From NCBI RefSeq assembly GCF_028606985.1, contig NZ_CP117416.1, forward strand, positions 437,501 to 501,500: a DNA stretch of 64,000 nt, given 5' to 3'. Both the position numbers and the translations under genes were made by a program. Positions 1 through 64,000 of this stretch are shown piece by piece (positions within the stretch are counted from its first letter, which is position 1; each line of letters starts with the position of its first letter). The notes under the pieces were generated by a model. The model had not been told where the DNA came from, ran no database searches, and worked only from the letters and a program-made list of their open reading frames with translations. The DNA comes from Paenibacillus kyungheensis (GTDB lineage Bacteria; Bacillota; Bacilli; Paenibacillales; Paenibacillaceae).

Positions 1-1
1 A

Positions 2-2032
2 AACAGTGTATTGATCGATAATGGTGATCTATTACAAGGTAATCCGCTAGGTGACTATGTAGCCAAAGTTGATCCTTTAAAAGCAGGCGAAGTTCACCCT
101 GTCTACAAAGCGATGAACCAATTGGGTTATGATGCAGGAAATATCGGTAACCATGAATTTAACTATGGTCTGGATTTCTTGGGTAACGCTCTCAAAGGCG
201 CTAACTTCCCTTATGTGAATGCTAATATTTATACAGATGATGGCACAGGTTCAGGTGAGAAAAACTACTTTACTCCTTATTTGATTTTGGATAAAGAAGT
301 CACTGATGAAAGTGGAGCTAAACATACGATTAAAGTAGGTGTTATCGGCTTCGTACCACCACAAGTAATGCAATGGGATAGCGCAAACTTGTCGGGGAAA
401 GTGGTTGCTAAAGATATCGTTGAAACAGCGAACAAATTTATTCCACAAATGAAAGCAGAAGGCGCAGATATTATTATTGCAGTGCCACATTCTGGCTTTG
501 AAGATATTCCTCAGACTGAATTGATGGAAAACTCTGTATTGTACTTGAGCAAAGTGCCAGGTATCGATGCGATTATGTTCGGACATGCACACAAAGTATT
601 CCCTAGTGCTGATTTCGCTGGTAAAACAGGCGTGGATCTAGAAAAAGGAACAATCAATGGCGTTCCTTCAGTAGAGCCAGGTTTCTGGGGCGATCACCTG
701 GGAATTATTGATCTTGAACTAAAACAACAAGGCGACAAATGGACAGTCTCTGATTCTAAAGTAGAAGCTCGTCCAATCTATGATACTGCTACCAAAAAAG
801 CATTGGTTGATGCAGATCAAGGTGTAGTCGATTCTGTATACAAAGAACACGAAGAAACGCTAGGATATATTCGTGGACCTGTTGGTGAATCTACTGCTCG
901 TATCACCAGTTACTTTGCACTGGTAGAAGATGATCCATCGATCCAAATCGTAACCAACGCTCAAAAATGGTACTTGGAGAAACAACTTCAAGGGACAGAA
1001 TATGAGAACTTACCTATTCTTTCTGCAGGCGCTCCATTCAAAGCAGGTGGACGTTCAGGAGCAAGTTATTACACAGATATTCCCGCAGGCACGATAGCTA
1101 TCAAAAATGTATCTGACCTTTATGTATATCCAAATACAGTTCATGCTGTGCTTGTCAATGGAGCAGAAGTGAAAAACTGGTTGGAATGGTCAGCAGGACA
1201 ATTCAATCAAATCGATCCAGCCAAATCAGGCGAGCAAGCGTTAATCAATATGGACTTCCCAACGTATAACTTTGATGTTATCGATGGAGTTACTTACCAA
1301 ATTGATGTCACACAACCACCGAAATACGATGCAAAAGGTGCTGTTCTAAACGCATCTTCTAACCGTATTGTGAACTTGCAATTTAACGGTAAAGCTATCG
1401 ATCCTGAGCAAAAATTTGTAGTAGCTACAAATAACTACCGTGCTTCTTCGTCCAAATTGGCGAATCCAGATGGCAAACGTATTATTCTGGCTGCACCAGA
1501 CGAGAACCGTCAAGTAATTATCGATTATATTCGTGAAAACAAAACAATCAATCCGGCTGCTGATGGTAACTGGTCACTTGCACCAATCAAAGGCAACCCA
1601 ACAGTAACATTCAACACTTCTCCAAAAGCAAAAGACGCATTGTCTAGTGCCAAAGCAGTTGCAGGAGCAGATCCAATTGCTTATGTAGGAGAAGCAGCAG
1701 ATGGTTTTGCTAAATATTCAATTAATCTTTCTAGCGCAGCAGCAGGTAGCAAGCCAGCCGTAACACCTGCCAAACCGTCCAAACCAGTAATACCAGCGAA
1801 GCCTACCAAACCAACAACGAAGCCGGTTCCAGCACCTAAACCGACAAAACCAGCTGTTGATAAGCCAGCTAAACCTACAGATGAGAAAACCTATATTATC
1901 AAAAAAGGTGATAATCTGTATCGTATTAGTCTGAAATATGGCGTAACATGGGAAGAACTTGCTAAATACAATAAAATTACAGATCCAACGAAGCTTCAAG
2001 TTGGAGATTCGATCGAGATTCCTGCTAGCTAA
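2..2032 (+). CDS. 5'-nucleotidase / cyclic-nucleotide phosphodiesterase family, secreted, with C-terminal LysM (5' end cut)
   Basis: The reading frame is open from base 2, so the signal peptide and first metal ligands lie upstream of the window. Counting from the TTG at base 11, the metallophosphoesterase domain shows a DNGD metal site near residues 3-6, GNHEF at 46-50, VPHSG at 157-161 and GHAH at 190-193. The 5'-nucleotidase C-terminal domain follows to about residue 560. Then come a Pro/Lys-rich spacer (about 578-622) and one LysM domain (about 625-672). The family hydrolyses nucleotides or 2',3'-cyclic nucleotides outside the cell to release phosphate and nucleosides. LysM suggests attachment to peptidoglycan. 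The exact substrate cannot be read from the sequence. Confidence 0.9.
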   Translation, partial: NSVLIDNGDLLQGNPLGDYVAKVDPLKAGEVHPVYKAMNQLGYDAGNIGNHEFNYGLDFLGNALKGANFPYVNANIYTDDGTGSGEKNYFTPYLILDKEVTDESGAKHTIKVGVIGFVPPQVMQWDSANLSGKVVAKDIVETANKFIPQMKAEGADIIIAVPHSGFEDIPQTELMENSVLYLSKVPGIDAIMFGHAHKVFPSADFAGKTGVDLEKGTINGVPSVEPGFWGDHLGIIDLELKQQGDKWTVSDSKVEARPIYDTATKKALVDADQGVVDSVYKEHEETLGYIRGPVGESTARITSYFALVEDDPSIQIVTNAQKWYLEKQLQGTEYENLPILSAGAPFKAGGRSGASYYTDIPAGTIAIKNVSDLYVYPNTVHAVLVNGAEVKNWLEWSAGQFNQIDPAKSGEQALINMDFPTYNFDVIDGVTYQIDVTQPPKYDAKGAVLNASSNRIVNLQFNGKAIDPEQKFVVATNNYRASSSKLANPDGKRIILAAPDENRQVIIDYIRENKTINPAADGNWSLAPIKGNPTVTFNTSPKAKDALSSAKAVAGADPIAYVGEAADGFAKYSINLSSAAAGSKPAVTPAKPSKPVIPAKPTKPTTKPVPAPKPTKPAVDKPAKPTDEKTYIIKKGDNLYRISLKYGVTWEELAKYNKITDPTKLQVGDSIEIPAS

Positions 2033-2077
2033 TAGCAACGTAACTAGAGTGAATGATGAACGTATCAACTTCAAAGA

Positions 2078-2104
2078 CTGCAATAGTAATTATTGCAGTT
2101 TTTG
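2078..2104 (+). terminator. Rho-independent terminator of the nucleotidase gene
   Basis: An 8-bp perfect stem CTGCAATA/TATTGCAG with a 5-nt loop is followed by a T-run, 45 bases after the stop codon. Confidence 0.85.
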
Positions 2105-2271
2105 TCGTATTCAAAAATATCAAAATAAAGCCGATAATATACTGAACGCCTAATGTGATCTTGATTGAGGATGTTATAATATGAGAAATGAAAAGTAAAG
2201 CAACTCTATTTAAACCCGATTAATTTTCACGTTTATACTACGTTTTTGTTTTAATATTAAGGAGGATCTCT

Positions 2272-3300
2272 ATGAATTGTAGCGGTTGCAGTTATGTTCA
2301 GCCGATAGAAGACCAAGGAACAGTGTCCTTGCGACCGCTTTCTTCTTCTCTTGAAAATCTAATTCGACAACAGTCTTATGATACGTATATCATGGAAGAT
2401 ATTTGCTCTATTTCATATCAATCAAGAGAACAGATGCTTGATATCATGCACTGGGTACGAAGTTTACCTGAAGAAATTACATCTTGTGTATCTGTAGGTT
2501 TGTTAGGTTCAGACGATATTGGCGGAGAGCCGGTATGGTTGCCATTGTCTGTATTTGTTAATCGACTACAGCATGACGATGTTGTTGAAATTATTCGACA
2601 AAAGCAATTTACAAGCCATATGCAACCGATTGTGAATCAACATGAGCAAGTTATTGCTTATGAATTTTTGCTTCGTCCGATTATAGATGGCCCTACATTT
2701 CAGCCGTATCGCTTATTCGATATTGCGCATCAGACAGGGTTACACTCATTTTTGGATCGGGCAGCTCGTATTTCAGCGATTGAGACGAGTGCGCAATATT
2801 TACAACCAGGTATCAAACGCTTTATTAACTTTTTACCATCTTCTATTTACAATCCGCAGTATTGTTTGAGTCATACGTTTGCTGCTATTGAGCGTCTTCA
2901 TTTAAATCCAAAAGACTTTGTATTTGAAGTGGTTGAAACCGAAAATATTGTTGAAATGCCTAAGTTACAAAATATCTTTGATGTGTATCGCAGTAATGGG
3001 ATATCTGTTGCTTTGGATGATGTAGGTTCAGGATATTCCAAGCCTGAATTAATCGATCATCTACAACCCGATTATGTCAAAATCGATCGTAGCTTAATCG
3101 ATCATTGTGATATCTCTGCTGAGAAACAGCAAAAAATTATTCATATTTTGCAGCGTTCGCAAAATCATGGTTCTACTGTGTTGGCAGAAGGCATAGAGCG
3201 ACGTGAAGAATACGACTTTTGCCGTAGTATCGGAATTGAGCTAGCACAGGGTTACTTATTCGGTAAGCCTGCCGAATACCCTCGTCAAATGCTAGGTTAA
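2272..3300 (+). CDS. EAL-domain cyclic-di-GMP phosphodiesterase-like protein
   Basis: 342 residues with AAGGAGG eight bases before ATG. The N-terminal ~105 residues are unassigned and start with a CxxC (C3, C6). Residues ~110-338 form an EAL domain. The signature reads E131-F-L instead of EAL, but the other ligands of active enzymes are present: N186, E219, D249-D250, K270, E306 and QGYLFG at 326-331. No membrane segment is seen, so it is probably cytoplasmic. Hydrolysis of c-di-GMP to pGpG is likely; a binding-only role is possible. A GGDEF cyclase lies at 44 kb in the same window. The gene is monocistronic, with terminators on both sides. Confidence 0.88.
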   Translation: MNCSGCSYVQPIEDQGTVSLRPLSSSLENLIRQQSYDTYIMEDICSISYQSREQMLDIMHWVRSLPEEITSCVSVGLLGSDDIGGEPVWLPLSVFVNRLQHDDVVEIIRQKQFTSHMQPIVNQHEQVIAYEFLLRPIIDGPTFQPYRLFDIAHQTGLHSFLDRAARISAIETSAQYLQPGIKRFINFLPSSIYNPQYCLSHTFAAIERLHLNPKDFVFEVVETENIVEMPKLQNIFDVYRSNGISVALDDVGSGYSKPELIDHLQPDYVKIDRSLIDHCDISAEKQQKIIHILQRSQNHGSTVLAEGIERREEYDFCRSIGIELAQGYLFGKPAEYPRQMLG

Positions 3301-3335
3301 ATGATTGGATGTATGACTCCTATCTTGATATTTCC

Positions 3336-3392
3336 AAAAAGACTTTTCTTCTCAAAGTACATGAACTTGTACTGAAAAGAAAAGTCTTTTTT
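3336..3392. terminator. Bidirectional terminator between EAL gene and MFS gene
   Basis: A 15-bp perfect inverted repeat (3336-3350 with 3377-3391) ending in T-runs on both strands, with a nested AGTACA/TGTACT stem, sits between the two convergent genes. Confidence 0.9.
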
Positions 3393-3411
3393 AGATTATT
3401 CCTATCTTTAT

Positions 3412-4698
3412 TTATGAAGATTCAGTAGCTTGCTTAGAAGTAGATGCTACGGTTGGTTCAGAACGAGACTCTTGTAATAAATGCTTGAATTTGGAGGTAC
3501 AAGCGATAATCAGTATAAATACTATAAGAGCAATACCAGCAATCGTCGTTAGTGTAATCAGATTAAAGTAACGTGCTACAATTCCCCCGGATAATAAGCC
3601 TAAAATAATACCTAAAGTAGTTAATGTTTGTAGTATAGAAATCCCTCGACCTCGAAAAGGTTTGGGTGTGATTTTCAAAAAAATAGAAGTGATAGGTAGA
3701 TTAATCAAAGCATTGATAATCCCGATCGCTAGGCTCCATACATAAATAGGAGAAAGATTTGTAGCATGAATATAATTAAGTGGAGTCACACAGCTCATTA
3801 GTATACCAAAAGCAATAATAGTACATAACAAGAGTAGACTAGAATTTAATTTACGTAATAAAAAAGGGCCTATAATTGCTCCTACGACAGCTCCAATTCC
3901 TTCTATACTTTGAATCTGACCATAATCGATAGCAGGTAAACGAAATACTTGAAGCAAAATAGAAGTATACGTTGTATCAAATATCCCGGCAACAAACATA
4001 AAAGGAATCAAAATCATAAGCAAAAAGAACAGCGAAGGGATACGGTAAACAGTTTTAAGACCGGAAATCATTGATGCCCAGATCGGTTCGTGAGTTACTT
4101 TTTCTTCTGGCGTAAGATCAAGTTTGGCTTTGGATACAATAAATGAATTAGCAATCATAATAAATATAATAGAAAAGAGATATGATAAAATATCGAGTAC
4201 AAAAATCATAGATACTGAAGTAGTGGTTAATAATAATCCAGCAATCGCAGGGCCTATAATGTAGACAGTAAAATAAGTACTTTGACTAATCGACATAGCT
4301 TCATTAACATGATTCTCACCAACAATATCGGGAATAAAGGAAGTGCGGGCCGGGTAAAAAATAGTTGTACCGATTCCTTTCAAAAAAACCAAAACAATAA
4401 GAGCAAGTGGAGAAGCTATACATAGAATCATAATAATATTGATCACAATTCTGAATACATCCATATAAATCATTACCAGATGCTTAGGAAAACGGTCAGC
4501 AATGGATCCTGCAAACAAACCAAAAGCTGTCGTTGCAAACAACTCTGCAAAAATTACTAAACTAATAAAAATAGGATCTGACGAATTGGAACCTATTAGA
4601 AAAATGATGGCTGTAGTGGCTATCGCATCACCCAGTCTAGAAAAGACTTGTGCTAGCCAAAAATGAAGAAACGCGGGTATTCGAAATAAAGCTAGCAT
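3412..4698 (-). CDS. MFS efflux transporter (MFS_3 / macrolide-efflux-like)
   Basis: 428 residues and about 12 hydrophobic segments. The N-terminus carries the WLAQVFSRLGDAI pattern typical of EntS/MefA-like exporters, and a GSIADRFPKH loop lies between helices 2 and 3. AAAGGAG precedes the ATG. It is the last gene of a minus-strand unit, 28 nt after the CapA-like gene and after a methyltransferase and a 10-codon minigene. That position suggests it exports the product of the unit or protects the cell from it; this is inference. The substrate cannot be determined. The terminal tail is Ser/Thr-rich and hydrophilic. Confidence 0.85.
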   Translation of the reverse strand: MLALFRIPAFLHFWLAQVFSRLGDAIATTAIIFLIGSNSSDPIFISLVIFAELFATTAFGLFAGSIADRFPKHLVMIYMDVFRIVINIIMILCIASPLALIVLVFLKGIGTTIFYPARTSFIPDIVGENHVNEAMSISQSTYFTVYIIGPAIAGLLLTTTSVSMIFVLDILSYLFSIIFIMIANSFIVSKAKLDLTPEEKVTHEPIWASMISGLKTVYRIPSLFFLLMILIPFMFVAGIFDTTYTSILLQVFRLPAIDYGQIQSIEGIGAVVGAIIGPFLLRKLNSSLLLLCTIIAFGILMSCVTPLNYIHATNLSPIYVWSLAIGIINALINLPITSIFLKITPKPFRGRGISILQTLTTLGIILGLLSGGIVARYFNLITLTTIAGIALIVFILIIACTSKFKHLLQESRSEPTVASTSKQATESS

Positions 4699-4726
4699 AT
4701 TCCATCTCCTTTACGATGCAATATCT

Positions 4727-6037
4727 TTAGTATATTAACTTGCCTGTACCATCTGATTGAACCTCAAAATGAACGTCATATGAAGAAGATAATGTATTCA
4801 ATTGCTCAATGATTGAGGTCTGATTACTAAAAGTTGGACAACCTCTACGATAACGTGGTAATTCATGTCCAAGTGAGATAGGATGAATCGCTAAATCTAT
4901 TAATTTGCCATTATCCATTGTCCACGAAGGCACAAATGATTGCCAGAACTTGAGATTAGCACCAAAGCTAGAAGTACCGTTTTTACTTTTTTTATCCAGT
5001 AAGTCTGCAATATTATGGGTATGATTTAAATTTAAATGGTTATAAAAATCAGCTGGTGCTGATTCTACAGTTTCATTTTGAAAAATAAAGTTACCTAATC
5101 CATAAAAAATAGGACGTTCTTGATAGATTTCAATACCACGAATATGATGAGGACCGTGACAGATCATAGCATGTGCGCCTTCATCAATACATCCTCTACA
5201 GAATTCTTTTAAAAAATCAGCCGGTTCATTCTCATTTTCGTCTTTCATTTCATGGGAATGTACACTTAAAATCACATAATCTGCTTGGCGTTTGGCTTCA
5301 TGAATAGATTGGTAGATACGCTGGGTATCTATCGGATTGCAACTGGTAAAAGTACCTTCCTGAGAGGGATCATCTACTTCGACAAAATCATACTCACCAA
5401 ACATAAAAAAAGAATCTGGAAGTTGATCGAGTAAATGTCCATGTTGCATCGCAATATTGATTTCTGCATTAATAGAAGTTACAGCTGTTAATTCTTTTAA
5501 TTGTTGCATATGAGTAGAGCTGATCTGATGAACAGTGTTGTATCTTAAAGGATTGATACCGGGACGACCAGAACAATCTACACGGCTTTCTCCAGCAATA
5601 GCTGATTCATGAAAAGTAGAAGTGACACCAATGACTGCAATACGACCTTGAGGTGTTTCTAAGTATTTGGGTTTACTTGCGGTATGTAGAGTAGAGCCAG
5701 CACCGCAATATAATAGATTCAATGCACTGATATATTTTTCAGTAGCTGCCAAACCGCCATAAGAATAATCAAGCATATGATTGTTAGCGATCGATAATAT
5801 ATTAAATCCATATGATTGCAAATGTTGTAAAACCTCGGGAGTTGCTGATGCCCATGTTCCTCCACTTTGAGCAGCAGGGAATCCTTCTTCCATACGGATT
5901 GTTGTTTCTAAATTGGTTAATCGTACATCATGCTTTTGAATAAAAGGAACTAACTGTTCCAAAGATAAATGACCGGGAGAAATTCGAGTAATAAAGCTAT
6001 CACCTGTAGCTACAAAAGATACGGTCGAATTAGACAT
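4727..6037 (-). CDS. CapA-family metallophosphatase-like protein (PGA capsule synthesis family)
   Basis: The start chosen is the ATG encoding MSNSTVSF (436 residues), because GAAAGGAT lies 12 bases before it; a longer TTG start lacks a site. CapA-family marks run along the protein: FVATGDSFITR at the start, RLTNLETTIR, SIANNHMLDY, VHSHEMKD, then CHGPHHIRG and YGLGNFIF. There is no signal peptide or membrane anchor, unlike capsule CapA/PgsA proteins, and no capB/capC genes are nearby. This suggests a cytoplasmic enzyme in small-molecule or peptide metabolism rather than polyglutamate capsule. It sits between a minigene-hairpin element and an exporter. The exact reaction is unknown. Confidence 0.8.
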   Translation of the reverse strand: MSNSTVSFVATGDSFITRISPGHLSLEQLVPFIQKHDVRLTNLETTIRMEEGFPAAQSGGTWASATPEVLQHLQSYGFNILSIANNHMLDYSYGGLAATEKYISALNLLYCGAGSTLHTASKPKYLETPQGRIAVIGVTSTFHESAIAGESRVDCSGRPGINPLRYNTVHQISSTHMQQLKELTAVTSINAEINIAMQHGHLLDQLPDSFFMFGEYDFVEVDDPSQEGTFTSCNPIDTQRIYQSIHEAKRQADYVILSVHSHEMKDENENEPADFLKEFCRGCIDEGAHAMICHGPHHIRGIEIYQERPIFYGLGNFIFQNETVESAPADFYNHLNLNHTHNIADLLDKKSKNGTSSFGANLKFWQSFVPSWTMDNGKLIDLAIHPISLGHELPRYRRGCPTFSNQTSIIEQLNTLSSSYDVHFEVQSDGTGKLIY

Positions 6038-6067
6038 GAATATACAAATCCTTTCTTTTGGATAAAC

Positions 6068-6098
6068 CAAAGGCTACTGAGTATATCAGTAGCCTTTG
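6068..6098 (-). terminator. Intra-operon hairpin after the minigene (partial terminator or processing site)
   Basis: A 13-bp perfect stem (6068-6080 with 6086-6098) with a 5-nt loop lies between the 10-codon ORF and the CapA-like gene. On the minus strand it is followed by TTTGGTTTATCC, a weak T-tract, so read-through is likely. This fits differential expression of the minigene over the downstream genes. Confidence 0.7.
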
Positions 6099-6127
6099 TA
6101 GAGGTATCCGGTTGGCCGACAGACAAA

Positions 6128-6160
6128 TTAGTCAATGATGATAATACGATCTCTTTTCAT
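6128..6160 (-). CDS. 10-residue minigene with strong ribosome binding site
   Basis: On the minus strand a near-perfect Shine-Dalgarno (GGGAGGTGA) is spaced 5 bases from an ATG that opens a 10-codon ORF, MKRDRIIIID, ending in TAA. The site is better than those of most genes in the window, which argues that the short ORF is translated. It lies 53 nt after the methyltransferase stop and just before a strong hairpin. The layout resembles the mccA minigene of microcin C clusters, or alternatively a leader peptide. No MccB-like adenylating enzyme is present and the last residue is Asp, not Asn. It is too short for homology detection. Confidence 0.5.
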   Translation of the reverse strand: MKRDRIIIID

Positions 6161-6213
6161 AAATTGTCACCTCCCTCACGTAGTATAGGTATATCTATAA
6201 ATATAAATAGAGA

Positions 6214-6975
6214 TTATATTTTTTCGCAGATATATAACATTTGTGGAGAGTTCATTCGGTATGGACTTCGGTCAAAATCACCAAAAATATCAAGTACTTT
6301 GAATCCGCTACTGGATAGCATGAGATTGATTTCAGTGGCGCTAAATAATCTCATATTCAGTCTGTAATTTTTTTCAGGGCCGTCTACAGTAAGCCTTTTT
6401 TCTTCAATATGAAGTACACTGGTTGTCGGATCGAAACGGCGCTTTTCTAACATATATTTACCTTCTCCATTGCCAAACCAGGCAAGAGAGTGAAAGTTAC
6501 GTACCAGATAATCACGGTTAATCAATGTTAAAATAAATTTTCCACCCGAACGTAAGCAACTATGTATCGATTGGATAATTTTAAGATTGTCTTCATAGTC
6601 TTCGATATAACCGATAGAATTTTCTAAATTCAGTACAACATCGTAATTTTCCTGACCGACATATTCTCGTCCATCTGCAAGAATAGTTTGTACTTTTCCT
6701 TGAGAACGTTGCTGGATCAACTCTAAATATTGTTTGTTAATATCTAATCCTGTAGTGTGAAATCCCATATCAGACAGTTGTAAAATATGTCTGCCGTTAC
6801 AGCAGAAGAAGTCTAATATATTCGATTCAGTATCAGGATCAATAATAGAAGTCAGAAAATCGATTTGTTCCTGCAAGCCATCTACTAATATTTTTTTATA
6901 GACATCTAAATACGATTGATCGAAATAATTCGTGTCATAATCTTCGATAGGTTTTTTGATATCTATGTTATTCAT
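6214..6975 (-). CDS. Class I SAM-dependent methyltransferase
   Basis: 253 residues. Motif I is ILDFFCCNG at residues 53-61, followed by the acidic GLDIN (76-80) that binds the SAM ribose, then VVLNLENSIGY and a C-terminal beta-rich part (RRFDPTTSVLHIEEKR). This fits the Methyltransf_25 type acting on small molecules or peptides. An AAAGGAG site and a good sigma-A promoter (7023-7050) precede it. It is the first gene of the unit leading to the minigene, CapA-like protein and exporter, so a role in modifying the same product is inferred. The substrate is not identifiable from sequence. Confidence 0.85.
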   Translation of the reverse strand: MNNIDIKKPIEDYDTNYFDQSYLDVYKKILVDGLQEQIDFLTSIIDPDTESNILDFFCCNGRHILQLSDMGFHTTGLDINKQYLELIQQRSQGKVQTILADGREYVGQENYDVVLNLENSIGYIEDYEDNLKIIQSIHSCLRSGGKFILTLINRDYLVRNFHSLAWFGNGEGKYMLEKRRFDPTTSVLHIEEKRLTVDGPEKNYRLNMRLFSATEINLMLSSSGFKVLDIFGDFDRSPYRMNSPQMLYICEKI

Positions 6976-7022
6976 TGGAAGTTAACTCCTTTAGTTTGAA
7001 TTAAATCCATTTGTTGTAAGTT

Positions 7023-7050
7023 ATTATATCATGGTGATCTGTTTTGTAAA
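7023..7050 (-). promoter_or_regulatory. Sigma-A promoter of the methyltransferase-minigene unit
   Basis: On the minus strand TTTACA, 16 bases, TATAAT, about 50 bases upstream of the methyltransferase start. Confidence 0.7.
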
Positions 7051-7145
7051 TAGTTAATTTCAAATTTTTGGAATCTAAAGGAATATTATGGATATCACCT
7101 TAAATTTGATGTGAGATTAAGTAACTTATAAAAGAAAATAAATAA

Positions 7146-7217
7146 AAACTCATCAATTCACCTCTACTTTTATAAGTAAATTATTACTTATAGCAGTAAA
7201 AGTATATTGATGAGTTT
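7146..7217 (-). terminator. Terminator of the mannitol operon
   Basis: A 12-bp outer stem AAACTCATCAAT/ATTGATGAGTTT encloses further pairing and ends in a T-rich stretch on the minus strand, 30 bases after mtlD. Confidence 0.7.
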
Positions 7218-7246
7218 GGATAATAAAACGTAATTATCTATTTTGC

Positions 7247-8401
7247 TTAGCTTTTTAGAGATTTCAACTCTTCATAAGCAGTGATGACTTTATTATAGTC
7301 TTCGCTGTCTTTGGCAAATCCTGTTACATCGCTGACGACAGGGCCAAAGCCTTCGGCTTGAATACGTCCTTGTAGTTCAGCAGATTGAGGATCAGCTGTA
7401 TTGTCATAGTGGAATGCAGCAGCAATCCCTTTGAGCAAATGATCGCGTCCGAGATCAAATTCAGTTGCCATTTTTACAGGGCCTACCAGACGATCAGCTT
7501 GTCCTAATTTGCGTAAAGGTTCGCGTCCTACACGAATCACTTCATCACGAATATATGGATTTTTGAAGCGAGTTTCGATTTTATCGATGTATTTGGCATG
7601 TTCGCCTGCATCGAAGCCATGTTTTTGTACAAGAGCTGCGCCGCTTTCTTCCATCGCTGGACGTACAATCGCACGTACACCTTCATCTTGAATACTTTGG
7701 TCAATCGTTTCTAGACCTTTCAAGAAACCGATATAGGCTGTAATAGCATGACCTGTATTCAGTGTGAACAGTTTACGTTGTACATAAGCAACCAGATTGT
7801 CTGTAAGCTTCATACCATCAATTTCAGGTGTACCACCTTTAAGTTTAGGCTCTTCTACAATCCACTCGTGGAAGGCTTCTACACCTACATCTAGAATGCT
7901 GTCACCCTGGAAAGGAGGAACGATACGGTCTACAGAACAATTGGCAAAGCCGACATTTTGATCAGCATAGGCTTTACCTTCTTCTGAAAGGTGAGTCAGT
8001 ACTTGCTCTTGTAGATGACTTGTGGCACCAACCATATTTTCACAAGCGATAATATTCAGTGAACCACCGCCTGCTGTACGTCTAGCTTCAATTCCTTGTG
8101 CAATCGTAGGCGCAATAAATTTGAGTACATTTGGCCCTACTGCGGTTGTAATAATGTCTGCACTAGCAATTTCATCAATAATGTCTGTACCATTAGAAAG
8201 ACAACCAGATACATTGGTAATCGTTTCTACGCTTTTTTCCAGATCAAGAATATGAATCTGGTAGCTTTTTTTCTCATTCAGTTCATTAATCATTTGTTCG
8301 TTAATATCTGCAAAAACCACGTGATAGCCTGCATTAGACAATAAAGCTCCGATAAATCCACGACCGATATTTCCTGCACCAAATTGAATCGCTTTTTTCA
8401 T
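7247..8401 (-). CDS. mtlD: Mannitol-1-phosphate 5-dehydrogenase
   Basis: 384 residues, the usual length. The N-terminal Rossmann motif is FGAGNIGRGF (7-16). The family stretches NVGFANCSVDRIVPP, ERKLFTLNTGHA-like (VQRKLFTLNTGHA) and EFDLGRDHLLKGI are present. It oxidises mannitol 1-phosphate to fructose 6-phosphate with NAD+, the step after PTS uptake. GGAGGTG precedes the ATG. It is the third gene of mtlR-mtlA-mtlD, separated from mtlA by 150 nt that hold a hairpin. Confidence 0.97.
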   Translation of the reverse strand: MKKAIQFGAGNIGRGFIGALLSNAGYHVVFADINEQMINELNEKKSYQIHILDLEKSVETITNVSGCLSNGTDIIDEIASADIITTAVGPNVLKFIAPTIAQGIEARRTAGGGSLNIIACENMVGATSHLQEQVLTHLSEEGKAYADQNVGFANCSVDRIVPPFQGDSILDVGVEAFHEWIVEEPKLKGGTPEIDGMKLTDNLVAYVQRKLFTLNTGHAITAYIGFLKGLETIDQSIQDEGVRAIVRPAMEESGAALVQKHGFDAGEHAKYIDKIETRFKNPYIRDEVIRVGREPLRKLGQADRLVGPVKMATEFDLGRDHLLKGIAAAFHYDNTADPQSAELQGRIQAEGFGPVVSDVTGFAKDSEDYNKVITAYEELKSLKS

Positions 8402-8505
8402 AATATTGCACCTCCGTAAGTATTTGTAGGATTTCCTTCTGTATATAACCAGAAGCCATCCTTAATGTGTAGCTTATATAAGCAAAAGTAGATATAAACA
8501 GGTTA

Positions 8506-8531
8506 AATCAGCAACGAGATCGCTGCTGATT
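8506..8531 (-). other. Intercistronic hairpin between mtlA and mtlD
   Basis: AATCAGCA/TGCTGATT is an 8-bp perfect stem, extended to 12 bp with one mismatch by flanking GGTT/AACC. No T-run follows on the minus strand, so it looks like an RNA-stabilising or processing element rather than a terminator. Confidence 0.5.
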
Positions 8532-8551
8532 CAACCGGAATAACTATAGGA

Positions 8552-10519
8552 TTAGATTGAGAATGTGCGATAGATTTCTTCAGCATCTGTGACTTTAGCT
8601 AAATGTTGTACAGTCGCTTCATCTTCAATCGTTTCAGCAATTTTAGTCAGGATTTGAAGATGTTCTCCACCTGCACCAGCAATACCGATTACAAGATAAG
8701 CAGTACCGCCTTCAAATTCCACACCATTTGGATACTGTAGAACAACAATACCGGATGTTTGAATTTGTTTTTTCGCTTCACCGACACCATGAGGAATCGC
8801 TACACCGTTACCGATGTAAGTAGAAGCTACTTTTTCACGCTCATGCATCGCTGCAATATAATCATGTTTGACATAACCAGCAGCAGCTAGCATTTCGCCT
8901 GCTTTGTTAATCGCATCTTCTTTCGATGTGCTAGCAAGACCTAATACAATATTTTCTTTACGCAAAATGGTAGAACCTGCGTTAGACGTTGTTGTATCTT
9001 GTACCACATGTGGTGCATTGTGACTCAATACATCACTGACTTCTTGTTTCACACCAGCAGCATTATCTGGAATAGAAGAGTCAGGGCTACCTGCTGTAGC
9101 TGATTTTAAACGTTCAATCATATCATCATAGATCGGATTGTTAATAAAGTTATCAATCGATACATGCTGTGCATTTGGTGCTTTACCTTTAGCACGGCTT
9201 GTTAGATTTTGTTGAGTCACGACGATATCTGCATCAGAAGGAATCGCATCAATCGCTGTATTGGTTACATTGATCGGTAGACCTGCTTGTTGTACTTTTT
9301 TGCGGAAAGAAGAAGCACCCATAGCACTTGAACCCATACCTGCATCACAAGCAAATACGATTTTGCGAACTTCACCTGTTTGAAGATCGTTAGCAGATGT
9401 CAAAGCAGGACCACCAGCGTTACCGCCAGACTTCATGTTTTTGGAAGCGGCTTGAGCTTTTTCCAAATCTTCATCGCTTGGAGCTTTGCGTAAGAAGATC
9501 GCTGAGAAAATGAAGGAGACAATGGCTGCTGCGGCCACACCTGCTAATACAACCAGATGACCACCTTTTGGTGCTAGACCTAAGATTGCAAAAATACTAC
9601 CTGGAGAAGCAGCACTGGTTAGACCACTACCTAGGATACTATTTGTAAATACGCCAGCCATACCGCCAAGAATAACAGCAACAAACAAGATTGGACGCAT
9701 CAATACATAAGGGAAGTATACTTCATGAATACCACCAAAGAATTGAATAATGATTGCACCTGGAGCAGAACCTTTAATTGTACCTTTACCGAAGATCCAG
9801 TAAGCCAACAATACACCAAGACCCGGCCCTGGATTCGCTTCTAAAAGATAGAAAATAGATTTACCCGTTTCTAGAGATTGTTGCGCACCTAGTGGTGTAA
9901 AGATACCGTGGTTAATTGCATTATTTAAGAATAAAATTTTACCTGGTTCTACAAAGATCGAAACCAATGGTAAAAGATTATGAGCAACCAAGAAGTTAAC
10001 ACCTGATTCTACTAGCAAAGTAAATGCTTGTACCAATGGACCGATACCGACAAAGCCCAGAATCGCAAGCAACATACCGATAATACCAGCAGAGAAGTTG
10101 TTAACCAACATTTCAAAACCGGATTTTACTTTACCTTCGATCAATTTATCGAACTGTTTGATGACATATCCACCAAGTGGACCCATAATCATTGCACCGA
10201 TAAACATTGGAATTTCAGCACCGACGATAACACCCATAGCGGCAATCGCACCGAGTACACCACCACGATGATCAGCAACGACTTTACCACCTGTATAAGC
10301 AATCAATAAAGGAAGCAAATATTTGATCATTGGATCAACCATTGTTGCTAGTGTAGCATTAGGCCAGTAACCTGTTGGAATAAATAAAGCAGTAAGTAGA
10401 CCCCAAGCGATAAAAGCACCGATATTCGGCATAATCATAGAACTTAGAAAGCGTCCGAATGCTTGTACGCGATCACGAGCACTTTTTCTTTCTTTTGTAG
10501 CTGTCTGCACAGAACTCAT
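8552..10519 (-). CDS. mtlA: PTS mannitol transporter, EIICBA
   Basis: 655 residues. The EIIC membrane domain spans ~20-345 and contains the GGIHE motif (262-266). EIIB (~384-475) has its phospho-cysteine C391 in FACDAGMGSSAMG. EIIA (~520-655) has the phospho-histidine H577 in IPHGVGEAK. It takes up mannitol and phosphorylates it to mannitol 1-phosphate. Because EIIA is fused, no separate mtlF is expected. Its ATG overlaps the mtlR stop (ATGA), so the two are translationally coupled. Confidence 0.97.
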   Translation of the reverse strand: MSSVQTATKERKSARDRVQAFGRFLSSMIMPNIGAFIAWGLLTALFIPTGYWPNATLATMVDPMIKYLLPLLIAYTGGKVVADHRGGVLGAIAAMGVIVGAEIPMFIGAMIMGPLGGYVIKQFDKLIEGKVKSGFEMLVNNFSAGIIGMLLAILGFVGIGPLVQAFTLLVESGVNFLVAHNLLPLVSIFVEPGKILFLNNAINHGIFTPLGAQQSLETGKSIFYLLEANPGPGLGVLLAYWIFGKGTIKGSAPGAIIIQFFGGIHEVYFPYVLMRPILFVAVILGGMAGVFTNSILGSGLTSAASPGSIFAILGLAPKGGHLVVLAGVAAAAIVSFIFSAIFLRKAPSDEDLEKAQAASKNMKSGGNAGGPALTSANDLQTGEVRKIVFACDAGMGSSAMGASSFRKKVQQAGLPINVTNTAIDAIPSDADIVVTQQNLTSRAKGKAPNAQHVSIDNFINNPIYDDMIERLKSATAGSPDSSIPDNAAGVKQEVSDVLSHNAPHVVQDTTTSNAGSTILRKENIVLGLASTSKEDAINKAGEMLAAAGYVKHDYIAAMHEREKVASTYIGNGVAIPHGVGEAKKQIQTSGIVVLQYPNGVEFEGGTAYLVIGIAGAGGEHLQILTKIAETIEDEATVQHLAKVTDAEEIYRTFSI

Positions 10520-12642
10520 AATTGTTCGACCTCCATCATATATTGTTCGATTTTGCGAGTATACAAATCTTTCATTAAGCTAGAAATCTCAGCCGTTAAT
10601 TCGGCGGCACTACCCGATACGACTCTAGTCACAAATCCAGGACGGTCGATCAATGATTTACTGACTTCGTTAACTGCTTCCAGATAAGACTTACTGCTGT
10701 CTTTGGGAGCAAGCAAGACGATCGCTGCATACAGATCAACCGATTGAGAAGCGGCTGATATTGGATGGGCAAATCGCATCACACCTAGAAAAAGCTTAGG
10801 CACGACAGATGAACGACAGTGTAACAAAATCAATCCATCTTGCGAAAGAACAGTTTCTCCTAATCGCTCACGTTCATGCAGTTCTTGTTCTAATACATGT
10901 GCTCTTTCTGTAGAAGCAGTAAAAGTCGTTGCAATGTGGTGGATCAAGTCACTTACAGAAGTGGAAGTATATCCATCTCTTATCACTAATCCTTGTGTTA
11001 AATCTAAGATGCCAGTCAGTGTTTCTTTATGAGTGTTCAATGTTTCGGTTAAGCGTACACTCGGATCAAGCGATTGTTGTTGTACATGTTGTGTATGCTT
11101 AGAAGTATCTAGCTTAGATAATGTTTTACGAATATTGATAATGTCTTCTGATGAAAGTAAGGGTGATACTCGTACAGTTGGAATGAGGCTATCTACTTCT
11201 ACGGTAGAGATAATAATATCAGCACGCTTTTCTAAACGAACAGCTTCTGAAGAAGAAACCACATCAATAATTTGTAGAGCAGGGAATTCACGTTTGACTC
11301 GAACAGACAGCAAACTGGATGTTCCCATCCCACTAGCACAAGCGATTAATGCTTTAAATGGTTTTTTCTGAGCAGCAGCATATTCAGACATAGCGCCGAT
11401 ATGCATGGCCATATAACCAATCTCTGCTTCCGGTACTTCTTTGCCTGTAAATTGAGCCAGTAAAGTCGAACACTTGCGAGCGACTTCGAACGTAGGGCCA
11501 TATTGTTCTTTGATCTGTGCGAGTAGGGGATTACGAATATCTAATCCTAATCGTAGTCGCTCTACCGCAGGTCCAAGATGATTAATAAAGCCTGCGAACA
11601 ATTTGCTGTTTCCTTTGAGTTCGAATCCGGTTTCACTTTCGGCCATTTTCAGTACATCCCGGGCAAGCTTGACCAGTTCAAAGCTAACGTGCTCATAATA
11701 CGGATCAGATTCGACGCTAAGTCTTGTTTCAGCGCCTTTGAGATGCATAGTGATATAACCCATCTCATCTTCAGGAATCACAATATCAAAAGACTGTTCT
11801 AACTTGATCGCGAGTGTACGTGCAGTCTCAAATTCATTTAGTTGCTTGAGCTCATCCAGTATGCGAGGAGCAATCGTGATGCGTTGCCCTCTTCGAATAC
11901 GTTCTATCGCCAGCGCTAGATGAACAGCCAGCCCGATATACGCGCTATCGGTTAATTTCATATGCATTTCACGTTCCAGATCACTCAAGTACTGCTGAAG
12001 CTGGTTCATCATTCCATCATCAACCAGGTTCAGCAGGCGGTTGCGGATATGGAATTGTACGCGTCCAGGTTGTTCTTCTGTAGGGAAACGGTCACGTACC
12101 AGATGATTCAATTGGTATTCGTCTACACTTTCATATAGTAGATGTACCAGTGCAGAACGGATACTACTTTCAGTTCCTTCAATATAGACACCAAGTCCGG
12201 GTCTACGAATCAATGTAATCTCAAAAGCTTGAAGCCATTGTTCGATACGATCCAGATCATTACTGAGCGTGCCTTCTGTGACTTTGAACTGTGAAGCAAA
12301 GGTGTATAACTTAATCGGTTCTTTGGAAAGTAGAAGTTCACTAATAATGAAGTAATGCCTTTCTTCACGGGTGTAGTCTTTCTTAGGTGTCTGTTCTTCC
12401 AGTTCTTGCTGTACGATAGCCAGATGTTCTGGACTACCTTCCAGTGCAAGCCCTGTACCCGGTTTGCGAATCAGGGTTAGCTGTCTTTGATGTAACCAGT
12501 CTTCAACGCTCGGCAATTCACGCTTGACCGTTTTCTCACTCACATCTAGATGATCGGACAAGTCCCTGATTGTAATATAGTCACCATGAGAGGCAACCAG
12601 AAACTGTAGCATCATTGTGAGGCGAGCGGTCAGCTTCTCCAA
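10516..12642 (-). CDS. mtlR: Mannitol operon activator, PRD/PTS-regulated
   Basis: The start is placed at a TTG (708 residues): the GGAAAGGAGG site lies inside the longer open frame, 9 bases before it. Numbered from the longer frame, two HTH regions (~10-70 and ~105-165) are followed by PRD1 (H248, H307), PRD2 (H362, H421), an EIIB-Gat-like domain (C442 in ACASGMGTS) and an EIIA-like C-terminus (LLHCRSS). In this family phosphorylation by HPr and PTS components tunes DNA binding. Here the gene is first in the operon and couples to mtlA by a 4-nt overlap. A consensus cre site lies just upstream. Confidence 0.93.
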   Translation of the reverse strand: MEKLTARLTMMLQFLVASHGDYITIRDLSDHLDVSEKTVKRELPSVEDWLHQRQLTLIRKPGTGLALEGSPEHLAIVQQELEEQTPKKDYTREERHYFIISELLLSKEPIKLYTFASQFKVTEGTLSNDLDRIEQWLQAFEITLIRRPGLGVYIEGTESSIRSALVHLLYESVDEYQLNHLVRDRFPTEEQPGRVQFHIRNRLLNLVDDGMMNQLQQYLSDLEREMHMKLTDSAYIGLAVHLALAIERIRRGQRITIAPRILDELKQLNEFETARTLAIKLEQSFDIVIPEDEMGYITMHLKGAETRLSVESDPYYEHVSFELVKLARDVLKMAESETGFELKGNSKLFAGFINHLGPAVERLRLGLDIRNPLLAQIKEQYGPTFEVARKCSTLLAQFTGKEVPEAEIGYMAMHIGAMSEYAAAQKKPFKALIACASGMGTSSLLSVRVKREFPALQIIDVVSSSEAVRLEKRADIIISTVEVDSLIPTVRVSPLLSSEDIINIRKTLSKLDTSKHTQHVQQQSLDPSVRLTETLNTHKETLTGILDLTQGLVIRDGYTSTSVSDLIHHIATTFTASTERAHVLEQELHERERLGETVLSQDGLILLHCRSSVVPKLFLGVMRFAHPISAASQSVDLYAAIVLLAPKDSSKSYLEAVNEVSKSLIDRPGFVTRVVSGSAAELTAEISSLMKDLYTRKIEQYMMEVEQL

Positions 12643-12671
12643 AATCGATATCCTCCTTTCCAAAGTCCGAT

Positions 12672-12685
12672 TGAAAACGATATCA
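12672..12685 (-). promoter_or_regulatory. Catabolite response element (cre) upstream of mtlR
   Basis: TGAAAACGATATCA matches TGWAANCGNTNWCA at every defined position. It ends 30 bases upstream of the mtlR start, in the 5' leader or promoter zone, so CcpA repression of the whole mtl operon is likely. Confidence 0.85.
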
Positions 12686-13192
12686 TAAACATAGGGCTAA
12701 GAAATAAGAACTAGTAGTGAATACTTCAAAGTTTAAGGTTTTAACGTGAAGATATCAATTGAAAGATGATACGATTTGTCCTTTGTGTATAAGGGACAAA
12801 GGTAAAGAGGGAGTAAATCAGCAGTCCAAAACAAATAATAAAAAAGGATAAATCCAACTACTGTTTTGAAAAAAAGGGTGTATAAAGTCTTACGTATGCT
12901 CAAAAATAATTCGACAAAAAGTGATAAATCATTGGAACCAAATACTAAATAATGTATAAACATAAACCTAAATAATACTTGTTGAAACATTTGAATAAAA
13001 TGTAAAAAAAGTTTGTCTCTTTGAATATCGGAACCTTATTCTCAATACTTAATATAAATTTCAATATTACATATTTTATTGTAAAAAAAGAGCATTACTT
13101 CTATTTAAAGTTTGAGCGAAGGAATACTTTAAAATGATAAATGATATGTGTTGTAAGCGAGAGGAGAAAAATGATTACATCCTAAATAAACA
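12686..13192. other. AT-rich intergenic region, no supported gene
   Basis: About 500 bases upstream of mtlR. Open frames here lack ribosome binding sites and have A/T-homopolymer composition. The mtlR promoter should lie in the part nearest 12690-12760; I could not assign confident -35/-10 boxes. Confidence 0.6.
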
Positions 13193-13225
13193 ATAAAAAA
13201 ACCTGCTTTCTATAAAGAAAGCAGG
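13193..13225 (-). terminator. Terminator of the amylase gene
   Basis: CCTGCTTTCT/AGAAAGCAGG, a 10-bp perfect stem, followed on the minus strand by a long T-run. Confidence 0.9.
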
Positions 13226-13263
13226 CTTCGAGAGAGATCTATCTTCTATATAAATAGATTTTG

Positions 13264-15006
13264 TTATTGAACAGCTCTCAAAATAACAAAAGCAAAAGCA
13301 GGTAATTTTTCTTCTAGACGACCATTTTCAACTTGAAGTGTAGTCTGATCTAACATGTTTTCCCACTTGGATGTTTCTACATCAATGCTAACCGTTACCG
13401 GTTCAGAAGAGCTGTTCATCGCAATCACAAATGTATCTTCATCATCAGAACGCTCATAGATCAGTCCGTTATTGCCTTCTTTGGCATGTAAGAACTTAAA
13501 TGTACCTTGACGTAGAGCAGGATATTGTTTGCGCAGACTGATTAATTGTTGATAAAAAGCAAACAATTCCAAGTCTTGATCCTTCTCATCCCACACCATA
13601 CAACGACGGCAATCTGGATCGTTTTCGCCTTCCATACCAAATTCGTCTCCATAATAAATACAAGGAGTACCGCTATATGTCATCTGGAAAGTTACCGCTA
13701 ATTTGAGACGATCTTTGTTACCTTTAGCAAGCGTCAACGCACGCGCAGTATCATGACTATCTAACAGGTTAAAAGATACTTCAGTCACCTGACGAGGGTA
13801 ACGTGACATCTGTGTACCAATCGCATGAGCAAATGTTAATGCGTCTGTTGTATCTTCGACAAAGAAGTCGGTTACCGCATTTTTGAACGGATAATTCATT
13901 ACAGCATCGAATTGATCGCCTTGCAACCAAGGAGAAGATTCATGCCAGATTTCGCCCAAAATATAGACGTCTGGATTGATACTTTTCACAGCTTGACGGA
14001 ATTCACGCCAGAAATGATGATCCACTTCATCAGCAACATCTAAGCGCCAACCATCGATGCCAAATTCTTCAACCCAGTACTTAGCTACATTTAACAGATA
14101 CTCTTTTACTTCTGGGTTTTCAGTATTCAACTTCGGCATTAATGGCTCAAAATCAAACGTATCATATGTTGGAATACCGTCTTCTACAGCTAGAGGGAAT
14201 TTACGTACATGGAACCAGTCTTTATATTTAGATTTTTCGCCTTTTTCTTGTACATCGACAAATGGAGCAAATGTTTTGCCAGAATGATTAAATACTGCAT
14301 CAAACATCACGCGAATGCCTTTATCATGGCACGTTGTAATTAATTTCTTCAACGTTTCTTTATCTCCGAAATGAGGATCAAGTTCCATATAATCTTCGGT
14401 ATCGTATTTATGATTAGTGGTTGCTTTGAAAATCGGCGTCATATAAATCGCATTGATCCCAAGATCGGTCAAATGATCTAAATGATCGATAATCCCTTGC
14501 AGATCACCACCGAAAAAGTTAAACCACTCTGGCTTTTCGCCCCATGGCAATGTGTCTTTCGGATTAATCGAAGGATCTCCATTAGCGAATCGTTCCGGAA
14601 AAATTTGATAAAAAACAGCATCTTTCACCCATGCCGGTGGTGTAAATACATCAACTGGATTGATAAATGGAATATCGAATAAACGATCCATTTTCGGTTC
14701 TTCTTTACCAAATTTATCTTCGTCCATCCAAATTTCTTCATCATCGTTTTTGAGAAGGAATCCGTATTTGATACGGCGGAAAGGAGGAACTACTTCACAT
14801 TCCCAATAATCGAACAGATCATCTGTTGCAAAAACATGCATCTGTACGCGTTCTTTGGATTTTTCCCACATGTATTTATCACCAGCAAGAGCCCAGACTT
14901 CTTTCACATCCTGCTTTTTAGTGCGTAGACGTAAATGAATCGTTTCACGATCATAAGGATAACCCCAATTCAGCTTGGGACGATGATAGACAGCTTCGAT
15001 TAACAT
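13264..15006 (-). CDS. Neopullulanase / cyclomaltodextrinase-type alpha-amylase (GH13)
   Basis: 580 residues with no signal peptide, so intracellular. An N-terminal CBM34-like domain (~1-120) precedes the GH13 barrel. Region I is DAVFNH (236-241); catalytic residues are D323 (GWRLDVADE), E352 (ILGEIWH) and D419 (SHDT). The length and N-terminal domain are typical of maltogenic amylase/cyclomaltodextrinase/neopullulanase, which degrade imported maltodextrins or cyclodextrins. AGGAGG precedes the ATG. It is transcribed alone; no maltodextrin transporter is adjacent. Confidence 0.93.
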   Translation of the reverse strand: MLIEAVYHRPKLNWGYPYDRETIHLRLRTKKQDVKEVWALAGDKYMWEKSKERVQMHVFATDDLFDYWECEVVPPFRRIKYGFLLKNDDEEIWMDEDKFGKEEPKMDRLFDIPFINPVDVFTPPAWVKDAVFYQIFPERFANGDPSINPKDTLPWGEKPEWFNFFGGDLQGIIDHLDHLTDLGINAIYMTPIFKATTNHKYDTEDYMELDPHFGDKETLKKLITTCHDKGIRVMFDAVFNHSGKTFAPFVDVQEKGEKSKYKDWFHVRKFPLAVEDGIPTYDTFDFEPLMPKLNTENPEVKEYLLNVAKYWVEEFGIDGWRLDVADEVDHHFWREFRQAVKSINPDVYILGEIWHESSPWLQGDQFDAVMNYPFKNAVTDFFVEDTTDALTFAHAIGTQMSRYPRQVTEVSFNLLDSHDTARALTLAKGNKDRLKLAVTFQMTYSGTPCIYYGDEFGMEGENDPDCRRCMVWDEKDQDLELFAFYQQLISLRKQYPALRQGTFKFLHAKEGNNGLIYERSDDEDTFVIAMNSSSEPVTVSIDVETSKWENMLDQTTLQVENGRLEEKLPAFAFVILRAVQ

Positions 15007-15294
15007 AGATGTTCCTCCTACATAAGATATGTATTAGACTGCGTATGGTCTATCGATTTATACCCTAAAAAGAATTGTAGGAACCAATTATATAGCGTCT
15101 TCATAAGCACATGATTGTAAATCGTTTGACAGAATTTAGTTAAAGGCAAAAAAGGTTACAATAACAAGCGATATTTAAGCTTATTATCGTAACCCAATGG
15201 CTAAAGATCAGAAGTTATTTTAAAGTAGTCATCACTATTTATATCAGGATACTTCTATATCATTTGTATAGAATATAGGAATGAAAAGAGAAGT

Positions 15295-16818
15295 TTACAG
15301 ATTTTTGGGTAACCACTCTGGACGGTTAGATCCTCTTGGAACAAGTACAGTGTTGTAATGTCCCGGTGTCTCAGACATTTGCACTTGATCGGTCACGCCT
15401 TGATAATCTCCACAGAGCGTTTCTGCTGTAAATAAGTCAGGATCAAGATACAGATGCTCATCCGACGAACCTGCTGTTGCATACGCATAATCTTTATCAA
15501 AAATACCCATCGACATTAACCATAACGATACACGACTAAGCGAAATGTGTACTTTATAGCTACCGCCTTCTTCTGCACGTCTTGCAAGAGCCGCCATTGC
15601 GCCAGCAGCAGCAAGCCACGAGATAATATAGTCATTTACGACTAAAATAGCGGGTAGTTGTGGTTTCTCTGGTGTTCCTTCAAGGCACATAACCCCTGTA
15701 ACCGTTCCAGCGGTCTGATCGAATCCAACTCGATCTGCCCAGACTCCTTCTTCGCCATGAAGCGAGACAGATACATGAATAATACCCGGTCTTACACTAG
15801 CACATTGCTCTGGATCTAGTTCAAATCGATTCAGATAAGAAGGTCTACGATTCGCAAAAAAGATATCAGCGTCTTGTAACAATGCTTGCATTTTGGCATG
15901 ACCTTGCGGTTCGCCTATTTCTAATATAGAAGAGCGCATACCGACACTAGATGTGTAATAAGTAGTGTCTACTTCCCAATCGGATGGTCGCCAGATATTA
16001 AGTACATCTGCTCCTTGTAAAGCCAGTGCCCGTCCGATACCGGCACCTGCAATCACATGCCCCATTCCTAATGCGCGAATACCTTCAAGCGGAGAAGAAA
16101 CGCCTTGTGACAATGGTTCTGGATCACTTTCGCCGATTTTTTCAATTTGTATAAGGGGTAATTTGGCAACATCAGCGAATGTAGGTTCTTCGATAAATTC
16201 TTCTACCGTACGTGCCATCGGCATTACGATACCTACTTTAGCAGCAGCATCTTCCAAATCTTTGGCATTCCATGTAGAGATCGCTTTAGCGACAGCTTCT
16301 GGTGTATCTGCACAATCTAATAATTTAAGTGTATTGATTTTGAGCTTAGGATAAGGTTCAAGTGGCATCACCCAGCGATGATCTTTGGTTTCATAAAAGC
16401 CAAATTTGAGCGCTTGACTAGGATCAGAAGGGCTAGCAGGTGAATATCCATTGAGTTTCTCCCATTTGCGATCATAAAAAGGAGAGAGACGATGTAAAAT
16501 TTTACGCAAATCCAGTGAGATGTCTTGTCCTTTACCTCCACGTAGTCGCCACAGGTTAGCAGCAGCAACCGATTTGGCAACCATTCCAATCCCTGCTGAA
16601 CTAGCCAGACGCAATACGCTAGGTACAATCGGATCTTTCCCTGTAAATGAAATCTCTCCGCCACTATCTGCGGAAGAAAGTCCGATATCTTGCAATACGT
16701 TCTCCAATTCTGCATGAATATCAAAATCAGTATGGGTAAGGCGATTATGCTTAGCATCTAAAATACGTTGTTTGATTTGATCGATGGTGTTCATTTCTAC
16801 ATTAGTTGAATTACTCAT
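15295..16818 (-). CDS. CoA-transferase family III (CaiB/BaiF-like) protein
   Basis: The start is the ATG of MSNSTNVEMN (507 residues), with TGGAGTG seven bases before it; an extension upstream encodes an implausible hydrophobic stretch. Two CaiB/BaiF-like halves are seen: PLEGIRALGMGHVIAGAGIGRALALQGADVL begins the second, followed by IGEPQG and VGFDQTAGTVTG. The family moves CoA between carboxylic acids. I cannot place the nucleophilic Asp with confidence, and the N-terminal half is divergent, so the protein may have lost or changed activity. The neighbours give no pathway clue. Confidence 0.8.
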   Translation of the reverse strand: MSNSTNVEMNTIDQIKQRILDAKHNRLTHTDFDIHAELENVLQDIGLSSADSGGEISFTGKDPIVPSVLRLASSAGIGMVAKSVAAANLWRLRGGKGQDISLDLRKILHRLSPFYDRKWEKLNGYSPASPSDPSQALKFGFYETKDHRWVMPLEPYPKLKINTLKLLDCADTPEAVAKAISTWNAKDLEDAAAKVGIVMPMARTVEEFIEEPTFADVAKLPLIQIEKIGESDPEPLSQGVSSPLEGIRALGMGHVIAGAGIGRALALQGADVLNIWRPSDWEVDTTYYTSSVGMRSSILEIGEPQGHAKMQALLQDADIFFANRRPSYLNRFELDPEQCASVRPGIIHVSVSLHGEEGVWADRVGFDQTAGTVTGVMCLEGTPEKPQLPAILVVNDYIISWLAAAGAMAALARRAEEGGSYKVHISLSRVSLWLMSMGIFDKDYAYATAGSSDEHLYLDPDLFTAETLCGDYQGVTDQVQMSETPGHYNTVLVPRGSNRPEWLPKNL

Positions 16819-17070
16819 TGCTTTCACTCCATCCATAAGTAAATGTATACATATAATTATAAACTTACCCAATAGAGGACTCAATAACCAGTGTAATGTG
16901 AAATGGGGAGAAAGCCACATATAGTCAATCAGTGTGTATAAAGTGTAATTTTAATTAAGTTGTAACTTTTATTTTTAAATGAAGTCTATACATTTGTGAG
17001 TTAAATTAAGATAGAAGTGTACCAAACTGAAAAATGAAGTTCTATCAAACTAATAAAGGATTGAGTAATA

Positions 17071-17499
17071 TTGAATTTTTTTAATATAAAAAGATCAGAG
17101 TATTTATTAGCTATAATTATTTTGGTAGTAATGATACTTGCAATGGTATTTTCTTTTTTTAAAAGTGGTGCTGTTGATAGTTGGAGTAAGCCTGATACTC
17201 AACAGCAATATTATTTAGGTACTATTACTAAGCTTGAAGAAAAGAATACTCGGATTGATGGGGAAGTTGTCTTCTATGAAATTACATTAGACAATAAGAC
17301 AAGACATTCTGTATCTAAAAACTCAAAATTTTATAGAAATATAGATAATTATGCTCAAAATGAAAAAACATTAAGTTATACAAAAGTTCGAGAAGAGACA
17401 ACCATATCTAATATATTTGTAGGTCAGAAAGTTGAATTATGGAAAAGACAATTGAACAATCATTTATCTGAAATATATGAATTAACGGTTATAAAGTAA
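17071..17499 (+). CDS. Small membrane-anchored protein of unknown function
   Basis: 142 residues from a TTG, with AAAGGATTGAG upstream. One hydrophobic helix (about 12-32) is followed by an outward, Lys/Asn-rich beta-type domain. I do not recognise the family. It is notably more AT-rich than its neighbours, with almost only A/T-ending codons, which could mean recent arrival. It converges on the aldehyde dehydrogenase gene across a shared terminator. Confidence 0.6.
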   Translation: MNFFNIKRSEYLLAIIILVVMILAMVFSFFKSGAVDSWSKPDTQQQYYLGTITKLEEKNTRIDGEVVFYEITLDNKTRHSVSKNSKFYRNIDNYAQNEKTLSYTKVREETTISNIFVGQKVELWKRQLNNHLSEIYELTVIK

Positions 17500-17501
17500 G
17501 T

Positions 17502-17530
17502 AAAACCCCTGTACAGTTGCACAGGGGTTT
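17502..17530. terminator. Bidirectional terminator
   Basis: AAACCCCTGT/ACAGGGGTTT, a perfect 10-bp stem with flanking complementarity, lies between convergent genes. Confidence 0.85.
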
Positions 17531-17558
17531 CACTTACTTTTATTTTAACTATAGTATA

Positions 17559-18860
17559 TTAAGAATTGCGTTTTAGGATACTTTTGTGATGAGAGAATAG
17601 TTCAAAGCTTTGTTGTCCGTGATAAGAACCCATACCGCTATCACCAACACCACCGAAAGGTAGGTAGTGTGAAGTCATATGAGACAATGTTTCGTTAACA
17701 CAACCGCCACCGAAAGATACAGTGTTGAATACTTGATCTTGTACTTCTTCATCATTGGTGAACAAGTATAGAGCCAGTGGTTTAGGACGATTTGTGATTT
17801 CCTCTAAAATAGGATTAAGATCGTTGTATTCAATAACAGGCAAGATCGGTCCGAAGATTTCTTCTTGCATGACTGGTGAACTCCAATCGACATTGCCTAG
17901 TAATGTAGGTTCAATAACCAATTGCTCACGAATCGAACGACCACCGATTAAGAACTCGCCATCTTCCAAAAATTTTGCTAGTCGATCAAAGTTACGTTGA
18001 TTAACGATATGCGGGAAGTTTGGATTTTGAGTTGCATTTTCTGTATATTTATCGTTGATTTCTGCTTGTAATAAAGAAATAAACTCTTCACGTACATCTT
18101 CATGTACCAATAGATAATCAGGTGCTACACAAGTTTGTCCTGCATTTAAGAATTTACCACGAGCTAGACGTTGAGCAGCGATTTGTAGATTCGCATCTTT
18201 GTGCACGATACTTGGACTTTTACCGCCTAATTCTAATGTAACTGGTGTTAAATGCTCTGCCGCTGCTCTCATCACCACTTTACCTACGCCTGTGCTACCT
18301 GTGAAGAAGATATAGTCGAATTTTTCTTTGAGTAATGCTGTGCTAGTCTCTACTTCGCCTTCCATAACAGCAATATACTCGCTAGGGAAAGTATCTGCGA
18401 TCAATTCAGCAGTTACTTTAGATACCGCAGGTGTTAATTCAGAAGGTTTGATCACTGCACTATTACCGGCTGCCATCGCACCAACCAATGGACCAAATGC
18501 TAATTGGAAAGGATAATTCCAAGGCGCAATAATCAAAGCAACACCATAAGGTTCTGGATGAATAAAGCTAGACGAATCTGGCAAAGTAGAAGCAGTAGGT
18601 ACTTCACGTGGTGCTGCCCATTGCTCTAGATGTTCTAACGTAAAGTCGATTTCGCCTAAAACGATACGAATTTCAGAACCGAACGCTTCAGGCTCTGATT
18701 TGTTAAGGTCACTTTTCAAAGCATCCAAAATCGGTTGATGAAATTTCTCGATTGCTTTTTTAAGACGATTTAGCGCTTGAATACGGAAAGTAACATCTTT
18801 GGTGTTACCTGTATTAAAAAATTGTCGTTGTTGTTGAACTAACTCATGTGCTGTTGTCAT
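17559..18860 (-). CDS. Aldehyde dehydrogenase (class 3-like)
   Basis: 433 residues from the ATG of MTTAHELVQQ, with AAAGGAG eight bases upstream. The catalytic set is complete: N115 in PWNYP, E210 in LELGGKS and C244 in NAGQTCVAP; GSTGVGK (188-194) binds the cofactor. The short C-terminus (SHHKSILKR) resembles fatty/aromatic aldehyde dehydrogenases such as YwdH. It oxidises aldehydes to acids with NAD(P)+. A TetR regulator is divergently transcribed 256 bases away and is the obvious candidate controller. Confidence 0.93.
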   Translation of the reverse strand: MTTAHELVQQQRQFFNTGNTKDVTFRIQALNRLKKAIEKFHQPILDALKSDLNKSEPEAFGSEIRIVLGEIDFTLEHLEQWAAPREVPTASTLPDSSSFIHPEPYGVALIIAPWNYPFQLAFGPLVGAMAAGNSAVIKPSELTPAVSKVTAELIADTFPSEYIAVMEGEVETSTALLKEKFDYIFFTGSTGVGKVVMRAAAEHLTPVTLELGGKSPSIVHKDANLQIAAQRLARGKFLNAGQTCVAPDYLLVHEDVREEFISLLQAEINDKYTENATQNPNFPHIVNQRNFDRLAKFLEDGEFLIGGRSIREQLVIEPTLLGNVDWSSPVMQEEIFGPILPVIEYNDLNPILEEITNRPKPLALYLFTNDEEVQDQVFNTVSFGGGCVNETLSHMTSHYLPFGGVGDSGMGSYHGQQSFELFSHHKSILKRNS

Positions 18861-19116
18861 GTGTAAAACTCCTTTAATATCTGTTTTTATAATAAACAAA
18901 CCAATTCGGCTTGATAGATATGAATAAATTTTCATATTAAATTGTGTTAAATTGAATTATACGCTATTGATCCTATAGTTACAATAACCAAACTTTCTTT
19001 AGATGTGGCTAAAGCGACACTTGTCTATAAAGTGGGTATATAGGGTTAACAAGATGCAACATGTTGGAAGCATTACTTATTATTCAATGATAATTAGAAG
19101 AGAAGGGGAAGCATAT

Positions 19117-19722
19117 ATGCCTGAGCAAAAATTAGATCCGCGTGTGCGACGTACACGCCGTTTGTTACAAGATGCGTTAATCGATCTGATGGATCGCAAA
19201 CCGTATGCTCAAATCACAATTCAAGATATTACCGATCTTGCCACCTTAAACCGTAAAACATTTTACTTGCATTATGAAACAAAAGATCATTTATTGTATA
19301 CAACTACAGATGAGATTTTGGGCGAACTGTTTGGCGATGCCAAAGAAGCATCCATTATTAATCCTTCAATAGACGATCTACAACGGTATATTGCGAAAAG
19401 GATTTTTGAGTATGTGATCAAATACAAAGAGTTTTTTCGAGTGATGTTTGAACGCAAAGCGAGTATGAATTTTATCCAGTATATGAAGCGGTATATCACT
19501 ACTTTTTATGAGCAAAAGTTTTCGCGGTTTGACGATGATAAGTTATTTGTCCATAAAGATGTGATCGCTAGTTATATTGGATCAGCGTATGTAGGAGTCA
19601 TTTATTGGTGGTTAGACAATGATATGCCGTATACACCGGAGAAAATGACCGAGCAAATGATGGAACTTAATTCACGCGGGCCGATTCAGATTATTCGTAT
19701 GTATGTAGAAGAGGAAAAGTAG
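19117..19722 (+). CDS. TetR-family transcriptional regulator
   Basis: 201 residues from the ATG of MPEQKLDPRV, preceded by GAAGGGGAAG. The N-terminal HTH (~10-57) has the TetR pattern ITIQDITDLATLNRKTFYLHYETKDHLL. The ~140-residue ligand domain is of the TetR_C type found in YxaF/YdhM-like regulators. It is divergent from the aldehyde dehydrogenase, which suggests an aldehyde-responsive repressor; this is inferred from position. Confidence 0.88.
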   Translation: MPEQKLDPRVRRTRRLLQDALIDLMDRKPYAQITIQDITDLATLNRKTFYLHYETKDHLLYTTTDEILGELFGDAKEASIINPSIDDLQRYIAKRIFEYVIKYKEFFRVMFERKASMNFIQYMKRYITTFYEQKFSRFDDDKLFVHKDVIASYIGSAYVGVIYWWLDNDMPYTPEKMTEQMMELNSRGPIQIIRMYVEEEK

Positions 19723-19798
19723 CAGACAGACCAAAAAGGCAAATCCTGCTCTTCAAAGTGAAAAGAGGATTTACCTACCGTATTCATTTAGCTCCCAG

Positions 19799-20284
19799 TT
19801 ATAGAGGAGCTGTAACTATCGATTGTGGTGTGATTGCTGAATCGTTAGCGACAGTCGTAGTGCTTGCGTTATCACGAACTTTGGTAAGCAGACGACGCAA
19901 CAGAACCAGTTCTTCTGCTGAAATGCCATCTACCAGTTCTTGTCCGACTTCTTCCATCACAGGGCAGACTTCATTTTCAAGTTGTGCACCTGCGGGAGTA
20001 AGATAGATTTTGAAGCAACGTCGATCATCAGTACATGTAATTTTACGGACAAAACCTTTATTTTCTAAATTAGAGATCATGCGCGTAATATTGGTTTTGT
20101 CTTTTCCTAAGCGCTCACCAATTTCATTTTGCGTAATGCCATCTTTTTTCCATAACAGCATCATAATAAAATTTTGCTCGGGCGCCAGGTTAAATGGAGA
20201 TAATTTATTTTTAATATGACCGGAGATCGCTAGATGGACATCACGAATCAATACGGTATAACTCTTTTCTACGTCATAAGGCAT
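19799..20284 (-). CDS. MarR-family transcriptional regulator
   Basis: 161 residues starting at the ATG of MPYDVEK; AGTAGGTGA is correctly spaced for this codon and not for the GTG three codons earlier. The winged helix spans ~40-100 (ITQNEIGERLGKDKTNITRMISNLENKGFVRK, then DDRRCFKIYLT as the wing). C98-type redox cysteines are possible (CTDDRRC) but unproven. It is divergent from zwf. A 17-bp near-repeat motif occurs both in front of this gene and in front of zwf (20306 and 20613). Confidence 0.9.
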   Translation of the reverse strand: MPYDVEKSYTVLIRDVHLAISGHIKNKLSPFNLAPEQNFIMMLLWKKDGITQNEIGERLGKDKTNITRMISNLENKGFVRKITCTDDRRCFKIYLTPAGAQLENEVCPVMEEVGQELVDGISAEELVLLRRLLTKVRDNASTTTVANDSAITPQSIVTAPL

Positions 20285-20305
20285 ATCATTCACCTACTGT
20301 TTTAG

Positions 20306-20319
20306 TTGTTATAGCAACC
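20306..20319. promoter_or_regulatory. Candidate MarR operator, copy 1
   Basis: GTTGTTATAGCAAC is an imperfect palindrome 22 bases upstream of the MarR start. Its 17-bp context TAGTTGTTATAGCAACC matches copy 2 at 15 of 17 positions. Confidence 0.55.
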
Positions 20320-20447
20320 TTTTGTGCAAAAATAGCCTATCACTTGTAACCGTTATTGTCAACGAAGCTATTCACAAGTAGCGGCAAAATACCGATAATA
20401 AATTGACGGAATAAGTAATGTTCATTCTGAAACTTTCATTTTTATCC

Positions 20448-20476
20448 TTGACATTGTTCGACACAAGGTCTATTGT
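20448..20476 (+). promoter_or_regulatory. Candidate sigma-A promoter upstream of zwf
   Basis: TTGACA, 17 bases, TATTGT. It would give a long 5' leader of about 250 bases before zwf, which includes operator copy 2. Confidence 0.55.
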
Positions 20477-20612
20477 GGATTTTGTAAACAGTGTCTGTCA
20501 CAAAAGAGACACAACGACGGATTGACTTTAAAGCGAGATTTGGATATGCAACGACTTCTTTTATGTAAAGTCGTACATAATGAAAAATGCTCGTTTATTT
20601 TTTGGCGATATA

Positions 20613-20626
20613 GTTGCTATATCAAC
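20613..20626. promoter_or_regulatory. Candidate MarR operator, copy 2
   Basis: GTTGCTATATCAAC lies 108 bases upstream of the zwf start; its 17-bp context TAGTTGCTATATCAACC is almost the same as copy 1. Confidence 0.55.
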
Positions 20627-20733
20627 CGTATCTTTTCAGCAAGAATGAAAACACCACATGTCACGTAGATAAAATATACCCGTACGATAAAATAGAAACT
20701 GTGTTGGAGTAGGGTACTTTGGAGGAGAAACGA

Positions 20734-22230
20734 ATGGAAGCAATGACTTTTGTATTGTTCGGCTCAACAGGGGATTTAGCAAAACGTAAAATTTTCCCTG
20801 CTTTGTATAACTTGTTTGTAGATAGCAAAATGCCTGAAGCTTTTTCGGTAATTGGTTTAGGAAGAAAATCGTTCAATGATGCTACATTCCAAACTTACGT
20901 AGAACAGGCGTTAGAAGAATTTTCACGTAACAAACCAGAAAATCGCGAATCTGTAGATGCTTTTCTTCGCTCGATTCGTTACCATATCTTAAATGTTGAT
21001 GATACAGCAGGTTATCAAGAACTGCTCAAAATCGTTGAAACTCGTGAAGCTGAATTAAATATTCCGCAAAATCGTATGTTCTATATGTCAGTCGCTCCTG
21101 AATTCTTTGAAGTGATTGCTACTAATATCAAAGACAGCGGACTTGGAACAACAACAGGTTGGAAACGTCTAATCATCGAAAAACCATTTGGACATGATCT
21201 TTCTTCTGCTCGTCAGTTGAATGAACAATTAAGCAAAACATTTGCAGAAGAAGAAATTTTCCGTATCGATCACTATTTGGGCAAACCAATGGTGCAAAAT
21301 TTGGAATCTTTAGCTTCTACCAATCCAGCGATTCAAGCACTTTGGAACAACCGTCATATTGCTAATGTACAGATTACAGCAGCAGAAACAGTGGGTGTTG
21401 AAGAACGTGCAGGATATTACGATCACACAGGTGCGATTCGTGATATGATGCAAAACCATATGTTGCAAGTGTTGATGATGACTGCAATGACATTGCCTGC
21501 TGGTCATACCGTAGACGATGTACGCTCTCACAAAAAACATATCGCTCAGTCGTTACGCTCCATTTCTAAAGAAGATGCGCACAAACATATCGTACGTGCT
21601 CAATATAGTGCTGGTGAAAGCAATGGTAAGGCATTAGCTTCTTATCAAGATGAGCCAGGAATCACTCCAGGTTCAATGACAGATACATTTATTGCTGCTC
21701 GTGTATGGGTAGACGATTTCTCTTGGCAAGGGGTTCCTTTCTATATTCGTACCGGAAAACGTATGAAAGAGAAATCAACTCGTATCGTAATTGAATTTAA
21801 AGATGTAATGAAAAATGAAGATATCTGTGTAGCTTGTGATGCTCAACCGAATATGTTGGTGATCAGCATTAATCCAGATCAAAAAATCACGCTACAATTA
21901 AATCATAAAAACGTCATCACTGGTCGTCTTGAGCCAATGACAGCTGAATTTAAAGTAGGATCAGACAATGAGCCTGAAGCTTACGAATTGTTAATCTATG
22001 ATGCACTACGTGGAGATGCAACATTCTTCGCTCACTGGGATGAAGTTGAATTGTCCTGGCAGTGGGTACAACCGATCCTAGAAGCATTTGCAGATAACGA
22101 TTTGCCAATTCATCATTATGCAGCAGGTACGTATGGTCCTGAAGCTTCTAATGAATTGCTTGCTGTTGAAGGATTCCAATGGTTAAAAGATCAACCTGTT
22201 CAAGCTTCTGCTCCTGTAGCAGTCGTTTAA
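20734..22230 (+). CDS. zwf: Glucose-6-phosphate 1-dehydrogenase
   Basis: 498 residues. The start is the ATG of MEAMTFVLFG, because TTTGGAGGAGA lies just before it; a TTG further upstream falls inside that site. NADP-binding motif GSTGDLAKRK is near the N-terminus, and the active-site motif RIDHYLGK is at 177-184. It makes 6-phosphogluconolactone from glucose 6-phosphate, the entry step of the oxidative pentose phosphate pathway. gnd follows 166 nt downstream, and a lactonase lies at 47 kb. Confidence 0.97.
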   Translation: MEAMTFVLFGSTGDLAKRKIFPALYNLFVDSKMPEAFSVIGLGRKSFNDATFQTYVEQALEEFSRNKPENRESVDAFLRSIRYHILNVDDTAGYQELLKIVETREAELNIPQNRMFYMSVAPEFFEVIATNIKDSGLGTTTGWKRLIIEKPFGHDLSSARQLNEQLSKTFAEEEIFRIDHYLGKPMVQNLESLASTNPAIQALWNNRHIANVQITAAETVGVEERAGYYDHTGAIRDMMQNHMLQVLMMTAMTLPAGHTVDDVRSHKKHIAQSLRSISKEDAHKHIVRAQYSAGESNGKALASYQDEPGITPGSMTDTFIAARVWVDDFSWQGVPFYIRTGKRMKEKSTRIVIEFKDVMKNEDICVACDAQPNMLVISINPDQKITLQLNHKNVITGRLEPMTAEFKVGSDNEPEAYELLIYDALRGDATFFAHWDEVELSWQWVQPILEAFADNDLPIHHYAAGTYGPEASNELLAVEGFQWLKDQPVQASAPVAVV

Positions 22231-22249
22231 CAGATACCATAAAATGGGT

Positions 22250-22283
22250 AATACGCTCTGGTATATGTTTTACAGAGCGTATT
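22250..22283 (+). other. Hairpin between zwf and gnd
   Basis: An 11-bp perfect stem AATACGCTCTG/CAGAGCGTATT with no T-run after it. It may be a weak terminator or RNA-stability element that sets the zwf:gnd ratio. Confidence 0.5.
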
Positions 22284-22396
22284 CTACATGTGATCTAAAG
22301 CTAAAATTTGGCTTTGTAGATATAGATCAATAGAGAAAAGACTTATGGATAGTGAGTAACAACTACTTTTACAAAAAAGACACGGAGGGTTACACA

Positions 22397-23293
22397 ATGA
22401 AAATCGGATTAGTTGGATTAGGAAAAATGGGTATGAACCTTGGACAAAACTTAATGGATCACAACCACGAGGTTGTTGCATTTGATTTGAACAAAGAAGC
22501 AGTAAAAGAAATCGCTGATCTTGGTGCAACACCAGCATATACATTAGCAGAAGTGGTATCTAACTTAGAATCTCCACGTATCTTATGGATCATGGTTCCT
22601 CATGGTGTTGTTGATTCCGTACTAGGCGAGATCGCTCCATTGTTAAATGAAAATGATATCGTGATCGAAGCAGGTAACTCTCACTATAAAGAATCGATCC
22701 GTCGTTATAACGAATTGAAATTAAAAGGTATTCGTTACATGGATGCAGGTACTTCAGGTGGTATGAGTGGTGCTCGTAACGGTGCTTGTTATATGGTTGG
22801 TGGCGACAAAGAAGCTTGGGATGTAGTTGAACCAGTATTCCGCGATACTTCTGTTGAAAATGGCTTCTTGTATGCAGGCGAATCAGGTAGCGGTCATTAC
22901 TTGAAAATGGTTCATAACGGTATCGAATACGGTATGATGGCTGCAATCGGTGAAGGATTTGAAGTATTAGAGAAAAGCCCGTACGATTTCAACTACGAAA
23001 AAGTAGCACGCGTATGGAACAACGGTTCTGTTATCCGTTCATGGTTAATGGAATTGACAGAAAACGCATTTGCAAAAGATGGTAACTTGGAAGAAATTCA
23101 AGGAATCATGCATTCTTCTGGTGAAGGTAAATGGACAGTAGAAGAAGCAATGGATCTACAAATGGCAACTCCAGTTATCGCATTGTCTCTATTGATGCGT
23201 TACCGTTCTCTAGACAACGATACATTTACAGGTAAAGTTGTTGCAGCTCTACGTAACGAATTTGGCGGACACGCTGTAGAGAAAAAACAATAA
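22397..23293 (+). CDS. gnd: 6-phosphogluconate dehydrogenase, short (298-residue) type
   Basis: Starts at the ATG after GGAGGG. NAD(P) motif GLVGLGKMGMN (4-14), substrate loop DAGTSGGMSGARNG from residue 116, and catalytic K170 with H173-N174. It is about 300 residues, not the ~470 of the classic GndA enzyme. That places it with the short YqeC-like form, which is often NAD+-preferring in other bacteria. It decarboxylates 6-phosphogluconate to ribulose 5-phosphate. It lies directly after zwf. Confidence 0.95.
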   Translation: MKIGLVGLGKMGMNLGQNLMDHNHEVVAFDLNKEAVKEIADLGATPAYTLAEVVSNLESPRILWIMVPHGVVDSVLGEIAPLLNENDIVIEAGNSHYKESIRRYNELKLKGIRYMDAGTSGGMSGARNGACYMVGGDKEAWDVVEPVFRDTSVENGFLYAGESGSGHYLKMVHNGIEYGMMAAIGEGFEVLEKSPYDFNYEKVARVWNNGSVIRSWLMELTENAFAKDGNLEEIQGIMHSSGEGKWTVEEAMDLQMATPVIALSLLMRYRSLDNDTFTGKVVAALRNEFGGHAVEKKQ

Positions 23294-23364
23294 TCTAGCG
23301 TTTGGCAAAATAAAAGCGACGTCTTCTAGTACAATAGAAGAATGATTTTTACGAAGCAAACCCC

Positions 23365-23437
23365 AAAGACACTTCATATGGATAGTTATTTTATAGCCAG
23401 TAGGTTATAAAATGATTTTCCTGAGAGGTGTCTTTTT
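23365..23437 (+). terminator. Terminator after gnd
   Basis: AAAGACACTT pairs with (G)AGGTGTCTTT across a loop of about 50 bases that holds a further ATTTTATA/TATAAAAT stem; a T-run follows. Confidence 0.65.
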
Positions 23438-23476
23438 ATATATAACAAAAAATACATATAAATTTGGTATATAACA

Positions 23477-23505
23477 TTGACGTTAACGTGAGATAGTAGT
23501 ATTAT
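23477..23505 (+). promoter_or_regulatory. Sigma-A promoter of the MerR-MFS unit
   Basis: TTGACG, 17 bases, TATTAT, 72 bases upstream of the MerR start codon. Confidence 0.7.
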
Positions 23506-23507
23506 AG

Positions 23508-23526
23508 TTACATAACTTATATGTAA
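23508..23526. promoter_or_regulatory. Palindrome at the transcription start of the MerR gene
   Basis: TTACATA, 5 bases, TATGTAA: perfect 7-bp arms directly after the -10 box. It is a likely autoregulatory operator. Confidence 0.5.
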
Positions 23527-23576
23527 TTATTTTTATATAAAAGATATATGAGTACAAACAAAGTGAGGGATGACAG

Positions 23577-23996
23577 ATGACTCTCTACAAGATTGATGAA
23601 GTCGCTACTGCCTGTAACTTAACGAAGCGTACACTGCGCTATTATGAAGAGATTGGGCTTGTTTCTCCTCAACGTAGTGATGGTGGAACAAGGTTATACA
23701 GTCAGACAGATATTGATCGGCTCAAAAAAATTATCAATGCTCGCGATGTGCTAGGCTTCTCGCTTCAAGAATTACAGCATTATGTCAAAGTAACCGAGAT
23801 GCTCAATGATCAGCGCGAGCAATACCGCAACACTACGGATGAAGAAGAACGTCGTCAGCAATTGATCGAAATGAATAAGACGTTAGATCAACAGCTACAT
23901 ATGGTGGATGAGAAGTTAAACCGTATCTATGCGTTCAAAGCCGATGCAGAATTATTGCGTCAACGGATTCAAGAAGGATTAGCTAAATTAAATTAA
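23577..23996 (+). CDS. MerR-family transcriptional regulator
   Basis: 139 residues. N-terminal MerR HTH with TLYKIDEVATACNLTKRTLRYYEEIGLVSP and the wing GGTRLYSQTDIDRLK. A long charged coiled-coil dimer helix (~75-125) follows. There is no effector domain or cysteine cluster, so it is of the short, drug- or stress-responsive type. An MFS transporter starts 27 bases downstream, almost certainly in the same operon and its target. Confidence 0.92.
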   Translation: MTLYKIDEVATACNLTKRTLRYYEEIGLVSPQRSDGGTRLYSQTDIDRLKKIINARDVLGFSLQELQHYVKVTEMLNDQREQYRNTTDEEERRQQLIEMNKTLDQQLHMVDEKLNRIYAFKADAELLRQRIQEGLAKLN

Positions 23997-24022
23997 TGGT
24001 TTCCAAGGAGGAATACATCAAT

Positions 24023-25237
24023 ATGAGTACCAAAACATCAACTTTAAAAGAACTGCCTGAACGTGGCGGGTTGTTTTCTCAACCTAAAGCAGTCTGGGCT
24101 GTTGCTTTTGCTTGTGTGATTTCATTTATGGGTCTGGGTTTAGTTGACCCTATTTTGCCAGCAATCGCTAATCAATTACATGCAAGTAAAAGTCAGGTAT
24201 CGTTACTATTCACCAGTTATAATCTGGTTACCGGTCTTGCGATGTTAATCACAGGTTTTGTATCCAGTCGGATCGGGGTTAAATGGACATTATTAAGTGG
24301 TATTTTGCTTATTATTGCATTCTCAGCATTAGGTGGAGCATCTGATACGATTGCTCAAATCGTTGGTTTCCGCGGTGGATGGGGATTAGGTAATGCGTTA
24401 TTTATTGCAACAGCGTTATCGGCAATTGTGGGCTTATCGACATCAGGTACAGCCAAAGCGATTATTTTGTATGAAGCAGCACTTGGACTAGGTATTTCAG
24501 TCGGTCCTTTGCTTGGTGGAGAATTGGGTTCGATCTCTTGGAGAGGTCCTTTCTTCGGTGTTAGTGTATTGATGGTTATTGGTTTCTTATTTATTTTATT
24601 CGTTTTACCGAAAATTCCAAAACCAGCTAAACGCAGTTCACTCGCTGATCCGTTCAAAGCACTTAGCTATCCAGCACTCAAAACATTAGCGATTGTCGCT
24701 TTCTTATATAACTTTGGTTTCTTTACATTGATGGCTTATTCTCCTTATGTCATGGGATTGGATGAACATGGACTAGGTTATGTATTCTTTGGATGGGGAA
24801 TCTTGCTTGCTTTTACTTCTGTATTTGTAGCTCCTAAATTGCAAAGTCGCTTTAACTTAGCTGCTTCGATGGGTGTAATGTTAACCCTATTTACACTGGA
24901 TTTGTTAGCAATGGGTATCGGTACATTTATGGGTTCACCAACAACTGTTATTGTGGCTGTTATTGTCGCAGGTATTTTCTTAGGAATTAACAATACGTTG
25001 ATTACAACGGCTGTTATGGAATCCGCTCCTGTAGAACGTTCGGTTGCTTCAGCATCATATAGCTTTGTTCGTTTCTTAGGTGGTGCGGCTTCTCCGTGGT
25101 TAGCAGGTAAATTATCTGAATGGTACAATGCACAGATGCCATTTTACTTTGGTGCATTAATGGTATTTATCGGTGTATTGGTATTGATTGTACGTCGTCG
25201 TCACTTACGTGATATTGATGTATCTCATGCTCACTAA
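24023..25237 (+). CDS. MFS drug-efflux transporter
   Basis: 404 residues, about 12 transmembrane segments, starting at the ATG 9 bases after AAGGAGG. The loop SSRIGVKWTLL after the second helix is the MFS motif A equivalent, and YEAALGLGISVGPLLGG matches motif C of drug/H+ antiporters (DHA1 type). It is cotranscribed with the MerR regulator, and a universal stress protein gene follows after 55 bases. Together they look like an inducible stress/efflux unit; the substrate is unknown. Confidence 0.88.
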   Translation: MSTKTSTLKELPERGGLFSQPKAVWAVAFACVISFMGLGLVDPILPAIANQLHASKSQVSLLFTSYNLVTGLAMLITGFVSSRIGVKWTLLSGILLIIAFSALGGASDTIAQIVGFRGGWGLGNALFIATALSAIVGLSTSGTAKAIILYEAALGLGISVGPLLGGELGSISWRGPFFGVSVLMVIGFLFILFVLPKIPKPAKRSSLADPFKALSYPALKTLAIVAFLYNFGFFTLMAYSPYVMGLDEHGLGYVFFGWGILLAFTSVFVAPKLQSRFNLAASMGVMLTLFTLDLLAMGIGTFMGSPTTVIVAVIVAGIFLGINNTLITTAVMESAPVERSVASASYSFVRFLGGAASPWLAGKLSEWYNAQMPFYFGALMVFIGVLVLIVRRRHLRDIDVSHAH

Positions 25238-25292
25238 TCTTAGGTTCTATATCTAATGTTTGATTCTATATAATAGAAGGAAGAGGATAATC

Positions 25293-25757
25293 ATGACCAA
25301 TATTCAATCACAAGAACAGATGCCGACCGGTTCCGTATTTCGTAAAATATTAGTAGCTGTAGACGGATCAGAACACGCAGATCGAGCGTTGCAAAAAGCG
25401 ATCGAATTGATCCAAGCTTTATCGAGCCAACCTTCACTTACAGCAGTTCATGTCAATCCAGTGATGATGGTTGCTGAACCACCATTAGGTATTGATGTCG
25501 ATGCCAAGTTAAATGAAGAAGGGCATGAAATGACAGAACCTTATCGTCAGGTACTTGATCCTACAGGTATTCAGTATGATATTAATTACCAGACAGGTGA
25601 TCCAGCGACGATTATTTGCGACTTAGCAAATAGCCAGAATTACGATCTAATCGTGATGGGAACTAGAGGCATGAGTAAAATGTCTGAATTATTTCTCGGT
25701 AGTGTCAGTCACAAAGTGATCCAGCATGCGAACTGTCCGGTATTGACTGTAAAATAA
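25293..25757 (+). CDS. Universal stress protein (UspA family)
   Basis: 154 residues from the ATG of MTNIQSQEQM after GGAAGAGG. The ATP-binding-type Usp signature is present: ILVAVDGSEHADRAL at the start, and MGTRGMSKMSELFLGSVSHKVIQHANCPVLTVK at the end, which holds G-2x-G-9x-G-S. The cytoplasmic protein likely binds ATP. It may be the last gene of the MerR-MFS operon, since no terminator separates them. Confidence 0.93.
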   Translation: MTNIQSQEQMPTGSVFRKILVAVDGSEHADRALQKAIELIQALSSQPSLTAVHVNPVMMVAEPPLGIDVDAKLNEEGHEMTEPYRQVLDPTGIQYDINYQTGDPATIICDLANSQNYDLIVMGTRGMSKMSELFLGSVSHKVIQHANCPVLTVK

Positions 25758-25790
25758 CGCACAGCATACAAATAAATATCTAATACAAGC

Positions 25791-25834
25791 AAAAGAGCTA
25801 TACGATCTGATTATTCAGAAGTATAGCTCTTTTT
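25791..25834. terminator. Bidirectional terminator, copy 1
   Basis: AAAAGAGCTATA/TATAGCTCTTTT, a 12-bp stem with nested CTGA/TCAG, after the Usp gene. The same hairpin recurs at 27110. Confidence 0.9.
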
Positions 25835-25869
25835 GGTATATGGAATGGATAACGATATGGAGTAAGCAG

Positions 25870-25975
25870 ATAGATTAGTTATCAATTAGCCAACATCTTA
25901 GCCAGTATCGTTTTAGCAATGATCACAGGTAGAATAGCTTCATTATTATTCTATTAACGATCTACTGGATTACTT
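25870..25975 (-). pseudogene. Remnant of a lactate-dehydrogenase-like gene (3' end only)
   Basis: Bases 25919-25942 differ from the 3' end of the intact gene (27240-27263) at only 2 of 24 positions and still encode EAILPVII against EAVLPVII. The bases on both sides align with indels to the C-terminal codons and 3' flank of the intact copy. No longer frame survives. Nothing recognisable of the gene body remains upstream. Confidence 0.65.
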
Positions 25976-26295
25976 ATCTTGTGGCTGAGTAGAAGATGGG
26001 AAATAAGAACCTGCTTGCAGTTCACTCAAAAAATATTGTAGCCGATCTTCCTGTTCATGTATCAGCCTTTGATGAAGCAGACTATATAGTGACTTATTCC
26101 GATGATATCGCAGTAACAGAATAAGACAGCAATCTCTCTTCAGAAGTAGGATAACTAACATTTACGAGGACTTCTGATCCGTATACTGCGGATTAGGCTA
26201 CTGATAGTAAATATGGTATTCTTACTTCTGGTTCTGCTTTTAGAGCAGTCATTCTGTTTATAATATAGAGAAAATAGAATTGGAGAGATGATCGG

Positions 26296-27060
26296 ATGAA
26301 ACTGGTTCCCCCTCAGTCATTTACGTATCGCGGAGGAGCAAGGGCTGCTCTACTGTTACATGGATATACTGGCAATACACTGCATGTCCGCAAACTGGGA
26401 CGTTTCCTGAATGATAGAGGGTATACCTGTCATGGCCCGCTGTATAAAGGACACGGCAGTACTCCAGAAGAACTGCTACACACCAAACCTTCGGAATGGT
26501 GGAAAAGTGCTGTAGACGGTTATGAATATCTAGAGCAGGAAGGGTATGAAGAGATCGCTGTAGTTGGTGTATCACTGGGCGGTGTATTCTCCCTGCGACT
26601 GGGTACTCTATTTCCCGCCAAAGCTATCGTCTCGATGTGTGCACCTATACGTGAAAAAGACAATGAAGATATTCTCAGACGGGTACTGGAATATGCCCGC
26701 TGGTTCAAGTCTATCGAAGGCAAAGAAGAGACACAGATTGAGAAGGAACTGATAGAGCTAGCTGAAGAACCTCTGCACAGTCTGGATCAATTACGTAAAC
26801 TAATATCCTCTACCGCTAGTCAGGTAAAGCGTATCTCTGCACCGACCATGATTATGCAGGGTGAGCTTGATGAAGACCTTTATCTAGAGAGTGCCCGGAT
26901 TATTTATGAAGATCTGACTATGCCGATCAAGGAGCTGAAATGGTATGACCAATCCGGTCATATTCTGACGATGGACAAGCAACATGATCTGGTCTTTGAG
27001 GATGTATACCGATTTCTGGAAAGTCTAGAGTGGGATGCAGCGTCGAGTTCGGGAGAGTAA
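26296..27060 (+). CDS. Carboxylesterase, Est30-like alpha/beta hydrolase
   Basis: 254 residues with GGAGAG before the ATG. The nucleophile S93 is in GVSLGG, D192 in QGELDED and H222 in QSGH make the triad, and LLHGYTG (20-26) forms the oxyanion turn. Size and motifs match the Bacillus/Geobacillus Est30 (YvaK) monoacylglycerol/short-chain esterases. It is cytoplasmic. Codon use is visibly richer in C/G-ending codons (CTG, CCC, CGG) than that of its neighbours. The gene lies between two copies of a direct repeat, which suggests insertion or duplication history. Confidence 0.92.
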   Translation: MKLVPPQSFTYRGGARAALLLHGYTGNTLHVRKLGRFLNDRGYTCHGPLYKGHGSTPEELLHTKPSEWWKSAVDGYEYLEQEGYEEIAVVGVSLGGVFSLRLGTLFPAKAIVSMCAPIREKDNEDILRRVLEYARWFKSIEGKEETQIEKELIELAEEPLHSLDQLRKLISSTASQVKRISAPTMIMQGELDEDLYLESARIIYEDLTMPIKELKWYDQSGHILTMDKQHDLVFEDVYRFLESLEWDAASSSGE

Positions 27061-27086
27061 GAAGAAAGAATATGTAATATAGCTGT

Positions 27087-27300
27087 ATAAATGAATATCT
27101 AATACCAGCAAAAGAGCTATACGATCTGATTATTCAGAAGTATAGCTCTTTTTTTGATATGGGTAGTTGATAACGATTTAGAGTGAGCAGATTAGTTTGT
27201 TATGACTTAGACGACATTTTAGACAACATCGCTATTAGGAATGATCACTGGTAGAACAGCTTCAATACCATTACGAATCTGCTGACAAGAGTATTCAAAT
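27087..27300. repeat. Direct repeat copy 2: terminator plus intact 3' end of lactate-dehydrogenase-like gene
   Basis: Counterpart of 25768-25975; here the repeat runs into a full-length reading frame. Confidence 0.75.
27110..27155. terminator. Bidirectional terminator, copy 2
   Basis: The same 12-bp stem as at 25791, with a longer T-run, between the convergent esterase and dehydrogenase genes. Confidence 0.9.
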
Positions 27301-28199
27301 TTGGTCTGCTCTTCCGCAGTCAGTTGAAGTTCGATAATTTCTTTGATACCTTCGCCGCCGATAATGGCAGGTACACCTGCACAGACACCATATTGTCCGT
27401 ATTCTCCTTCTAATATAGAAGAAACAGCAATAATCCGTTGTTCATCATTAAGAATCGAACGGGCGATATACGCAAGTGCATTGCCGATACCGAATTGTGT
27501 ATTGCCTTTGCGGGTAAAAATCTCCCAGCCTGCATCTTTGGTTTTGCGAGCGATATCATCCAGATTCAGATCTGGAAAACGAGCGGTATGTTGATCTAAA
27601 ATATGCAATAGCGGCTTACCGCCAATCGTAACATGTGACCATGCGACAAATTGAGATTCTCCATGTTCGCCAAGTGCATATCCATGTACACTGCGTGGAT
27701 CGATCGAAAACACATCAGAAAGTAGCGTTTTGAGGCGAGAAGAATCGATCGATGTACCTGTTCCGATCACACGTTCACGTGGAAAGCCTGAAATTTGCCA
27801 TACTAGATGAGTAATCACATCTACAGGATTAGCCGCGACAATAAATACACCGTTAAATCCACTCGCGACAATTGGTTCTGTAATTTCGCGAGCAATCGCG
27901 GCAGTCTCATGCAAAATATTCATCCGGTTATTTTGCCCGGGTATCGGATTAGCTCCGGCAGTAATAATCACAATATCCATATCTCCACAATCTTGCAATG
28001 TACCTGCATAGACTTTGGTACGGTGAGAGGTGAATTCCATGCAATGTGACAAATCCAATGCTTGGGCTACTGCACGTTCATGAGTACGTCCGATCATCAT
28101 AATCTCATCACCGATAGATTGATTAATCATCGAATACGCACAACCTGCTCCTACCATTCCAGCACCTACGATAGCCACTTTTCTTGATTTTCTACGCAT
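27219..28199 (-). CDS. L-lactate dehydrogenase-like 2-hydroxyacid dehydrogenase
   Basis: 326 residues from the ATG of MRRKSRKVAI after AGGAGG. The LDH/MDH fold is clear: GAGMVGAGCAYS (12-23), NPVD at 124-127, DSSRL with R155, and GEHG with catalytic H179. The substrate loop is unusual: AGANPIPGQNNR (81-92), where LDHs have ..QKPGETR. The specificity Gln is replaced by Pro and the loop is one residue longer. So lactate/pyruvate is probable but a different 2-oxo acid is possible. A decayed copy of its 3' end lies at 25.9 kb. Confidence 0.85.
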   Translation of the reverse strand: MRRKSRKVAIVGAGMVGAGCAYSMINQSIGDEIMMIGRTHERAVAQALDLSHCMEFTSHRTKVYAGTLQDCGDMDIVIITAGANPIPGQNNRMNILHETAAIAREITEPIVASGFNGVFIVAANPVDVITHLVWQISGFPRERVIGTGTSIDSSRLKTLLSDVFSIDPRSVHGYALGEHGESQFVAWSHVTIGGKPLLHILDQHTARFPDLNLDDIARKTKDAGWEIFTRKGNTQFGIGNALAYIARSILNDEQRIIAVSSILEGEYGQYGVCAGVPAIIGGEGIKEIIELQLTAEEQTKFEYSCQQIRNGIEAVLPVIIPNSDVV

Positions 28200-28466
28200 A
28201 GCTAACCTCCTGCTTCTTTTCATATACAATGTAATATTGGCTGATCTATATTTAATAAAATACAACTAAAGTGCATTTCAATGTCAATTAACTATTCATG
28301 ATCACTTATAATAGTACTTTATTTTGCTTATTATTAACAGATGTGTCATGAAACTTAACTTAATATTTATTTGAAATGAACAGAATGTGATAAAAGTGTG
28401 AATACGCGATACAATAGTCGTTTAAGGGTAATAACAAATAGTAAGCAAAACAAGGAGGAATAAATA

Positions 28467-29480
28467 ATGTCTACTATTCAAAATGAACGCATTCTACTGG
28501 CAAGCCGTCCAAAAGGTGTGCCAACTGCAGAAAACTTTACGATTGATCAGCAACCACTAGAGGACGCTAAAGAAGGTCAATTGCAAATTCAGACTTTATA
28601 TATATCAGTCGATCCTTATATGAGAGGACGAATGAGTGAAGCGAAGTCTTATGCTGCTTCTTATGCTCTAAATGAACCTGTTAGTGGCGGTTCTATCGGT
28701 AAAGTGTTGCAAAGTAACGATTCTCGTTATCAAGAAGGCGATATTGTAGTCGGTGGATGGGGATGGCAGCGATATGCTGTTGTCGATGCAGACACTTGTC
28801 GCAAAGTCGATCCAGAACTGGCTCCAATCTCTACAGCTGTCGGTGTACTAGGTATGCCTGGACTTACTGCTTACTTTGGTACACTTCGTATCGGTAATCC
28901 ACAACCAGGCGAGACGCTAGTTGTCTCCGGTGCAGGTGGTGCTGTAGGGATGTTAGTAGGACAGATTGGTAAAATCAAAGGTTGTCGTGTAGTAGGTATC
29001 TCAGGTTCAGAGGAGAAAAATCGCTATCTATTAGATGAACTTGGATTTGATGCTGTAATTAACTATAAAGACGAGAAGCCTGTGCGTGAAGCATTGGAAG
29101 AAGCTTGCCCGGATGGTGTTGATATTTATTTTGATAATGTCGGTGGCGAAATCTCGGATGCTGTTATTGATCTACTTAATACCAATGCACGTATTCCATT
29201 ATGCGGACAGATTTCTCTATATAACAATGAGAAACCAGATATCGGCCCACGTATCCAGCCTACTTTGCTCAAACGGACAGTATTGCTTAAAGGATTCTTA
29301 GTTGGTGATTATGCAGCCGATGCAGCCGAAGGATTGAAAGAAATGGGCAGCTGGGTAAAAGAAGGCAAGCTGAAATATCGCGAAAATGTAATAGAAGGTT
29401 TTGAAAATACACCGCAAGCCTTTATTGGATTATTTAGTGGTGAAAATCTAGGTAAACAATTGGTCAAAGTGACTGATTAA
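28467..29480 (+). CDS. NADP-dependent MDR oxidoreductase (leukotriene B4 dehydrogenase / YfmJ type)
   Basis: 337 residues with AAGGAGG before the ATG. N-terminal family marks are LASRPKGVPTAENF and SVDPYMRGRMS, and the NADP-binding motif is SGAGGAVGMLVGQIGK. Zinc ligands are absent, as expected for this MDR branch. These enzymes reduce the double bond of enones/enals formed under oxidative stress. It is a single gene with its own terminator, divergent from the lactate dehydrogenase-like gene. Confidence 0.93.
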   Translation: MSTIQNERILLASRPKGVPTAENFTIDQQPLEDAKEGQLQIQTLYISVDPYMRGRMSEAKSYAASYALNEPVSGGSIGKVLQSNDSRYQEGDIVVGGWGWQRYAVVDADTCRKVDPELAPISTAVGVLGMPGLTAYFGTLRIGNPQPGETLVVSGAGGAVGMLVGQIGKIKGCRVVGISGSEEKNRYLLDELGFDAVINYKDEKPVREALEEACPDGVDIYFDNVGGEISDAVIDLLNTNARIPLCGQISLYNNEKPDIGPRIQPTLLKRTVLLKGFLVGDYAADAAEGLKEMGSWVKEGKLKYRENVIEGFENTPQAFIGLFSGENLGKQLVKVTD

Positions 29481-29538
29481 TGACATGCTAGATCATTTAT
29501 AAAATAATACAATCTGCAAAACAATATATGAATATATC

Positions 29539-29575
29539 AAAAAACCGGCTTCTATTTTGTAGAAATCGGTTTTTT
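29539..29575. terminator. Bidirectional terminator
   Basis: AAAAACCG...TTCTA pairs with TAGAA...CGGTTTTT between the convergent oxidoreductase and CcdC genes. Confidence 0.75.
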
Positions 29576-29590
29576 ATGTGTTGATATAGA

Positions 29591-30091
29591 TTATTTAGAC
29601 AACGGAATAGCAGAATCTGACGTCATTTTGCGATATTGACGGTACATCGATATTCTCCAATGTAGTAGTGTGCCAAAAGCCAGAATAAAAAACACACCTG
29701 CTGTTTGCGGAATCGAAATATACTGCTCGATAAATCGGTGTAACAGTAAACGGATCATTAATAGACCAATTAAAATAAACAGAAAACTTTTGGAGCGTTG
29801 CACAACGATATCTGTACCTGATCGTTCAAACTTGGTACCGCGAATCAAAGGATACGAAAAAATAAACCATCCGGCTAAAAAAGCACCTAAAGCCCATATC
29901 CAGGACACTCGAAAATCAGCCACAACAAACATAAAAAAACCAGTACTCATTCCCATAGGCGGGATCAGAATTTTTTTGGCATTGACCGGTCTGTGATTAG
30001 TACGAGAACGTACCAGAATAGCGGTTATCGCAATCACTAACAGACCTACAGTTGATCCGATCTGTAAAAATGAGGGACTAAATTGTAGCAT
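29591..30091 (-). CDS. CcdC-family membrane protein (DUF1453)
   Basis: 166 residues from the ATG of MLQFSPSF, with GAGGGG 13 bases upstream; this is slightly long, and a TTG nine codons earlier is the alternative. Four to five hydrophobic helices. The stretch NAKKILIPPMGMSTGFFMFV is the conserved core of the Bacillus CcdC (YneJ) family, named for its link to cytochrome c maturation with CcdA. No ccdA or ccdB is adjacent. The exact function is not established. Confidence 0.8.
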   Translation of the reverse strand: MLQFSPSFLQIGSTVGLLVIAITAILVRSRTNHRPVNAKKILIPPMGMSTGFFMFVVADFRVSWIWALGAFLAGWFIFSYPLIRGTKFERSGTDIVVQRSKSFLFILIGLLMIRLLLHRFIEQYISIPQTAGVFFILAFGTLLHWRISMYRQYRKMTSDSAIPLSK

Positions 30092-30361
30092 AATAAAGGT
30101 CAAACCCCTCTTCTGCAATTAAAATGGAATTACGCTTTCATTATATCATATTACCAGTCGTGATCGTTGTTATCAAAGTCTGTAAAGTGGTCTATTTTGT
30201 TAAAATTTTACTTATAGTGTGAAAGACCTACAACAATAAAAAGCTGTTTTGTCGAAATAGTAAAATATAGTAAAATGTAAAGAAGATAAATCAAAGTATA
30301 CTCGCTCGGCAGATCTGTATCATGTTCGATAATCTGTTACACCAAAGGGGAATACAGTGAA

Positions 30362-30751
30362 ATGACAACATATCAAATTTTAATCGCAGAAGATGAACCA
30401 GCTTTACGATTTTTGCTACAAGAAACGTTGGAAGATGAAGGGTACAATGTGATCGAAGCAGAAGATGGTAAGCAAGCTCAAGACAAACTATCCAGTCACC
30501 CTTTTGACCTTGTTATTTTGGATTATATGATGCCTGAAGCTACAGGGATCGAAGTCTGCGAATGGTTACGTCAAAGTGGCGGAGTCAATGCGAAAAAGCC
30601 TGTTATTTTACTGACAGCCAAAGCACAGGAGAAAGATCGGATTCGTGCGGAGCAAGCAGGAGTATCTCTATATATGTCCAAGCCATTTAGCCCGCTACAA
30701 TTGATGGATGCAGCCGAAGAATTACTGTCAGCCAGTGGAGGCGATGAATAA
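30362..30751 (+). CDS. Single-domain response regulator (REC only)
   Basis: 129 residues forming one CheY-like receiver: acidic pocket E10-D11, phospho-acceptor D54 in VILDYMMP, T86-type LLTAKA, and K107 in SKPF. There is no output domain, so it should signal by protein contact. Its stop overlaps the start of the large hybrid kinase by one base (TAATG), so the two are coupled and probably act in one phosphorelay. Confidence 0.93.
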   Translation: MTTYQILIAEDEPALRFLLQETLEDEGYNVIEAEDGKQAQDKLSSHPFDLVILDYMMPEATGIEVCEWLRQSGGVNAKKPVILLTAKAQEKDRIRAEQAGVSLYMSKPFSPLQLMDAAEELLSASGGDE

Positions 30752-33700
30752 TGAATCCAGCCCGCGGGGGTCTGGCACGCCGGGTCGCTTTATGGACGAT
30801 TGTTCTTTTTTTGGTGTTTGGCATTATCATTTTTGCTGTTGAGTGGTTTTTTAAGCAACAGACCGCAGATATTACCAATGATATCAATACACATCTTAAT
30901 CAGCAAAATCAGATTCAAGATATGGATGAAGATTATCGTACAGCAGTGTCTGATTTCCGGGCATATCTGGCTTATGATCGCAATGAATTTTTATTGGAAG
31001 CCGAGACAAGTCGCGATGAATTTGTAAAGCGTTTGGATACATTTAAAAAAGCTCAGACCGAAGATTCACGTCTGGATGAATTATCACGCAAAAGCACAGA
31101 ATATTTTAGCTATTTTCCAGTGATGCAAGCACTCAAACAGCAAAATAATCAAACTGAAATCAATCGTATTTCACAGACGATCACTACTTCTCTGGTGCAA
31201 TCGGTCAATAGCGAATTAGATCGGTTAATGCAGATTGAACGCCAAGAAGTGAACGATCTGATTGCCAAAAGTAAACGTATCAATTCTTTGATCCTATTTG
31301 TACCGTTGGTGTTGATTTTGTTAGGACTGGGAACTGCTGTTATATTGATTCGTTATTTACGCAAATCGATTATTCATCCGATCGCCCAGATGGAGCAAGC
31401 AGTAGAGCGGATAAGTAAAGGGGAATATATTCATTTAGAAAATACCTTTTCGCAGGACGAGATTGGTGGGCTTGTTGCTGGTATTAATCATATGAGTGAT
31501 CAGTTGAAAGAACGCCATCAAGAACTGGAAGAAAGTCTGCGTCAAATGGGAGAACAACACGACGAATTGGAAGCTCAGAATGAAGAAATTATGATGCAAC
31601 AACAAGAGCAGGAAACGATCTTGGAACGGTTGACCGAGCGTGAGACACAGTTACAATGGATCAATTCGTATCAAGAAAAACTAACGGGTTTTGCGCAGAT
31701 GAATGACTTTTTAGAAAGCAGTCTGCGTGCGTTGATGCAAGCAACACGTCATGATGCTCTGATGCTGGTTATTCAAGATGAGATCGGCAACCCTGCTTCT
31801 TCACGTATGATGTATTCGATTGGATGGCCACATACGATACATGGAGAAGCTATTGATCATTTATTTGGGCCCGCATTACAAGTATTAGAAGAAAAGTCTC
31901 CTATTGTGCGTAGCCGTACTCTCAGCACCGAAGAAAAAGGAGTTCATCAAGGATATGAACGTGCAGACGATCATTATTATCCTATTTTTAATGAAGAAAT
32001 GAATGTACTGGGGTTTGTCCTATTTACAACGTACGGTAGTCTGATGGTGCATATCAAAGATAAATTGATGACAGAAGGACTAATCGGACAATTTGGACTG
32101 GCATATCAAGCGCAACTTGCAAGTGAAGAGCGGCGCAAGCAAAGTGTTCGTTTGGAAGAACTTAATACAGAGTTGGAATTGGAAAAGCGGATGCTCAAGC
32201 AGCAACGGGATACGATTCAGCAAATTATCGATTCTCTGCATGAAGGCTTGGTACTTTGCGATCCACAAGGAACGATTTCATTTTGCAATCAACAGGTAAG
32301 TCGTGTCAATCCAGAACTGATCACAGGCGCTAATATTACCTCACTCACAGAATATCTGGATCATCATACAGTAGAACACACGATGTTGAGCGAGCAGATT
32401 CAGCAGTTGCTGACCGAAGAAAGCAAAGAGTGGAAAACGCAGTTCTCTCTCCAAGGACGTGACGGATCTATTTATTATATGGAAATGTATATGAATATGA
32501 TCAAAGGTATGAATTTAGAAAATTATCATCTATTTGTATTCCGCGACCGCACCGAAGAAGAACAAGCGGATCAATTGAAAAATGAATTTGTAAGTATTGT
32601 CTCGCATGAATTACGGACTCCGCTGGCGAGTATTTTGGGATTTGTGGAGATATTGCTTCATCGTGAAGTCAAACCGGAAAAAGCGAAAAAATATATGGAA
32701 ACGATACATGGAGAAGCTAATCGCTTATCCAATCTAATCAGTGATTTTCTGGATCTCCAACGGATGGAATCAGGCAAGCAAAATTACACGCTGGTTCCAT
32801 TTGATCTGAATCCGATTGTGCAAAGTGTAGCCAAACAATGGGATAACAAACAAGGATATACGATTGGAATTGATGTACCTGAAGGAGTATGTCTGGTACG
32901 CGCAGATAGTGATCGGATTACACAGGTTATGCATAATTTGATTAGTAATGCGATTAAGTATTCACCGGGGCAAGAACGTGTCGATGTTCGCTTAGTGGAT
33001 GGAGATACGCACTGGATTGCAGCCGTACAAGATTATGGTCTGGGTATACCCGAAGAATCCAAGCCTCATATGTTTGGTAAATTTTATCGTGTAGACAATT
33101 CAGATCGTCGTCAGATCGGTGGCACAGGCTTAGGGCTTGCGATTGTCAAAGAAATCGTAGAAGACTTAGGCGGAGAAGTGTATTTCGATTCTATATTAGG
33201 TCAAGGCAGTACATTTTATATTAAATTGCCCAAATTCCATCTGCGTGCACTGGATGACAAAATTGTGGTACTGGAAGACGATGAAAATCTAGCTCGTCTG
33301 ATTGGGGCTACGTTTGAAGAACAAAATTACGAAATTTTGCGTATGGATACCGCAGAAGAAGCATTGCTTGCTCTAGAGTATAGTCAGCAACCGCCTTTAT
33401 TGTGTCTGGTCGATGTACAGCTACATGGTTCGCAAAATGGATGGGACTTTATTCAAGCGCTCAAAAATGACAAAGCGTATCGTCATGTGCCTGTGATTAT
33501 CTCGTCAGCACTAGATCAGCCGGACAATTATGCCGAGACATCGAATGAGCGCTATTTACAAAAGCCATTTAGTGTAGAACGGTTGTTAGAGTTAGGAATG
33601 AACTTAATCCATAGTGATACGAAAAGTACAGGATTGGTTGTAGCGATGCAAAATGAAGATACTGTCAAAACAACTTTGCAAAAAAATGGACTTGGAGAAG

Positions 33701-33771
33701 CTGAATTACAGCTTAATGAAGATTTTATTCAAGTGGATTGGATTAAAGAAGATACCCCGCCTCATGAGTAA
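30751..33771 (+). CDS. Hybrid sensor histidine kinase with C-terminal receiver
   Basis: 1006 residues. TM1 ~9-28, an extracellular helical region ~30-175, TM2 ~178-201, HAMP ~202-256, a Gln/Glu-rich coiled coil ~257-300, a GAF-like region ~305-470, PAS ~488-600, HisKA with H619 in SHELRTPL, HATPase_c (NLISNAIKYS, DYGLGIPE, GTGLGLAIV from 791) and a receiver ~840-955 with D888 and K in LQKPF. The last ~45 residues are unassigned. It pairs with the upstream single receiver. Stimulus and output are unknown. Confidence 0.94.
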   Translation: MNPARGGLARRVALWTIVLFLVFGIIIFAVEWFFKQQTADITNDINTHLNQQNQIQDMDEDYRTAVSDFRAYLAYDRNEFLLEAETSRDEFVKRLDTFKKAQTEDSRLDELSRKSTEYFSYFPVMQALKQQNNQTEINRISQTITTSLVQSVNSELDRLMQIERQEVNDLIAKSKRINSLILFVPLVLILLGLGTAVILIRYLRKSIIHPIAQMEQAVERISKGEYIHLENTFSQDEIGGLVAGINHMSDQLKERHQELEESLRQMGEQHDELEAQNEEIMMQQQEQETILERLTERETQLQWINSYQEKLTGFAQMNDFLESSLRALMQATRHDALMLVIQDEIGNPASSRMMYSIGWPHTIHGEAIDHLFGPALQVLEEKSPIVRSRTLSTEEKGVHQGYERADDHYYPIFNEEMNVLGFVLFTTYGSLMVHIKDKLMTEGLIGQFGLAYQAQLASEERRKQSVRLEELNTELELEKRMLKQQRDTIQQIIDSLHEGLVLCDPQGTISFCNQQVSRVNPELITGANITSLTEYLDHHTVEHTMLSEQIQQLLTEESKEWKTQFSLQGRDGSIYYMEMYMNMIKGMNLENYHLFVFRDRTEEEQADQLKNEFVSIVSHELRTPLASILGFVEILLHREVKPEKAKKYMETIHGEANRLSNLISDFLDLQRMESGKQNYTLVPFDLNPIVQSVAKQWDNKQGYTIGIDVPEGVCLVRADSDRITQVMHNLISNAIKYSPGQERVDVRLVDGDTHWIAAVQDYGLGIPEESKPHMFGKFYRVDNSDRRQIGGTGLGLAIVKEIVEDLGGEVYFDSILGQGSTFYIKLPKFHLRALDDKIVVLEDDENLARLIGATFEEQNYEILRMDTAEEALLALEYSQQPPLLCLVDVQLHGSQNGWDFIQALKNDKAYRHVPVIISSALDQPDNYAETSNERYLQKPFSVERLLELGMNLIHSDTKSTGLVVAMQNEDTVKTTLQKNGLGEAELQLNEDFIQVDWIKEDTPPHE

Positions 33772-33785
33772 TTTGTAAATGATAC

Positions 33786-33860
33786 AAACACCTTCTGCTT
33801 GTAACGTCGACTGAACAGGATGAAGTAGATCTACAGCGACTGAAGTATGAAGGTGTTTTT
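33786..33860 (+). terminator. Terminator after the hybrid kinase
   Basis: AAACACCTTC pairs with GAAGGTGTTT, followed by a T-run; the loop is about 53 bases. Confidence 0.7.
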
Positions 33861-34011
33861 GTTATGAGCTATTTATAGTTATGATTTACTCTATTCATTT
33901 TATATGATATTATCGCAATACTACATATAACAACCGATTTATTTCGCTTAAATGCATCATGATTTAAATTTATTTAGCGATATAACCTTGAAATTAAAGG
34001 AGTGAACATTC

Positions 34012-34464
34012 ATGGATCAGGTGGATCAACATATTCTACTCTGTCTACAAACCCAAGCACGTATTTCAATGACCGAACTAGGGAAAGAAGTAGGGCTGTC
34101 TCAACCAGCAGTAACGGAACGAGTACGTCGGATGGAAGAGAGTGGAGTGATTCAGCAATATAGAGCCATAGTTGCACCGGATAAGATTGGCAAATTGACA
34201 ACAGCGTATTATTTATTCCGCGCGAATGATGGAATATCGTTTGTTCAGTTTTGTCAGGAGACGGCTCAGATCGTAGAATGTCATCGAGTTAGTGGAGATT
34301 ACAATTATTTGATCAAAGTGGTGACCTCATCTATTATGGATTTGGAACCGTTCGAAAATTGCATTACCAGCCACGGTTCATACACCACGTTAATCACACT
34401 TTCTTCTCCTATCGATCACAAATCTCTTGTACCTACTATGAGCAAAGATCAGCAAACGATCTAA
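34012..34464 (+). CDS. Lrp/AsnC-family transcriptional regulator
   Basis: 150 residues; AAGGAGTG precedes the ATG. The N-terminal HTH (MDQVDQHILLCLQTQARISMTELGKEVGLSQPAVTERVRRMEESGVI) is typical. A RAM/AsnC ligand domain follows (~65-135), with CHRVSGDYNYLIKVV as the ligand-binding strand. It is monocistronic with a strong terminator. No target gene is obvious; the next gene in the same direction is a CBS protein. Confidence 0.93.
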   Translation: MDQVDQHILLCLQTQARISMTELGKEVGLSQPAVTERVRRMEESGVIQQYRAIVAPDKIGKLTTAYYLFRANDGISFVQFCQETAQIVECHRVSGDYNYLIKVVTSSIMDLEPFENCITSHGSYTTLITLSSPIDHKSLVPTMSKDQQTI

Positions 34465-34484
34465 CGTTGTTTGGTGTTAGCCAA

Positions 34485-34514
34485 AAAAGGATCTTGTAGA
34501 GACAAGATCCTTTT
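34485..34514. terminator. Bidirectional terminator
   Basis: AAAAGGATCTTGT/ACAAGATCCTTTT, a 13-bp perfect stem with a 4-nt loop. Confidence 0.92.
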
Positions 34515-34552
34515 GCGTGCTATACACTCTTCTAGTAGTGATTATGATGTAT

Positions 34553-34975
34553 CTACGGCGTCTCTAATGTACTGCGACGATGTTGATGATGCCATTGTTC
34601 ATAGATTCCACCTATTTCAGAAAAGGCTTGATTGGCTTGTTCTGCAATAGATATTTCATCTGTAGTTGTATGAAAAGAATCCTGTTGACGCTGTAATCGA
34701 TCGGTATGTAGAATCAGTTGAATCGTATCTTCCAAAATCCAGTACACCACATCATCTACATCGGTCGTAAGTTTGTTGAGCATTTGCACATTGCGTTCGT
34801 ACATTTGTAATACATATCCTTCGTCTGTAATCTGAACATACGGAGAAAGTTCAAATCGCTCTTGATCGAAAAAAGGAGCACGTACCCATTTCATATGGTG
34901 CTGTTGATTATAGATCGTTGTTTTCTGAAGTAGTGTTGTGATCTTTTCTATAATTTGATGGGCATGATAGATCAT
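34553..34975 (-). CDS. Imm63-like orphan immunity-type protein (tentative)
   Basis: 140 residues starting at the ATG of MIYHAHQI, since GAGG lies 11 bases upstream of it. The middle part, PYVQITDEGYVLQMYER followed by TTDVDDVVYWILEDTIQ, follows the pattern of the Imm63 family (P-Y-hydrophobic...G-Y...ER...T-D-hydrophobic-D...YW-hydrophobic-x-D). These proteins neutralise polymorphic toxins. No toxin, secretion gene or other immunity gene adjoins. The tail is His/Gln-rich. The family call is by eye only; it may be a domesticated or unrelated protein. Confidence 0.5.
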   Translation of the reverse strand: MIYHAHQIIEKITTLLQKTTIYNQQHHMKWVRAPFFDQERFELSPYVQITDEGYVLQMYERNVQMLNKLTTDVDDVVYWILEDTIQLILHTDRLQRQQDSFHTTTDEISIAEQANQAFSEIGGIYEQWHHQHRRSTLETP

Positions 34976-35180
34976 GATAACAAGAACCTCATTTCTAGAG
35001 CTTGAGTATAGCTCGGGTGTCATTTTGTCTTATCTACTATAGTATAAATAAATAGAATGATTGCTTCAATCTCATCAAATAGTTACAAAATCTCAACCTG
35101 CAATCGCTTTCACATCTAGTCATATGTATGTTTTAATAGATATACATCACAATTTATAGCCAAAGGAGTGTCTACAGCAG

Positions 35181-35585
35181 ATGCAAATCTCTTCTTTTTT
35201 ACTGCCGAAAGAACAAGTCGCTTATATTCCTTCGACAATCTCGATGTTTGAAGCATTAGAAATATTAGAAAGTCATTTTTATACAGCATTGCCGATTATC
35301 GATGAATCTGGACGATATGTAGGTACTCTTTCTGAAGGGGACTTATTATGGAAACTCAAAAATACATGCAATCTTGATTTTGAAAAAATGCGTGAGATTC
35401 CTGTCTATGATATTCAAAAGCATGTTCGCAATGAAAGTGTTATTATTACAGCCGCAATGGAAGATATGTTATCGCTTGCCGCAGATCAGAATTTTGTACC
35501 TGTGACAGATACCAAAGGAATATTCCTCGGCATTATTCGCCGTAAAGATATTATTGAATACTATAATGACAATATTACAGACTAA
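35181..35585 (+). CDS. CBS-domain pair protein
   Basis: 134 residues, consisting of two CBS motifs: ~10-60 (YIPSTISMFEALEILESHFYTALPIIDESGRYVGTLSEGDLLW) and ~75-128 (ADQNFVPVTDTKGIFLGIIRRKDII). AAAGGAG precedes the ATG. Small stand-alone CBS proteins sense adenine nucleotides (in some Bacilli c-di-AMP) and work by binding a partner. No partner is apparent here. The gene has its own terminator. Confidence 0.9.
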   Translation: MQISSFLLPKEQVAYIPSTISMFEALEILESHFYTALPIIDESGRYVGTLSEGDLLWKLKNTCNLDFEKMREIPVYDIQKHVRNESVIITAAMEDMLSLAADQNFVPVTDTKGIFLGIIRRKDIIEYYNDNITD

Positions 35586-35640
35586 ATAGTCTGTAGATAC
35601 TTATCGTATAACCGTATATCATGTACGAGTGCAACATCAT

Positions 35641-35681
35641 ACAAGCCTAACTGCTCCTATCGAATAAGCAGTTAGGCTTGT
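35641..35681. terminator. Bidirectional terminator
   Basis: ACAAGCCTAACTGCT/AGCAGTTAGGCTTGT, a 15-bp perfect stem with an 11-nt loop, between convergent genes. Confidence 0.92.
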
Positions 35682-35706
35682 ATTTGTTATGTGATCCAGA
35701 ACCAGA

Positions 35707-37053
35707 TTATTGACTGAAATCAATCGTTGCAATCGAAGCGCCGATACCGAGATCATTCGGATTATTGGCTCCACGTGGTTGATCAAAATTACTGATATAT
35801 AATGTATTTCCTACAAAATGAAGACTGGCAGGGAATTCTAAAGGCCCATTGTTATTATTGCTAGCGATATCGCTGACCTGTCCATTCAGGCTTACGCGTA
35901 CGATAGCATTACGTTCATTAGCCGCTACATAGATCGCTCCATCAGGGCCAAAGTTCAAGCCGTCTGCTCCATATAATAGCGGGCTTTGAGCAACAAGTTG
36001 GCGCTCACCTAAAGAACCATCATTGTTGATTGCAAAGCGATTTACTTCTCCAGAACTGGTATTACTAACATATAATTGCCCATCAGTGCCAAAAGCAATA
36101 CCATTCACTACGATTTTTTGCTCTTCTCGTGTAGGCAAGATACCACTTGCATACGTACTTACTTGTCCATTAGAAGATACTTTGTAGATCGCTCCGTTCG
36201 CTCCGCCACTAACATATAGATTACCACTACGATCAAAAGCTAATCCGTTTGCTCCGGGCACACCACTCGCATACGTTTCCACTTTGGATGAATCAAAAGC
36301 AGCACTGGATAAATCTTCTTCATTGATTCTATAAATAAGACCTTCTTCGCCTCCGCTTGCAATATACAGATTACCTTCAGCATCTAACGCCATACCTGTA
36401 CCTGAACGTGGCAGTTCAGTCAATGTATCGATCTGCCCGGTATCTGCGGCGATGCGATATAACTTTTTACTACCCATTTCAACAGTGAACACTTGGTTAT
36501 CTTCATTAGCAATCACGCCTTCAATCCGTAGCCCTGTCGCTGTACTTGGATCAAGGTCTGTCAGAATCGATACGGATCGGTAAGTGTCTGAAGTGACACT
36601 AGGATTAGGATTGCTGGTCTCTGTAGACGCTGATTGTATATTTACAGAGCGAGTAGCAGGAGTATAGACCACTTTGTAATCAAAAGCTTCGAAAACCGCA
36701 CGTACAGGAACCAGTACATTATCCCCTACAAGCTGTAGTGTATGGTGCGCTGGTGAGGTGGTCGTAGCAGATGCAGATTCTTCATGTAACGTGAATGTAG
36801 TACTTCCTTTGGTCAATGTTAATACATTTTTTTTAGCATTCCATGTGGCTTGAGCGCCCAACTGAGTAGCCACTACCGCATAAGGGCTGTATAGACTTTT
36901 TCCAATCAAATGGCTATCCCAATTGGTGCTTGTGCCTTCAATAATCGTTTGGATATCTGAATCCATTGCTTCTGCTGCCCATCCTGTCGATGGCGATAAC
37001 AACAGACACCCCGTCATAGCAACAATTACGCCAAGCGACTTGCTTTTTCTCAA
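35707..37053 (-). CDS. Secreted protein: copper-amine-oxidase-N-like domain plus SMP-30/NHL-type beta-propeller
   Basis: 448 residues from a TTG with a strong AGGAGGG site eight bases upstream. A signal peptide (1-26) ends at GWAA. A stalk-type domain (~45-145; LVPVRAVFEAFDYKVVY) is followed by a propeller (~165-448) with repeats of the form G-(L/I)-A-F-D/G-x-x-G-x-LYV(S/A). Fixed motifs include GLAFDRSGNLYVSGG, GIAFGTDGQLYVSN and GLNFGPDGAIYVAA. It may be a sugar-lactone or binding propeller; catalytic residues cannot be assigned. Confidence 0.85.
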   Translation of the reverse strand: MRKSKSLGVIVAMTGCLLLSPSTGWAAEAMDSDIQTIIEGTSTNWDSHLIGKSLYSPYAVVATQLGAQATWNAKKNVLTLTKGSTTFTLHEESASATTTSPAHHTLQLVGDNVLVPVRAVFEAFDYKVVYTPATRSVNIQSASTETSNPNPSVTSDTYRSVSILTDLDPSTATGLRIEGVIANEDNQVFTVEMGSKKLYRIAADTGQIDTLTELPRSGTGMALDAEGNLYIASGGEEGLIYRINEEDLSSAAFDSSKVETYASGVPGANGLAFDRSGNLYVSGGANGAIYKVSSNGQVSTYASGILPTREEQKIVVNGIAFGTDGQLYVSNTSSGEVNRFAINNDGSLGERQLVAQSPLLYGADGLNFGPDGAIYVAANERNAIVRVSLNGQVSDIASNNNNGPLEFPASLHFVGNTLYISNFDQPRGANNPNDLGIGASIATIDFSQ

Positions 37054-37275
37054 AAATAATCCCTCCTGTACTTTTAATTTGGCATCGTAAGCCTAACGGT
37101 AGCATTCGCTACAAGACAGAATTATCCTTCTTTTTATAGTAAAAAGAAAATAGTTACATATAAATAGCAACACTACAATCAGATACCAATTATCAAAATG
37201 AATTTTATTTTGATTGGAATTATATTACATTTGTAAGGAGTAAGAAATTAATAATATTTTTTTATATTCAAAAAT

Positions 37276-37298
37276 AACCTGACCCTTTATTTATCGTC
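37276..37298 (+). promoter_or_regulatory. ECF-type promoter upstream of the sigma factor gene
   Basis: AACCTGA, 12 bases, CGTC. The same boxes with the same spacing recur at 38549, and both are preceded by TCAAAAAT. This suggests autoregulation. Confidence 0.75.
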
Positions 37299-37341
37299 TG
37301 TATAAGTGAAGGGCGTATTTATAACAAAGGAGAGCATACAG

Positions 37342-37899
37342 GTGGAGGATAACGAAATTGTAGAACTGTTTATGACACGTAACGAATCAGCTATAGCAAT
37401 ATCTTCCCGTCAGTACGGAAGATATTGCTATACGATCTCTTATAACATTTTAAGTGATTCTGAAGATGCGGAAGAATGTGTCAATGATACATGGCTTCGT
37501 ACATGGAATGCGATCCCTCCGCAACGACCGAATAAACTGTCTTTTTTTGTAGGCAGAATCACCAGAAATCTTTCACTGGATAAATTCAAAGCCAAAAAAG
37601 CTCAAAAGCGTGGTGGCGAAATGACTATTATTTTAGGTGAACTGGATGATTGTATTCCTTCCGAACATGATGTGGAACAAGCTATTTTGGAAAAAGATTT
37701 GAGTCAAACGATCAATCGATTTCTGCATACGTTACCTGAACGGGAGTGCAATTTATTTTTAGCCAGGTATTGGTATAGTCAGTCACAAGCAGAGATCGCA
37801 GAGCAATTTGCTATGAAAGAAAACAATGTCAAAGCCAGTCTGTTTCGAACGCGTACCAAACTCAAAGCTTATCTTATGGAGGAAGGAATCTATCTATGA
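37342..37899 (+). CDS. ECF RNA polymerase sigma factor
   Basis: 185 residues from a GTG placed 9 bases after AAAGGAG. Region 2 holds YNILSDSEDAEECVNDTWLRTWNAIPP and RITRNLSLDKFK. Region 4 holds LPERECNLFLARYWYSQSQAEIAEQFAMKENNVKASLFRTRTKLK. It overlaps the downstream membrane-protein gene by 4 nt, as sigma/anti-sigma pairs do. An AACCTGA-N12-CGTC promoter precedes both this operon and the next gene, so the regulon includes itself. Confidence 0.93.
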   Translation: MEDNEIVELFMTRNESAIAISSRQYGRYCYTISYNILSDSEDAEECVNDTWLRTWNAIPPQRPNKLSFFVGRITRNLSLDKFKAKKAQKRGGEMTIILGELDDCIPSEHDVEQAILEKDLSQTINRFLHTLPERECNLFLARYWYSQSQAEIAEQFAMKENNVKASLFRTRTKLKAYLMEEGIYL

Positions 37900-38534
37900 A
37901 TAGTGAACAACTGTATCGTGCTATCGGTCAGATTGACGATGAGTTATTGACTCGATATGAAGCACGCCGTCAACCGAAGTCTACCTATTGGCTGAAATGG
38001 TCTAGCGCTGTTGCTTTTGCCGCGGCGGCTGTTATTATCGCCTTTATGGCTACCAGTGTATGGAATGAACAAAGTCAGATCTACACTGCATCTGGAACTG
38101 TTATTCAAAATATAGAAGGGGTTCCAAGCGATGTCTTGTCAGGCAGTACGGTTGCACCAGCCAATGGAAGCAAAGTCTATGATGCAGGAGTACAACAAGC
38201 ATTAACCAAGTACGCCGGGCAAGATGTGAAGTATTTTGTAGCGATCGATTTATTTGCCAATATGAACCCTGTAGAGTACAACAGTCCACAAGCTCAAGCT
38301 GAGTTAGAACGTCTGACAGCGCTGAATTATAACGTTGGTTATGCGACAGCATGGACATATCAAGGCAATCAACAAAAAGTAAATTATTCGTATATCGCTG
38401 GCTACTTTACAGCCGATCAATTGAAAAACTTTGCTATCAATACTCAATATGGATATGTATTCCACTTTGCCACCAATGGAGATGGATCGCCTGTATCTGC
38501 TGATCAAGGTATCCATATAAATTTTAAAAAATAA
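37896..38534 (+). CDS. Membrane-anchored ECF partner (putative anti-sigma) with an extracellular domain
   Basis: 212 residues. A short cytoplasmic N-terminus (1-33, MNSEQLYRAIGQIDDELLTRYEARR) is followed by one TM helix (~35-54) and an outside region. Residues 90-200 are a domain found again at residues 268-378 of the next gene's secreted product: 67 of 111 aligned positions are identical without gaps by my count. ATGA overlap with the sigma gene and the short cytoplasmic helix suggest it holds the sigma factor. It lacks a zinc-binding ZAS motif. The shared domain has no function I recognise. Confidence 0.75.
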   Translation: MNSEQLYRAIGQIDDELLTRYEARRQPKSTYWLKWSSAVAFAAAAVIIAFMATSVWNEQSQIYTASGTVIQNIEGVPSDVLSGSTVAPANGSKVYDAGVQQALTKYAGQDVKYFVAIDLFANMNPVEYNSPQAQAELERLTALNYNVGYATAWTYQGNQQKVNYSYIAGYFTADQLKNFAINTQYGYVFHFATNGDGSPVSADQGIHINFKK

Positions 38535-38548
38535 TTGAAATCAAAAAT

Positions 38549-38571
38549 AACCTGATCTGCTAAACGTCGTC
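38549..38571 (+). promoter_or_regulatory. ECF-type promoter upstream of the SLH-domain gene
   Basis: AACCTGA, 12 bases, CGTC, identical boxes and spacing to 37276, with the shared upstream TCAAAAAT. Confidence 0.75.
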
Positions 38572-38619
38572 TTTTATAGTGTAAGCCATTATGATTCAAA
38601 CATTCGAGGAGGAATTACC

Positions 38620-39810
38620 ATGAATAACAAAACAAACAAAATGAACAAAAAAATCGTAACTTCAATCTTATCTGCATCTATTTTATCAATATCGCTAGGA
38701 AGTGTATCTTTTGCTGCTACAACATCATCGTTTCAAGATTTGAAAGGGGTAAACGGGCAAGACAAAATTGTGAAATTACACGACCAACAAATTCTGAATG
38801 GATTAAGTGATACAGCATTTGCTCCGCAATCCTCTTTAACACAGGCACAAGCGATTCAGTTTATCGTAAAAGGATTCAAGCTAGATGCCAAAACAGGCGT
38901 AATTGCTTTGAAAGATAATCAAAAGTTATCTACAGTATTCCCATCTGTTAAAGACAATGCATGGTATACCGATGCTTTTCGCGACGCTTATAAAAACGGT
39001 GTGGATATTCCTAAATCTGTTAATCCTACAACAAAGATTACACGCGAACAATATATCGATTATGTGATGACAGCCCTACAAACAGTAGGAAAAATGCCAG
39101 CTATTGATGTGATTACACCGGATATCAAAGATATCGACAAATTAGACCCTGCTATGTTGGATTCCTCTCAATTAGCGATTGCACTTGGTATCGTGAAGCT
39201 GGATAGAAGCAAAAACTTGTACCCGCAAAAAGAAATTACACGTGCAGAAGCAGCCGTTATTCTTTATGATGCATTAGACTATCTGAACAAAAGTGCACAG
39301 GATAAAATGAAAGGTCAACAAACTACGATTGATGTATTGCCACATGAAGAAAAAGGGTCTAATCCTGTGACTCAGCCGAATAATGGAAGTATGGTATCTG
39401 AAAGTTATGCCACACCAACTAACGGAGAAAAACTATACGTTAGAACAGTAAAAATGGCTTTGGATCAACATGCAGGACAAGATGTGAAGTATTTTGTAGA
39501 GATCGATCTATTCTCAAATGGAACTCCTTTAGATACCAATAGCAAAGAAGTACAAGCAGAAGTAAAACGTCTACAAGCATTGAATTATGATATTGATTTT
39601 GCTAAAGCATGGACATATGAAGGGAATTTGCAAAAAGTAGATTACACGTATGTAGGTGCCTATCTAACAGCGGATCAATTGCAACAATTCAAAGCGAATA
39701 CAAATTACGGCTATGCTTTTCAATTTGCAAGTAATGGCGACGGTTCACCGGTACAAGGCAAAGTAGGTAGTATCAGCGGAGTAAGTGATAACAGTAATAT
39801 TGCAGATTAA
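38620..39810 (+). CDS. Secreted SLH-domain protein sharing the ECF partner's extracellular domain
   Basis: 396 residues with GAGGAGG before the ATG. A signal peptide (1-33) ends at SFAA. Three SLH-like repeats follow (about 38-95, 105-160, 165-225; e.g. VFPSVKDNAWYTDAFRDAYKNGVDI and KEITRAEAAVILYDAL), which bind secondary cell-wall polymer. After a linker, residues 268-378 repeat the domain of the upstream membrane protein. Its own ECF promoter makes it a regulon member. So a cell-wall-attached copy of the sensor domain is produced when the sigma factor is active; feedback or competition for a shared ligand is inferred. Confidence 0.88.
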   Translation: MNNKTNKMNKKIVTSILSASILSISLGSVSFAATTSSFQDLKGVNGQDKIVKLHDQQILNGLSDTAFAPQSSLTQAQAIQFIVKGFKLDAKTGVIALKDNQKLSTVFPSVKDNAWYTDAFRDAYKNGVDIPKSVNPTTKITREQYIDYVMTALQTVGKMPAIDVITPDIKDIDKLDPAMLDSSQLAIALGIVKLDRSKNLYPQKEITRAEAAVILYDALDYLNKSAQDKMKGQQTTIDVLPHEEKGSNPVTQPNNGSMVSESYATPTNGEKLYVRTVKMALDQHAGQDVKYFVEIDLFSNGTPLDTNSKEVQAEVKRLQALNYDIDFAKAWTYEGNLQKVDYTYVGAYLTADQLQQFKANTNYGYAFQFASNGDGSPVQGKVGSISGVSDNSNIAD

Positions 39811-39827
39811 TAATATAAATAGGTATA

Positions 39828-39862
39828 CAAAAACGACTGTAGATAAGATACAGTCGTTTTTT
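39828..39862. terminator. Bidirectional terminator
   Basis: AAAACGACTGTA/TACAGTCGTTTT, a 12-bp perfect stem with T-runs on both strands, between convergent genes. Confidence 0.92.
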
Positions 39863-39889
39863 GCACATTGAATATGGTTGGAGGAGCTA

Positions 39890-40453
39890 TTAAATAAAGT
39901 TCGGAAGTACCAATGCTCCATAGACAAATGCCGCCAGAATCACAAAAGCAGGGTGGATTTTACGGATTTGCATCGCCCAGAAGGCGACGACAGCAATACC
40001 AAGACTTTGCCAGATTCCGATAGAAACAAAAGAACCGGCGGTTAACTGCCATGTCAGTACAGCCATCATTACAGCGATAACAGGCTGAACAAGTAATGTT
40101 AATCCTTTGACTACAGGAGAAGTACGGTATTTTTGCAATAGATTAAGCAGTAAAATCAATGCAACCGCAGAAGGCACGATCGTTGCGAATAACGCAATAA
40201 ATATACCGCCTATCCCAGATACATCATAACCAACAAATGCCGCAATCTTGGTTGCAATCGGCCCAGGAAGTGTATTCCCAAGTGCCAGCACATTCGAAAA
40301 TGTCTTATCGTCTAACCAGTGATAATGGGTGACAATCTCGTTGTACATCAACGGAATAGAAGCAGGGCCACCACCATAACCGAGTACATTGGCTAGAAAG
40401 AACCCCCAGAATAACCGCAACCATTCGACCCATTCAATCGTGAACGTATGCAT
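39890..40453 (-). CDS. Chromate transporter half-protein (CHR family, YwrA-like)
   Basis: 187 residues, about 5-6 membrane helices. The CHR signature FLANVLGYGGGPASIPLM near the N-terminus and GNTLPGPIATKIAAFVGY follow the family pattern. It is a single-domain CHR protein, and these work as pairs of opposite topology. The gene starts on the stop codon of the other half (TAATG), so they are translated together. The pair exports chromate in characterised Bacilli; the natural substrate may differ. Gene order matches B. subtilis ywrC-ywrB-ywrA. Confidence 0.9.
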   Translation of the reverse strand: MHTFTIEWVEWLRLFWGFFLANVLGYGGGPASIPLMYNEIVTHYHWLDDKTFSNVLALGNTLPGPIATKIAAFVGYDVSGIGGIFIALFATIVPSAVALILLLNLLQKYRTSPVVKGLTLLVQPVIAVMMAVLTWQLTAGSFVSIGIWQSLGIAVVAFWAMQIRKIHPAFVILAAFVYGALVLPNFI

Positions 40454-41115
40454 TAAGACTCACCGCCTTCGGTTTTCTTCACAGGCGGGTTAGGTGGATT
40501 GCGTCGATCTTTTAACCATTGTACAAATTTGAAATGAACCGCTCCATATGCTAAAAATAATGCAATCACTATAGCGGCATGAACGCTCAATAGTTGCAGT
40601 AAAATAAAAGCAACGATAAACAGTCCAATCCCTACTTTGATTCCTAGCCCTTTTACAGCTTTTTCACCAAATTCATACGCCATAACACCGAGCATAACAG
40701 CAATTACAGGCACTACAGCAGCAATCATTCCTTGAATGATTTTGGAATGGCTCAAGTAAGACACCGCAGATAACAAGACGATCATCGCCAGGCAAGAAGG
40801 GAGAATATGAGCGATGACTGCTAGAATAGCGCCTATAACTCCTTTGCCACGATAACCCAGGTATGCCGCCATCTTGGTCGCAATCGGCCCGGGTAATGCA
40901 TTCCCAAGCGCTAGAATTTCGCCGAATTCATCATCACTTAACCAGCGATAACGGGTAACTGCTTCATAGCGGAACAGTGGCATAACCGAAGGCCCTCCGC
41001 CATAACCGAGAATACCGGTACGCACCATGGCCCATGATAATTCACGATAAGTGGCTTTATGATAAGAAGGAGCAGTTGAGCTATGTTCTGAAGGTGTTGT
41101 CGGTTCAGTACTCAT
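40453..41115 (-). CDS. Chromate transporter half-protein (CHR family, YwrB-like)
   Basis: 220 residues. Contains GILGYGGGPSVMPLFRYEAV and GNALPGPIATKMAAYLGYRGKG, the same motif pair as its partner. The cytoplasmic N-terminus (1-25) is Ser/Thr-rich, and the C-terminus is basic (KDRRNPPNPPVKKTEGG). It lies 3 bases after the Lrp-type regulator and overlaps the second half-transporter by one base. Confidence 0.9.
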   Translation of the reverse strand: MSTEPTTPSEHSSTAPSYHKATYRELSWAMVRTGILGYGGGPSVMPLFRYEAVTRYRWLSDDEFGEILALGNALPGPIATKMAAYLGYRGKGVIGAILAVIAHILPSCLAMIVLLSAVSYLSHSKIIQGMIAAVVPVIAVMLGVMAYEFGEKAVKGLGIKVGIGLFIVAFILLQLLSVHAAIVIALFLAYGAVHFKFVQWLKDRRNPPNPPVKKTEGGES

Positions 41116-41118
41116 GTA

Positions 41119-41604
41119 TTACAACCTCATTCCCATCCGGCTTTTGTAACGGGTGATCAACACTTGACAGTCCACGCTCATAATACCAGGCATATTGTAT
41201 AATTTGTCTTTAAGAAACGATTCCATTTCTTGATTGTCCATAAATAATCCATGCATATGCAATTTGCTCGGACCTGTCATATGATAAAGACTGGTTACAA
41301 AAGGTTCTTCTGCTAATTGATCAGCCGTTTCTTGTAGGTGCTTGGGCTCTACTTCTACATTAAAAAAGGCAGAAACCGTAATCCCAATTTTGGCAGGATT
41401 AATCACAGCAGTGAATCGTTCGATCACTTCATTTTCGATCAACGCATTAATTCGTGCTTGCACAGCTACACGAGATAACCCAATATCTTTAGCAAGATCG
41501 GTATAAGAGATGCGACCATTTTTATTCAAAATCGTAATGATTTTGCGATCGATCTCATCAATATCAACCGGTTGATTATCGGATGTAGAACGGTGGTGGT
41601 TCAT
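41119..41604 (-). CDS. Lrp/AsnC-family regulator of the chromate transporter operon (YwrC-like)
   Basis: 161 residues. The HTH is [50 protein letters not shown]; an AsnC-type ligand domain follows (~70-150). It lies directly upstream of, and in line with, the two CHR genes. That mirrors B. subtilis, where the regulator represses the operon until chromate is present. An AAGGAGG-type site precedes the ATG. Confidence 0.9.
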
Positions 41605-41804
41605 AAATAAGTGTGCCTCCTTGTATGTAATATCTATCGTTTATTTTATTTCATTTTGATCAAAAAATAACTCTTTCATTTACGATATGTTTAAATATAT
41701 AATGATTAAAAATCGTTTTCAACATAAAAATCAAAATTCACTTACACAAAGCTTACGCAGTGATGTAGTGATATACAGAAGTGTTATCGGTAGGAGGAAT
41801 AGAT

Positions 41805-43016
41805 ATGGGATCAACATGGAATGCCTTTATGAATGAACAATTGACGATGACTTCATCTTCGCCTCTAGCGGTACAAGGGCCATTATCGGGATGGACGTTC
41901 GGAGTCAAAGATGTATTTGCACTTGCAGGTCATACTTCTAGCGCAGGTAATCCAGATTGGTTACGTACTCATTCACCTGCAACGCAGACTGCATCGGCGA
42001 TCCAGCGATTGCTCGAAGCAGGAGCTATGCTTCAAGGAACGACTCATACCGATGAGTTGATGTATAGTTTGAATGGACAAAATATACATTATGGCACTCC
42101 TACGAATCCACAAGCGACAGATCGGATTCCAGGAGGGTCATCGAGCGGTTCTGCTGTAGCAGTAGCAGCTGGACTGCGAGATTTCGCTATCGGCACAGAT
42201 ACAGGGGGTTCGGTGCGTATTCCTTCGTCGTATTGTGGCATTTATGGAATGCGTCCTACTCATGGTCTGGTTCCTATTGATGGAGTGATTCCACTTGCAC
42301 CGGGGTTTGATACAGTGGGATGGATGGCTAATTCTGCCGATGTGTTATTAGAAGTCGGCAAAGTATTGATCCATGATTCAGAAGAAGAGGCAGAGCAGTC
42401 TGCATTTGATCATATTTATTTTCCAGAAGAAGCATGGGCTCTGGCAGAACCGGAGACACGTGAGGCTTTGCAAAAATCGTTGGAGCAGATCACCTATCAT
42501 ATGACAAGCACTAACGGTCGCACGTCATGGACAGAAATTGCTCCTGAAGGATTATCTGCATGGATGACCGCTTTCCGCACGATTCAAGCGCTAGAGATCT
42601 GGCAAGAACATGAAGAATGGATTCAAACAGCACAGCCTGTATTTGGCAAAGATATAGCAGATCGGTTTGATTGGGCTTCGACTTTGCGTGCAGAAGAGAA
42701 TCAACATTCTTTTGCTCTCAAACAGCAAGTTAGTGAGCGTCTGCATCAATTGTTAGACACTCATCAATTACTTGTTTTGCCAACAGCGACAAGTTCAGCC
42801 CCTTCATTGGATATTCAAGGAGAAGCGAATGAACGTCGTCGTTCTCAAACGATGCAATTATCGTGTATTGCTGGTCTATCCGGTCTGCCACAGATCACTA
42901 TTCCTGTAGCTACTTTACAAGGAGCACCTATAGGCTTATCTATTATTGCAGGCAAAGGTCAAGATATCCGTTTACTGCAATGGGTCAAAAACTGGGCAGA
43001 CACGTTACAAAAATAA
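41805..43016 (+). CDS. Amidase (amidase signature family)
   Basis: 403 residues from the ATG after AGGAGG. The Ser-cisSer-Lys triad is complete: K35 in GVKDVF, S112 in GGSSSGS and S136 in DTGGSVR. At about 400 residues it is shorter than GatA or typical 470-residue amidases. There are no gatC/gatB neighbours, so it is likely a free-standing hydrolase of small amides. It is divergent from the chromate operon regulator. A terminator follows. Confidence 0.92.
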   Translation: MGSTWNAFMNEQLTMTSSSPLAVQGPLSGWTFGVKDVFALAGHTSSAGNPDWLRTHSPATQTASAIQRLLEAGAMLQGTTHTDELMYSLNGQNIHYGTPTNPQATDRIPGGSSSGSAVAVAAGLRDFAIGTDTGGSVRIPSSYCGIYGMRPTHGLVPIDGVIPLAPGFDTVGWMANSADVLLEVGKVLIHDSEEEAEQSAFDHIYFPEEAWALAEPETREALQKSLEQITYHMTSTNGRTSWTEIAPEGLSAWMTAFRTIQALEIWQEHEEWIQTAQPVFGKDIADRFDWASTLRAEENQHSFALKQQVSERLHQLLDTHQLLVLPTATSSAPSLDIQGEANERRRSQTMQLSCIAGLSGLPQITIPVATLQGAPIGLSIIAGKGQDIRLLQWVKNWADTLQK

Positions 43017-43027
43017 CTAAATATAGT

Positions 43028-43084
43028 ATAAGCTCTACATCAAAAATCCTTAGATCCTACAAAAGATTTTGGATGAGAGCTTAT
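43028..43084 (+). terminator. Terminator after the amidase gene
   Basis: ATAAGCTCT/AGAGCTTAT outer stem with inner AAAATC/GATTTT pairing, then a T-rich tract. Confidence 0.75.
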
Positions 43085-43131
43085 TTGATTTTACTAAAGT
43101 AAAGAGCCTATTTCATACTATTTAACATATG

Positions 43132-43161
43132 TTGACAAGCTGTTAGTATATCTATTACAAT
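43132..43161 (+). promoter_or_regulatory. Sigma-A promoter of the nitroreductase gene
   Basis: TTGACA, 18 bases, TACAAT, about 105 bases before the start codon. Confidence 0.65.
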
Positions 43162-43265
43162 AACAATGAATTATATAGATAGTTACTAAATATTACTTAA
43201 TTCAAAAATGAAATTATGTTAGTTGATATGTTTTATAAACCCCCATCCAAAAGGAGAATACACCC

Positions 43266-43895
43266 ATGTCTAATGCAATTAAGCCAGAAACTATTCAGGT
43301 TATTGAGCAACGCCATTCTGTAAAATCGTACGAAAAAGGATACCAAATTCCACAAGAAGATATAGATACGATTATGCAAGCTGCTAATGATGCTCCTTCT
43401 GCTTGGAACCTACAACACTGGAAATTCCTTGTGATTGATGATCAAGCGAAAAAACAAGAATTGTTGCCAATCGCTTACAACCAATCTCAAGTAGCAGATA
43501 GTTCTTTTGTAGTTGCTATTCTAGGTGATCTAGAAGCGAACAAAAATGCAGGAACAATCTATGATGGAGCTGTTGAAGCAGGAGCAATGACTCAAGAAAT
43601 TCGTGATTCATTAGTAGGTCAAATTAATGGAGCTTATCAAAGTGCAGAAGTAGCACGCGATAGCGCGAATATCAATTCTTCTTTTGCAGCGATGAACTTA
43701 ATGCTTGCAGCAAAAGCACTTGGTTATGATACTTGTGCTATGGGTGGATTCGATAAAAATAAATTTGTAGAACATTTCAATGTACCGGCTCGTTATATTC
43801 CTACCATCTTAATCAGTGTAGGTAAAGCAGCTAAACCTGCTTATGCTTCTGGACGTTTTGATTTAAGTGAAGCTATTATCAAAAACTCATTCTAA
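43266..43895 (+). CDS. Nitroreductase-family NAD(P)H flavin oxidoreductase (YdgI-like)
   Basis: 209 residues; AAAAGGAG precedes the ATG. The FMN-binding motif is RHSVKSYEKGY near residues 16-26, followed by APSAWNLQHWKFLV (43-56). The C-terminal half contains NLMLAAKALGYDTCAMGGFD. The length and motifs match B. subtilis YdgI. It reduces quinones or nitro compounds with an FMN cofactor. It is a single gene with its own promoter and terminator, as for stress-induced reductases. Confidence 0.9.
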   Translation: MSNAIKPETIQVIEQRHSVKSYEKGYQIPQEDIDTIMQAANDAPSAWNLQHWKFLVIDDQAKKQELLPIAYNQSQVADSSFVVAILGDLEANKNAGTIYDGAVEAGAMTQEIRDSLVGQINGAYQSAEVARDSANINSSFAAMNLMLAAKALGYDTCAMGGFDKNKFVEHFNVPARYIPTILISVGKAAKPAYASGRFDLSEAIIKNSF

Positions 43896-43923
43896 ATTAA
43901 AAAAATTCCTATTTATATGCTCT

Positions 43924-43950
43924 GCCTGGCGATTTATTGCCAGGCTTTTT
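43924..43950 (+). terminator. Terminator after the nitroreductase gene
   Basis: GCCTGGC/GCCAGGC, 8-nt loop, then five T. Confidence 0.9.
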
Positions 43951-44077
43951 CTATATTTATCAATTAAATATCCAAATAGCGTTAAATTTGGCTCACTACT
44001 GTGAACTTTTTAGCGCTATATGTCGAAATATAAGATAGAGCATAAAAGAAATGTAATAGGATGTGAAAGTAAATCTT

Positions 44078-45157
44078 ATGGCGATTGACTTAATTAACAA
44101 TTTAACATTAACATCAACCTTTTTATTTTTAGGCAATTTGCTTTTAAATAAAATTCGTAATAAATTTGAAAATCGTAAACGACTGTTTATCAGTCTAGCA
44201 GGTATAACGTATGGATTATTTGGTTTGGTTCTTATTTTATGGGGATTTCATTTACCTGAAAGTCATATACTGATTGACTTGAGAGCACTTGCAGTTATCG
44301 GAGCTGTCTATACGGTAGGTAGTGTAGCCGGTCTGATTGCAACTCTGATTATTATCTCAGGTCGCGTTTTGTTTTTTGAATATGGTAATATAGACGTATT
44401 AGTTGTAGGAGCAAGTATTGTTATGATTGCCTGGATTTTATCTTCCTTTTTGCTTAAAGGAGATTATCGGGTATCTTTGAGCCGCTGGTTGATCATTATT
44501 TGTTGCTCGATGATTTTGCCTTCTATTTTGTTTTATTTTACATTACAGACCCGTATATTCTGGCAATTTATTACGATTTTAATTGTATTTTTGGTAGGCG
44601 GATTATTTACGTATATTATCCTTGTGTATCTTACACGTTCCAATCATTTATTTGTATTACTCAAAGAGTTGGCTAATCGAGATCATCTAACAGGATTGCA
44701 TAACCCTCGTGCTTTTGAAGCTTTATTTGAAGAAACGCTGAATTATGCCAAATCCCATCAAAAAAATATGTCGTTATTGATGCTAGATATCGATCATTTC
44801 AAAGCAATTAACGATACGTACGGGCATAGTAGTGGAGATGCAGTATTGTCTCAAATCGGAGAATTGCTTCAAGATTTTGTACGCTCCGGGGATGTCTGCG
44901 CTCGTAAAGGTGGCGAAGAGTTTATTATTATTTTGAACTCATGTACTCGTGATCATGCTATTCATATCGCTGAAAAATTACGTGTCTTGATCGAACAAAA
45001 TGAATTTGTATTGCCGAATAATCGTTTATTAGCAATTACTGTCTCTATTGGTGTAGCTACTTTTCCAGATACAAAGTCTAATCTGATGCTCGATAAAGTG
45101 GATGAAGCTTTATATGAAGCGAAGCATCAAGGGCGTAACCGAATATATGCTGTTTGA
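44078..45157 (+). CDS. Membrane diguanylate cyclase (5TMR-LYT plus GGDEF)
   Basis: 359 residues from the ATG of MAIDLINN, with AGGATGTGA 11 bases upstream; a GTG five codons earlier is possible. Five to six TM helices (~5-190) of the 5TM-LYT receptor type are followed by a GGDEF domain (~195-359). The active motif GGEEF is at 278-282, and the inhibitory I-site RSGD (269-272) is exactly five residues upstream. So active c-di-GMP synthesis with product inhibition is expected. Together with the EAL protein at 2.3 kb the window encodes both sides of c-di-GMP turnover. Confidence 0.92.
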   Translation: MAIDLINNLTLTSTFLFLGNLLLNKIRNKFENRKRLFISLAGITYGLFGLVLILWGFHLPESHILIDLRALAVIGAVYTVGSVAGLIATLIIISGRVLFFEYGNIDVLVVGASIVMIAWILSSFLLKGDYRVSLSRWLIIICCSMILPSILFYFTLQTRIFWQFITILIVFLVGGLFTYIILVYLTRSNHLFVLLKELANRDHLTGLHNPRAFEALFEETLNYAKSHQKNMSLLMLDIDHFKAINDTYGHSSGDAVLSQIGELLQDFVRSGDVCARKGGEEFIIILNSCTRDHAIHIAEKLRVLIEQNEFVLPNNRLLAITVSIGVATFPDTKSNLMLDKVDEALYEAKHQGRNRIYAV

Positions 45158-45214
45158 GAACGGACTATAATGGTTGGATATAAGAAGCAGTGACTTTTAT
45201 GATTTATACACAAT

Positions 45215-45257
45215 AAGGAGGTGAACCAGAGTTCTTATTGAAGGCTCTGGGTTATTT
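45215..45257 (+). promoter_or_regulatory. Hairpin-bridged Shine-Dalgarno of the MBL hydrolase gene
   Basis: The ideal site AAGGAGGTGA (45215-45224) is 33 bases from the ATG, too far for normal use. Between them CCAGAG (45226-45231) and CTCTGG (45245-45250) pair, with inner TTC/GAA; 7 bases then lead to the ATG. Folding would bring the site close to the start codon. Confidence 0.55.
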
Positions 45258-45986
45258 ATGAAAATTGCAGATCATATCGAAATGTTAGAAATTAAAGTAC
45301 CGATGGGTGAACATGAAATGGTGATTCATCCTGTCGTTATCTATGCAGACAATCAAGCTGTATTGTTTGATACTGGAGTGCCTGGTTGTTACGACAAGAT
45401 TATTGAGCAGATCGATCCAGCTTATCCTGTTCAATCGGTGATTTTGACTCATGATGATCTCGATCATATTGGAAGTTTTCCACAATTTTTAGAAGCTGCT
45501 TCAGGTACGTTAGATGTGTATACTCATGCGCAAAATGTAGGTGCTATTAACGGTACAGAACCTTTTTCCAAAGCGAATCCTGAACGAATTAATTCTATGT
45601 TAGAACAATTTCCAGAATCGATCCAAAAATCGTTTCGTAGCGCATTTTCAACCGATACACCTGAAAATGTGAACCATGTATTACAAGGAAATGAAGTTCT
45701 GCCTTTCGGTGAAGGACTACAAGTAATACATACACCGGGACATACGCCAGGGCATACTAGCTTTTATGATATCGCTAGTAAAACACTTATCGCTGCAGAT
45801 GCTCTGATTGTAGAAAATGGTGAATTACACGGTCCAAATCCATCATTTACATTAGATATGGAACAAGCGACAAATTCTTTGCGAGCTTTTCAGAAGCTTC
45901 CGATCGAAGCGATCGTTTGTTATCATGGTGGATTGTTTAAAGGAGATATTCAACAACGACTTAACGAGTTAGTGAATCCTTCGTGA
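45258..45986 (+). CDS. MBL-fold metallo-hydrolase
   Basis: 242 residues. The metal motif is THDDLDH with H65, D67, D69 and H70, i.e. HxDxDH in place of the canonical HxHxDH. Further ligands are in HTPGHTPGH, AADALI and YHGG. Asp at this site is seen in some MBL branches and may change metal use. Glyoxalase II-like or lactonase-like hydrolysis is possible; the substrate is unknown. The next gene overlaps by 4 nt (GTGA). No normal ribosome binding site is adjacent to the ATG; see the hairpin at 45215. Confidence 0.88.
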   Translation: MKIADHIEMLEIKVPMGEHEMVIHPVVIYADNQAVLFDTGVPGCYDKIIEQIDPAYPVQSVILTHDDLDHIGSFPQFLEAASGTLDVYTHAQNVGAINGTEPFSKANPERINSMLEQFPESIQKSFRSAFSTDTPENVNHVLQGNEVLPFGEGLQVIHTPGHTPGHTSFYDIASKTLIAADALIVENGELHGPNPSFTLDMEQATNSLRAFQKLPIEAIVCYHGGLFKGDIQQRLNELVNPS

Positions 45987-47056
45987 TTAAGCCCAAGCCG
46001 TGGATCAGATGGTTGTATACACTGGCACTTGCTTTGATCGGTGGATTGTTATTTAAAGTGGCTCATTTACCTATTCCATGGTTACTAGGACCGATGATTA
46101 TTATTTTCATCGGTTCTAAATTATGGCCTTCGATGCCACCGCTATGGCCGGGAGCAGCGCGTAATGCAGGTATGATTATTGTCGGTTATTCGATTGGATT
46201 ATCATTGACTGCGGCTACCTTGCAACAGATTGGCGGACAATTGCCTTCTATGATCGGCTTGACTACATTGCTGATTTTATTTGCTTTGCTCACAGCGTAT
46301 ATCATTTTCAAAATTTCAGGTGTTTCTTTTCCTACCGTCTTGTTAGGTAGTATTCCAGGTGGCTTAACCCAGATGGTGGTTCTAGCCGAAGAAGTGAAAG
46401 GAATCGATATCACAGTCGTTACTTTTCTTCAGGTTTCTCGCTTAATGATGATTATTATTTTTGTACCATTATTGATATTTAGTCCTATTTTCGGTGTGGA
46501 TATGGATATGGTGACACAGGCGTTAGAACATTCAACAGCCAGTTGGAGTGGGCTGTTTCCCAATATCTTTTTATTTGCTATAGCATGTACAGGTATGGCG
46601 CTACTCGGGAAAAAGATTCATTTTCCAACCGCTTTTATTTTGTTACCGATGATTACTACTGCGATGATTCAATTTGCTGGTATCTCTGCACCAGCGTTAC
46701 CGTCTGCGATGTTAGATATCGCTCAATTGTTGATCGGTAGTTCTATCGGTCTTATGCTCAAGCCTGAACTGTTAACTAACAAAATACAGATGATTGGTCT
46801 AGCAATCGGCAGTGGGATTGTGCTGTTGCTATTTGCATGCATACTTGCTTTTATATTGATGAAATGGCACCACGTATCTCCAGCTACAGCAATGTTGAGT
46901 ATGGCGCCAGGCGGTATGGATCAGATGAGTATTATTGCACATGAAGTAGGTGCAGATATCGCGACCGTAAGCTGTTATCAGTTATTTCGAACATTGTTTA
47001 TTTTTCTTGCTGTACCACCGTTATTGAAGCTGATTTTCCGGCGAATTGCTAGATAA
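45983..47056 (+). CDS. AbrB-family membrane protein (PF05145-like, 'putative ammonia monooxygenase')
   Basis: 357 residues from a GTG overlapping the upstream stop. About 10-11 TM helices in two homologous halves, each with the motif G-x-x-L/A-P-G-G-(L/M)-x-Q-M (GSIPGGLTQMVVLAEEVKGID and MAPGGMDQMSIIAHEVGAD). Despite the family's historic name it is probably a transporter. It is translationally coupled to the MBL hydrolase, so the two may handle the same compound. Confidence 0.85.
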   Translation: MIKPKPWIRWLYTLALALIGGLLFKVAHLPIPWLLGPMIIIFIGSKLWPSMPPLWPGAARNAGMIIVGYSIGLSLTAATLQQIGGQLPSMIGLTTLLILFALLTAYIIFKISGVSFPTVLLGSIPGGLTQMVVLAEEVKGIDITVVTFLQVSRLMMIIIFVPLLIFSPIFGVDMDMVTQALEHSTASWSGLFPNIFLFAIACTGMALLGKKIHFPTAFILLPMITTAMIQFAGISAPALPSAMLDIAQLLIGSSIGLMLKPELLTNKIQMIGLAIGSGIVLLLFACILAFILMKWHHVSPATAMLSMAPGGMDQMSIIAHEVGADIATVSCYQLFRTLFIFLAVPPLLKLIFRRIAR

Positions 47057-47135
47057 ATGATTCAATCCCTTCTCGGGGTCGTTATAAGATAGAGGAAGTC
47101 TTTATCCAGTTGATGATCTGAAAGGGGATATAATC

Positions 47136-48209
47136 ATGTCTGTTTTTGAAAATGAAGTCTGGTTCTATATCGGTACGTATGCAAGTGAAGAAGAAGTAGG
47201 TATTCAGACCGCAGTAATGAATACAGATACAGGTGAATTGCGTCTGGTGGGTGGGATCAAAGGTATTGAAAATCCTTCGTATCTTGCATTATCAACAGAC
47301 AGCACTGCATTATATGCCGCTAGTGAAAAAGATGAAGGTGAAATTTTAACGTATACAATCAATCCAGAGACGCGTGAACTTCATTTGTTAGATCGCAAGT
47401 CTACAGGTGGAGGCGCTCCTTGTTATGTGCAATTGACTCCAGATGGTAAGCATTTAGTAGCATCGAATTATACAGGTGCTAATGTTAATGTGTTTGCTAT
47501 AGGGGATCAAGGCGCTTTGGCTGAAATGAAAGGTGAAGTCAAACATACCGGAAGTGGCACTAATCCAGATCGTCAAGATGCGCCACATCCACATTCCGCT
47601 GTTGCTTCTTTAGATAATCATCATGTGTATGTATCTGATCTAGGGTTGGATAAGGTATTTACATATCGGTTAGAAGATAATGGGACATTAACAGAAGAAG
47701 GGGCTACTGAGCTACCCGCGGAATCAGGTCCCCGTCATTTAATTTTCCATCCTAACGGACAATTAGCTTATGGAATCAATGAGCTGAATAGTACTGTAAC
47801 AGCATATGGTCGTAATCCGGAAGATGGTCAATTAGAGATTATTGGTCATGTATCGACATTGCCAGAAGACTTTACAGGTGAAAATACAGGCGGAGATATT
47901 CGTATCTCTCCATGTGGACGCTTTGTCTATGCTTCGAATCGTGGGCATAACAGTCTGGTGCATTATAATATCGATGAAATGTCCGGTGCATTAACGCCTA
48001 TCGAATGGGTACCTGTCAAAGGAGAAACGCCACGTAATGTTGCTGTCGTACCGGGTGGATATATTCTCGTCAGCAATCAGGATAGCAACAATATTGTACA
48101 ATTTGCGATTGAAGCGGATACAGGTAAATTGTTGATCACAGGCAATGAATTAACACTGAGTCGTCCAGTATGTGTAATGGCTGAACAACCAGAACCTGGT
48201 GTACAATAA
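47136..48209 (+). CDS. pgl: 6-phosphogluconolactonase, seven-bladed propeller type
   Basis: 357 residues, lactonase family (PF10282 type, YkgB-like). AAAGGGG precedes the ATG. Blade motifs include NPSYLALSTDSTALYAASE, APCYVQLTPDGKHLVASNYTGANV, DAPHPHSAVASLDNHHVYVSDLGLDKV and GDIRISPCGRFVYASNRGHNS, all hallmarks of the family. It would hydrolyse 6-phosphogluconolactone between Zwf and Gnd, whose genes lie 25 kb away. It is monocistronic. Confidence 0.92.
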   Translation: MSVFENEVWFYIGTYASEEEVGIQTAVMNTDTGELRLVGGIKGIENPSYLALSTDSTALYAASEKDEGEILTYTINPETRELHLLDRKSTGGGAPCYVQLTPDGKHLVASNYTGANVNVFAIGDQGALAEMKGEVKHTGSGTNPDRQDAPHPHSAVASLDNHHVYVSDLGLDKVFTYRLEDNGTLTEEGATELPAESGPRHLIFHPNGQLAYGINELNSTVTAYGRNPEDGQLEIIGHVSTLPEDFTGENTGGDIRISPCGRFVYASNRGHNSLVHYNIDEMSGALTPIEWVPVKGETPRNVAVVPGGYILVSNQDSNNIVQFAIEADTGKLLITGNELTLSRPVCVMAEQPEPGVQ

Positions 48210-48270
48210 ACGATTGATTGACGTTATACCATCACTAGCAATCAATACGCTATAAATCATACTTTATAAT

Positions 48271-48324
48271 AAAAAACACTTCAGTATAAGCAGACTGTAT
48301 CTGCTCTATAACTGAAGTGTTTTT
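48271..48324. terminator. Bidirectional terminator
   Basis: AAAAACACTTCAGT/ACTGAAGTGTTTTT outer stem with nested GCAGA/TCTGC, between convergent genes. Confidence 0.9.
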
Positions 48325-48340
48325 GCTTGCGATAATAATC

Positions 48341-49171
48341 TTATTCGTATTCGCCTACAAAAGGACGTTCTTTGCGCTTGGGTTCCCGGGTAAAACGGAA
48401 TCCGGTCACAAAAATAAGAATCTGGGCAATCAGTAGATAAGGAGCGGCTTGAAGACTGAATATATGTATAAAGCATAATCCGCTAATCAACAAAGCTAAC
48501 CAAATAAATACCAATCTGCGCGCATTTTCACGAAAATCAGCCGTAATAACAGCATACAGTACAATCAAAGCTCCTGTGCAAGAGATAAAGCGCAAAATAG
48601 CAAATAATGCTACAGAAGAAGGTTGCACAGACATAGCGGTAGATAGATCATGCCATAGATTCCATAGTAATAATGATTCTGCAATAATAACGATAAAAGG
48701 GATAGCTGGTCGAATCGTTAGCCATAACAATAATCCCCAACGTGGATGTTCACCACGAGCAAGTACCATTTTGCGCTCACGAGTTAAGCGGCGAATATCA
48801 CTATCTAACGTACGATAAAGTAACACCAGACTTTTACGATCTCGTTCTTCCATATACTGATCAATTCGCTCTAACAATTCATCAGAAGCATACGTAGCGG
48901 CTTTGCAAGCCAGTACACTTTCTGCAGGAACAGGGAAAGCAGTTTGATTTGTATGAGCACTATGATTTTTGTTCATAATAGCTGGATAGACTTCTCCGGC
49001 TGCCCGGGTTAATCGATCGAGACTATTTTGAATCCGGCGCATACGTTCATCATCTCTATATTTACGTTGCTTGGCTGTAAATCCATACACAACTGCAAAA
49101 GCCAACAGTCCTATCATCCCGACCATATATAATCCGAGAGCATGAGAACGCAGTAACATAGACCAATCCAA
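48341..49171 (-). CDS. Membrane protein of unknown function
   Basis: 276 residues from a TTG eight bases after AAAGGAG (codons upstream of that site are not used). One TM helix near the N-terminus (~13-33), a long charged helical cytoplasmic stretch (~35-145; RKYRDDERMRRIQNSLDRLTRAAGE, MEERDRKSLVLLYRTLDSDIRRLTRERK), then four TM helices (~150-262) and a basic tail. I do not recognise the family. It is monocistronic. Confidence 0.75.
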   Translation of the reverse strand: MDWSMLLRSHALGLYMVGMIGLLAFAVVYGFTAKQRKYRDDERMRRIQNSLDRLTRAAGEVYPAIMNKNHSAHTNQTAFPVPAESVLACKAATYASDELLERIDQYMEERDRKSLVLLYRTLDSDIRRLTRERKMVLARGEHPRWGLLLWLTIRPAIPFIVIIAESLLLWNLWHDLSTAMSVQPSSVALFAILRFISCTGALIVLYAVITADFRENARRLVFIWLALLISGLCFIHIFSLQAAPYLLIAQILIFVTGFRFTREPKRKERPFVGEYE

Positions 49172-49473
49172 CAGATTCACTCCTTTAGCTATCATCCGTA
49201 CTTGCATATATCGTTTTTTGTGCGTACATCTTATCCTTAACCAAAATGGTTATTACAGAATAAGTGTCGTGACAATAATTCTTTGTACAACAGAGTAACT
49301 TTCTTTTAGAAGTATAACTCTTTGATGTATACTATAGTATATAAGTGCTTGAAATAAGATGCTTTTTGAAGTGTAGTGCTGGTTTTATTTTTCACAAAAA
49401 TCATTCTTATATAGATGAGTCTCATATAACTTGATCAAATGATTATAAAAAGATAAAGAAGGGGTGTACATGT

Positions 49474-49920
49474 ATGGCATATAATAGCCGTTTTGCTGTG
49501 GCTATTCACACATTGTCATTATTGGATGCAAGTGATGGACATATCACTTCAGAATGGATTGCTTCAAGTGTGAATACCAATCCTGTTGTGATCCGGCGGA
49601 TGATTAGTCAATTAGCCAAAGCAGGTATTGTTCGTACTCAGCCAGGAGTAGCTGGAGCGCAAATGACACGTCCTGCGTCTGAAATTACATTGTTGGATAT
49701 TTATCGTGCAGCACAAAATGATGCCAAAGATGAGCTGTTTGCTATTCACGAGAATCCGAATCCCAATTGCGATATTGGACGTAATATTCAAGCAGAACTT
49801 GAAACCGTATTTCAACGGGCACAGCGAGCTATGGAACATGAGCTAGAAAAGATTACACTCAAGCAGGTGACAACTGATTTGCAGGAAATGGAACAGGTTC
49901 GTCAAGCGATCCAGAACTAA
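49474..49920 (+). CDS. Rrf2-family transcriptional regulator (YwnA-like)
   Basis: 148 residues. Winged helix YNSRFAVAIHTLSLLDASDGHITSEWIASSVNTNPVVIRRMISQLAKAGIVRTQPG. Only one cysteine lies in the region (NPNCDIG), so the three-Cys Fe-S ligand set of IscR/NsrR is missing. Together with the following gene it reproduces the B. subtilis ywnA-ywnB order. It probably represses that neighbour and responds to redox or electrophile stress. Confidence 0.9.
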   Translation: MAYNSRFAVAIHTLSLLDASDGHITSEWIASSVNTNPVVIRRMISQLAKAGIVRTQPGVAGAQMTRPASEITLLDIYRAAQNDAKDELFAIHENPNPNCDIGRNIQAELETVFQRAQRAMEHELEKITLKQVTTDLQEMEQVRQAIQN

Positions 49921-49993
49921 TACTGAATCATCATCGGCTGAGTCGGGTATGTAAAAGAAAAGACCGCTCATGACGGAAAGGATGGAACCACAA

Positions 49994-50626
49994 ATGAAAA
50001 TAGCTATTATTGGCGCAACCGGAACGATCGGACAACGCCTTGTACAAGAAGGACTACGACGTAAATATGAGATCACAGCAGCTACTCGTGATTCTTCCAA
50101 AATCGATAAAAATACAGAACGTCTACAAGGTATAAGCTTAAATGTACTTGATCCGATTAGTGTAGAAGCGGTTGTCTCAGGACATGATGTAGTAATCAAC
50201 GCGTATGGCCCTCAATTTGGAAATGAAGGCGAACTAACAGAAGCGGCGAGTGCTATTGTAGAAGGGATGAAAAGAGCAGGAGTACAGCGTCTTCTAGTCG
50301 TTGGTGGTGCAGGAAGTCTAGAAGTAGAACCGGGTGTGCGCTTGATGGATACACCTGATTTTCCAGCAGAAATTAGACCGCTGGCACAAGCTCATGTCGA
50401 TGCTTACGAAATTTATAGCCAGAGCGATCTGGATTGGACGTATATCAGTCCGGCAAGTTGGATCGAACCGGGCAAACGGACAGGTAATTTCCGTATCGGA
50501 ACCAATCGCCTGATCACAGATGATGATGGAGCAAGTCGCATCTCGGTAGAAGATTATGCAGCAGCTTTATTTGATGAAGTGGCTGATCCTTTATTTACAC
50601 GCACTCGTTTTACAGTCGCATACTAA
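49994..50626 (+). CDS. NAD(P)-binding SDR-like protein (YwnB-like)
   Basis: 210 residues from the ATG of MKIAIIGATG; GGAAAGGATGG lies upstream, which rules against the in-frame ATG eight codons earlier. Motif IGATGTIGQ (6-14) binds NAD(P). The atypical SDR fold (NmrA/YwnB group) continues with NAYGPQFGNEG, VVGGAGSLEVEPG and DWTYISPASWIEPG. It lies 73 bases after the Rrf2 regulator. The reaction is unknown. Confidence 0.9.
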   Translation: MKIAIIGATGTIGQRLVQEGLRRKYEITAATRDSSKIDKNTERLQGISLNVLDPISVEAVVSGHDVVINAYGPQFGNEGELTEAASAIVEGMKRAGVQRLLVVGGAGSLEVEPGVRLMDTPDFPAEIRPLAQAHVDAYEIYSQSDLDWTYISPASWIEPGKRTGNFRIGTNRLITDDDGASRISVEDYAAALFDEVADPLFTRTRFTVAY

Positions 50627-50657
50627 ACGGTATAGAGCTGTTGCTATACTTGATCAG

Positions 50658-50684
50658 AACACCGTCTGGGTAGGCGGTGTTTTT
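50658..50684 (+). terminator. Terminator after the YwnB-like gene
   Basis: AACACCG/CGGTGTT stem, 10-nt loop, T-run. Confidence 0.85.
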
Positions 50685-50784
50685 GTTATGCGCCAAATAC
50701 GGTTAATACATAGTAAATAGATTGCAAAAGTAAATCAACAAAGCCAAACGTCATCACGTTGAGCTATAGAGGAGCGAATAGATA

Positions 50785-52413
50785 ATGTATATTGTGACCG
50801 CACAAGAAATGCGTGATTTGGATCAACATACGATTCAAAAATTAGGAATACCTGCTTTATCTCTGATGGAGAGTGCTGGCAAAGCTATCGCTGAAGAAGT
50901 GATTCATTGGAATAATAATTCCAAGCAAGAACAAGCAGATATTCCTTTTGGCAAAAGTCTGTCAAAAGTAGGACAGATTCGTAACGACTATACATGGAAC
51001 GTTCAAAATCATAAGCAACACTGGCTTATTCTTGTCGGCAAAGGAAACAATGGAGGCGATGGATTAGTCGTTGCTCGCTACCTTCAAGATGCGGGTATTC
51101 AAGTGACTGTGCTATATGCTCAAGATCCGGCAGAATTAACAGGTGATGCAGCGACCCAGCGTGATGCAGCGCAATATTCTGGTATTGTATCGGATATCTG
51201 GAGTGAACAATGGGAGACTGAATCCCGCTGGCAAGGGTATACAGGAATTGTGGATGCGCTTTTGGGTACAGGGAGTCAAGGAGAACCACGTGCACCGTAC
51301 GATGCGATCATCCATGCGGCGAATTGCAGTGGTAAGCCAATCATCGCAGCAGATATTCCAAGTGGACTAAATGCAGATACCGGCGAAGTAGCAGATACCT
51401 GTATTCAAGCATCATTAAGTGTAAGCCTTGCTTTTCTCAAACGTGGATTAGTGCAATACCCGGGAGCAGGAGTAGCAGGCGATGTCGTTGTGCGTAATAT
51501 TGGTATTCCTCGGTTTACTGCTCAAAAGCTAGCAGTGGATACTCATTTGGTCACAGAGCAAGTGTTGGAGGATATTTTGGAAGTCGATCCTGAACGTGCT
51601 CGGGCAGTAGATGGACATAAAGGAACCTACGGACATGTACTTATTATAGGCGGCAGTATGAATATGAGTGGGGCGGGGTTACTTGCGTCCCGAGCCGCAT
51701 TACGTATCGGTAGCGGACTGGTGACATGGGCGCTTCCGCAAGCATTGTTACCCCATATTGCAGGGCATGTACCTGAATTAATGCTTGCTCCTGCGGTAGA
51801 AGGAGCAGAAGGGAAATGGGAATATAAAAGCGCAACATCGATTTTAACATTGGCAGAAAAATGTGATGTATTAGCGATAGGGCCAGGACTAGGTCGATTT
51901 GAACAGGATGGAGCATGGTTGCAGACGCTATGGGAGCAAACCGAACAACCGCTTGTGTTAGATGCAGATGGTCTGAATATGATTGCTGAAGCAGATGGAT
52001 TATCTACATGGCAACAACGAAAAGCCGATACTGTCCTAACTCCACATCCGGGAGAGATGGCTAGATTAGCAGGCATCTCTACACCGGAAGTACAGCGTGA
52101 CCGAATCGGCATTGCTCGTGAATTTGCAATGAAGCATCATATTACGTTAGTGCTCAAAGGCGCTAGAACGGTTATTGCTTCGCCAGAAGGACAAGTATTC
52201 GTAAATACTACCGGACACCCGGGAATGGCTACAGGCGGGTCTGGAGATGCGTTAACAGGTATCATCGTAGGATTGCTAGCTCAAGGATTAAGCGGCATAC
52301 AAGCCGCAACATTTGGTGTGCATTTACATGGTCATGCTGGTGAAGTTGCCGCGTATCAACGTACAGGCAATCCTGCATCTTTACTTGCAGGTGATCTTAT
52401 CGAGTCGTTGTAA
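50785..52413 (+). CDS. nnr: Bifunctional NAD(P)H-hydrate epimerase / ADP-dependent dehydratase
   Basis: 542 residues. The N-terminal YjeF epimerase domain (~1-240) has GKGNNGGDGLV (from residue 85). The C-terminal ribokinase-like dehydratase (~270-540) has DGHKGTYGHVLIIGGS, GPGLG, VLTPHPGEM and TGGSGDALTG (483-492). It repairs damaged hydrated NADH and NADPH. The fused form is common in Bacilli. GAGGAG precedes the ATG. The 3' end overlaps the convergent CheW-like gene by 17 bases. Confidence 0.95.
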   Translation: MYIVTAQEMRDLDQHTIQKLGIPALSLMESAGKAIAEEVIHWNNNSKQEQADIPFGKSLSKVGQIRNDYTWNVQNHKQHWLILVGKGNNGGDGLVVARYLQDAGIQVTVLYAQDPAELTGDAATQRDAAQYSGIVSDIWSEQWETESRWQGYTGIVDALLGTGSQGEPRAPYDAIIHAANCSGKPIIAADIPSGLNADTGEVADTCIQASLSVSLAFLKRGLVQYPGAGVAGDVVVRNIGIPRFTAQKLAVDTHLVTEQVLEDILEVDPERARAVDGHKGTYGHVLIIGGSMNMSGAGLLASRAALRIGSGLVTWALPQALLPHIAGHVPELMLAPAVEGAEGKWEYKSATSILTLAEKCDVLAIGPGLGRFEQDGAWLQTLWEQTEQPLVLDADGLNMIAEADGLSTWQQRKADTVLTPHPGEMARLAGISTPEVQRDRIGIAREFAMKHHITLVLKGARTVIASPEGQVFVNTTGHPGMATGGSGDALTGIIVGLLAQGLSGIQAATFGVHLHGHAGEVAAYQRTGNPASLLAGDLIESL

Positions 52414-52843
52414 GACCGAATGTATGATTCAAGCAATGAATATCCAATAGTGAAATATGCGTGTAGTCTTCTTCTACACAACGTGTAATCCAAGGGTATG
52501 TAGACGTAGCTATCCATAGATGTTGAGGATATGTTGCGATTCTGCATACTCGATCTACATATAAGCCTAAGATAGCTTGATTATACTGGCGTAATATTAA
52601 AATGCGCGCTGTAGCTGATGTTTGTGCACGTTCATTAGTATGGTTGGTTGCCTGATTGGTCTGCAAACGAACCACAGGCAATGTATTTCCATACCAACTA
52701 ATCGTTCCTAATACTTGCGGATCGGATTGTGGGGTAGGGGTAAATAACTCAAAACGGATAATTTCCTGTACCCCATGAATAGGCAGAGCGATCCGTTGAT
52801 TATCAGCCATACATTCAATATATTGGTCGGACGATCTGATCAT
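52397..52843 (-). CDS. CheW-like domain protein
   Basis: 148 residues from the ATG of MIRSSDQYIE, preceded by TTGGAGG. Fold markers are YIECMADNQRIALPIHGVQEIIRF, VLGTISWYGNTLPVVRL and ILILRQYNQAILGLYVDRVCRI. It is slightly divergent from housekeeping CheW. It lies 51 bases downstream of a chemoreceptor gene in the same direction, so it may serve that receptor as a dedicated adaptor. Its last 17 bases are antisense to the end of nnr. Confidence 0.8.
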   Translation of the reverse strand: MIRSSDQYIECMADNQRIALPIHGVQEIIRFELFTPTPQSDPQVLGTISWYGNTLPVVRLQTNQATNHTNERAQTSATARILILRQYNQAILGLYVDRVCRIATYPQHLWIATSTYPWITRCVEEDYTHISLLDIHCLNHTFGLTTTR

Positions 52844-52894
52844 AAGTAGGACCTCCAATTTTTTTGTTATTTACCGACTAACCTACATTACAAA

Positions 52895-54481
52895 TTAAAT
52901 TTTAAACGTATTGACAGATGAATGAAGTTGATCTGCCAAATGAGCCAGTGTCTGTGAAGAAGAAGCTGTTTGTTCGCAAGCAGATGCTACTTCTTCTGTA
53001 GCGGCTGCAATTTCATTAACAGAATGCATCACATCAACAGATTGAGCACTTTGTTGTTCACTAGCTGCGGCAATACCATTGATTTTGAGTGAAGAATCAC
53101 TGACACGATGCACAATATCTTCAAAAGCGTTGCTGGTTAATACAGAGTGTTGTGCATTGCTATTTACCGCTTCAATACTGTGTTTCATATTGGTCTGCAT
53201 AGAGCGAATAATGCCTGTAATTTCTTTAGTCGCGGCGCTACTGCGTTCTGCTAGCTTACGTACTTCATCAGCGACTACAGCGAAGCCAAGACCTTGTTCA
53301 CCGGCACGAGCGGCTTCTATCGCTGCATTGAGAGCAAGCAGATTAGTCTGATCTGCAATTTCATCAATCACTTCGATAATATCGCCGATACGAGTAGAAT
53401 CATTTTCAAGTTTGGACATTTGCTGAGTCACTTCTTGAATCGCTTGTGTACCTTGATCCACAATTTGACCACCATGTTGTGCTTTTTCTACGGTAGTATT
53501 AGAAAGTTCAGCCGCTTGTTCTGCACTGCGAGCCACATCATCAATAGCTATAGACATATCTTTAAATAATTGAGCGATCGATTGAGCTGATTGCGATTGA
53601 TTAGCACTACTTCCAGCAATTTCTTCTGTACTTGCCGAAATTTCTTCCGAAGTAGCCGCTACACTTTGAGCAGATTCAATAATATCTGCAATTAGACCAT
53701 TTAGACGGTTAGTCATATCATTAGCAGCAATCGCTAATTGTCCGATTTCATCTTTACCAGTCAGGTTGGATTGTTCACGTAGATCACCGGCTGCTACTTG
53801 TTTAAGCAAGCGACTAATCTGTTTTAATGGCACACTGATCATCCGAGAAATGATCGTTCCTAATAAAATACAGAATAAGAACGCCACAACAATCCATAAA
53901 GTCGTCCAGAACTTAGCACTTGCAAAAACAGCTTTGGCATTGTTGTTAGCAGCACTTGCAGTTTGCTCATTGATTTGGTTCAATTTGGCAATACTATCAT
54001 ACATATCTGTACCTGCCGGAACGACACTGTTTTGAACATACGTCTGAAATTCGGCTGGCGTTGAGTTTTCTGCTAGATTTACAGCTTGGCTGTAGACATC
54101 GTTATAATTTGCCCAGAATTTATTGAAGTTTTGCAATTCGTTTCTTTCTTGATCAGATAACGGGGTGTTGCTGTACTGGGACATGTTTTGTTGAACAGCG
54201 GTAATAAGGTCAGGAATAGAATCTACAACTTTTTTCTTCGCAACATCATCTGCGGTTAAAGCAATATCTCGTGAAGCGACACGCATTTTTTGCAAAGACA
54301 ACTCGGCAGCAGATAAGGCTTGCATGGATACTAGATTGTTATTGTACAAACCGTTTACACTTTCGTTCATCCGATTCTGATTATTCAAACCATACAAACC
54401 GATAGCCGCTACAATTAATGCCACTAAGATAAAAGCAGCAATTAATTTAGTAAATGTTTGAAAATTAGCACCTATTCTCAT
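52895..54481 (-). CDS. Methyl-accepting chemotaxis protein
   Basis: 528 residues from the ATG of [10 protein letters not shown], with TGGAGTGG five bases upstream. TM1 ~11-31, a four-helix-bundle sensor ~32-188 (4HB_MCP type), TM2 ~191-211, HAMP ~212-265, and a cytoplasmic coiled coil whose tip [42 protein letters not shown] is the universal signalling hairpin. No C-terminal NWETF-type pentapeptide is present. The ligand is unknown. A CheW-like gene follows. Confidence 0.96.
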
Positions 54482-54861
54482 TTTATCCACTCCATATCGA
54501 TATGTAATTTGATTATCAATTACATCGATCAAATTTTAAAAGCAGCTTATTTTCGTATTTATGCAAAATAAGCGTTTATACTTACTATGTCGTCTTATAA
54601 ATTACAATTATTAATACTATTTTTCAATTTTTTGTAAATAAATTATGTAAATAAGTGGATAACAATTCAATTGTAAAAAATACATCGTCCAAAATATCTA
54701 CATCTATTTGCTGGCTGTAGAGGCTATAAACCTTGTCTATAAAGGCTTTTTTCAAAATAGCGATTTATAAATACCACAATCTTGTGCAGGACTGCTTTTG
54801 CCAGTCTATACATTTTCTAAAATATCTGCATGACCCATTTCTATCGTTGTAGCATCTATAC
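54482..54861. other. Intergenic region upstream of the chemoreceptor
   Basis: AT-rich, no gene supported. It holds TGTAATT/AATTACA arms around an AT core about 30 bases before the receptor start, and a weak sigma-D-like arrangement (TAAA, 14 bases, ATTGATAA) on the minus strand. Confidence 0.4.
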
Positions 54862-54921
54862 AAAAAAAAGCGCCTGTAGATCATCGAAATAAGATACATT
54901 TCGAGATTCAACAGACGCTTT
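54862..54921 (-). terminator. Terminator of the TerC-DedA operon
   Basis: AAAGCGTCTGT pairs with ACAGGCGCTTT (one wobble), with nested TCGAAAT/ATTTCGA; a run of eight T follows on the minus strand. Confidence 0.85.
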
Positions 54922-54934
54922 CTTGATATATTAT

Positions 54935-55564
54935 TTATTCAGCATCACGTTCAGTAGAGGAAGTATTCGCTTTTTTTCGGCGAGCACTTAACCACTTCCA
55001 ACCGATCCATGCCGCTAGAACAACAAGAATCACAATCGCTACAGGTGTTAAATATTGAGAAGCGAGTGGACCTACTTCTTCCCAGCGCGGGCCTAACTTA
55101 TAGCCTAGATATACATACAGACTGGTGATCGGTAACATAGCTGCAAATGTATAAATACTGAATTTCCAGACATTCATATTTGCCATCCCGCAAGGAATCG
55201 ATACTGCGGTACGTACACCGGGAATAAATCTGCCGAAGAAGGCTACGCCACTACCATACTTTTCAAAAAACTGTTCGGCTTTGACGATTTCTTTTTCCCG
55301 AACTAAAAAGTATTTACCGAAGCGCAGAACTAGCGGTCTGCCTCCATAACGACCCAGTGCATATAATGTTAATGGACCGGTTACACCACCGATCGTACCT
55401 GCTAGAATCACCAGAATCATATTGAAATCACCTTCATAGATCCAGAAGCCAGTGAGTGGAAGAACCAACTCTGCCGGGATGAATTCGAACGTCAGGGCTA
55501 ATGCAATGCCAACATAGCCCAGACTTTTGAATCCTTCGATCAGACCTATTAACCATTCATGCAT
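54935..55564 (-). CDS. DedA-family membrane protein
   Basis: 209 residues, about 5 hydrophobic segments. The DedA/VTT core motifs are present: FEFIPAELVLPLTGF, GTIGGVTGPLTLYALGRYGG, FFEKYGSGVAFFGRFIPGVRTAVSIPCGMANM. The conserved acidic and Arg residues (E30, R118-type in GRFIPGVR) are kept. The family acts in undecaprenyl phosphate or phospholipid flipping and membrane homeostasis. It lies 7 bases after the TerC gene and so falls under the same manganese riboswitch. Confidence 0.92.
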   Translation of the reverse strand: MHEWLIGLIEGFKSLGYVGIALALTFEFIPAELVLPLTGFWIYEGDFNMILVILAGTIGGVTGPLTLYALGRYGGRPLVLRFGKYFLVREKEIVKAEQFFEKYGSGVAFFGRFIPGVRTAVSIPCGMANMNVWKFSIYTFAAMLPITSLYVYLGYKLGPRWEEVGPLASQYLTPVAIVILVVLAAWIGWKWLSARRKKANTSSTERDAE

Positions 55565-55571
55565 AGGTTAA

Positions 55572-56402
55572 TTATAGATCTTCTTTAATCTCTTTTTCGA
55601 CTTCACGTACAGCATTGTCTTCGTCTTTGACTTCCACTTTACTTGATAACAACCAACCGCAGACAGCGATCGCTACAAGCACAATATAGAACGATAATTT
55701 CCAGATCGTATTTTCAGGGAAATGCTCAGGCAATACACCTAATGCTGGATGCGCAAGAGTGATAACCGCAAGCTTCACACCTACCCAACCTACGATAACA
55801 AACGCAGCAACTTCTAGACCTGGACGACTTTGCAACAATTTCACGAAATAAGAAGCGGCAAAACGCATAATGATTAGACCGATAAATCCACCCAAGAAGA
55901 TAACGATAAAGTGTCCGCCATCCATACCGCCGATCGCAGGCAATCCACTTGCAGGCAATGCTACAGCTAGAGCAACAGCCGCTAAAATAGAATCGACAGC
56001 AAAAGCAATATCAGCAACTTCGACTTTGAATACCGTCATCCAGAAACCAGATTGCTTTTTAGGCTTACCGTCTGGTCCTGGTTCTTCAGCAGCTTGATCA
56101 ATTTTGGAACGATGGGAAATAATTTTACGAATAATATGGTTGAACGCGATATACAGAAGGTACAATGCACCAATCGCTTGAACCTGCCATACATCGACAA
56201 GGAACGAAATAATAAATAATGAACCTAGCCTGAAAACGAATGCACCGAATAATCCATAGAACAATGCTCTTTTACGTTCTTCTTCAGGTAAATGCTTAAC
56301 CATAATTGCGAGTACCAAAGCGTTATCTGCTGCGAGCAGACCTTCCAGTACGATCAGTACAAGTAATACCCATCCGTACTCCAATAACAATGCTACATCC
56401 AT
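55572..56402 (-). CDS. TerC-family integral membrane protein (YkoY-like), manganese-linked
   Basis: 276 residues with about 8 TM helices. The TerC signature LEGLLAADNALVLAIMVKHLPEEERKRALFYGLFGAFVFR near the N-terminus and KVEVADIAFAVDSILAAVALA in the middle carry the metal-binding acidic residues. Members with an upstream yybP-ykoY riboswitch export or help metallate with Mn2+. The loop with EEPGPDGKPKKQ and the C-terminal tail are cytoplasmic. First gene of a two-gene operon with DedA. Confidence 0.93.
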   Translation of the reverse strand: MDVALLLEYGWVLLVLIVLEGLLAADNALVLAIMVKHLPEEERKRALFYGLFGAFVFRLGSLFIISFLVDVWQVQAIGALYLLYIAFNHIIRKIISHRSKIDQAAEEPGPDGKPKKQSGFWMTVFKVEVADIAFAVDSILAAVALAVALPASGLPAIGGMDGGHFIVIFLGGFIGLIIMRFAASYFVKLLQSRPGLEVAAFVIVGWVGVKLAVITLAHPALGVLPEHFPENTIWKLSFYIVLVAIAVCGWLLSSKVEVKDEDNAVREVEKEIKEDL

Positions 56403-56445
56403 AGAATTGCCTCCCTAAATCTCGTTTTTTTGTGCGTTAGTATAT

Positions 56446-56610
56446 AAAAAAGACCTTTACCATGATTGGTAAAGGTCTCCCGAAAAATAACGAGTCTTCA
56501 CCAAAACATGGTAAAGGTCTCGCTAACAATGTTTATCATTGCCAAGCAAAACCGGGGATAAATCCCGTAATGACGACTTTGCCTGTACAGCTACTCCCCT
56601 TTAACAGGAA
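56446..56610 (-). ncRNA. yybP-ykoY manganese riboswitch with terminator
   Basis: Reading the minus strand, AAAGGGGAGTAGC (56602-56590) and GCGAGACCTTTACC (56523-56510) are the two conserved cores of the yybP-ykoY aptamer, with hairpins between. The expression platform is a terminator at 56451-56478 (AGACCTTTACC/GGTAAAGGTCT plus six T). AGACCTTTACCAT occurs twice, once in the aptamer's 3' core and once in the terminator's left arm. So the terminator's right arm can pair with either, which explains the Mn2+ switch. It controls TerC and DedA. Confidence 0.93.
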
Positions 56611-56702
56611 TATAGAGTTATGTGGTTAGTAAATCTCTTACAATTCTTACTTAACCATTATCTTGCTAAACAAATCATAAGCAATTTAAGAAAATAAGTC
56701 AA

Positions 56703-57260
56703 TTATGTTAATGTAGTCATAGCGTTGATATCAGCATTATTATCGTACATATCACTGGATTGACATAAAACAGGTTTGTTCTGTATTATGCTTTGCTGAA
56801 TATCAATAATTCGCTGATTACGACTTCCCCGGTAACGCAAAGAAACATCACGTTGTTGCTCTATAAATCTACCATCGATCAGTACATCGCATAGATGTAG
56901 CAAAGAAACTTCACCCTCTACGGATGATTGGATTAATTGTTCCCATGTGTATCCGCTATAGATCCAGATTGAGAAATCAGGAATCTGCTGACGCACTTGT
57001 TGAACAAAACCAGACACTTCGATAGCGGAGAAGAAAGGGTCTCCTCCCGCTATCGTTAATCCGTCTAACAAAGGATTTTGCATCATTTCGTCTATCAGTT
57101 GTTGCTGTAGCTTGTCTGTGAATCGTTCGCCTGCTTGAAACGACCAGGTGTGTCTGCTAAAACAACCACTGCAACCATGTCTACAACCACTGATAAAAAC
57201 AACAGCTCGTAATCCATCGCCTTCATTGACCGACTCGGGAATATAACCGCAGATATTCAT
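56703..57260 (-). CDS. nrdG: Anaerobic ribonucleotide reductase-activating protein
   Basis: 185 residues. Radical-SAM cluster motif CRHGCSGC with C26, C30 and C33 (Cx3Cx2C), followed by GLTIAGGDPF. It uses SAM to install the glycyl radical on NrdD. The start overlaps the nrdD stop by 4 nt, so the two are coupled. The C-terminal ~25 residues (after VLCQSSDMY) are Asn/Asp/Thr-rich and look variable. Confidence 0.95.
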   Translation of the reverse strand: MNICGYIPESVNEGDGLRAVVFISGCRHGCSGCFSRHTWSFQAGERFTDKLQQQLIDEMMQNPLLDGLTIAGGDPFFSAIEVSGFVQQVRQQIPDFSIWIYSGYTWEQLIQSSVEGEVSLLHLCDVLIDGRFIEQQRDVSLRYRGSRNQRIIDIQQSIIQNKPVLCQSSDMYDNNADINAMTTLT

Positions 57261-59251
57261 CGTGAATGTTTCAACCGATCCCGCACTTCAGCTTGCTTGG
57301 CAGGATTAAATCGAGTCTGATAATCACCGGTTAGATATCCTGTGACACGGCGCAAACGGGCGATAGGTACTTCTAATTCAGAGACGCCACACGCAGGGCA
57401 ATGACTTCCGATAATGCCTTCATGTCCACAACCAGTACACCGATCAATCGGATGATTGATACTAAAATAGCTGATCTGTTGAGCCAGCGCATACTGAATA
57501 ATCTGGTACATGGCTTTGACATTGTGACGAGCGTTACCGTCTAGTTCTATATATGAAATGGCTCCTGCATTACAATAATGGTGAAAAGGTGCTTCTAGCT
57601 GGATTTTGCGAGCGGCTGTAATCGAATAATAGACAGGGATATGAAAAGAATTGGTATAATACTCGCGATCAGTTACTCCTTCAATCGAACCATAATATTC
57701 ACGATCTATGTTAACGAATTTGCCGGATAATCCTTCTGCTGGCGTAGCCATTAATGAAAAATTAAGATTATATTTTTCGCTAAGCGCATCACAAGCTGTT
57801 CTCATATAAGCAATCAGTGAGAGTGCTTGCTCATACACCATATCATTTTCCCCGTGATGTTTGCCGTACAAAGCTTTCATACATTCCGCTAGCCCGATAA
57901 AGCCAATTGATAATGAACCATGCTTAATACAGTCTTCTACACGATCGTCAGGTGCAAGTAGATCGCCACCTTCCCATACCCCTTCACGCATCATAAAGTC
58001 AGACGCTTTGGCAGGTTGAGATGCTTGAAGACGGTAACGATGCAATAGTCCTTGAGCCGCAAGTTCAATACATTCATCAAGTTCTCGATAAAACCCTTGC
58101 TCATCGGCAACCGATCGTTGTCCGGTGATTCCATAATCGATGCCTAATTTCACAAGATTAATCGTATTAAAAGAAAGATTGCCTTTGCCAGACAGATGAT
58201 TGCGTCCGAATCGATCTGCCATTACACGTGTACGACAACCCATCGTTGCAAATTCAGTATCCGGTTGACCTGGAATTTCATGTTCTCGATTGATTGGAGC
58301 ATCCAGATTTGCAAAATTAGGATAAAGACGACGAGCTGAACAATCGATCGCTTGTAAAAATAAATCATAGTTAACTTCACCAGCTTGTTGATTCACCCCT
58401 TGTTTACATTTGAAAATCTGAATAGGGAAAATCGGTGTTTCTCCATGACCTAATCCACGTACAGTTGCAGAGAGTAGACATTGCACAATTAATCGTCCTT
58501 CTGTCGATGTACATGTGCCATAGTTAATGCTGGTAAATGGAATCTGTCCGCCACCACGACTGGACATTGTATTAAGATTATGGATAAGACTTTCTGCGGC
58601 TTGCAGTGTTTCGACTTTGGTTTCTTCAAGAGCATACTGATATGCACGCGGATAATCAGTAGCTAACACTTGATCATCCATGACTGCATTCTGAACGATC
58701 GTTTCAACCATTTCGCTTTCTTCTTGAAAATAGCGGAATCCTTTACGTAGATGCTTGCGAAACGATTTGGTTACATAAGGAGCAAGATCATAATCAAGCT
58801 TATTCGCTGCTACACCGCCATACTGCGAATTTTGCTGACATTGAAAAATAATCGCCACTTGTGCCATAGCAGTCATAATCGAATTAGGTGTCCGTAGACT
58901 GCCGTTGCCACTACTGAATCCATCACGCAATAATTTATCAAATGGAATAAAGATACAGTTCGTGGTACCCACAGCATAATGATCCAGATCGTGAATATAG
59001 ATACGATTTTGGGCAACTGCTTCAGCGATTGGTTGAGGTAACAATTGGCGTTTGGTATACCATTTCGCATACTCACTACCCAACCGACTCATTTTTCCAG
59101 AAAAGCTTGCTCCATTCAGATTAGCATTTTCACGTGCGGATTCGTGTTCACCTTCAATAATATGTTCGCCCATATCGAGTACCGATTGCAGTTCAGATGA
59201 TATAGGAGGTGTTATGTAAGCTGATTTGGTATGTGGAGTCAAAATAGACAT
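57257..59251 (-). CDS. nrdD: Anaerobic ribonucleoside-triphosphate reductase
   Basis: 664 residues from the ATG of MSILTPHT, after AGAGGAAG. Conserved blocks include YIHDLDHYAVGTTNC, NAVMDDQVLATDYPRAYQYALEE, TMGCRTRV and GNLSFNTINLVKLG. The C-terminal zinc site is CTGC...CPAC, and the glycyl-radical loop RRVTGYLTGDYQ has G638. There is no long N-terminal ATP-cone. It makes dNTPs without oxygen, implying facultative or microaerobic growth. First gene of nrdDG; a hairpin lies in its leader. Confidence 0.95.
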   Translation of the reverse strand: MSILTPHTKSAYITPPISSELQSVLDMGEHIIEGEHESARENANLNGASFSGKMSRLGSEYAKWYTKRQLLPQPIAEAVAQNRIYIHDLDHYAVGTTNCIFIPFDKLLRDGFSSGNGSLRTPNSIMTAMAQVAIIFQCQQNSQYGGVAANKLDYDLAPYVTKSFRKHLRKGFRYFQEESEMVETIVQNAVMDDQVLATDYPRAYQYALEETKVETLQAAESLIHNLNTMSSRGGGQIPFTSINYGTCTSTEGRLIVQCLLSATVRGLGHGETPIFPIQIFKCKQGVNQQAGEVNYDLFLQAIDCSARRLYPNFANLDAPINREHEIPGQPDTEFATMGCRTRVMADRFGRNHLSGKGNLSFNTINLVKLGIDYGITGQRSVADEQGFYRELDECIELAAQGLLHRYRLQASQPAKASDFMMREGVWEGGDLLAPDDRVEDCIKHGSLSIGFIGLAECMKALYGKHHGENDMVYEQALSLIAYMRTACDALSEKYNLNFSLMATPAEGLSGKFVNIDREYYGSIEGVTDREYYTNSFHIPVYYSITAARKIQLEAPFHHYCNAGAISYIELDGNARHNVKAMYQIIQYALAQQISYFSINHPIDRCTGCGHEGIIGSHCPACGVSELEVPIARLRRVTGYLTGDYQTRFNPAKQAEVRDRLKHSR

Positions 59252-59309
59252 CAATCACACTTCCTCTCGTTAGAATATAAATAAAAATCCAACTCACAGA
59301 TAAAGCAAA

Positions 59310-59341
59310 ACCCGACATCATAAAGACAACTGGTGTCGGGT
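59310..59341 (-). terminator. Hairpin in the nrdDG leader, possible attenuator
   Basis: ACCCGACA/TGTCGGGT, a perfect 8-bp GC-rich stem followed on the minus strand by TTTTGCTTTA. No gene lies upstream on that strand, so it cannot simply end another transcript; it lies 60-90 bases before nrdD. Confidence 0.5.
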
Positions 59342-59617
59342 AACAGAGATTACATATCGATCAAGTGAAGTCTATCTACAGATCATCACATTTCTAAAAT
59401 AATTCGTCATTTCAATTATTATCTATATCTAGTTAACACTTTATTAATTTATATCAATATATTGATTATGTAAGTGATAATTGTCTCTTTACCTTTTGGA
59501 TAAGTAGGGGTATGTAGTCATATATGAACGATCACAATGATGATAAACATGCATCAAACCGCAGAATGGGTAAACTATATAATAGACGAGTGTAATTTAT
59601 TAAAGGAGGATACAAAA

Positions 59618-59923
59618 ATGGCTATTGCTGAAGTGACCGTTATTCCATTAGGAACAGGAAGTACCAGTATTAGTAGTTATGTAGCGCAGATGCAACGGGT
59701 ATTAAGTGAGCAGACAGGTGTACAGACACAATTAACACCGATGAGTACGATTATTGAAGGTGAGATTGGAGATGTGATGAAAGCGATTCTGGCATTGCAT
59801 GAATCTCCTTTTCAAGAGGGAGCAGGGCGTGTATCCACATCGATCAAAATTGATGATCGACGGGATCATCCAACATCAGCACAATATAAGTTAGATTCAG
59901 TGAATCAAAAGCTACAATCTTAA
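59618..59923 (+). CDS. MTH1187-family thiamine-binding protein (DUF77)
   Basis: 101 residues from the ATG after AAAGGAGG. The pattern AEVTVIPLGTGSTSISSYVAQMQRVL, then PMSTIIEGEIGDVMKAILALHESPFQEGAGRVSTSIKIDDRRD, is characteristic of this small ferredoxin-like-fold family. Members bind thiamine or its pyrimidine part. It is divergent from nrdDG and stands alone, with no thiamine genes nearby. Confidence 0.9.
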   Translation: MAIAEVTVIPLGTGSTSISSYVAQMQRVLSEQTGVQTQLTPMSTIIEGEIGDVMKAILALHESPFQEGAGRVSTSIKIDDRRDHPTSAQYKLDSVNQKLQS

Positions 59924-60003
59924 AAAAATAGAAAAAATGAATTTTAATGCGATTTTTAGGTGCATTTCATAAACTTTTAAGATACAGCGGTTATAGTAAT
60001 GAC

Positions 60004-60071
60004 ATACCCCTTTTGAATATATAAGCATTACTGAACTCCATGGACTGCGACCGTGGAGTTCCTTTTTTTTT
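60004..60071 (+). ncRNA. Putative small RNA, copy 1
   Basis: A -10-like TATAGT (59992-59997) precedes a ~68-nt unit. ACCCCTTTTGAAT (60006-60018) comes early, and it ends in a terminator whose stem GAACTCCA/TGGAGTTC has the apical sequence CTGCGA and eight or more T. The same elements in the same order recur 166 bases downstream. The C-rich stretch is complementary to Shine-Dalgarno-like AAAGGGGU. Confidence 0.65.
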
Positions 60072-60169
60072 GGAAGACATTATAAAGCAAGATACCTAAA
60101 ATTGAAAAATTAATGTTTCTTTCAGGTTCGCCTAAGGTAATATTAAGATGTACCTATTATAATGACTGT

Positions 60170-60236
60170 AATAACCCCTTTTGAATTACTATACCTTGAC
60201 CTCAGCGGCTGCGACCGTTGAGGTCTCTTTTTTTGT
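60170..60236 (+). ncRNA. Putative small RNA, copy 2
   Basis: TATAAT (60158-60163) precedes ACCCCTTTTGAAT (60174-60186) and a terminator GACCTCA/TGAGGTC with the same GG-CTGCGA-CC apex and seven T. The stems of the two copies differ by compensating bases, while the loop and the C-rich motif are kept. This argues for a functional RNA rather than a chance terminator. Confidence 0.65.
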
Positions 60237-60248
60237 TTTGACAAAAAA

Positions 60249-60974
60249 TTATAATTTCTTTGTAGATGGAGTGGTGTCTGATTTGGAGTATTTCCAAAGA
60301 GCAATCACAATAACGATCGTTACTAGACTCACAGGAATCCAGCTAAGCAGAAGAGGGGCATGCCGTTCTAACACAGTCGCTATGATGGCACCACAGGCAT
60401 ATAGAACAATTCCCAAAATGCGCAACCGGGATTCAGTTGATAATAATCGACTGGTCGACTGTGGATGACCCGACAACAGTTGACGTACATGAGCAACCAT
60501 ATCTTCTACAGCATTGACCAGATTATTGGTAAGTACAGTTGTAGAAATACCCGCTATACCTAATCGTCTGGCTGCGGTGGTCTGAATCCCCATCGCCATA
60601 CTCAAACTACCCAGACATACAAATACAAGCGTTTCTGTTAAAGGAAGATAAGCGAGTAGAGCGAAGGTACATAATAAGCCCCATTCCACGATCAATGCTG
60701 TAGTCACACGATAGTACCAGAGCGAAGGAGATTTATCGCTTCCGATAATGATTGCGGCGATCATATTGCCGATGACGAATCCAACAAGTGCTGTAAGTAC
60801 ACGTGCAATCGCCAGATCGTGCAAGCGACCGAGCGACATACCCAGTACTACAATATTTCCTGTCATATTTGCTGTAAATACATGTTCTAGCCGCAAATAG
60901 CCGATCACATCTACTAATCCAGCAGTAAAACATAAACATAATAACAATACATAACGCAAATGATGCTTAGACAT
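60249..60974 (-). CDS. DUF1275 (YoaK-family) membrane protein
   Basis: 241 residues, six to seven TM helices. The family opening LCFTAGLVDVIGYLRLEHVFTANMTGNIVVLGMSLG and the MGIQTTAARRLGIAGISTTVLTNNLVNA block are present. The function of the family is not established. TTGGAG precedes the ATG. It converges with the small-RNA copies. A long structured leader with its own promoter lies directly upstream and may control it. Confidence 0.9.
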   Translation of the reverse strand: MSKHHLRYVLLLCLCFTAGLVDVIGYLRLEHVFTANMTGNIVVLGMSLGRLHDLAIARVLTALVGFVIGNMIAAIIIGSDKSPSLWYYRVTTALIVEWGLLCTFALLAYLPLTETLVFVCLGSLSMAMGIQTTAARRLGIAGISTTVLTNNLVNAVEDMVAHVRQLLSGHPQSTSRLLSTESRLRILGIVLYACGAIIATVLERHAPLLLSWIPVSLVTIVIVIALWKYSKSDTTPSTKKL

Positions 60975-60999
60975 CGATCATACTCCAATCTGAATAAGA

Positions 61000-61497
61000 C
61001 ATAGAAATCCCCGGGAACCTCACCTGTAAGTAGGTGTAGAAGTTCCCGGGGATGTGTGGGCATAATATCCAAAGGTTATGCCGGTTGATTGCAACCGAAA
61101 AGCCATATGTGTAAAAAATATCAGAAATATGTGATAAATCATTATATTCAAAGTTGCCGCGTATACAAAATACACTTCGTAGGAGCACGATTACTATAAT
61201 CTGCCCAATCTGATGATAATATGGCTGCTGACTGCAGCTATTTTTAACCCGTAACCCCGAATTTGGAAATGGACGGGGACGGTTTTGGTTCGCTCTGTAT
61301 TACATCTAAGTAACAGTTGAGTCCAAAACAACAAAAGCCCTACCTCTCTCTTGTCCTTGCGGCTCCGATGACCGCGCCAGTGTGAATCGGCAAACTTCAA
61401 ATTTCTTGGGTTTTAATCATAAAGGAAATTTGAGATGATTCCGGCAGCATACCGAAAAAAGAATGCGAAGGATAAAACCGAGGGTTAAACAATAACA
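61000..61497 (-). ncRNA. Long structured RNA or leader of the DUF1275 gene
   Basis: About 500 bases without a convincing reading frame, visibly richer in G/C than nearby intergenic DNA, downstream of a strong minus-strand promoter. Consecutive hairpins on the minus strand include TCAAATTTC/GAAATTTGA, GCCGAT/ATCGG, CCCCG/CGGGG, GCTGC/GCAGC, CGGTTG/CAACCG and GGCATAA/TTATGCC. The last is an 11-bp TCCCCGGGAAC/GTTCCCGGGGA stem (61008-61052) followed by TTTCTATG. I could not match it to a known riboswitch, RNase P, tmRNA or SRP RNA. Confidence 0.45.
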
Positions 61498-61503
61498 GTA
61501 ATT

Positions 61504-61532
61504 ATTATACGCTTATTTCAGATAAAAAGCAA
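61504..61532 (-). promoter_or_regulatory. Sigma-A promoter of the structured RNA
   Basis: On the minus strand TTGCTT, 17 bases, TATAAT. The upstream secreted-protein gene is closed off by a terminator, so this promoter serves the 61.0-61.5 kb transcript. Confidence 0.75.
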
Positions 61533-61572
61533 GAATTAACTTTTAGACCATAGACTGTATATTTTACAAAAG

Positions 61573-61607
61573 AAAAAGAACACTCTATGATCTAGAATGT
61601 TCTTTTT
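61573..61607 (-). terminator. Terminator of the small secreted stalk-domain gene
   Basis: AAAAAGAACA/TGTTCTTTTT, a 10-bp perfect stem with T-run. Confidence 0.9.
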
Positions 61608-61637
61608 GTATATATGATCTACGTTAGACTTAGCAGA

Positions 61638-62120
61638 TTAATAAGTTTTGTTGATTGTGATCATGCCGTTACTTACGTTCATGTCCCATTCGAAGTTGTC
61701 TACGAACCAACGTACAGGTACAAGTGTTTGTCCGTTACGAGAGATAACCATATCGTTCAAACCTTTACGCATGTTGTCTACTTTGTATACTTTAGAATTC
61801 ACCCAGAACTCATAACGTTGGATACCTGTATCCAACCAAGTTGTAGATGTTTCTTTGTTGTAAGATACTTTCATGTTTGCATTCATTGCAAGGTAACGCA
61901 ATGGTACATATGTAGTTCCTTTATATACAACAGGAGCCATTGGCATAGACATTGAAGCGCCGTTTACCATGTACATTTTACTTCCCATTGTAAATTGAAT
62001 TACTTTTGTTTTTAATTCAGGACTCATATCTGCTGTTGTAGGTGTTGCTGCGAATGCTCCAGCAGCTGGTAACAATAGGGATAATCCAAGTACAGGTGCT
62101 AGCAATTTGTTTAATTTCAT
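61638..62120 (-). CDS. Small secreted protein with copper-amine-oxidase-N-like domain
   Basis: 160 residues from the ATG of MKLNKLLAPV, with AAGGAG eight bases upstream. Signal peptide 1-24 ends at AFAA. The rest is one stalk-type domain (SPELKTKVIQFTMGSKMYMVNG, TYVPLRYLAMNANMKVSY, GQTLVPVRWFVDNFEWDM). It is nearly the same as the C-terminal ~130 residues of the next gene, so the pair arose by duplication. Met-rich stretches (MYMVNGASMSMPM) are notable. In Paenibacillus such domains are usually structural cell-surface modules, not oxidases. Confidence 0.88.
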   Translation of the reverse strand: MKLNKLLAPVLGLSLLLPAAGAFAATPTTADMSPELKTKVIQFTMGSKMYMVNGASMSMPMAPVVYKGTTYVPLRYLAMNANMKVSYNKETSTTWLDTGIQRYEFWVNSKVYKVDNMRKGLNDMVISRNGQTLVPVRWFVDNFEWDMNVSNGMITINKTY

Positions 62121-62291
62121 GTGTAGTGCTCCTTCGTCTAATAGATATATTTTTTGCTCTCTTACTAACTTATAAACCAATTTACCGATTACTAATCAGC
62201 TAATAATTAAAAAAAATGACAATAGAGTAATATTTAGCAGGGAATACAAAAATTAAAGATAAAATCTTGTATACATCAGCTAACAATTCAT

Positions 62292-62329
62292 AAAAACAAC
62301 ACCTTGCGCATTGAATCTGCACAAGGTGT
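62292..62329 (-). terminator. Terminator of the large secreted repeat protein
   Basis: ACACCTTG/CAAGGTGT stem (extended by GCA/TGC with one mismatch) followed by T-rich GTTTTTA on the minus strand. Confidence 0.8.
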
Positions 62330-62390
62330 CGCCATGTGGACAATCATGAAGTATAGATATGAAATATGATGCTACCTAGCAAACGAGATA

Positions 62391-64000
62391 TTAATACGTT
62401 TTGCTAATCGTGATCGTATTATTATTTACACTCATGTTCCATTCAAAGTTATCTGCAAACCAACGTACAGGGATTAAAGTCTGTCCATTACGAGAGATAA
62501 CCATATCGTTCATGCCTTTACGCATGTTGTCTACTTTGTATACTTTAGAATTCACCCAGAACTCGTAACGTTGGATACCTGTATCCAACCAAGTTGTAGC
62601 TGTTTCTTTAGTGTAGAATACTTTCATATTTGCATTAGCTGCAAGGTAACGCAATGGCACATATGTTTTACCATTGTATACTGTAGCTTTAGTGCTCATA
62701 GTCATCGATACGCCATTTACCATATACATTTTGCTACCAGGTGTAAATTGAATTACTTTTGTTTTCAATTCAGGGCTGGTATCAGCGCTAGTACCATTCG
62801 CTCCACCTGTAGAAGGTGTTGTTGGTGGTGTAGCTGGCATATTAGGCATGTTCGGCATAGATGGTGTAGTTGGTGTTGTAGGAGTCGGAGTTGCAGTACC
62901 GCCGAATTTGGCAGGGTATTGCATGACGATTGCTTCACTCAAAATGTCTCCAAATCCAAACATGTGGTGATAAGCCATACGTTCTTCAGAATAAGCTGTT
63001 GTGTAATCTTTAGCTACATAAGAATCGAATGCTTTAAGCAACATTCCGATATGTTCTGCAAGCCCAGATTCAAGAGCAGCTTGAGGCAAGTTAGGGTTAG
63101 CATCTGCGAAGAATTTCGCTTGTTTTACTTTGTATTCTGCTAATTCATCAACTGCTTTTTTCTTCGCTGTTGCATCGCCAGCAGCTGTTGCTTTTACATA
63201 ATCTACAAAGTATCCAATATGAGAAGCCCAGATTGTTTTGAAAGCAGCGCCAGCTTCGTTACCATATACAGAAGCAACAGCAGCACTCAAATCATCTGTG
63301 TTTTTGTTAAGTAGAGCAGCGGCTTGTTCAAAATCAGGAGCACCGTCAACTCCTTTTTGCATTGCCCACGCAGCTAATGTTGCATGCTCGCCTAAGATGA
63401 TACCTAGAGCAGAGCGCAAGTCAGAAGCTCCCATTGTAGACATATCTGTTGTAAATTTGTCAGGATATTGTTTTACAATTGCAGCGCTTAATGTATCACC
63501 AAACATAAACATATGTTTGTAAGCTTCATCTGCTGTTGTATATGCTTTTGTATAATCTTTAGCTACATAAGCATCAAATGCAGTCAACAGCATATTGATA
63601 TGTTCTTCCAGTCCTGCTTCTAGTGCAGCTTGTGGCAAATTAGGATTTGCGTCTGCAAAGAACTTGGCTTGTGTTACTTTATATTCTGCTAATTCGTCTT
63701 TCGCTTTTTGTTTAGCAGCGCTATCGTTTGCAGCGGTTGCTTTTACATAATCCACGAAATATCCGATATGCGAAGCCCAGATCGTTTTGAAAGCAGCACC
63801 AGCTTCATTACCATATACGGAAGCAACAGCAGCACTCAAATCATCTGTATTAGCATTTAGAGCAGCGGCAGCTTGATCGAAATCAGCTTTGCCATCAATT
63901 CCTTTTTGCATTGCAATAATAGCTAGCAACGCATGTTCTCCAAGAACTTGCCCCAATGCTGAACGAAGATCAGCTTTAGCGCCTTTAGTTGTTGCAGCGG
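62391..64000 (-). CDS. Secreted protein with tandem His-containing helical repeats and a stalk-type domain (5' end cut)
   Basis: The frame is open through base 64000, so the start and signal peptide are outside the window. Numbering from the TTG at 63956: two helical repeats (1-183 and 184-352), a Pro/Thr/Met-rich linker (PSMPNMPNMP) and the domain shared with the preceding small protein (~392-521). Each repeat has EH, SH, EEH/AEH and H(M/H) at matching positions: H8/H191, H63/H246, H119/H302, H148/H331, all offset by 183. This looks like a metal-binding four-helix bundle. Function unknown. Confidence 0.85.
   Translation of the reverse strand, partial: AATTKGAKADLRSALGQVLGEHALLAIIAMQKGIDGKADFDQAAAALNANTDDLSAAVASVYGNEAGAAFKTIWASHIGYFVDYVKATAANDSAAKQKAKDELAEYKVTQAKFFADANPNLPQAALEAGLEEHINMLLTAFDAYVAKDYTKAYTTADEAYKHMFMFGDTLSAAIVKQYPDKFTTDMSTMGASDLRSALGIILGEHATLAAWAMQKGVDGAPDFEQAAALLNKNTDDLSAAVASVYGNEAGAAFKTIWASHIGYFVDYVKATAAGDATAKKKAVDELAEYKVKQAKFFADANPNLPQAALESGLAEHIGMLLKAFDSYVAKDYTTAYSEERMAYHHMFGFGDILSEAIVMQYPAKFGGTATPTPTTPTTPSMPNMPNMPATPPTTPSTGGANGTSADTSPELKTKVIQFTPGSKMYMVNGVSMTMSTKATVYNGKTYVPLRYLAANANMKVFYTKETATTWLDTGIQRYEFWVNSKVYKVDNMRKGMNDMVISRNGQTLIPVRWFADNFEWNMSVNNNTITISKTY
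62901..63998 (-). repeat. Two in-frame repeats of 183 codons
   Basis: Codons 1-183 and 184-352 of the reading frame share long identical stretches (for example DLSAAVASVYGNEAGAAFK and ADANPNLPQAALE). DNA identity is also high, so the duplication is fairly recent or kept similar by gene conversion. Confidence 0.85.

Follow-up and report, generated by a model that had tools for sequence, protein, structure and literature searches.

A compact gene unit in the window, the 64-kb stretch of DNA analysed here, quite likely produces a leaderless, minigene-encoded RiPP that would be methylated, probably epimerised at its C-terminal Asp, and then exported. In the proposed pathway, a strong Shine-Dalgarno (SD) sequence would allow a formyl-Met decapeptide to be made in large amounts, and its excess over the enzymes would be maintained by a hairpin that separates the minigene from the enzyme genes, or by repetition of the minigene in tandem. 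The decapeptide would be methylated by a SAM methyltransferase, most likely on nitrogen in view of the relatives of this enzyme. Where the gene is present, an MslH-type metal-dependent epimerase would convert the C-terminal residue from L-Asp to D-Asp, and an MFS protein would export the modified peptide. Since the insertion that carries the unit has no protease gene, the peptide may be used whole.

The unit is a discrete, low-GC acquired insertion of about 3.9 kb (3301..7206, no strand assigned, edges approximate) flanked by an EAL-domain gene (2272-3300) and mtlD (7247-8401). Five genomes from this genus have these two genes as direct neighbours, 111-290 bp apart; ten genus members showed no mtlD next to the EAL gene. 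Homology to the nearest genome locus (L171) starts again at 7207. The GC content of the insertion is 0.343 versus 0.393 for the 64-kb window, lower than in every 3906-bp window sampled in 200-bp steps. Besides the minigene, the insertion contains only the methyltransferase, PGA_cap and MFS genes, and no regulator gene lies within it. The layout claimed in the first-pass annotation was confirmed: a promoter-like site, methyltransferase, minigene, hairpin, CapA-like gene and MFS gene follow one another, all on the minus strand. The promoter-like site (TTTACA-16-TATAAT; 7023..7050, minus strand) matches 11 of 12 consensus bases with a TG before the second hexamer; this is a consensus match only, and a scan of the whole stretch gave 18 such sites against a shuffle mean of 19.8, that is, no excess. 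A further short ORF, MSFYLFSFISYLISHQI (7100-7153, minus strand), has the SD GAGGTGA; we weighed it as a possible second minigene but did not retain it. Upstream of the methyltransferase gene of the related locus L211, no similar peptide was seen.

At the heart of the unit is the minigene MKRDRIIIID (6128..6160, minus strand), the proposed leaderless precursor peptide, which on sequence comparison is not a chance ORF. Its SD sequence GGGAGGTGA (6167..6175, minus strand) includes GGAGGTGA, an 8-nt match to the anti-SD that ends 6 nt before the ATG. In the 64 kb there are 27 ATG ORFs of 5-30 amino acids with an SD of at least 6 bases, and the match of the minigene is the longest among them, bearing out its earlier description as one of the best SD sites. 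With an SD of at least 5 required, the peptide pair formed by the window and the related locus L212 scored above all 2000 dinucleotide-shuffled region pairs, and without this requirement above 1999 of them; the alignment of the spacer 3' of the minigene did not stand out, with 322 of 500 mononucleotide shuffles scoring as well. Across the three loci the peptides have 10, 12 and 13 residues and all end in Asp, and beyond the Ile run they keep the N-terminal K/E-R-D/N residues as well as this final Asp. Rather than having decayed in relatives, the outcome that the first-pass annotation had named as speaking against it, the minigene is kept with a strong ribosome-binding site in two other genomes. 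We also filtered short ORFs for four successive I/V/L residues and a final D/N/E, which gave 54 matches among 823 strong-SD ORFs (51,903 short ORFs in 1.69 Mb of window and loci, many overlapping); since the filter was set after the three peptides were known, this is a census and not a test. All but two of the matches (52 of 54) are the three known places, as overlapping loci or alternative GTG starts, and the remaining two (L075, L083) are unrelated.

Three loci of the unit were found: the window, L212 and L211. The bacteria carrying the window and L212 belong to different orders; G661 and G771, the latter being the genome of L211, share one order. L212 has the gene order and strand of the window (methyltransferase, minigene, hairpin, CapA-like epimerase, MFS), with identities of 43% for the methyltransferase, 49% for the epimerase and 39% for the MFS protein. 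Its minigene MKRDTVIIIVID has the SD AAGGAGGTGA, and its ATG overlaps the methyltransferase stop codon (ATGA). In L211, a methyltransferase gene (44% identical) is followed by an array in which the MERNTVIIIIIPD minigene stands nine times in tandem, every copy preceded by the SD AGGAGGTGA, and then by an MFS gene whose product is just 20% identical to that of the window. All nine copies encode one peptide: the two variable columns in the ORFs are synonymous, and all 8 spacers differ. No epimerase gene was found in 12.7 kb around the locus, so epimerisation is not essential to this kind of unit. Two small ORFs near the array have N-termini that look hydrophobic by eye.

How widespread is the unit? 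At a threshold of >40% identity or E 1e-100, methyltransferase searches found only the window, G661 and G771 in the class (398 genomes, single-sequence query), in the order that holds G661 and G771 (42 genomes), and in the family of the window (379 genomes) and the phylum (383 genomes), these genome sets overlapping. Four weaker methyltransferase loci (L222-L225) have no such minigene. Viral contigs searched with the methyltransferase, the CapA-like protein, the methyltransferase alignment and the minigene pattern contained no relative, and a phage collection gave one weak methyltransferase match (22% identity). Plasmids searched with the array DNA gave no match, and plasmid homologues of the methyltransferase were at most 33% identical among the matches listed. 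In the open-licence literature, no description of the unit appeared among the matches listed (titles and abstract starts), and no paper with the peptide strings was found.

The gene following the hairpin (4727..6037, minus strand) encodes a PGA_cap (CapA-like) protein, which profile and structure-database matches identify as a homologue of the MslH-type peptide C-terminal epimerase. We took its start as the ATG at 6037 (the mechanical ORF starts at TTG 6070; the stop is at 4727), and by eye only it appears to lack a signal peptide. Residues 11-435 match the NCBIfam family epimerase_MslH with an E value of 1.4e-81, and MslH crystal chains match with an E value of 2e-70; on the family model (NF038314) the protein scores 274 bits and its L212 counterpart 282, far under the cut-off of 700. 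All eight catalytic or Ca-binding residues given for MslH (PMC10406935), namely the dyads D11-H295 and H88-D91 and the Ca ligands E44, N87, H259 and H261, are conserved. Most of the MslH tryptophan pocket differs: G62, L64, I319, Y345, L348 and L355 are replaced by T, A, N, L, K and S, changes that would fit a C-terminal residue other than Trp. Lys or Arg occupies the K350 position in 29 of the 32 aligned rows, so this residue is not specific to Asp-ending minigenes. Our preferred reading of the protein is an epimerase of the MslH type, acting on peptide C-termini. A role as a poly-gamma-glutamate or capsule gene was rejected as the best reading because the match to MslH is full length and the insertion holds no capsule gene.

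The two remaining proteins would complete the pathway. The class I SAM methyltransferase (6214..6975, minus strand; homologues in L212 and L211 43-44% identical) is, by profile and structural matches, distantly related to the RiPP N-methyltransferases of daptides and cypemycin (CypM). In each of the three loci, daptide_MTase is the top-scoring NCBIfam model, with 48 bits for the window protein against a cut-off of 175, and the PDB relatives of the enzyme include CypM (7wzg); its predicted structure is weak (pLDDT 67) and was left out of account. A part in anti-phage defence was considered and set aside: PADLOC gave just two methyltransferase-model matches, mad2 and DrmMII. The MFS (MFS_3-type) exporter (3412..4698, minus strand) has a counterpart of 39% identity at the corresponding place in L212. 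As in RiPP systems generally, a conserved short precursor gene stands beside genes for an exporter and for enzymes that would modify the peptide. The core idea of the first-pass annotation, a decapeptide modified by a CapA-like enzyme and a methyltransferase in a microcin C-like layout, gains support from the Asp-ending ORF with a strong ribosome-binding site beside a methyltransferase gene in two distant genomes, and from the relationship of the CapA-like protein to a peptide C-terminal epimerase.

Between the minigene and the epimerase-like gene lies a 13-bp hairpin (6068..6098, minus strand) of -21.1 kcal/mol (z -6.4; none of 200 shuffles folded as well). Its T-tract is weak and the scan did not include it among terminator-like sites; we propose that it is a partial terminator or an RNA-stabilising element. 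In L212 the equivalent position holds a strong hairpin (z -6.7); the L211 array is followed by one with weak support (z -1.8; 12 of 200 shuffles as good). An Rfam search of 5950-7300 with E up to 1 returned seven matches, all under their gathering scores, and so no known RNA element.

Could the peptide be a leaderless signal, comparable to the streptococcal leaderless communication peptides (LCPs), and not an antibiotic? This reading concerns function and is compatible with the proposed chemistry; we regard it as a serious but minority possibility. LCPs are leaderless and 8-10 residues long and SHPs are Ile-rich (DIIIIVGG), according to excerpts of PMC13361665, and an HTH-TPR protein is encoded about 2.4 kb from the L211 array, near which the two small ORFs mentioned above also lie. 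However, the insertion in the window has no regulator, LCPs are not described as methylated or epimerised in those excerpts, and nine copies would better fit bulk production.

We consider it rather unlikely that the peptide is a substrate of the methyltransferase only, with the CapA-like protein acting elsewhere (on a small catabolic peptide, or as a hydrolase) and being carried along, either by chance or because it protects the producer. In favour of this, the gene is absent from L211, and CapA-like homologues at 46-50% identity keep the same catalytic residues with neither the methyltransferase nor such a minigene nearby; some adjoin genes of peptide or amino-acid metabolism (peptidases, dipeptide transporters, dehydrogenases). 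But the gene order and the direct adjacency to the minigene are the same in two bacteria of different orders, the epimerases of the window and L212 are sisters in a tree, with modest support (86/81), and every residue of the MslH mechanism is kept.

The short ORF could also encode a leader peptide with a regulatory role, such as an attenuator based on its isoleucine run, with the hairpin as the means of controlling the epimerase-like gene and the MFS gene. Leader peptides rich in Ile are known from ilv operons, and here too an ORF with an Ile run and then a hairpin precede the next genes. The spacers of the L211 array can, moreover, pair the SD with CCTTCTAA, located after the preceding stop codon, so some translational regulation is possible. 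Yet the one spacer that was folded forms a weak SD-pairing helix and not a terminator (23 of 200 shuffles as good), the genes downstream are not those of Ile metabolism, and conservation extends to both ends of the peptide, not just to the Ile run. Nor is it evident what attenuation would gain from nine tandem copies that each carry an SD; because of this array in G771, a leader peptide regulating the CapA-like and MFS genes, the alternative offered in the first-pass annotation, is improbable. Finally, that the minigene is a chance ORF with a good SD is hardly credible: short ORFs with such sites are common, as the 27 in the window show, but this one recurs in L212 and in the L211 array, its peptide pair beats shuffles, and the changes within the array are synonymous.

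More tentatively than the methylated, epimerised peptide itself, and with about as much doubt as confidence, we suggest that these units represent a new type of RiPP. It would comprise leaderless, Ile-rich minigene peptides of 10-13 residues that carry N-methylation and a C-terminal D-Asp made by an MslH-type calcineurin-fold epimerase outside lasso peptides, with peptide excess ensured by a hairpin or by nine tandem minigenes, and the product possibly a chemically armoured leaderless signal. If so, this would be a peptide-modifying system of very small size, with a gene of ten codons defining the substrate, and MslH-type epimerases would exist beyond lasso peptides. PGA_cap/CapA proteins with the MslH residues, several of them encoded beside peptide transporters or peptidases, would then be directly testable as peptide epimerases.

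Finally, we would like to compare the unit with known systems. In microcin C, the MFS exporter is MccC, and the unit likewise has an MFS gene. According to excerpts of PMC6495379, microcin C clusters encode a formyl-Met peptide in a minigene and have a hairpin before the next enzyme gene; the unit also has a minigene and, at that place, a hairpin that may act as a partial terminator. However, kinship with microcin C is not supported, and we rejected membership: the insertion has no ThiF-like adenylating enzyme MccB (the unit genes in L211 and L212 likewise encode a methyltransferase and an MFS protein, plus PGA_cap in L212), a methyltransferase and an MslH-type protein stand in its place, and the peptides have 10, 12 or 13 residues ending in Asp instead of mostly seven ending in Asn. 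The biarylitides are similar in having a tiny precursor gene present in multiple copies in some genomes: excerpts of PMC13417212 describe bytA as evading gene detection and as multiplied in some strains, with as many as six copies in Lysinibacillus. Units with such minigene precursors are thus easily missed by annotation. Biarylitides are P450 cross-linked aromatic MxYxY/H pentapeptides, whereas here there is neither a P450 nor an aromatic residue. The methyltransferase resembles daptide MpaM in its best profile and cypemycin CypM as a PDB relative; the oxidative decarboxylase, aminotransferase and leader that daptides need, according to excerpts of PMC10036551, are absent from the insertion, and the daptide score is under its cut-off. 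Streptococcal LCPs and SHPs are likewise leaderless peptides of 8-10 residues or Ile-rich (PMC13361665, in excerpts), but they differ in that the insertion in the window has no Rgg/RRNPP regulator of the kind encoded divergently beside LCP genes and that modifying enzymes are present here. Compared with the MS-271 lasso peptide system, the insertion encodes no B (peptidase) or C (cyclase) protein, the epimerase scores under the family cut-off and its Trp pocket is largely changed; what it shares with MslH is homology over the full length and the complete set of catalytic and Ca-binding residues.

The decapeptide minigene of P. kyungheensis belongs to a unit whose parts all lie on the minus strand (3412-7050): a promoter-like site from the promoter scan (7050-7023), a class I SAM methyltransferase (6214-6975), the ten-codon ORF MKRDRIIIID (6128-6160), whose Shine-Dalgarno (SD) sequence GGAGGTGA ends 6 nt before the ATG, a 13-bp hairpin (6068-6098; -21.1 kcal/mol, z -6.4), a PGA_cap/CapA-like gene (ATG 6037, stop 4727) and an MFS gene (3412-4698). 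The 64 kb contain 27 ATG-started ORFs that encode 5-30 aa behind an SD of at least 6 bases, and the SD match of the minigene is the longest among them. A 17-codon ORF, MSFYLFSFISYLISHQI, with the SD GAGGTGA, lies at 7100-7153 (-), upstream of the promoter-like site of the methyltransferase. Judged by its sequence context, the segment 3301-7206 is a discrete acquired unit: it places about 3.9 kb between the EAL gene and mtlD, which in five of 15 further genomes from the genus lie 111-290 bp apart. The remaining ten have EAL genes of just 56-58% identity and are uninformative on the insertion site, since mtlD was not found within 1.5 kb either side of the EAL gene. The GC content of the insertion (0.343 versus 0.393 for the window) is below that of every 3906-bp window sampled at 200-bp steps, and a close CapA-like homologue was found in none of the 15 other genus genomes, where matches reach 27-35% over about 90-115 residues. 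A long A+T-rich inverted repeat with sub-threshold hairpin-family hits (7143-7220) crosses the right insertion edge (7207); it may be a terminator or a trace of the insertion event.

The first-pass annotation proposed to ask whether a short ORF with a strong ribosome binding site is kept between the CapA-like and methyltransferase genes of other genomes. We find such an ORF following the methyltransferase gene once at locus L212 (genome G661) and in nine copies at locus L211 (genome G771). Of 398 genomes of the class, 107 gave methyltransferase matches with E up to 1e-20, and besides the window only G771 (44%) and G661 (43%), which share an order different from that of the window, exceeded 40% identity. 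In L212, the methyltransferase is followed by the minigene MKRDTVIIIVID, whose SD AAGGAGGTGA sits inside the 3' end of the methyltransferase gene and whose ATG overlaps its stop (ATGA), then by a strong hairpin (-24.5 kcal/mol, z -6.7) and by CapA-like and MFS proteins 49% and 39% identical to those of the window; the gene order of the whole unit is the same. The window/L212 peptide pair scored higher than all 2000 dinucleotide-shuffled region pairs when an SD of at least 5 was required, and higher than 1999 of 2000 without this requirement. The kept element is the ORF: downstream of the minigene, stretches of 90 and 115 bases align no better than shuffled sequence (322 of 500 shuffles scored as well). 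In L211, one small ORF separates the methyltransferase from a downstream array (5050-5778, -) of nine tandem 13-codon minigenes for MERNTVIIIIIPD, 42-46 bp apart and each preceded by the SD AGGAGGTGA. All nine peptides are identical and both variable ORF columns are synonymous, while all eight spacers differ. The hairpin after the array is weakly supported (z -1.8, 12 of 200 shuffles as good), the MFS protein is only 20% identical to that of the window, and a CapA-like gene was not found in the 12.7 kb fetched. These three minigene loci are the only ones known from 1991 genome look-ups, some overlapping.

What could the enzymes do? The best NCBIfam model for the methyltransferase is daptide_MTase in all three loci, below cut-off, and in a PDB profile search the putative methyltransferase 9ri2 came first (E 5e-23), with 7wzg, the N-terminal methyltransferase of cypemycin, in fourth place (E 1.3e-10). 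These matches make N-methylation the most probable reaction. At each of the three loci, the MFS protein has MFS_1 and MFS_3 matches. Over residues 11-435, the CapA-like protein hits the NCBIfam model for MslH, which epimerises the C-terminal Trp of a lasso peptide (E 1.4e-81; 274 bits against a cut-off of 700); it also hits the MslH crystal chains (E 2e-70). The catalytic residues D11, H88, D91 and H295 and the Ca ligands E44, N87, H259 and H261 given for MslH in PMC10406935 all align with identical residues in the window protein. All eight are present in 30 of 32 aligned rows, the window's counted, the exceptions being L170 (Glu for the catalytic Asp at D91) and L137 (Gly at D11). Of the Trp pocket as listed in PMC10406935, G60, G61 and F356 are kept, and G62, L64, I319, Y345, L348 and L355 are replaced by T, A, N, L, K and S. 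The last substrate residue is probably not Trp; the pocket tells no more, since these changes are largely common to the 46-50% homologues outside the unit and Lys or Arg occupies the L348 position in 29 of 32 rows.

On the chemistry, the strongest competing reading is that the CapA-like protein has nothing to do with the peptide. Around the 46-50% homologues from the family and order (14 loci, about 6 kb each side), neither a counterpart of the unit's methyltransferase nor a comparable minigene was found. Among the genes listed around four of these, those of L129 look by eye like an M20 peptidase, an oligopeptide transporter and a glutamate dehydrogenase, and L128 and its kin adjoin fatty-acid-like genes. 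Annotated plasmid homologues (31-39% identity) adjoin an ArgE/DapE deacylase (L167), M20, M55 and M28 peptidases (L168), or a dipeptide ABC transporter, a Xaa-Pro peptidase and a Glu/Leu dehydrogenase (L170); no such pattern was found among the annotated neighbours of L169. The MslH-related PGA_cap proteins of L129, L167, L168 and L170 may thus be catabolic peptide epimerases that carry a CapA annotation. In a tree of 32 proteins, with modest supports and long branches, the protein of the window has that of L212 as its sister (86/81), and the pair groups with L182 and L166 (82/90), a branch that seems to have peptide-product-like surroundings. Upstream of the MslH-type gene at L182 (3377-7290) lie an MFS gene, a 139-codon ORF with no family match and a sub-threshold aKG-HExxH peptide beta-hydroxylase match (19.9 bits, cut-off 40). 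The locus may be another RiPP cluster, one whose precursor is longer; L166, on a Macrococcoides plasmid, has MFS and GNAT genes nearby.

The peptide may act as a signal: PMC13361665 describes, for streptococci, leaderless communication peptides 8-10 aa long as well as SHPs rich in Ile, and an HTH-TPR protein is encoded about 2.4 kb from the L211 array (8142-9530, +). Two small L211 ORFs of 44 and 54 codons (5823-5957 and 6969-7133, -) have hydrophobic N-termini by eye, and together with the HTH-TPR protein they make peptide-signalling regulation of the array possible. A regulatory leader peptide, the alternative raised in the first-pass annotation, is disfavoured by the nine-copy array and because residues beyond the Ile run are kept as well, although room for regulation stays: CCTTCTAA and TTAGGAGG, present in all eight L211 spacers, are able to pair, which would mask the SD. 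In each spacer the SD can pair with bases after the preceding stop, and the one spacer folded adopted the SD-pairing form (23 of 200 shuffles as good), which could couple the translation of each copy to that of the preceding one.

Gene order, conservation and the key residues are read directly from the sequences, whereas the role of the decapeptide as both substrate and product is our inference: it would be methylated, epimerised at its C terminus and exported by the MFS protein. The hairpin after the single minigene (window, L212) would keep the peptide in excess over the enzyme, as would the nine copies in L211. Epimerisation is probably not a general requirement, as no epimerase gene was found in the stretch of L211 fetched. 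No description of such a unit was found among the matches listed from open-licence literature, which does not prove that none exists in print. As described in PMC6495379, the microcin C minigene encodes a formyl-Met peptide and is separated from the enzyme gene by a hairpin, an economy that the window unit would share. The same source reports that precursors of at least 11 residues are made less well, a handicap that the 12- and 13-residue peptides found here would need to overcome. The multiple copies, in turn, resemble the biarylitides, for which PMC13417212 reports six bytA minigenes in one Lysinibacillus strain, compared with nine in L211.
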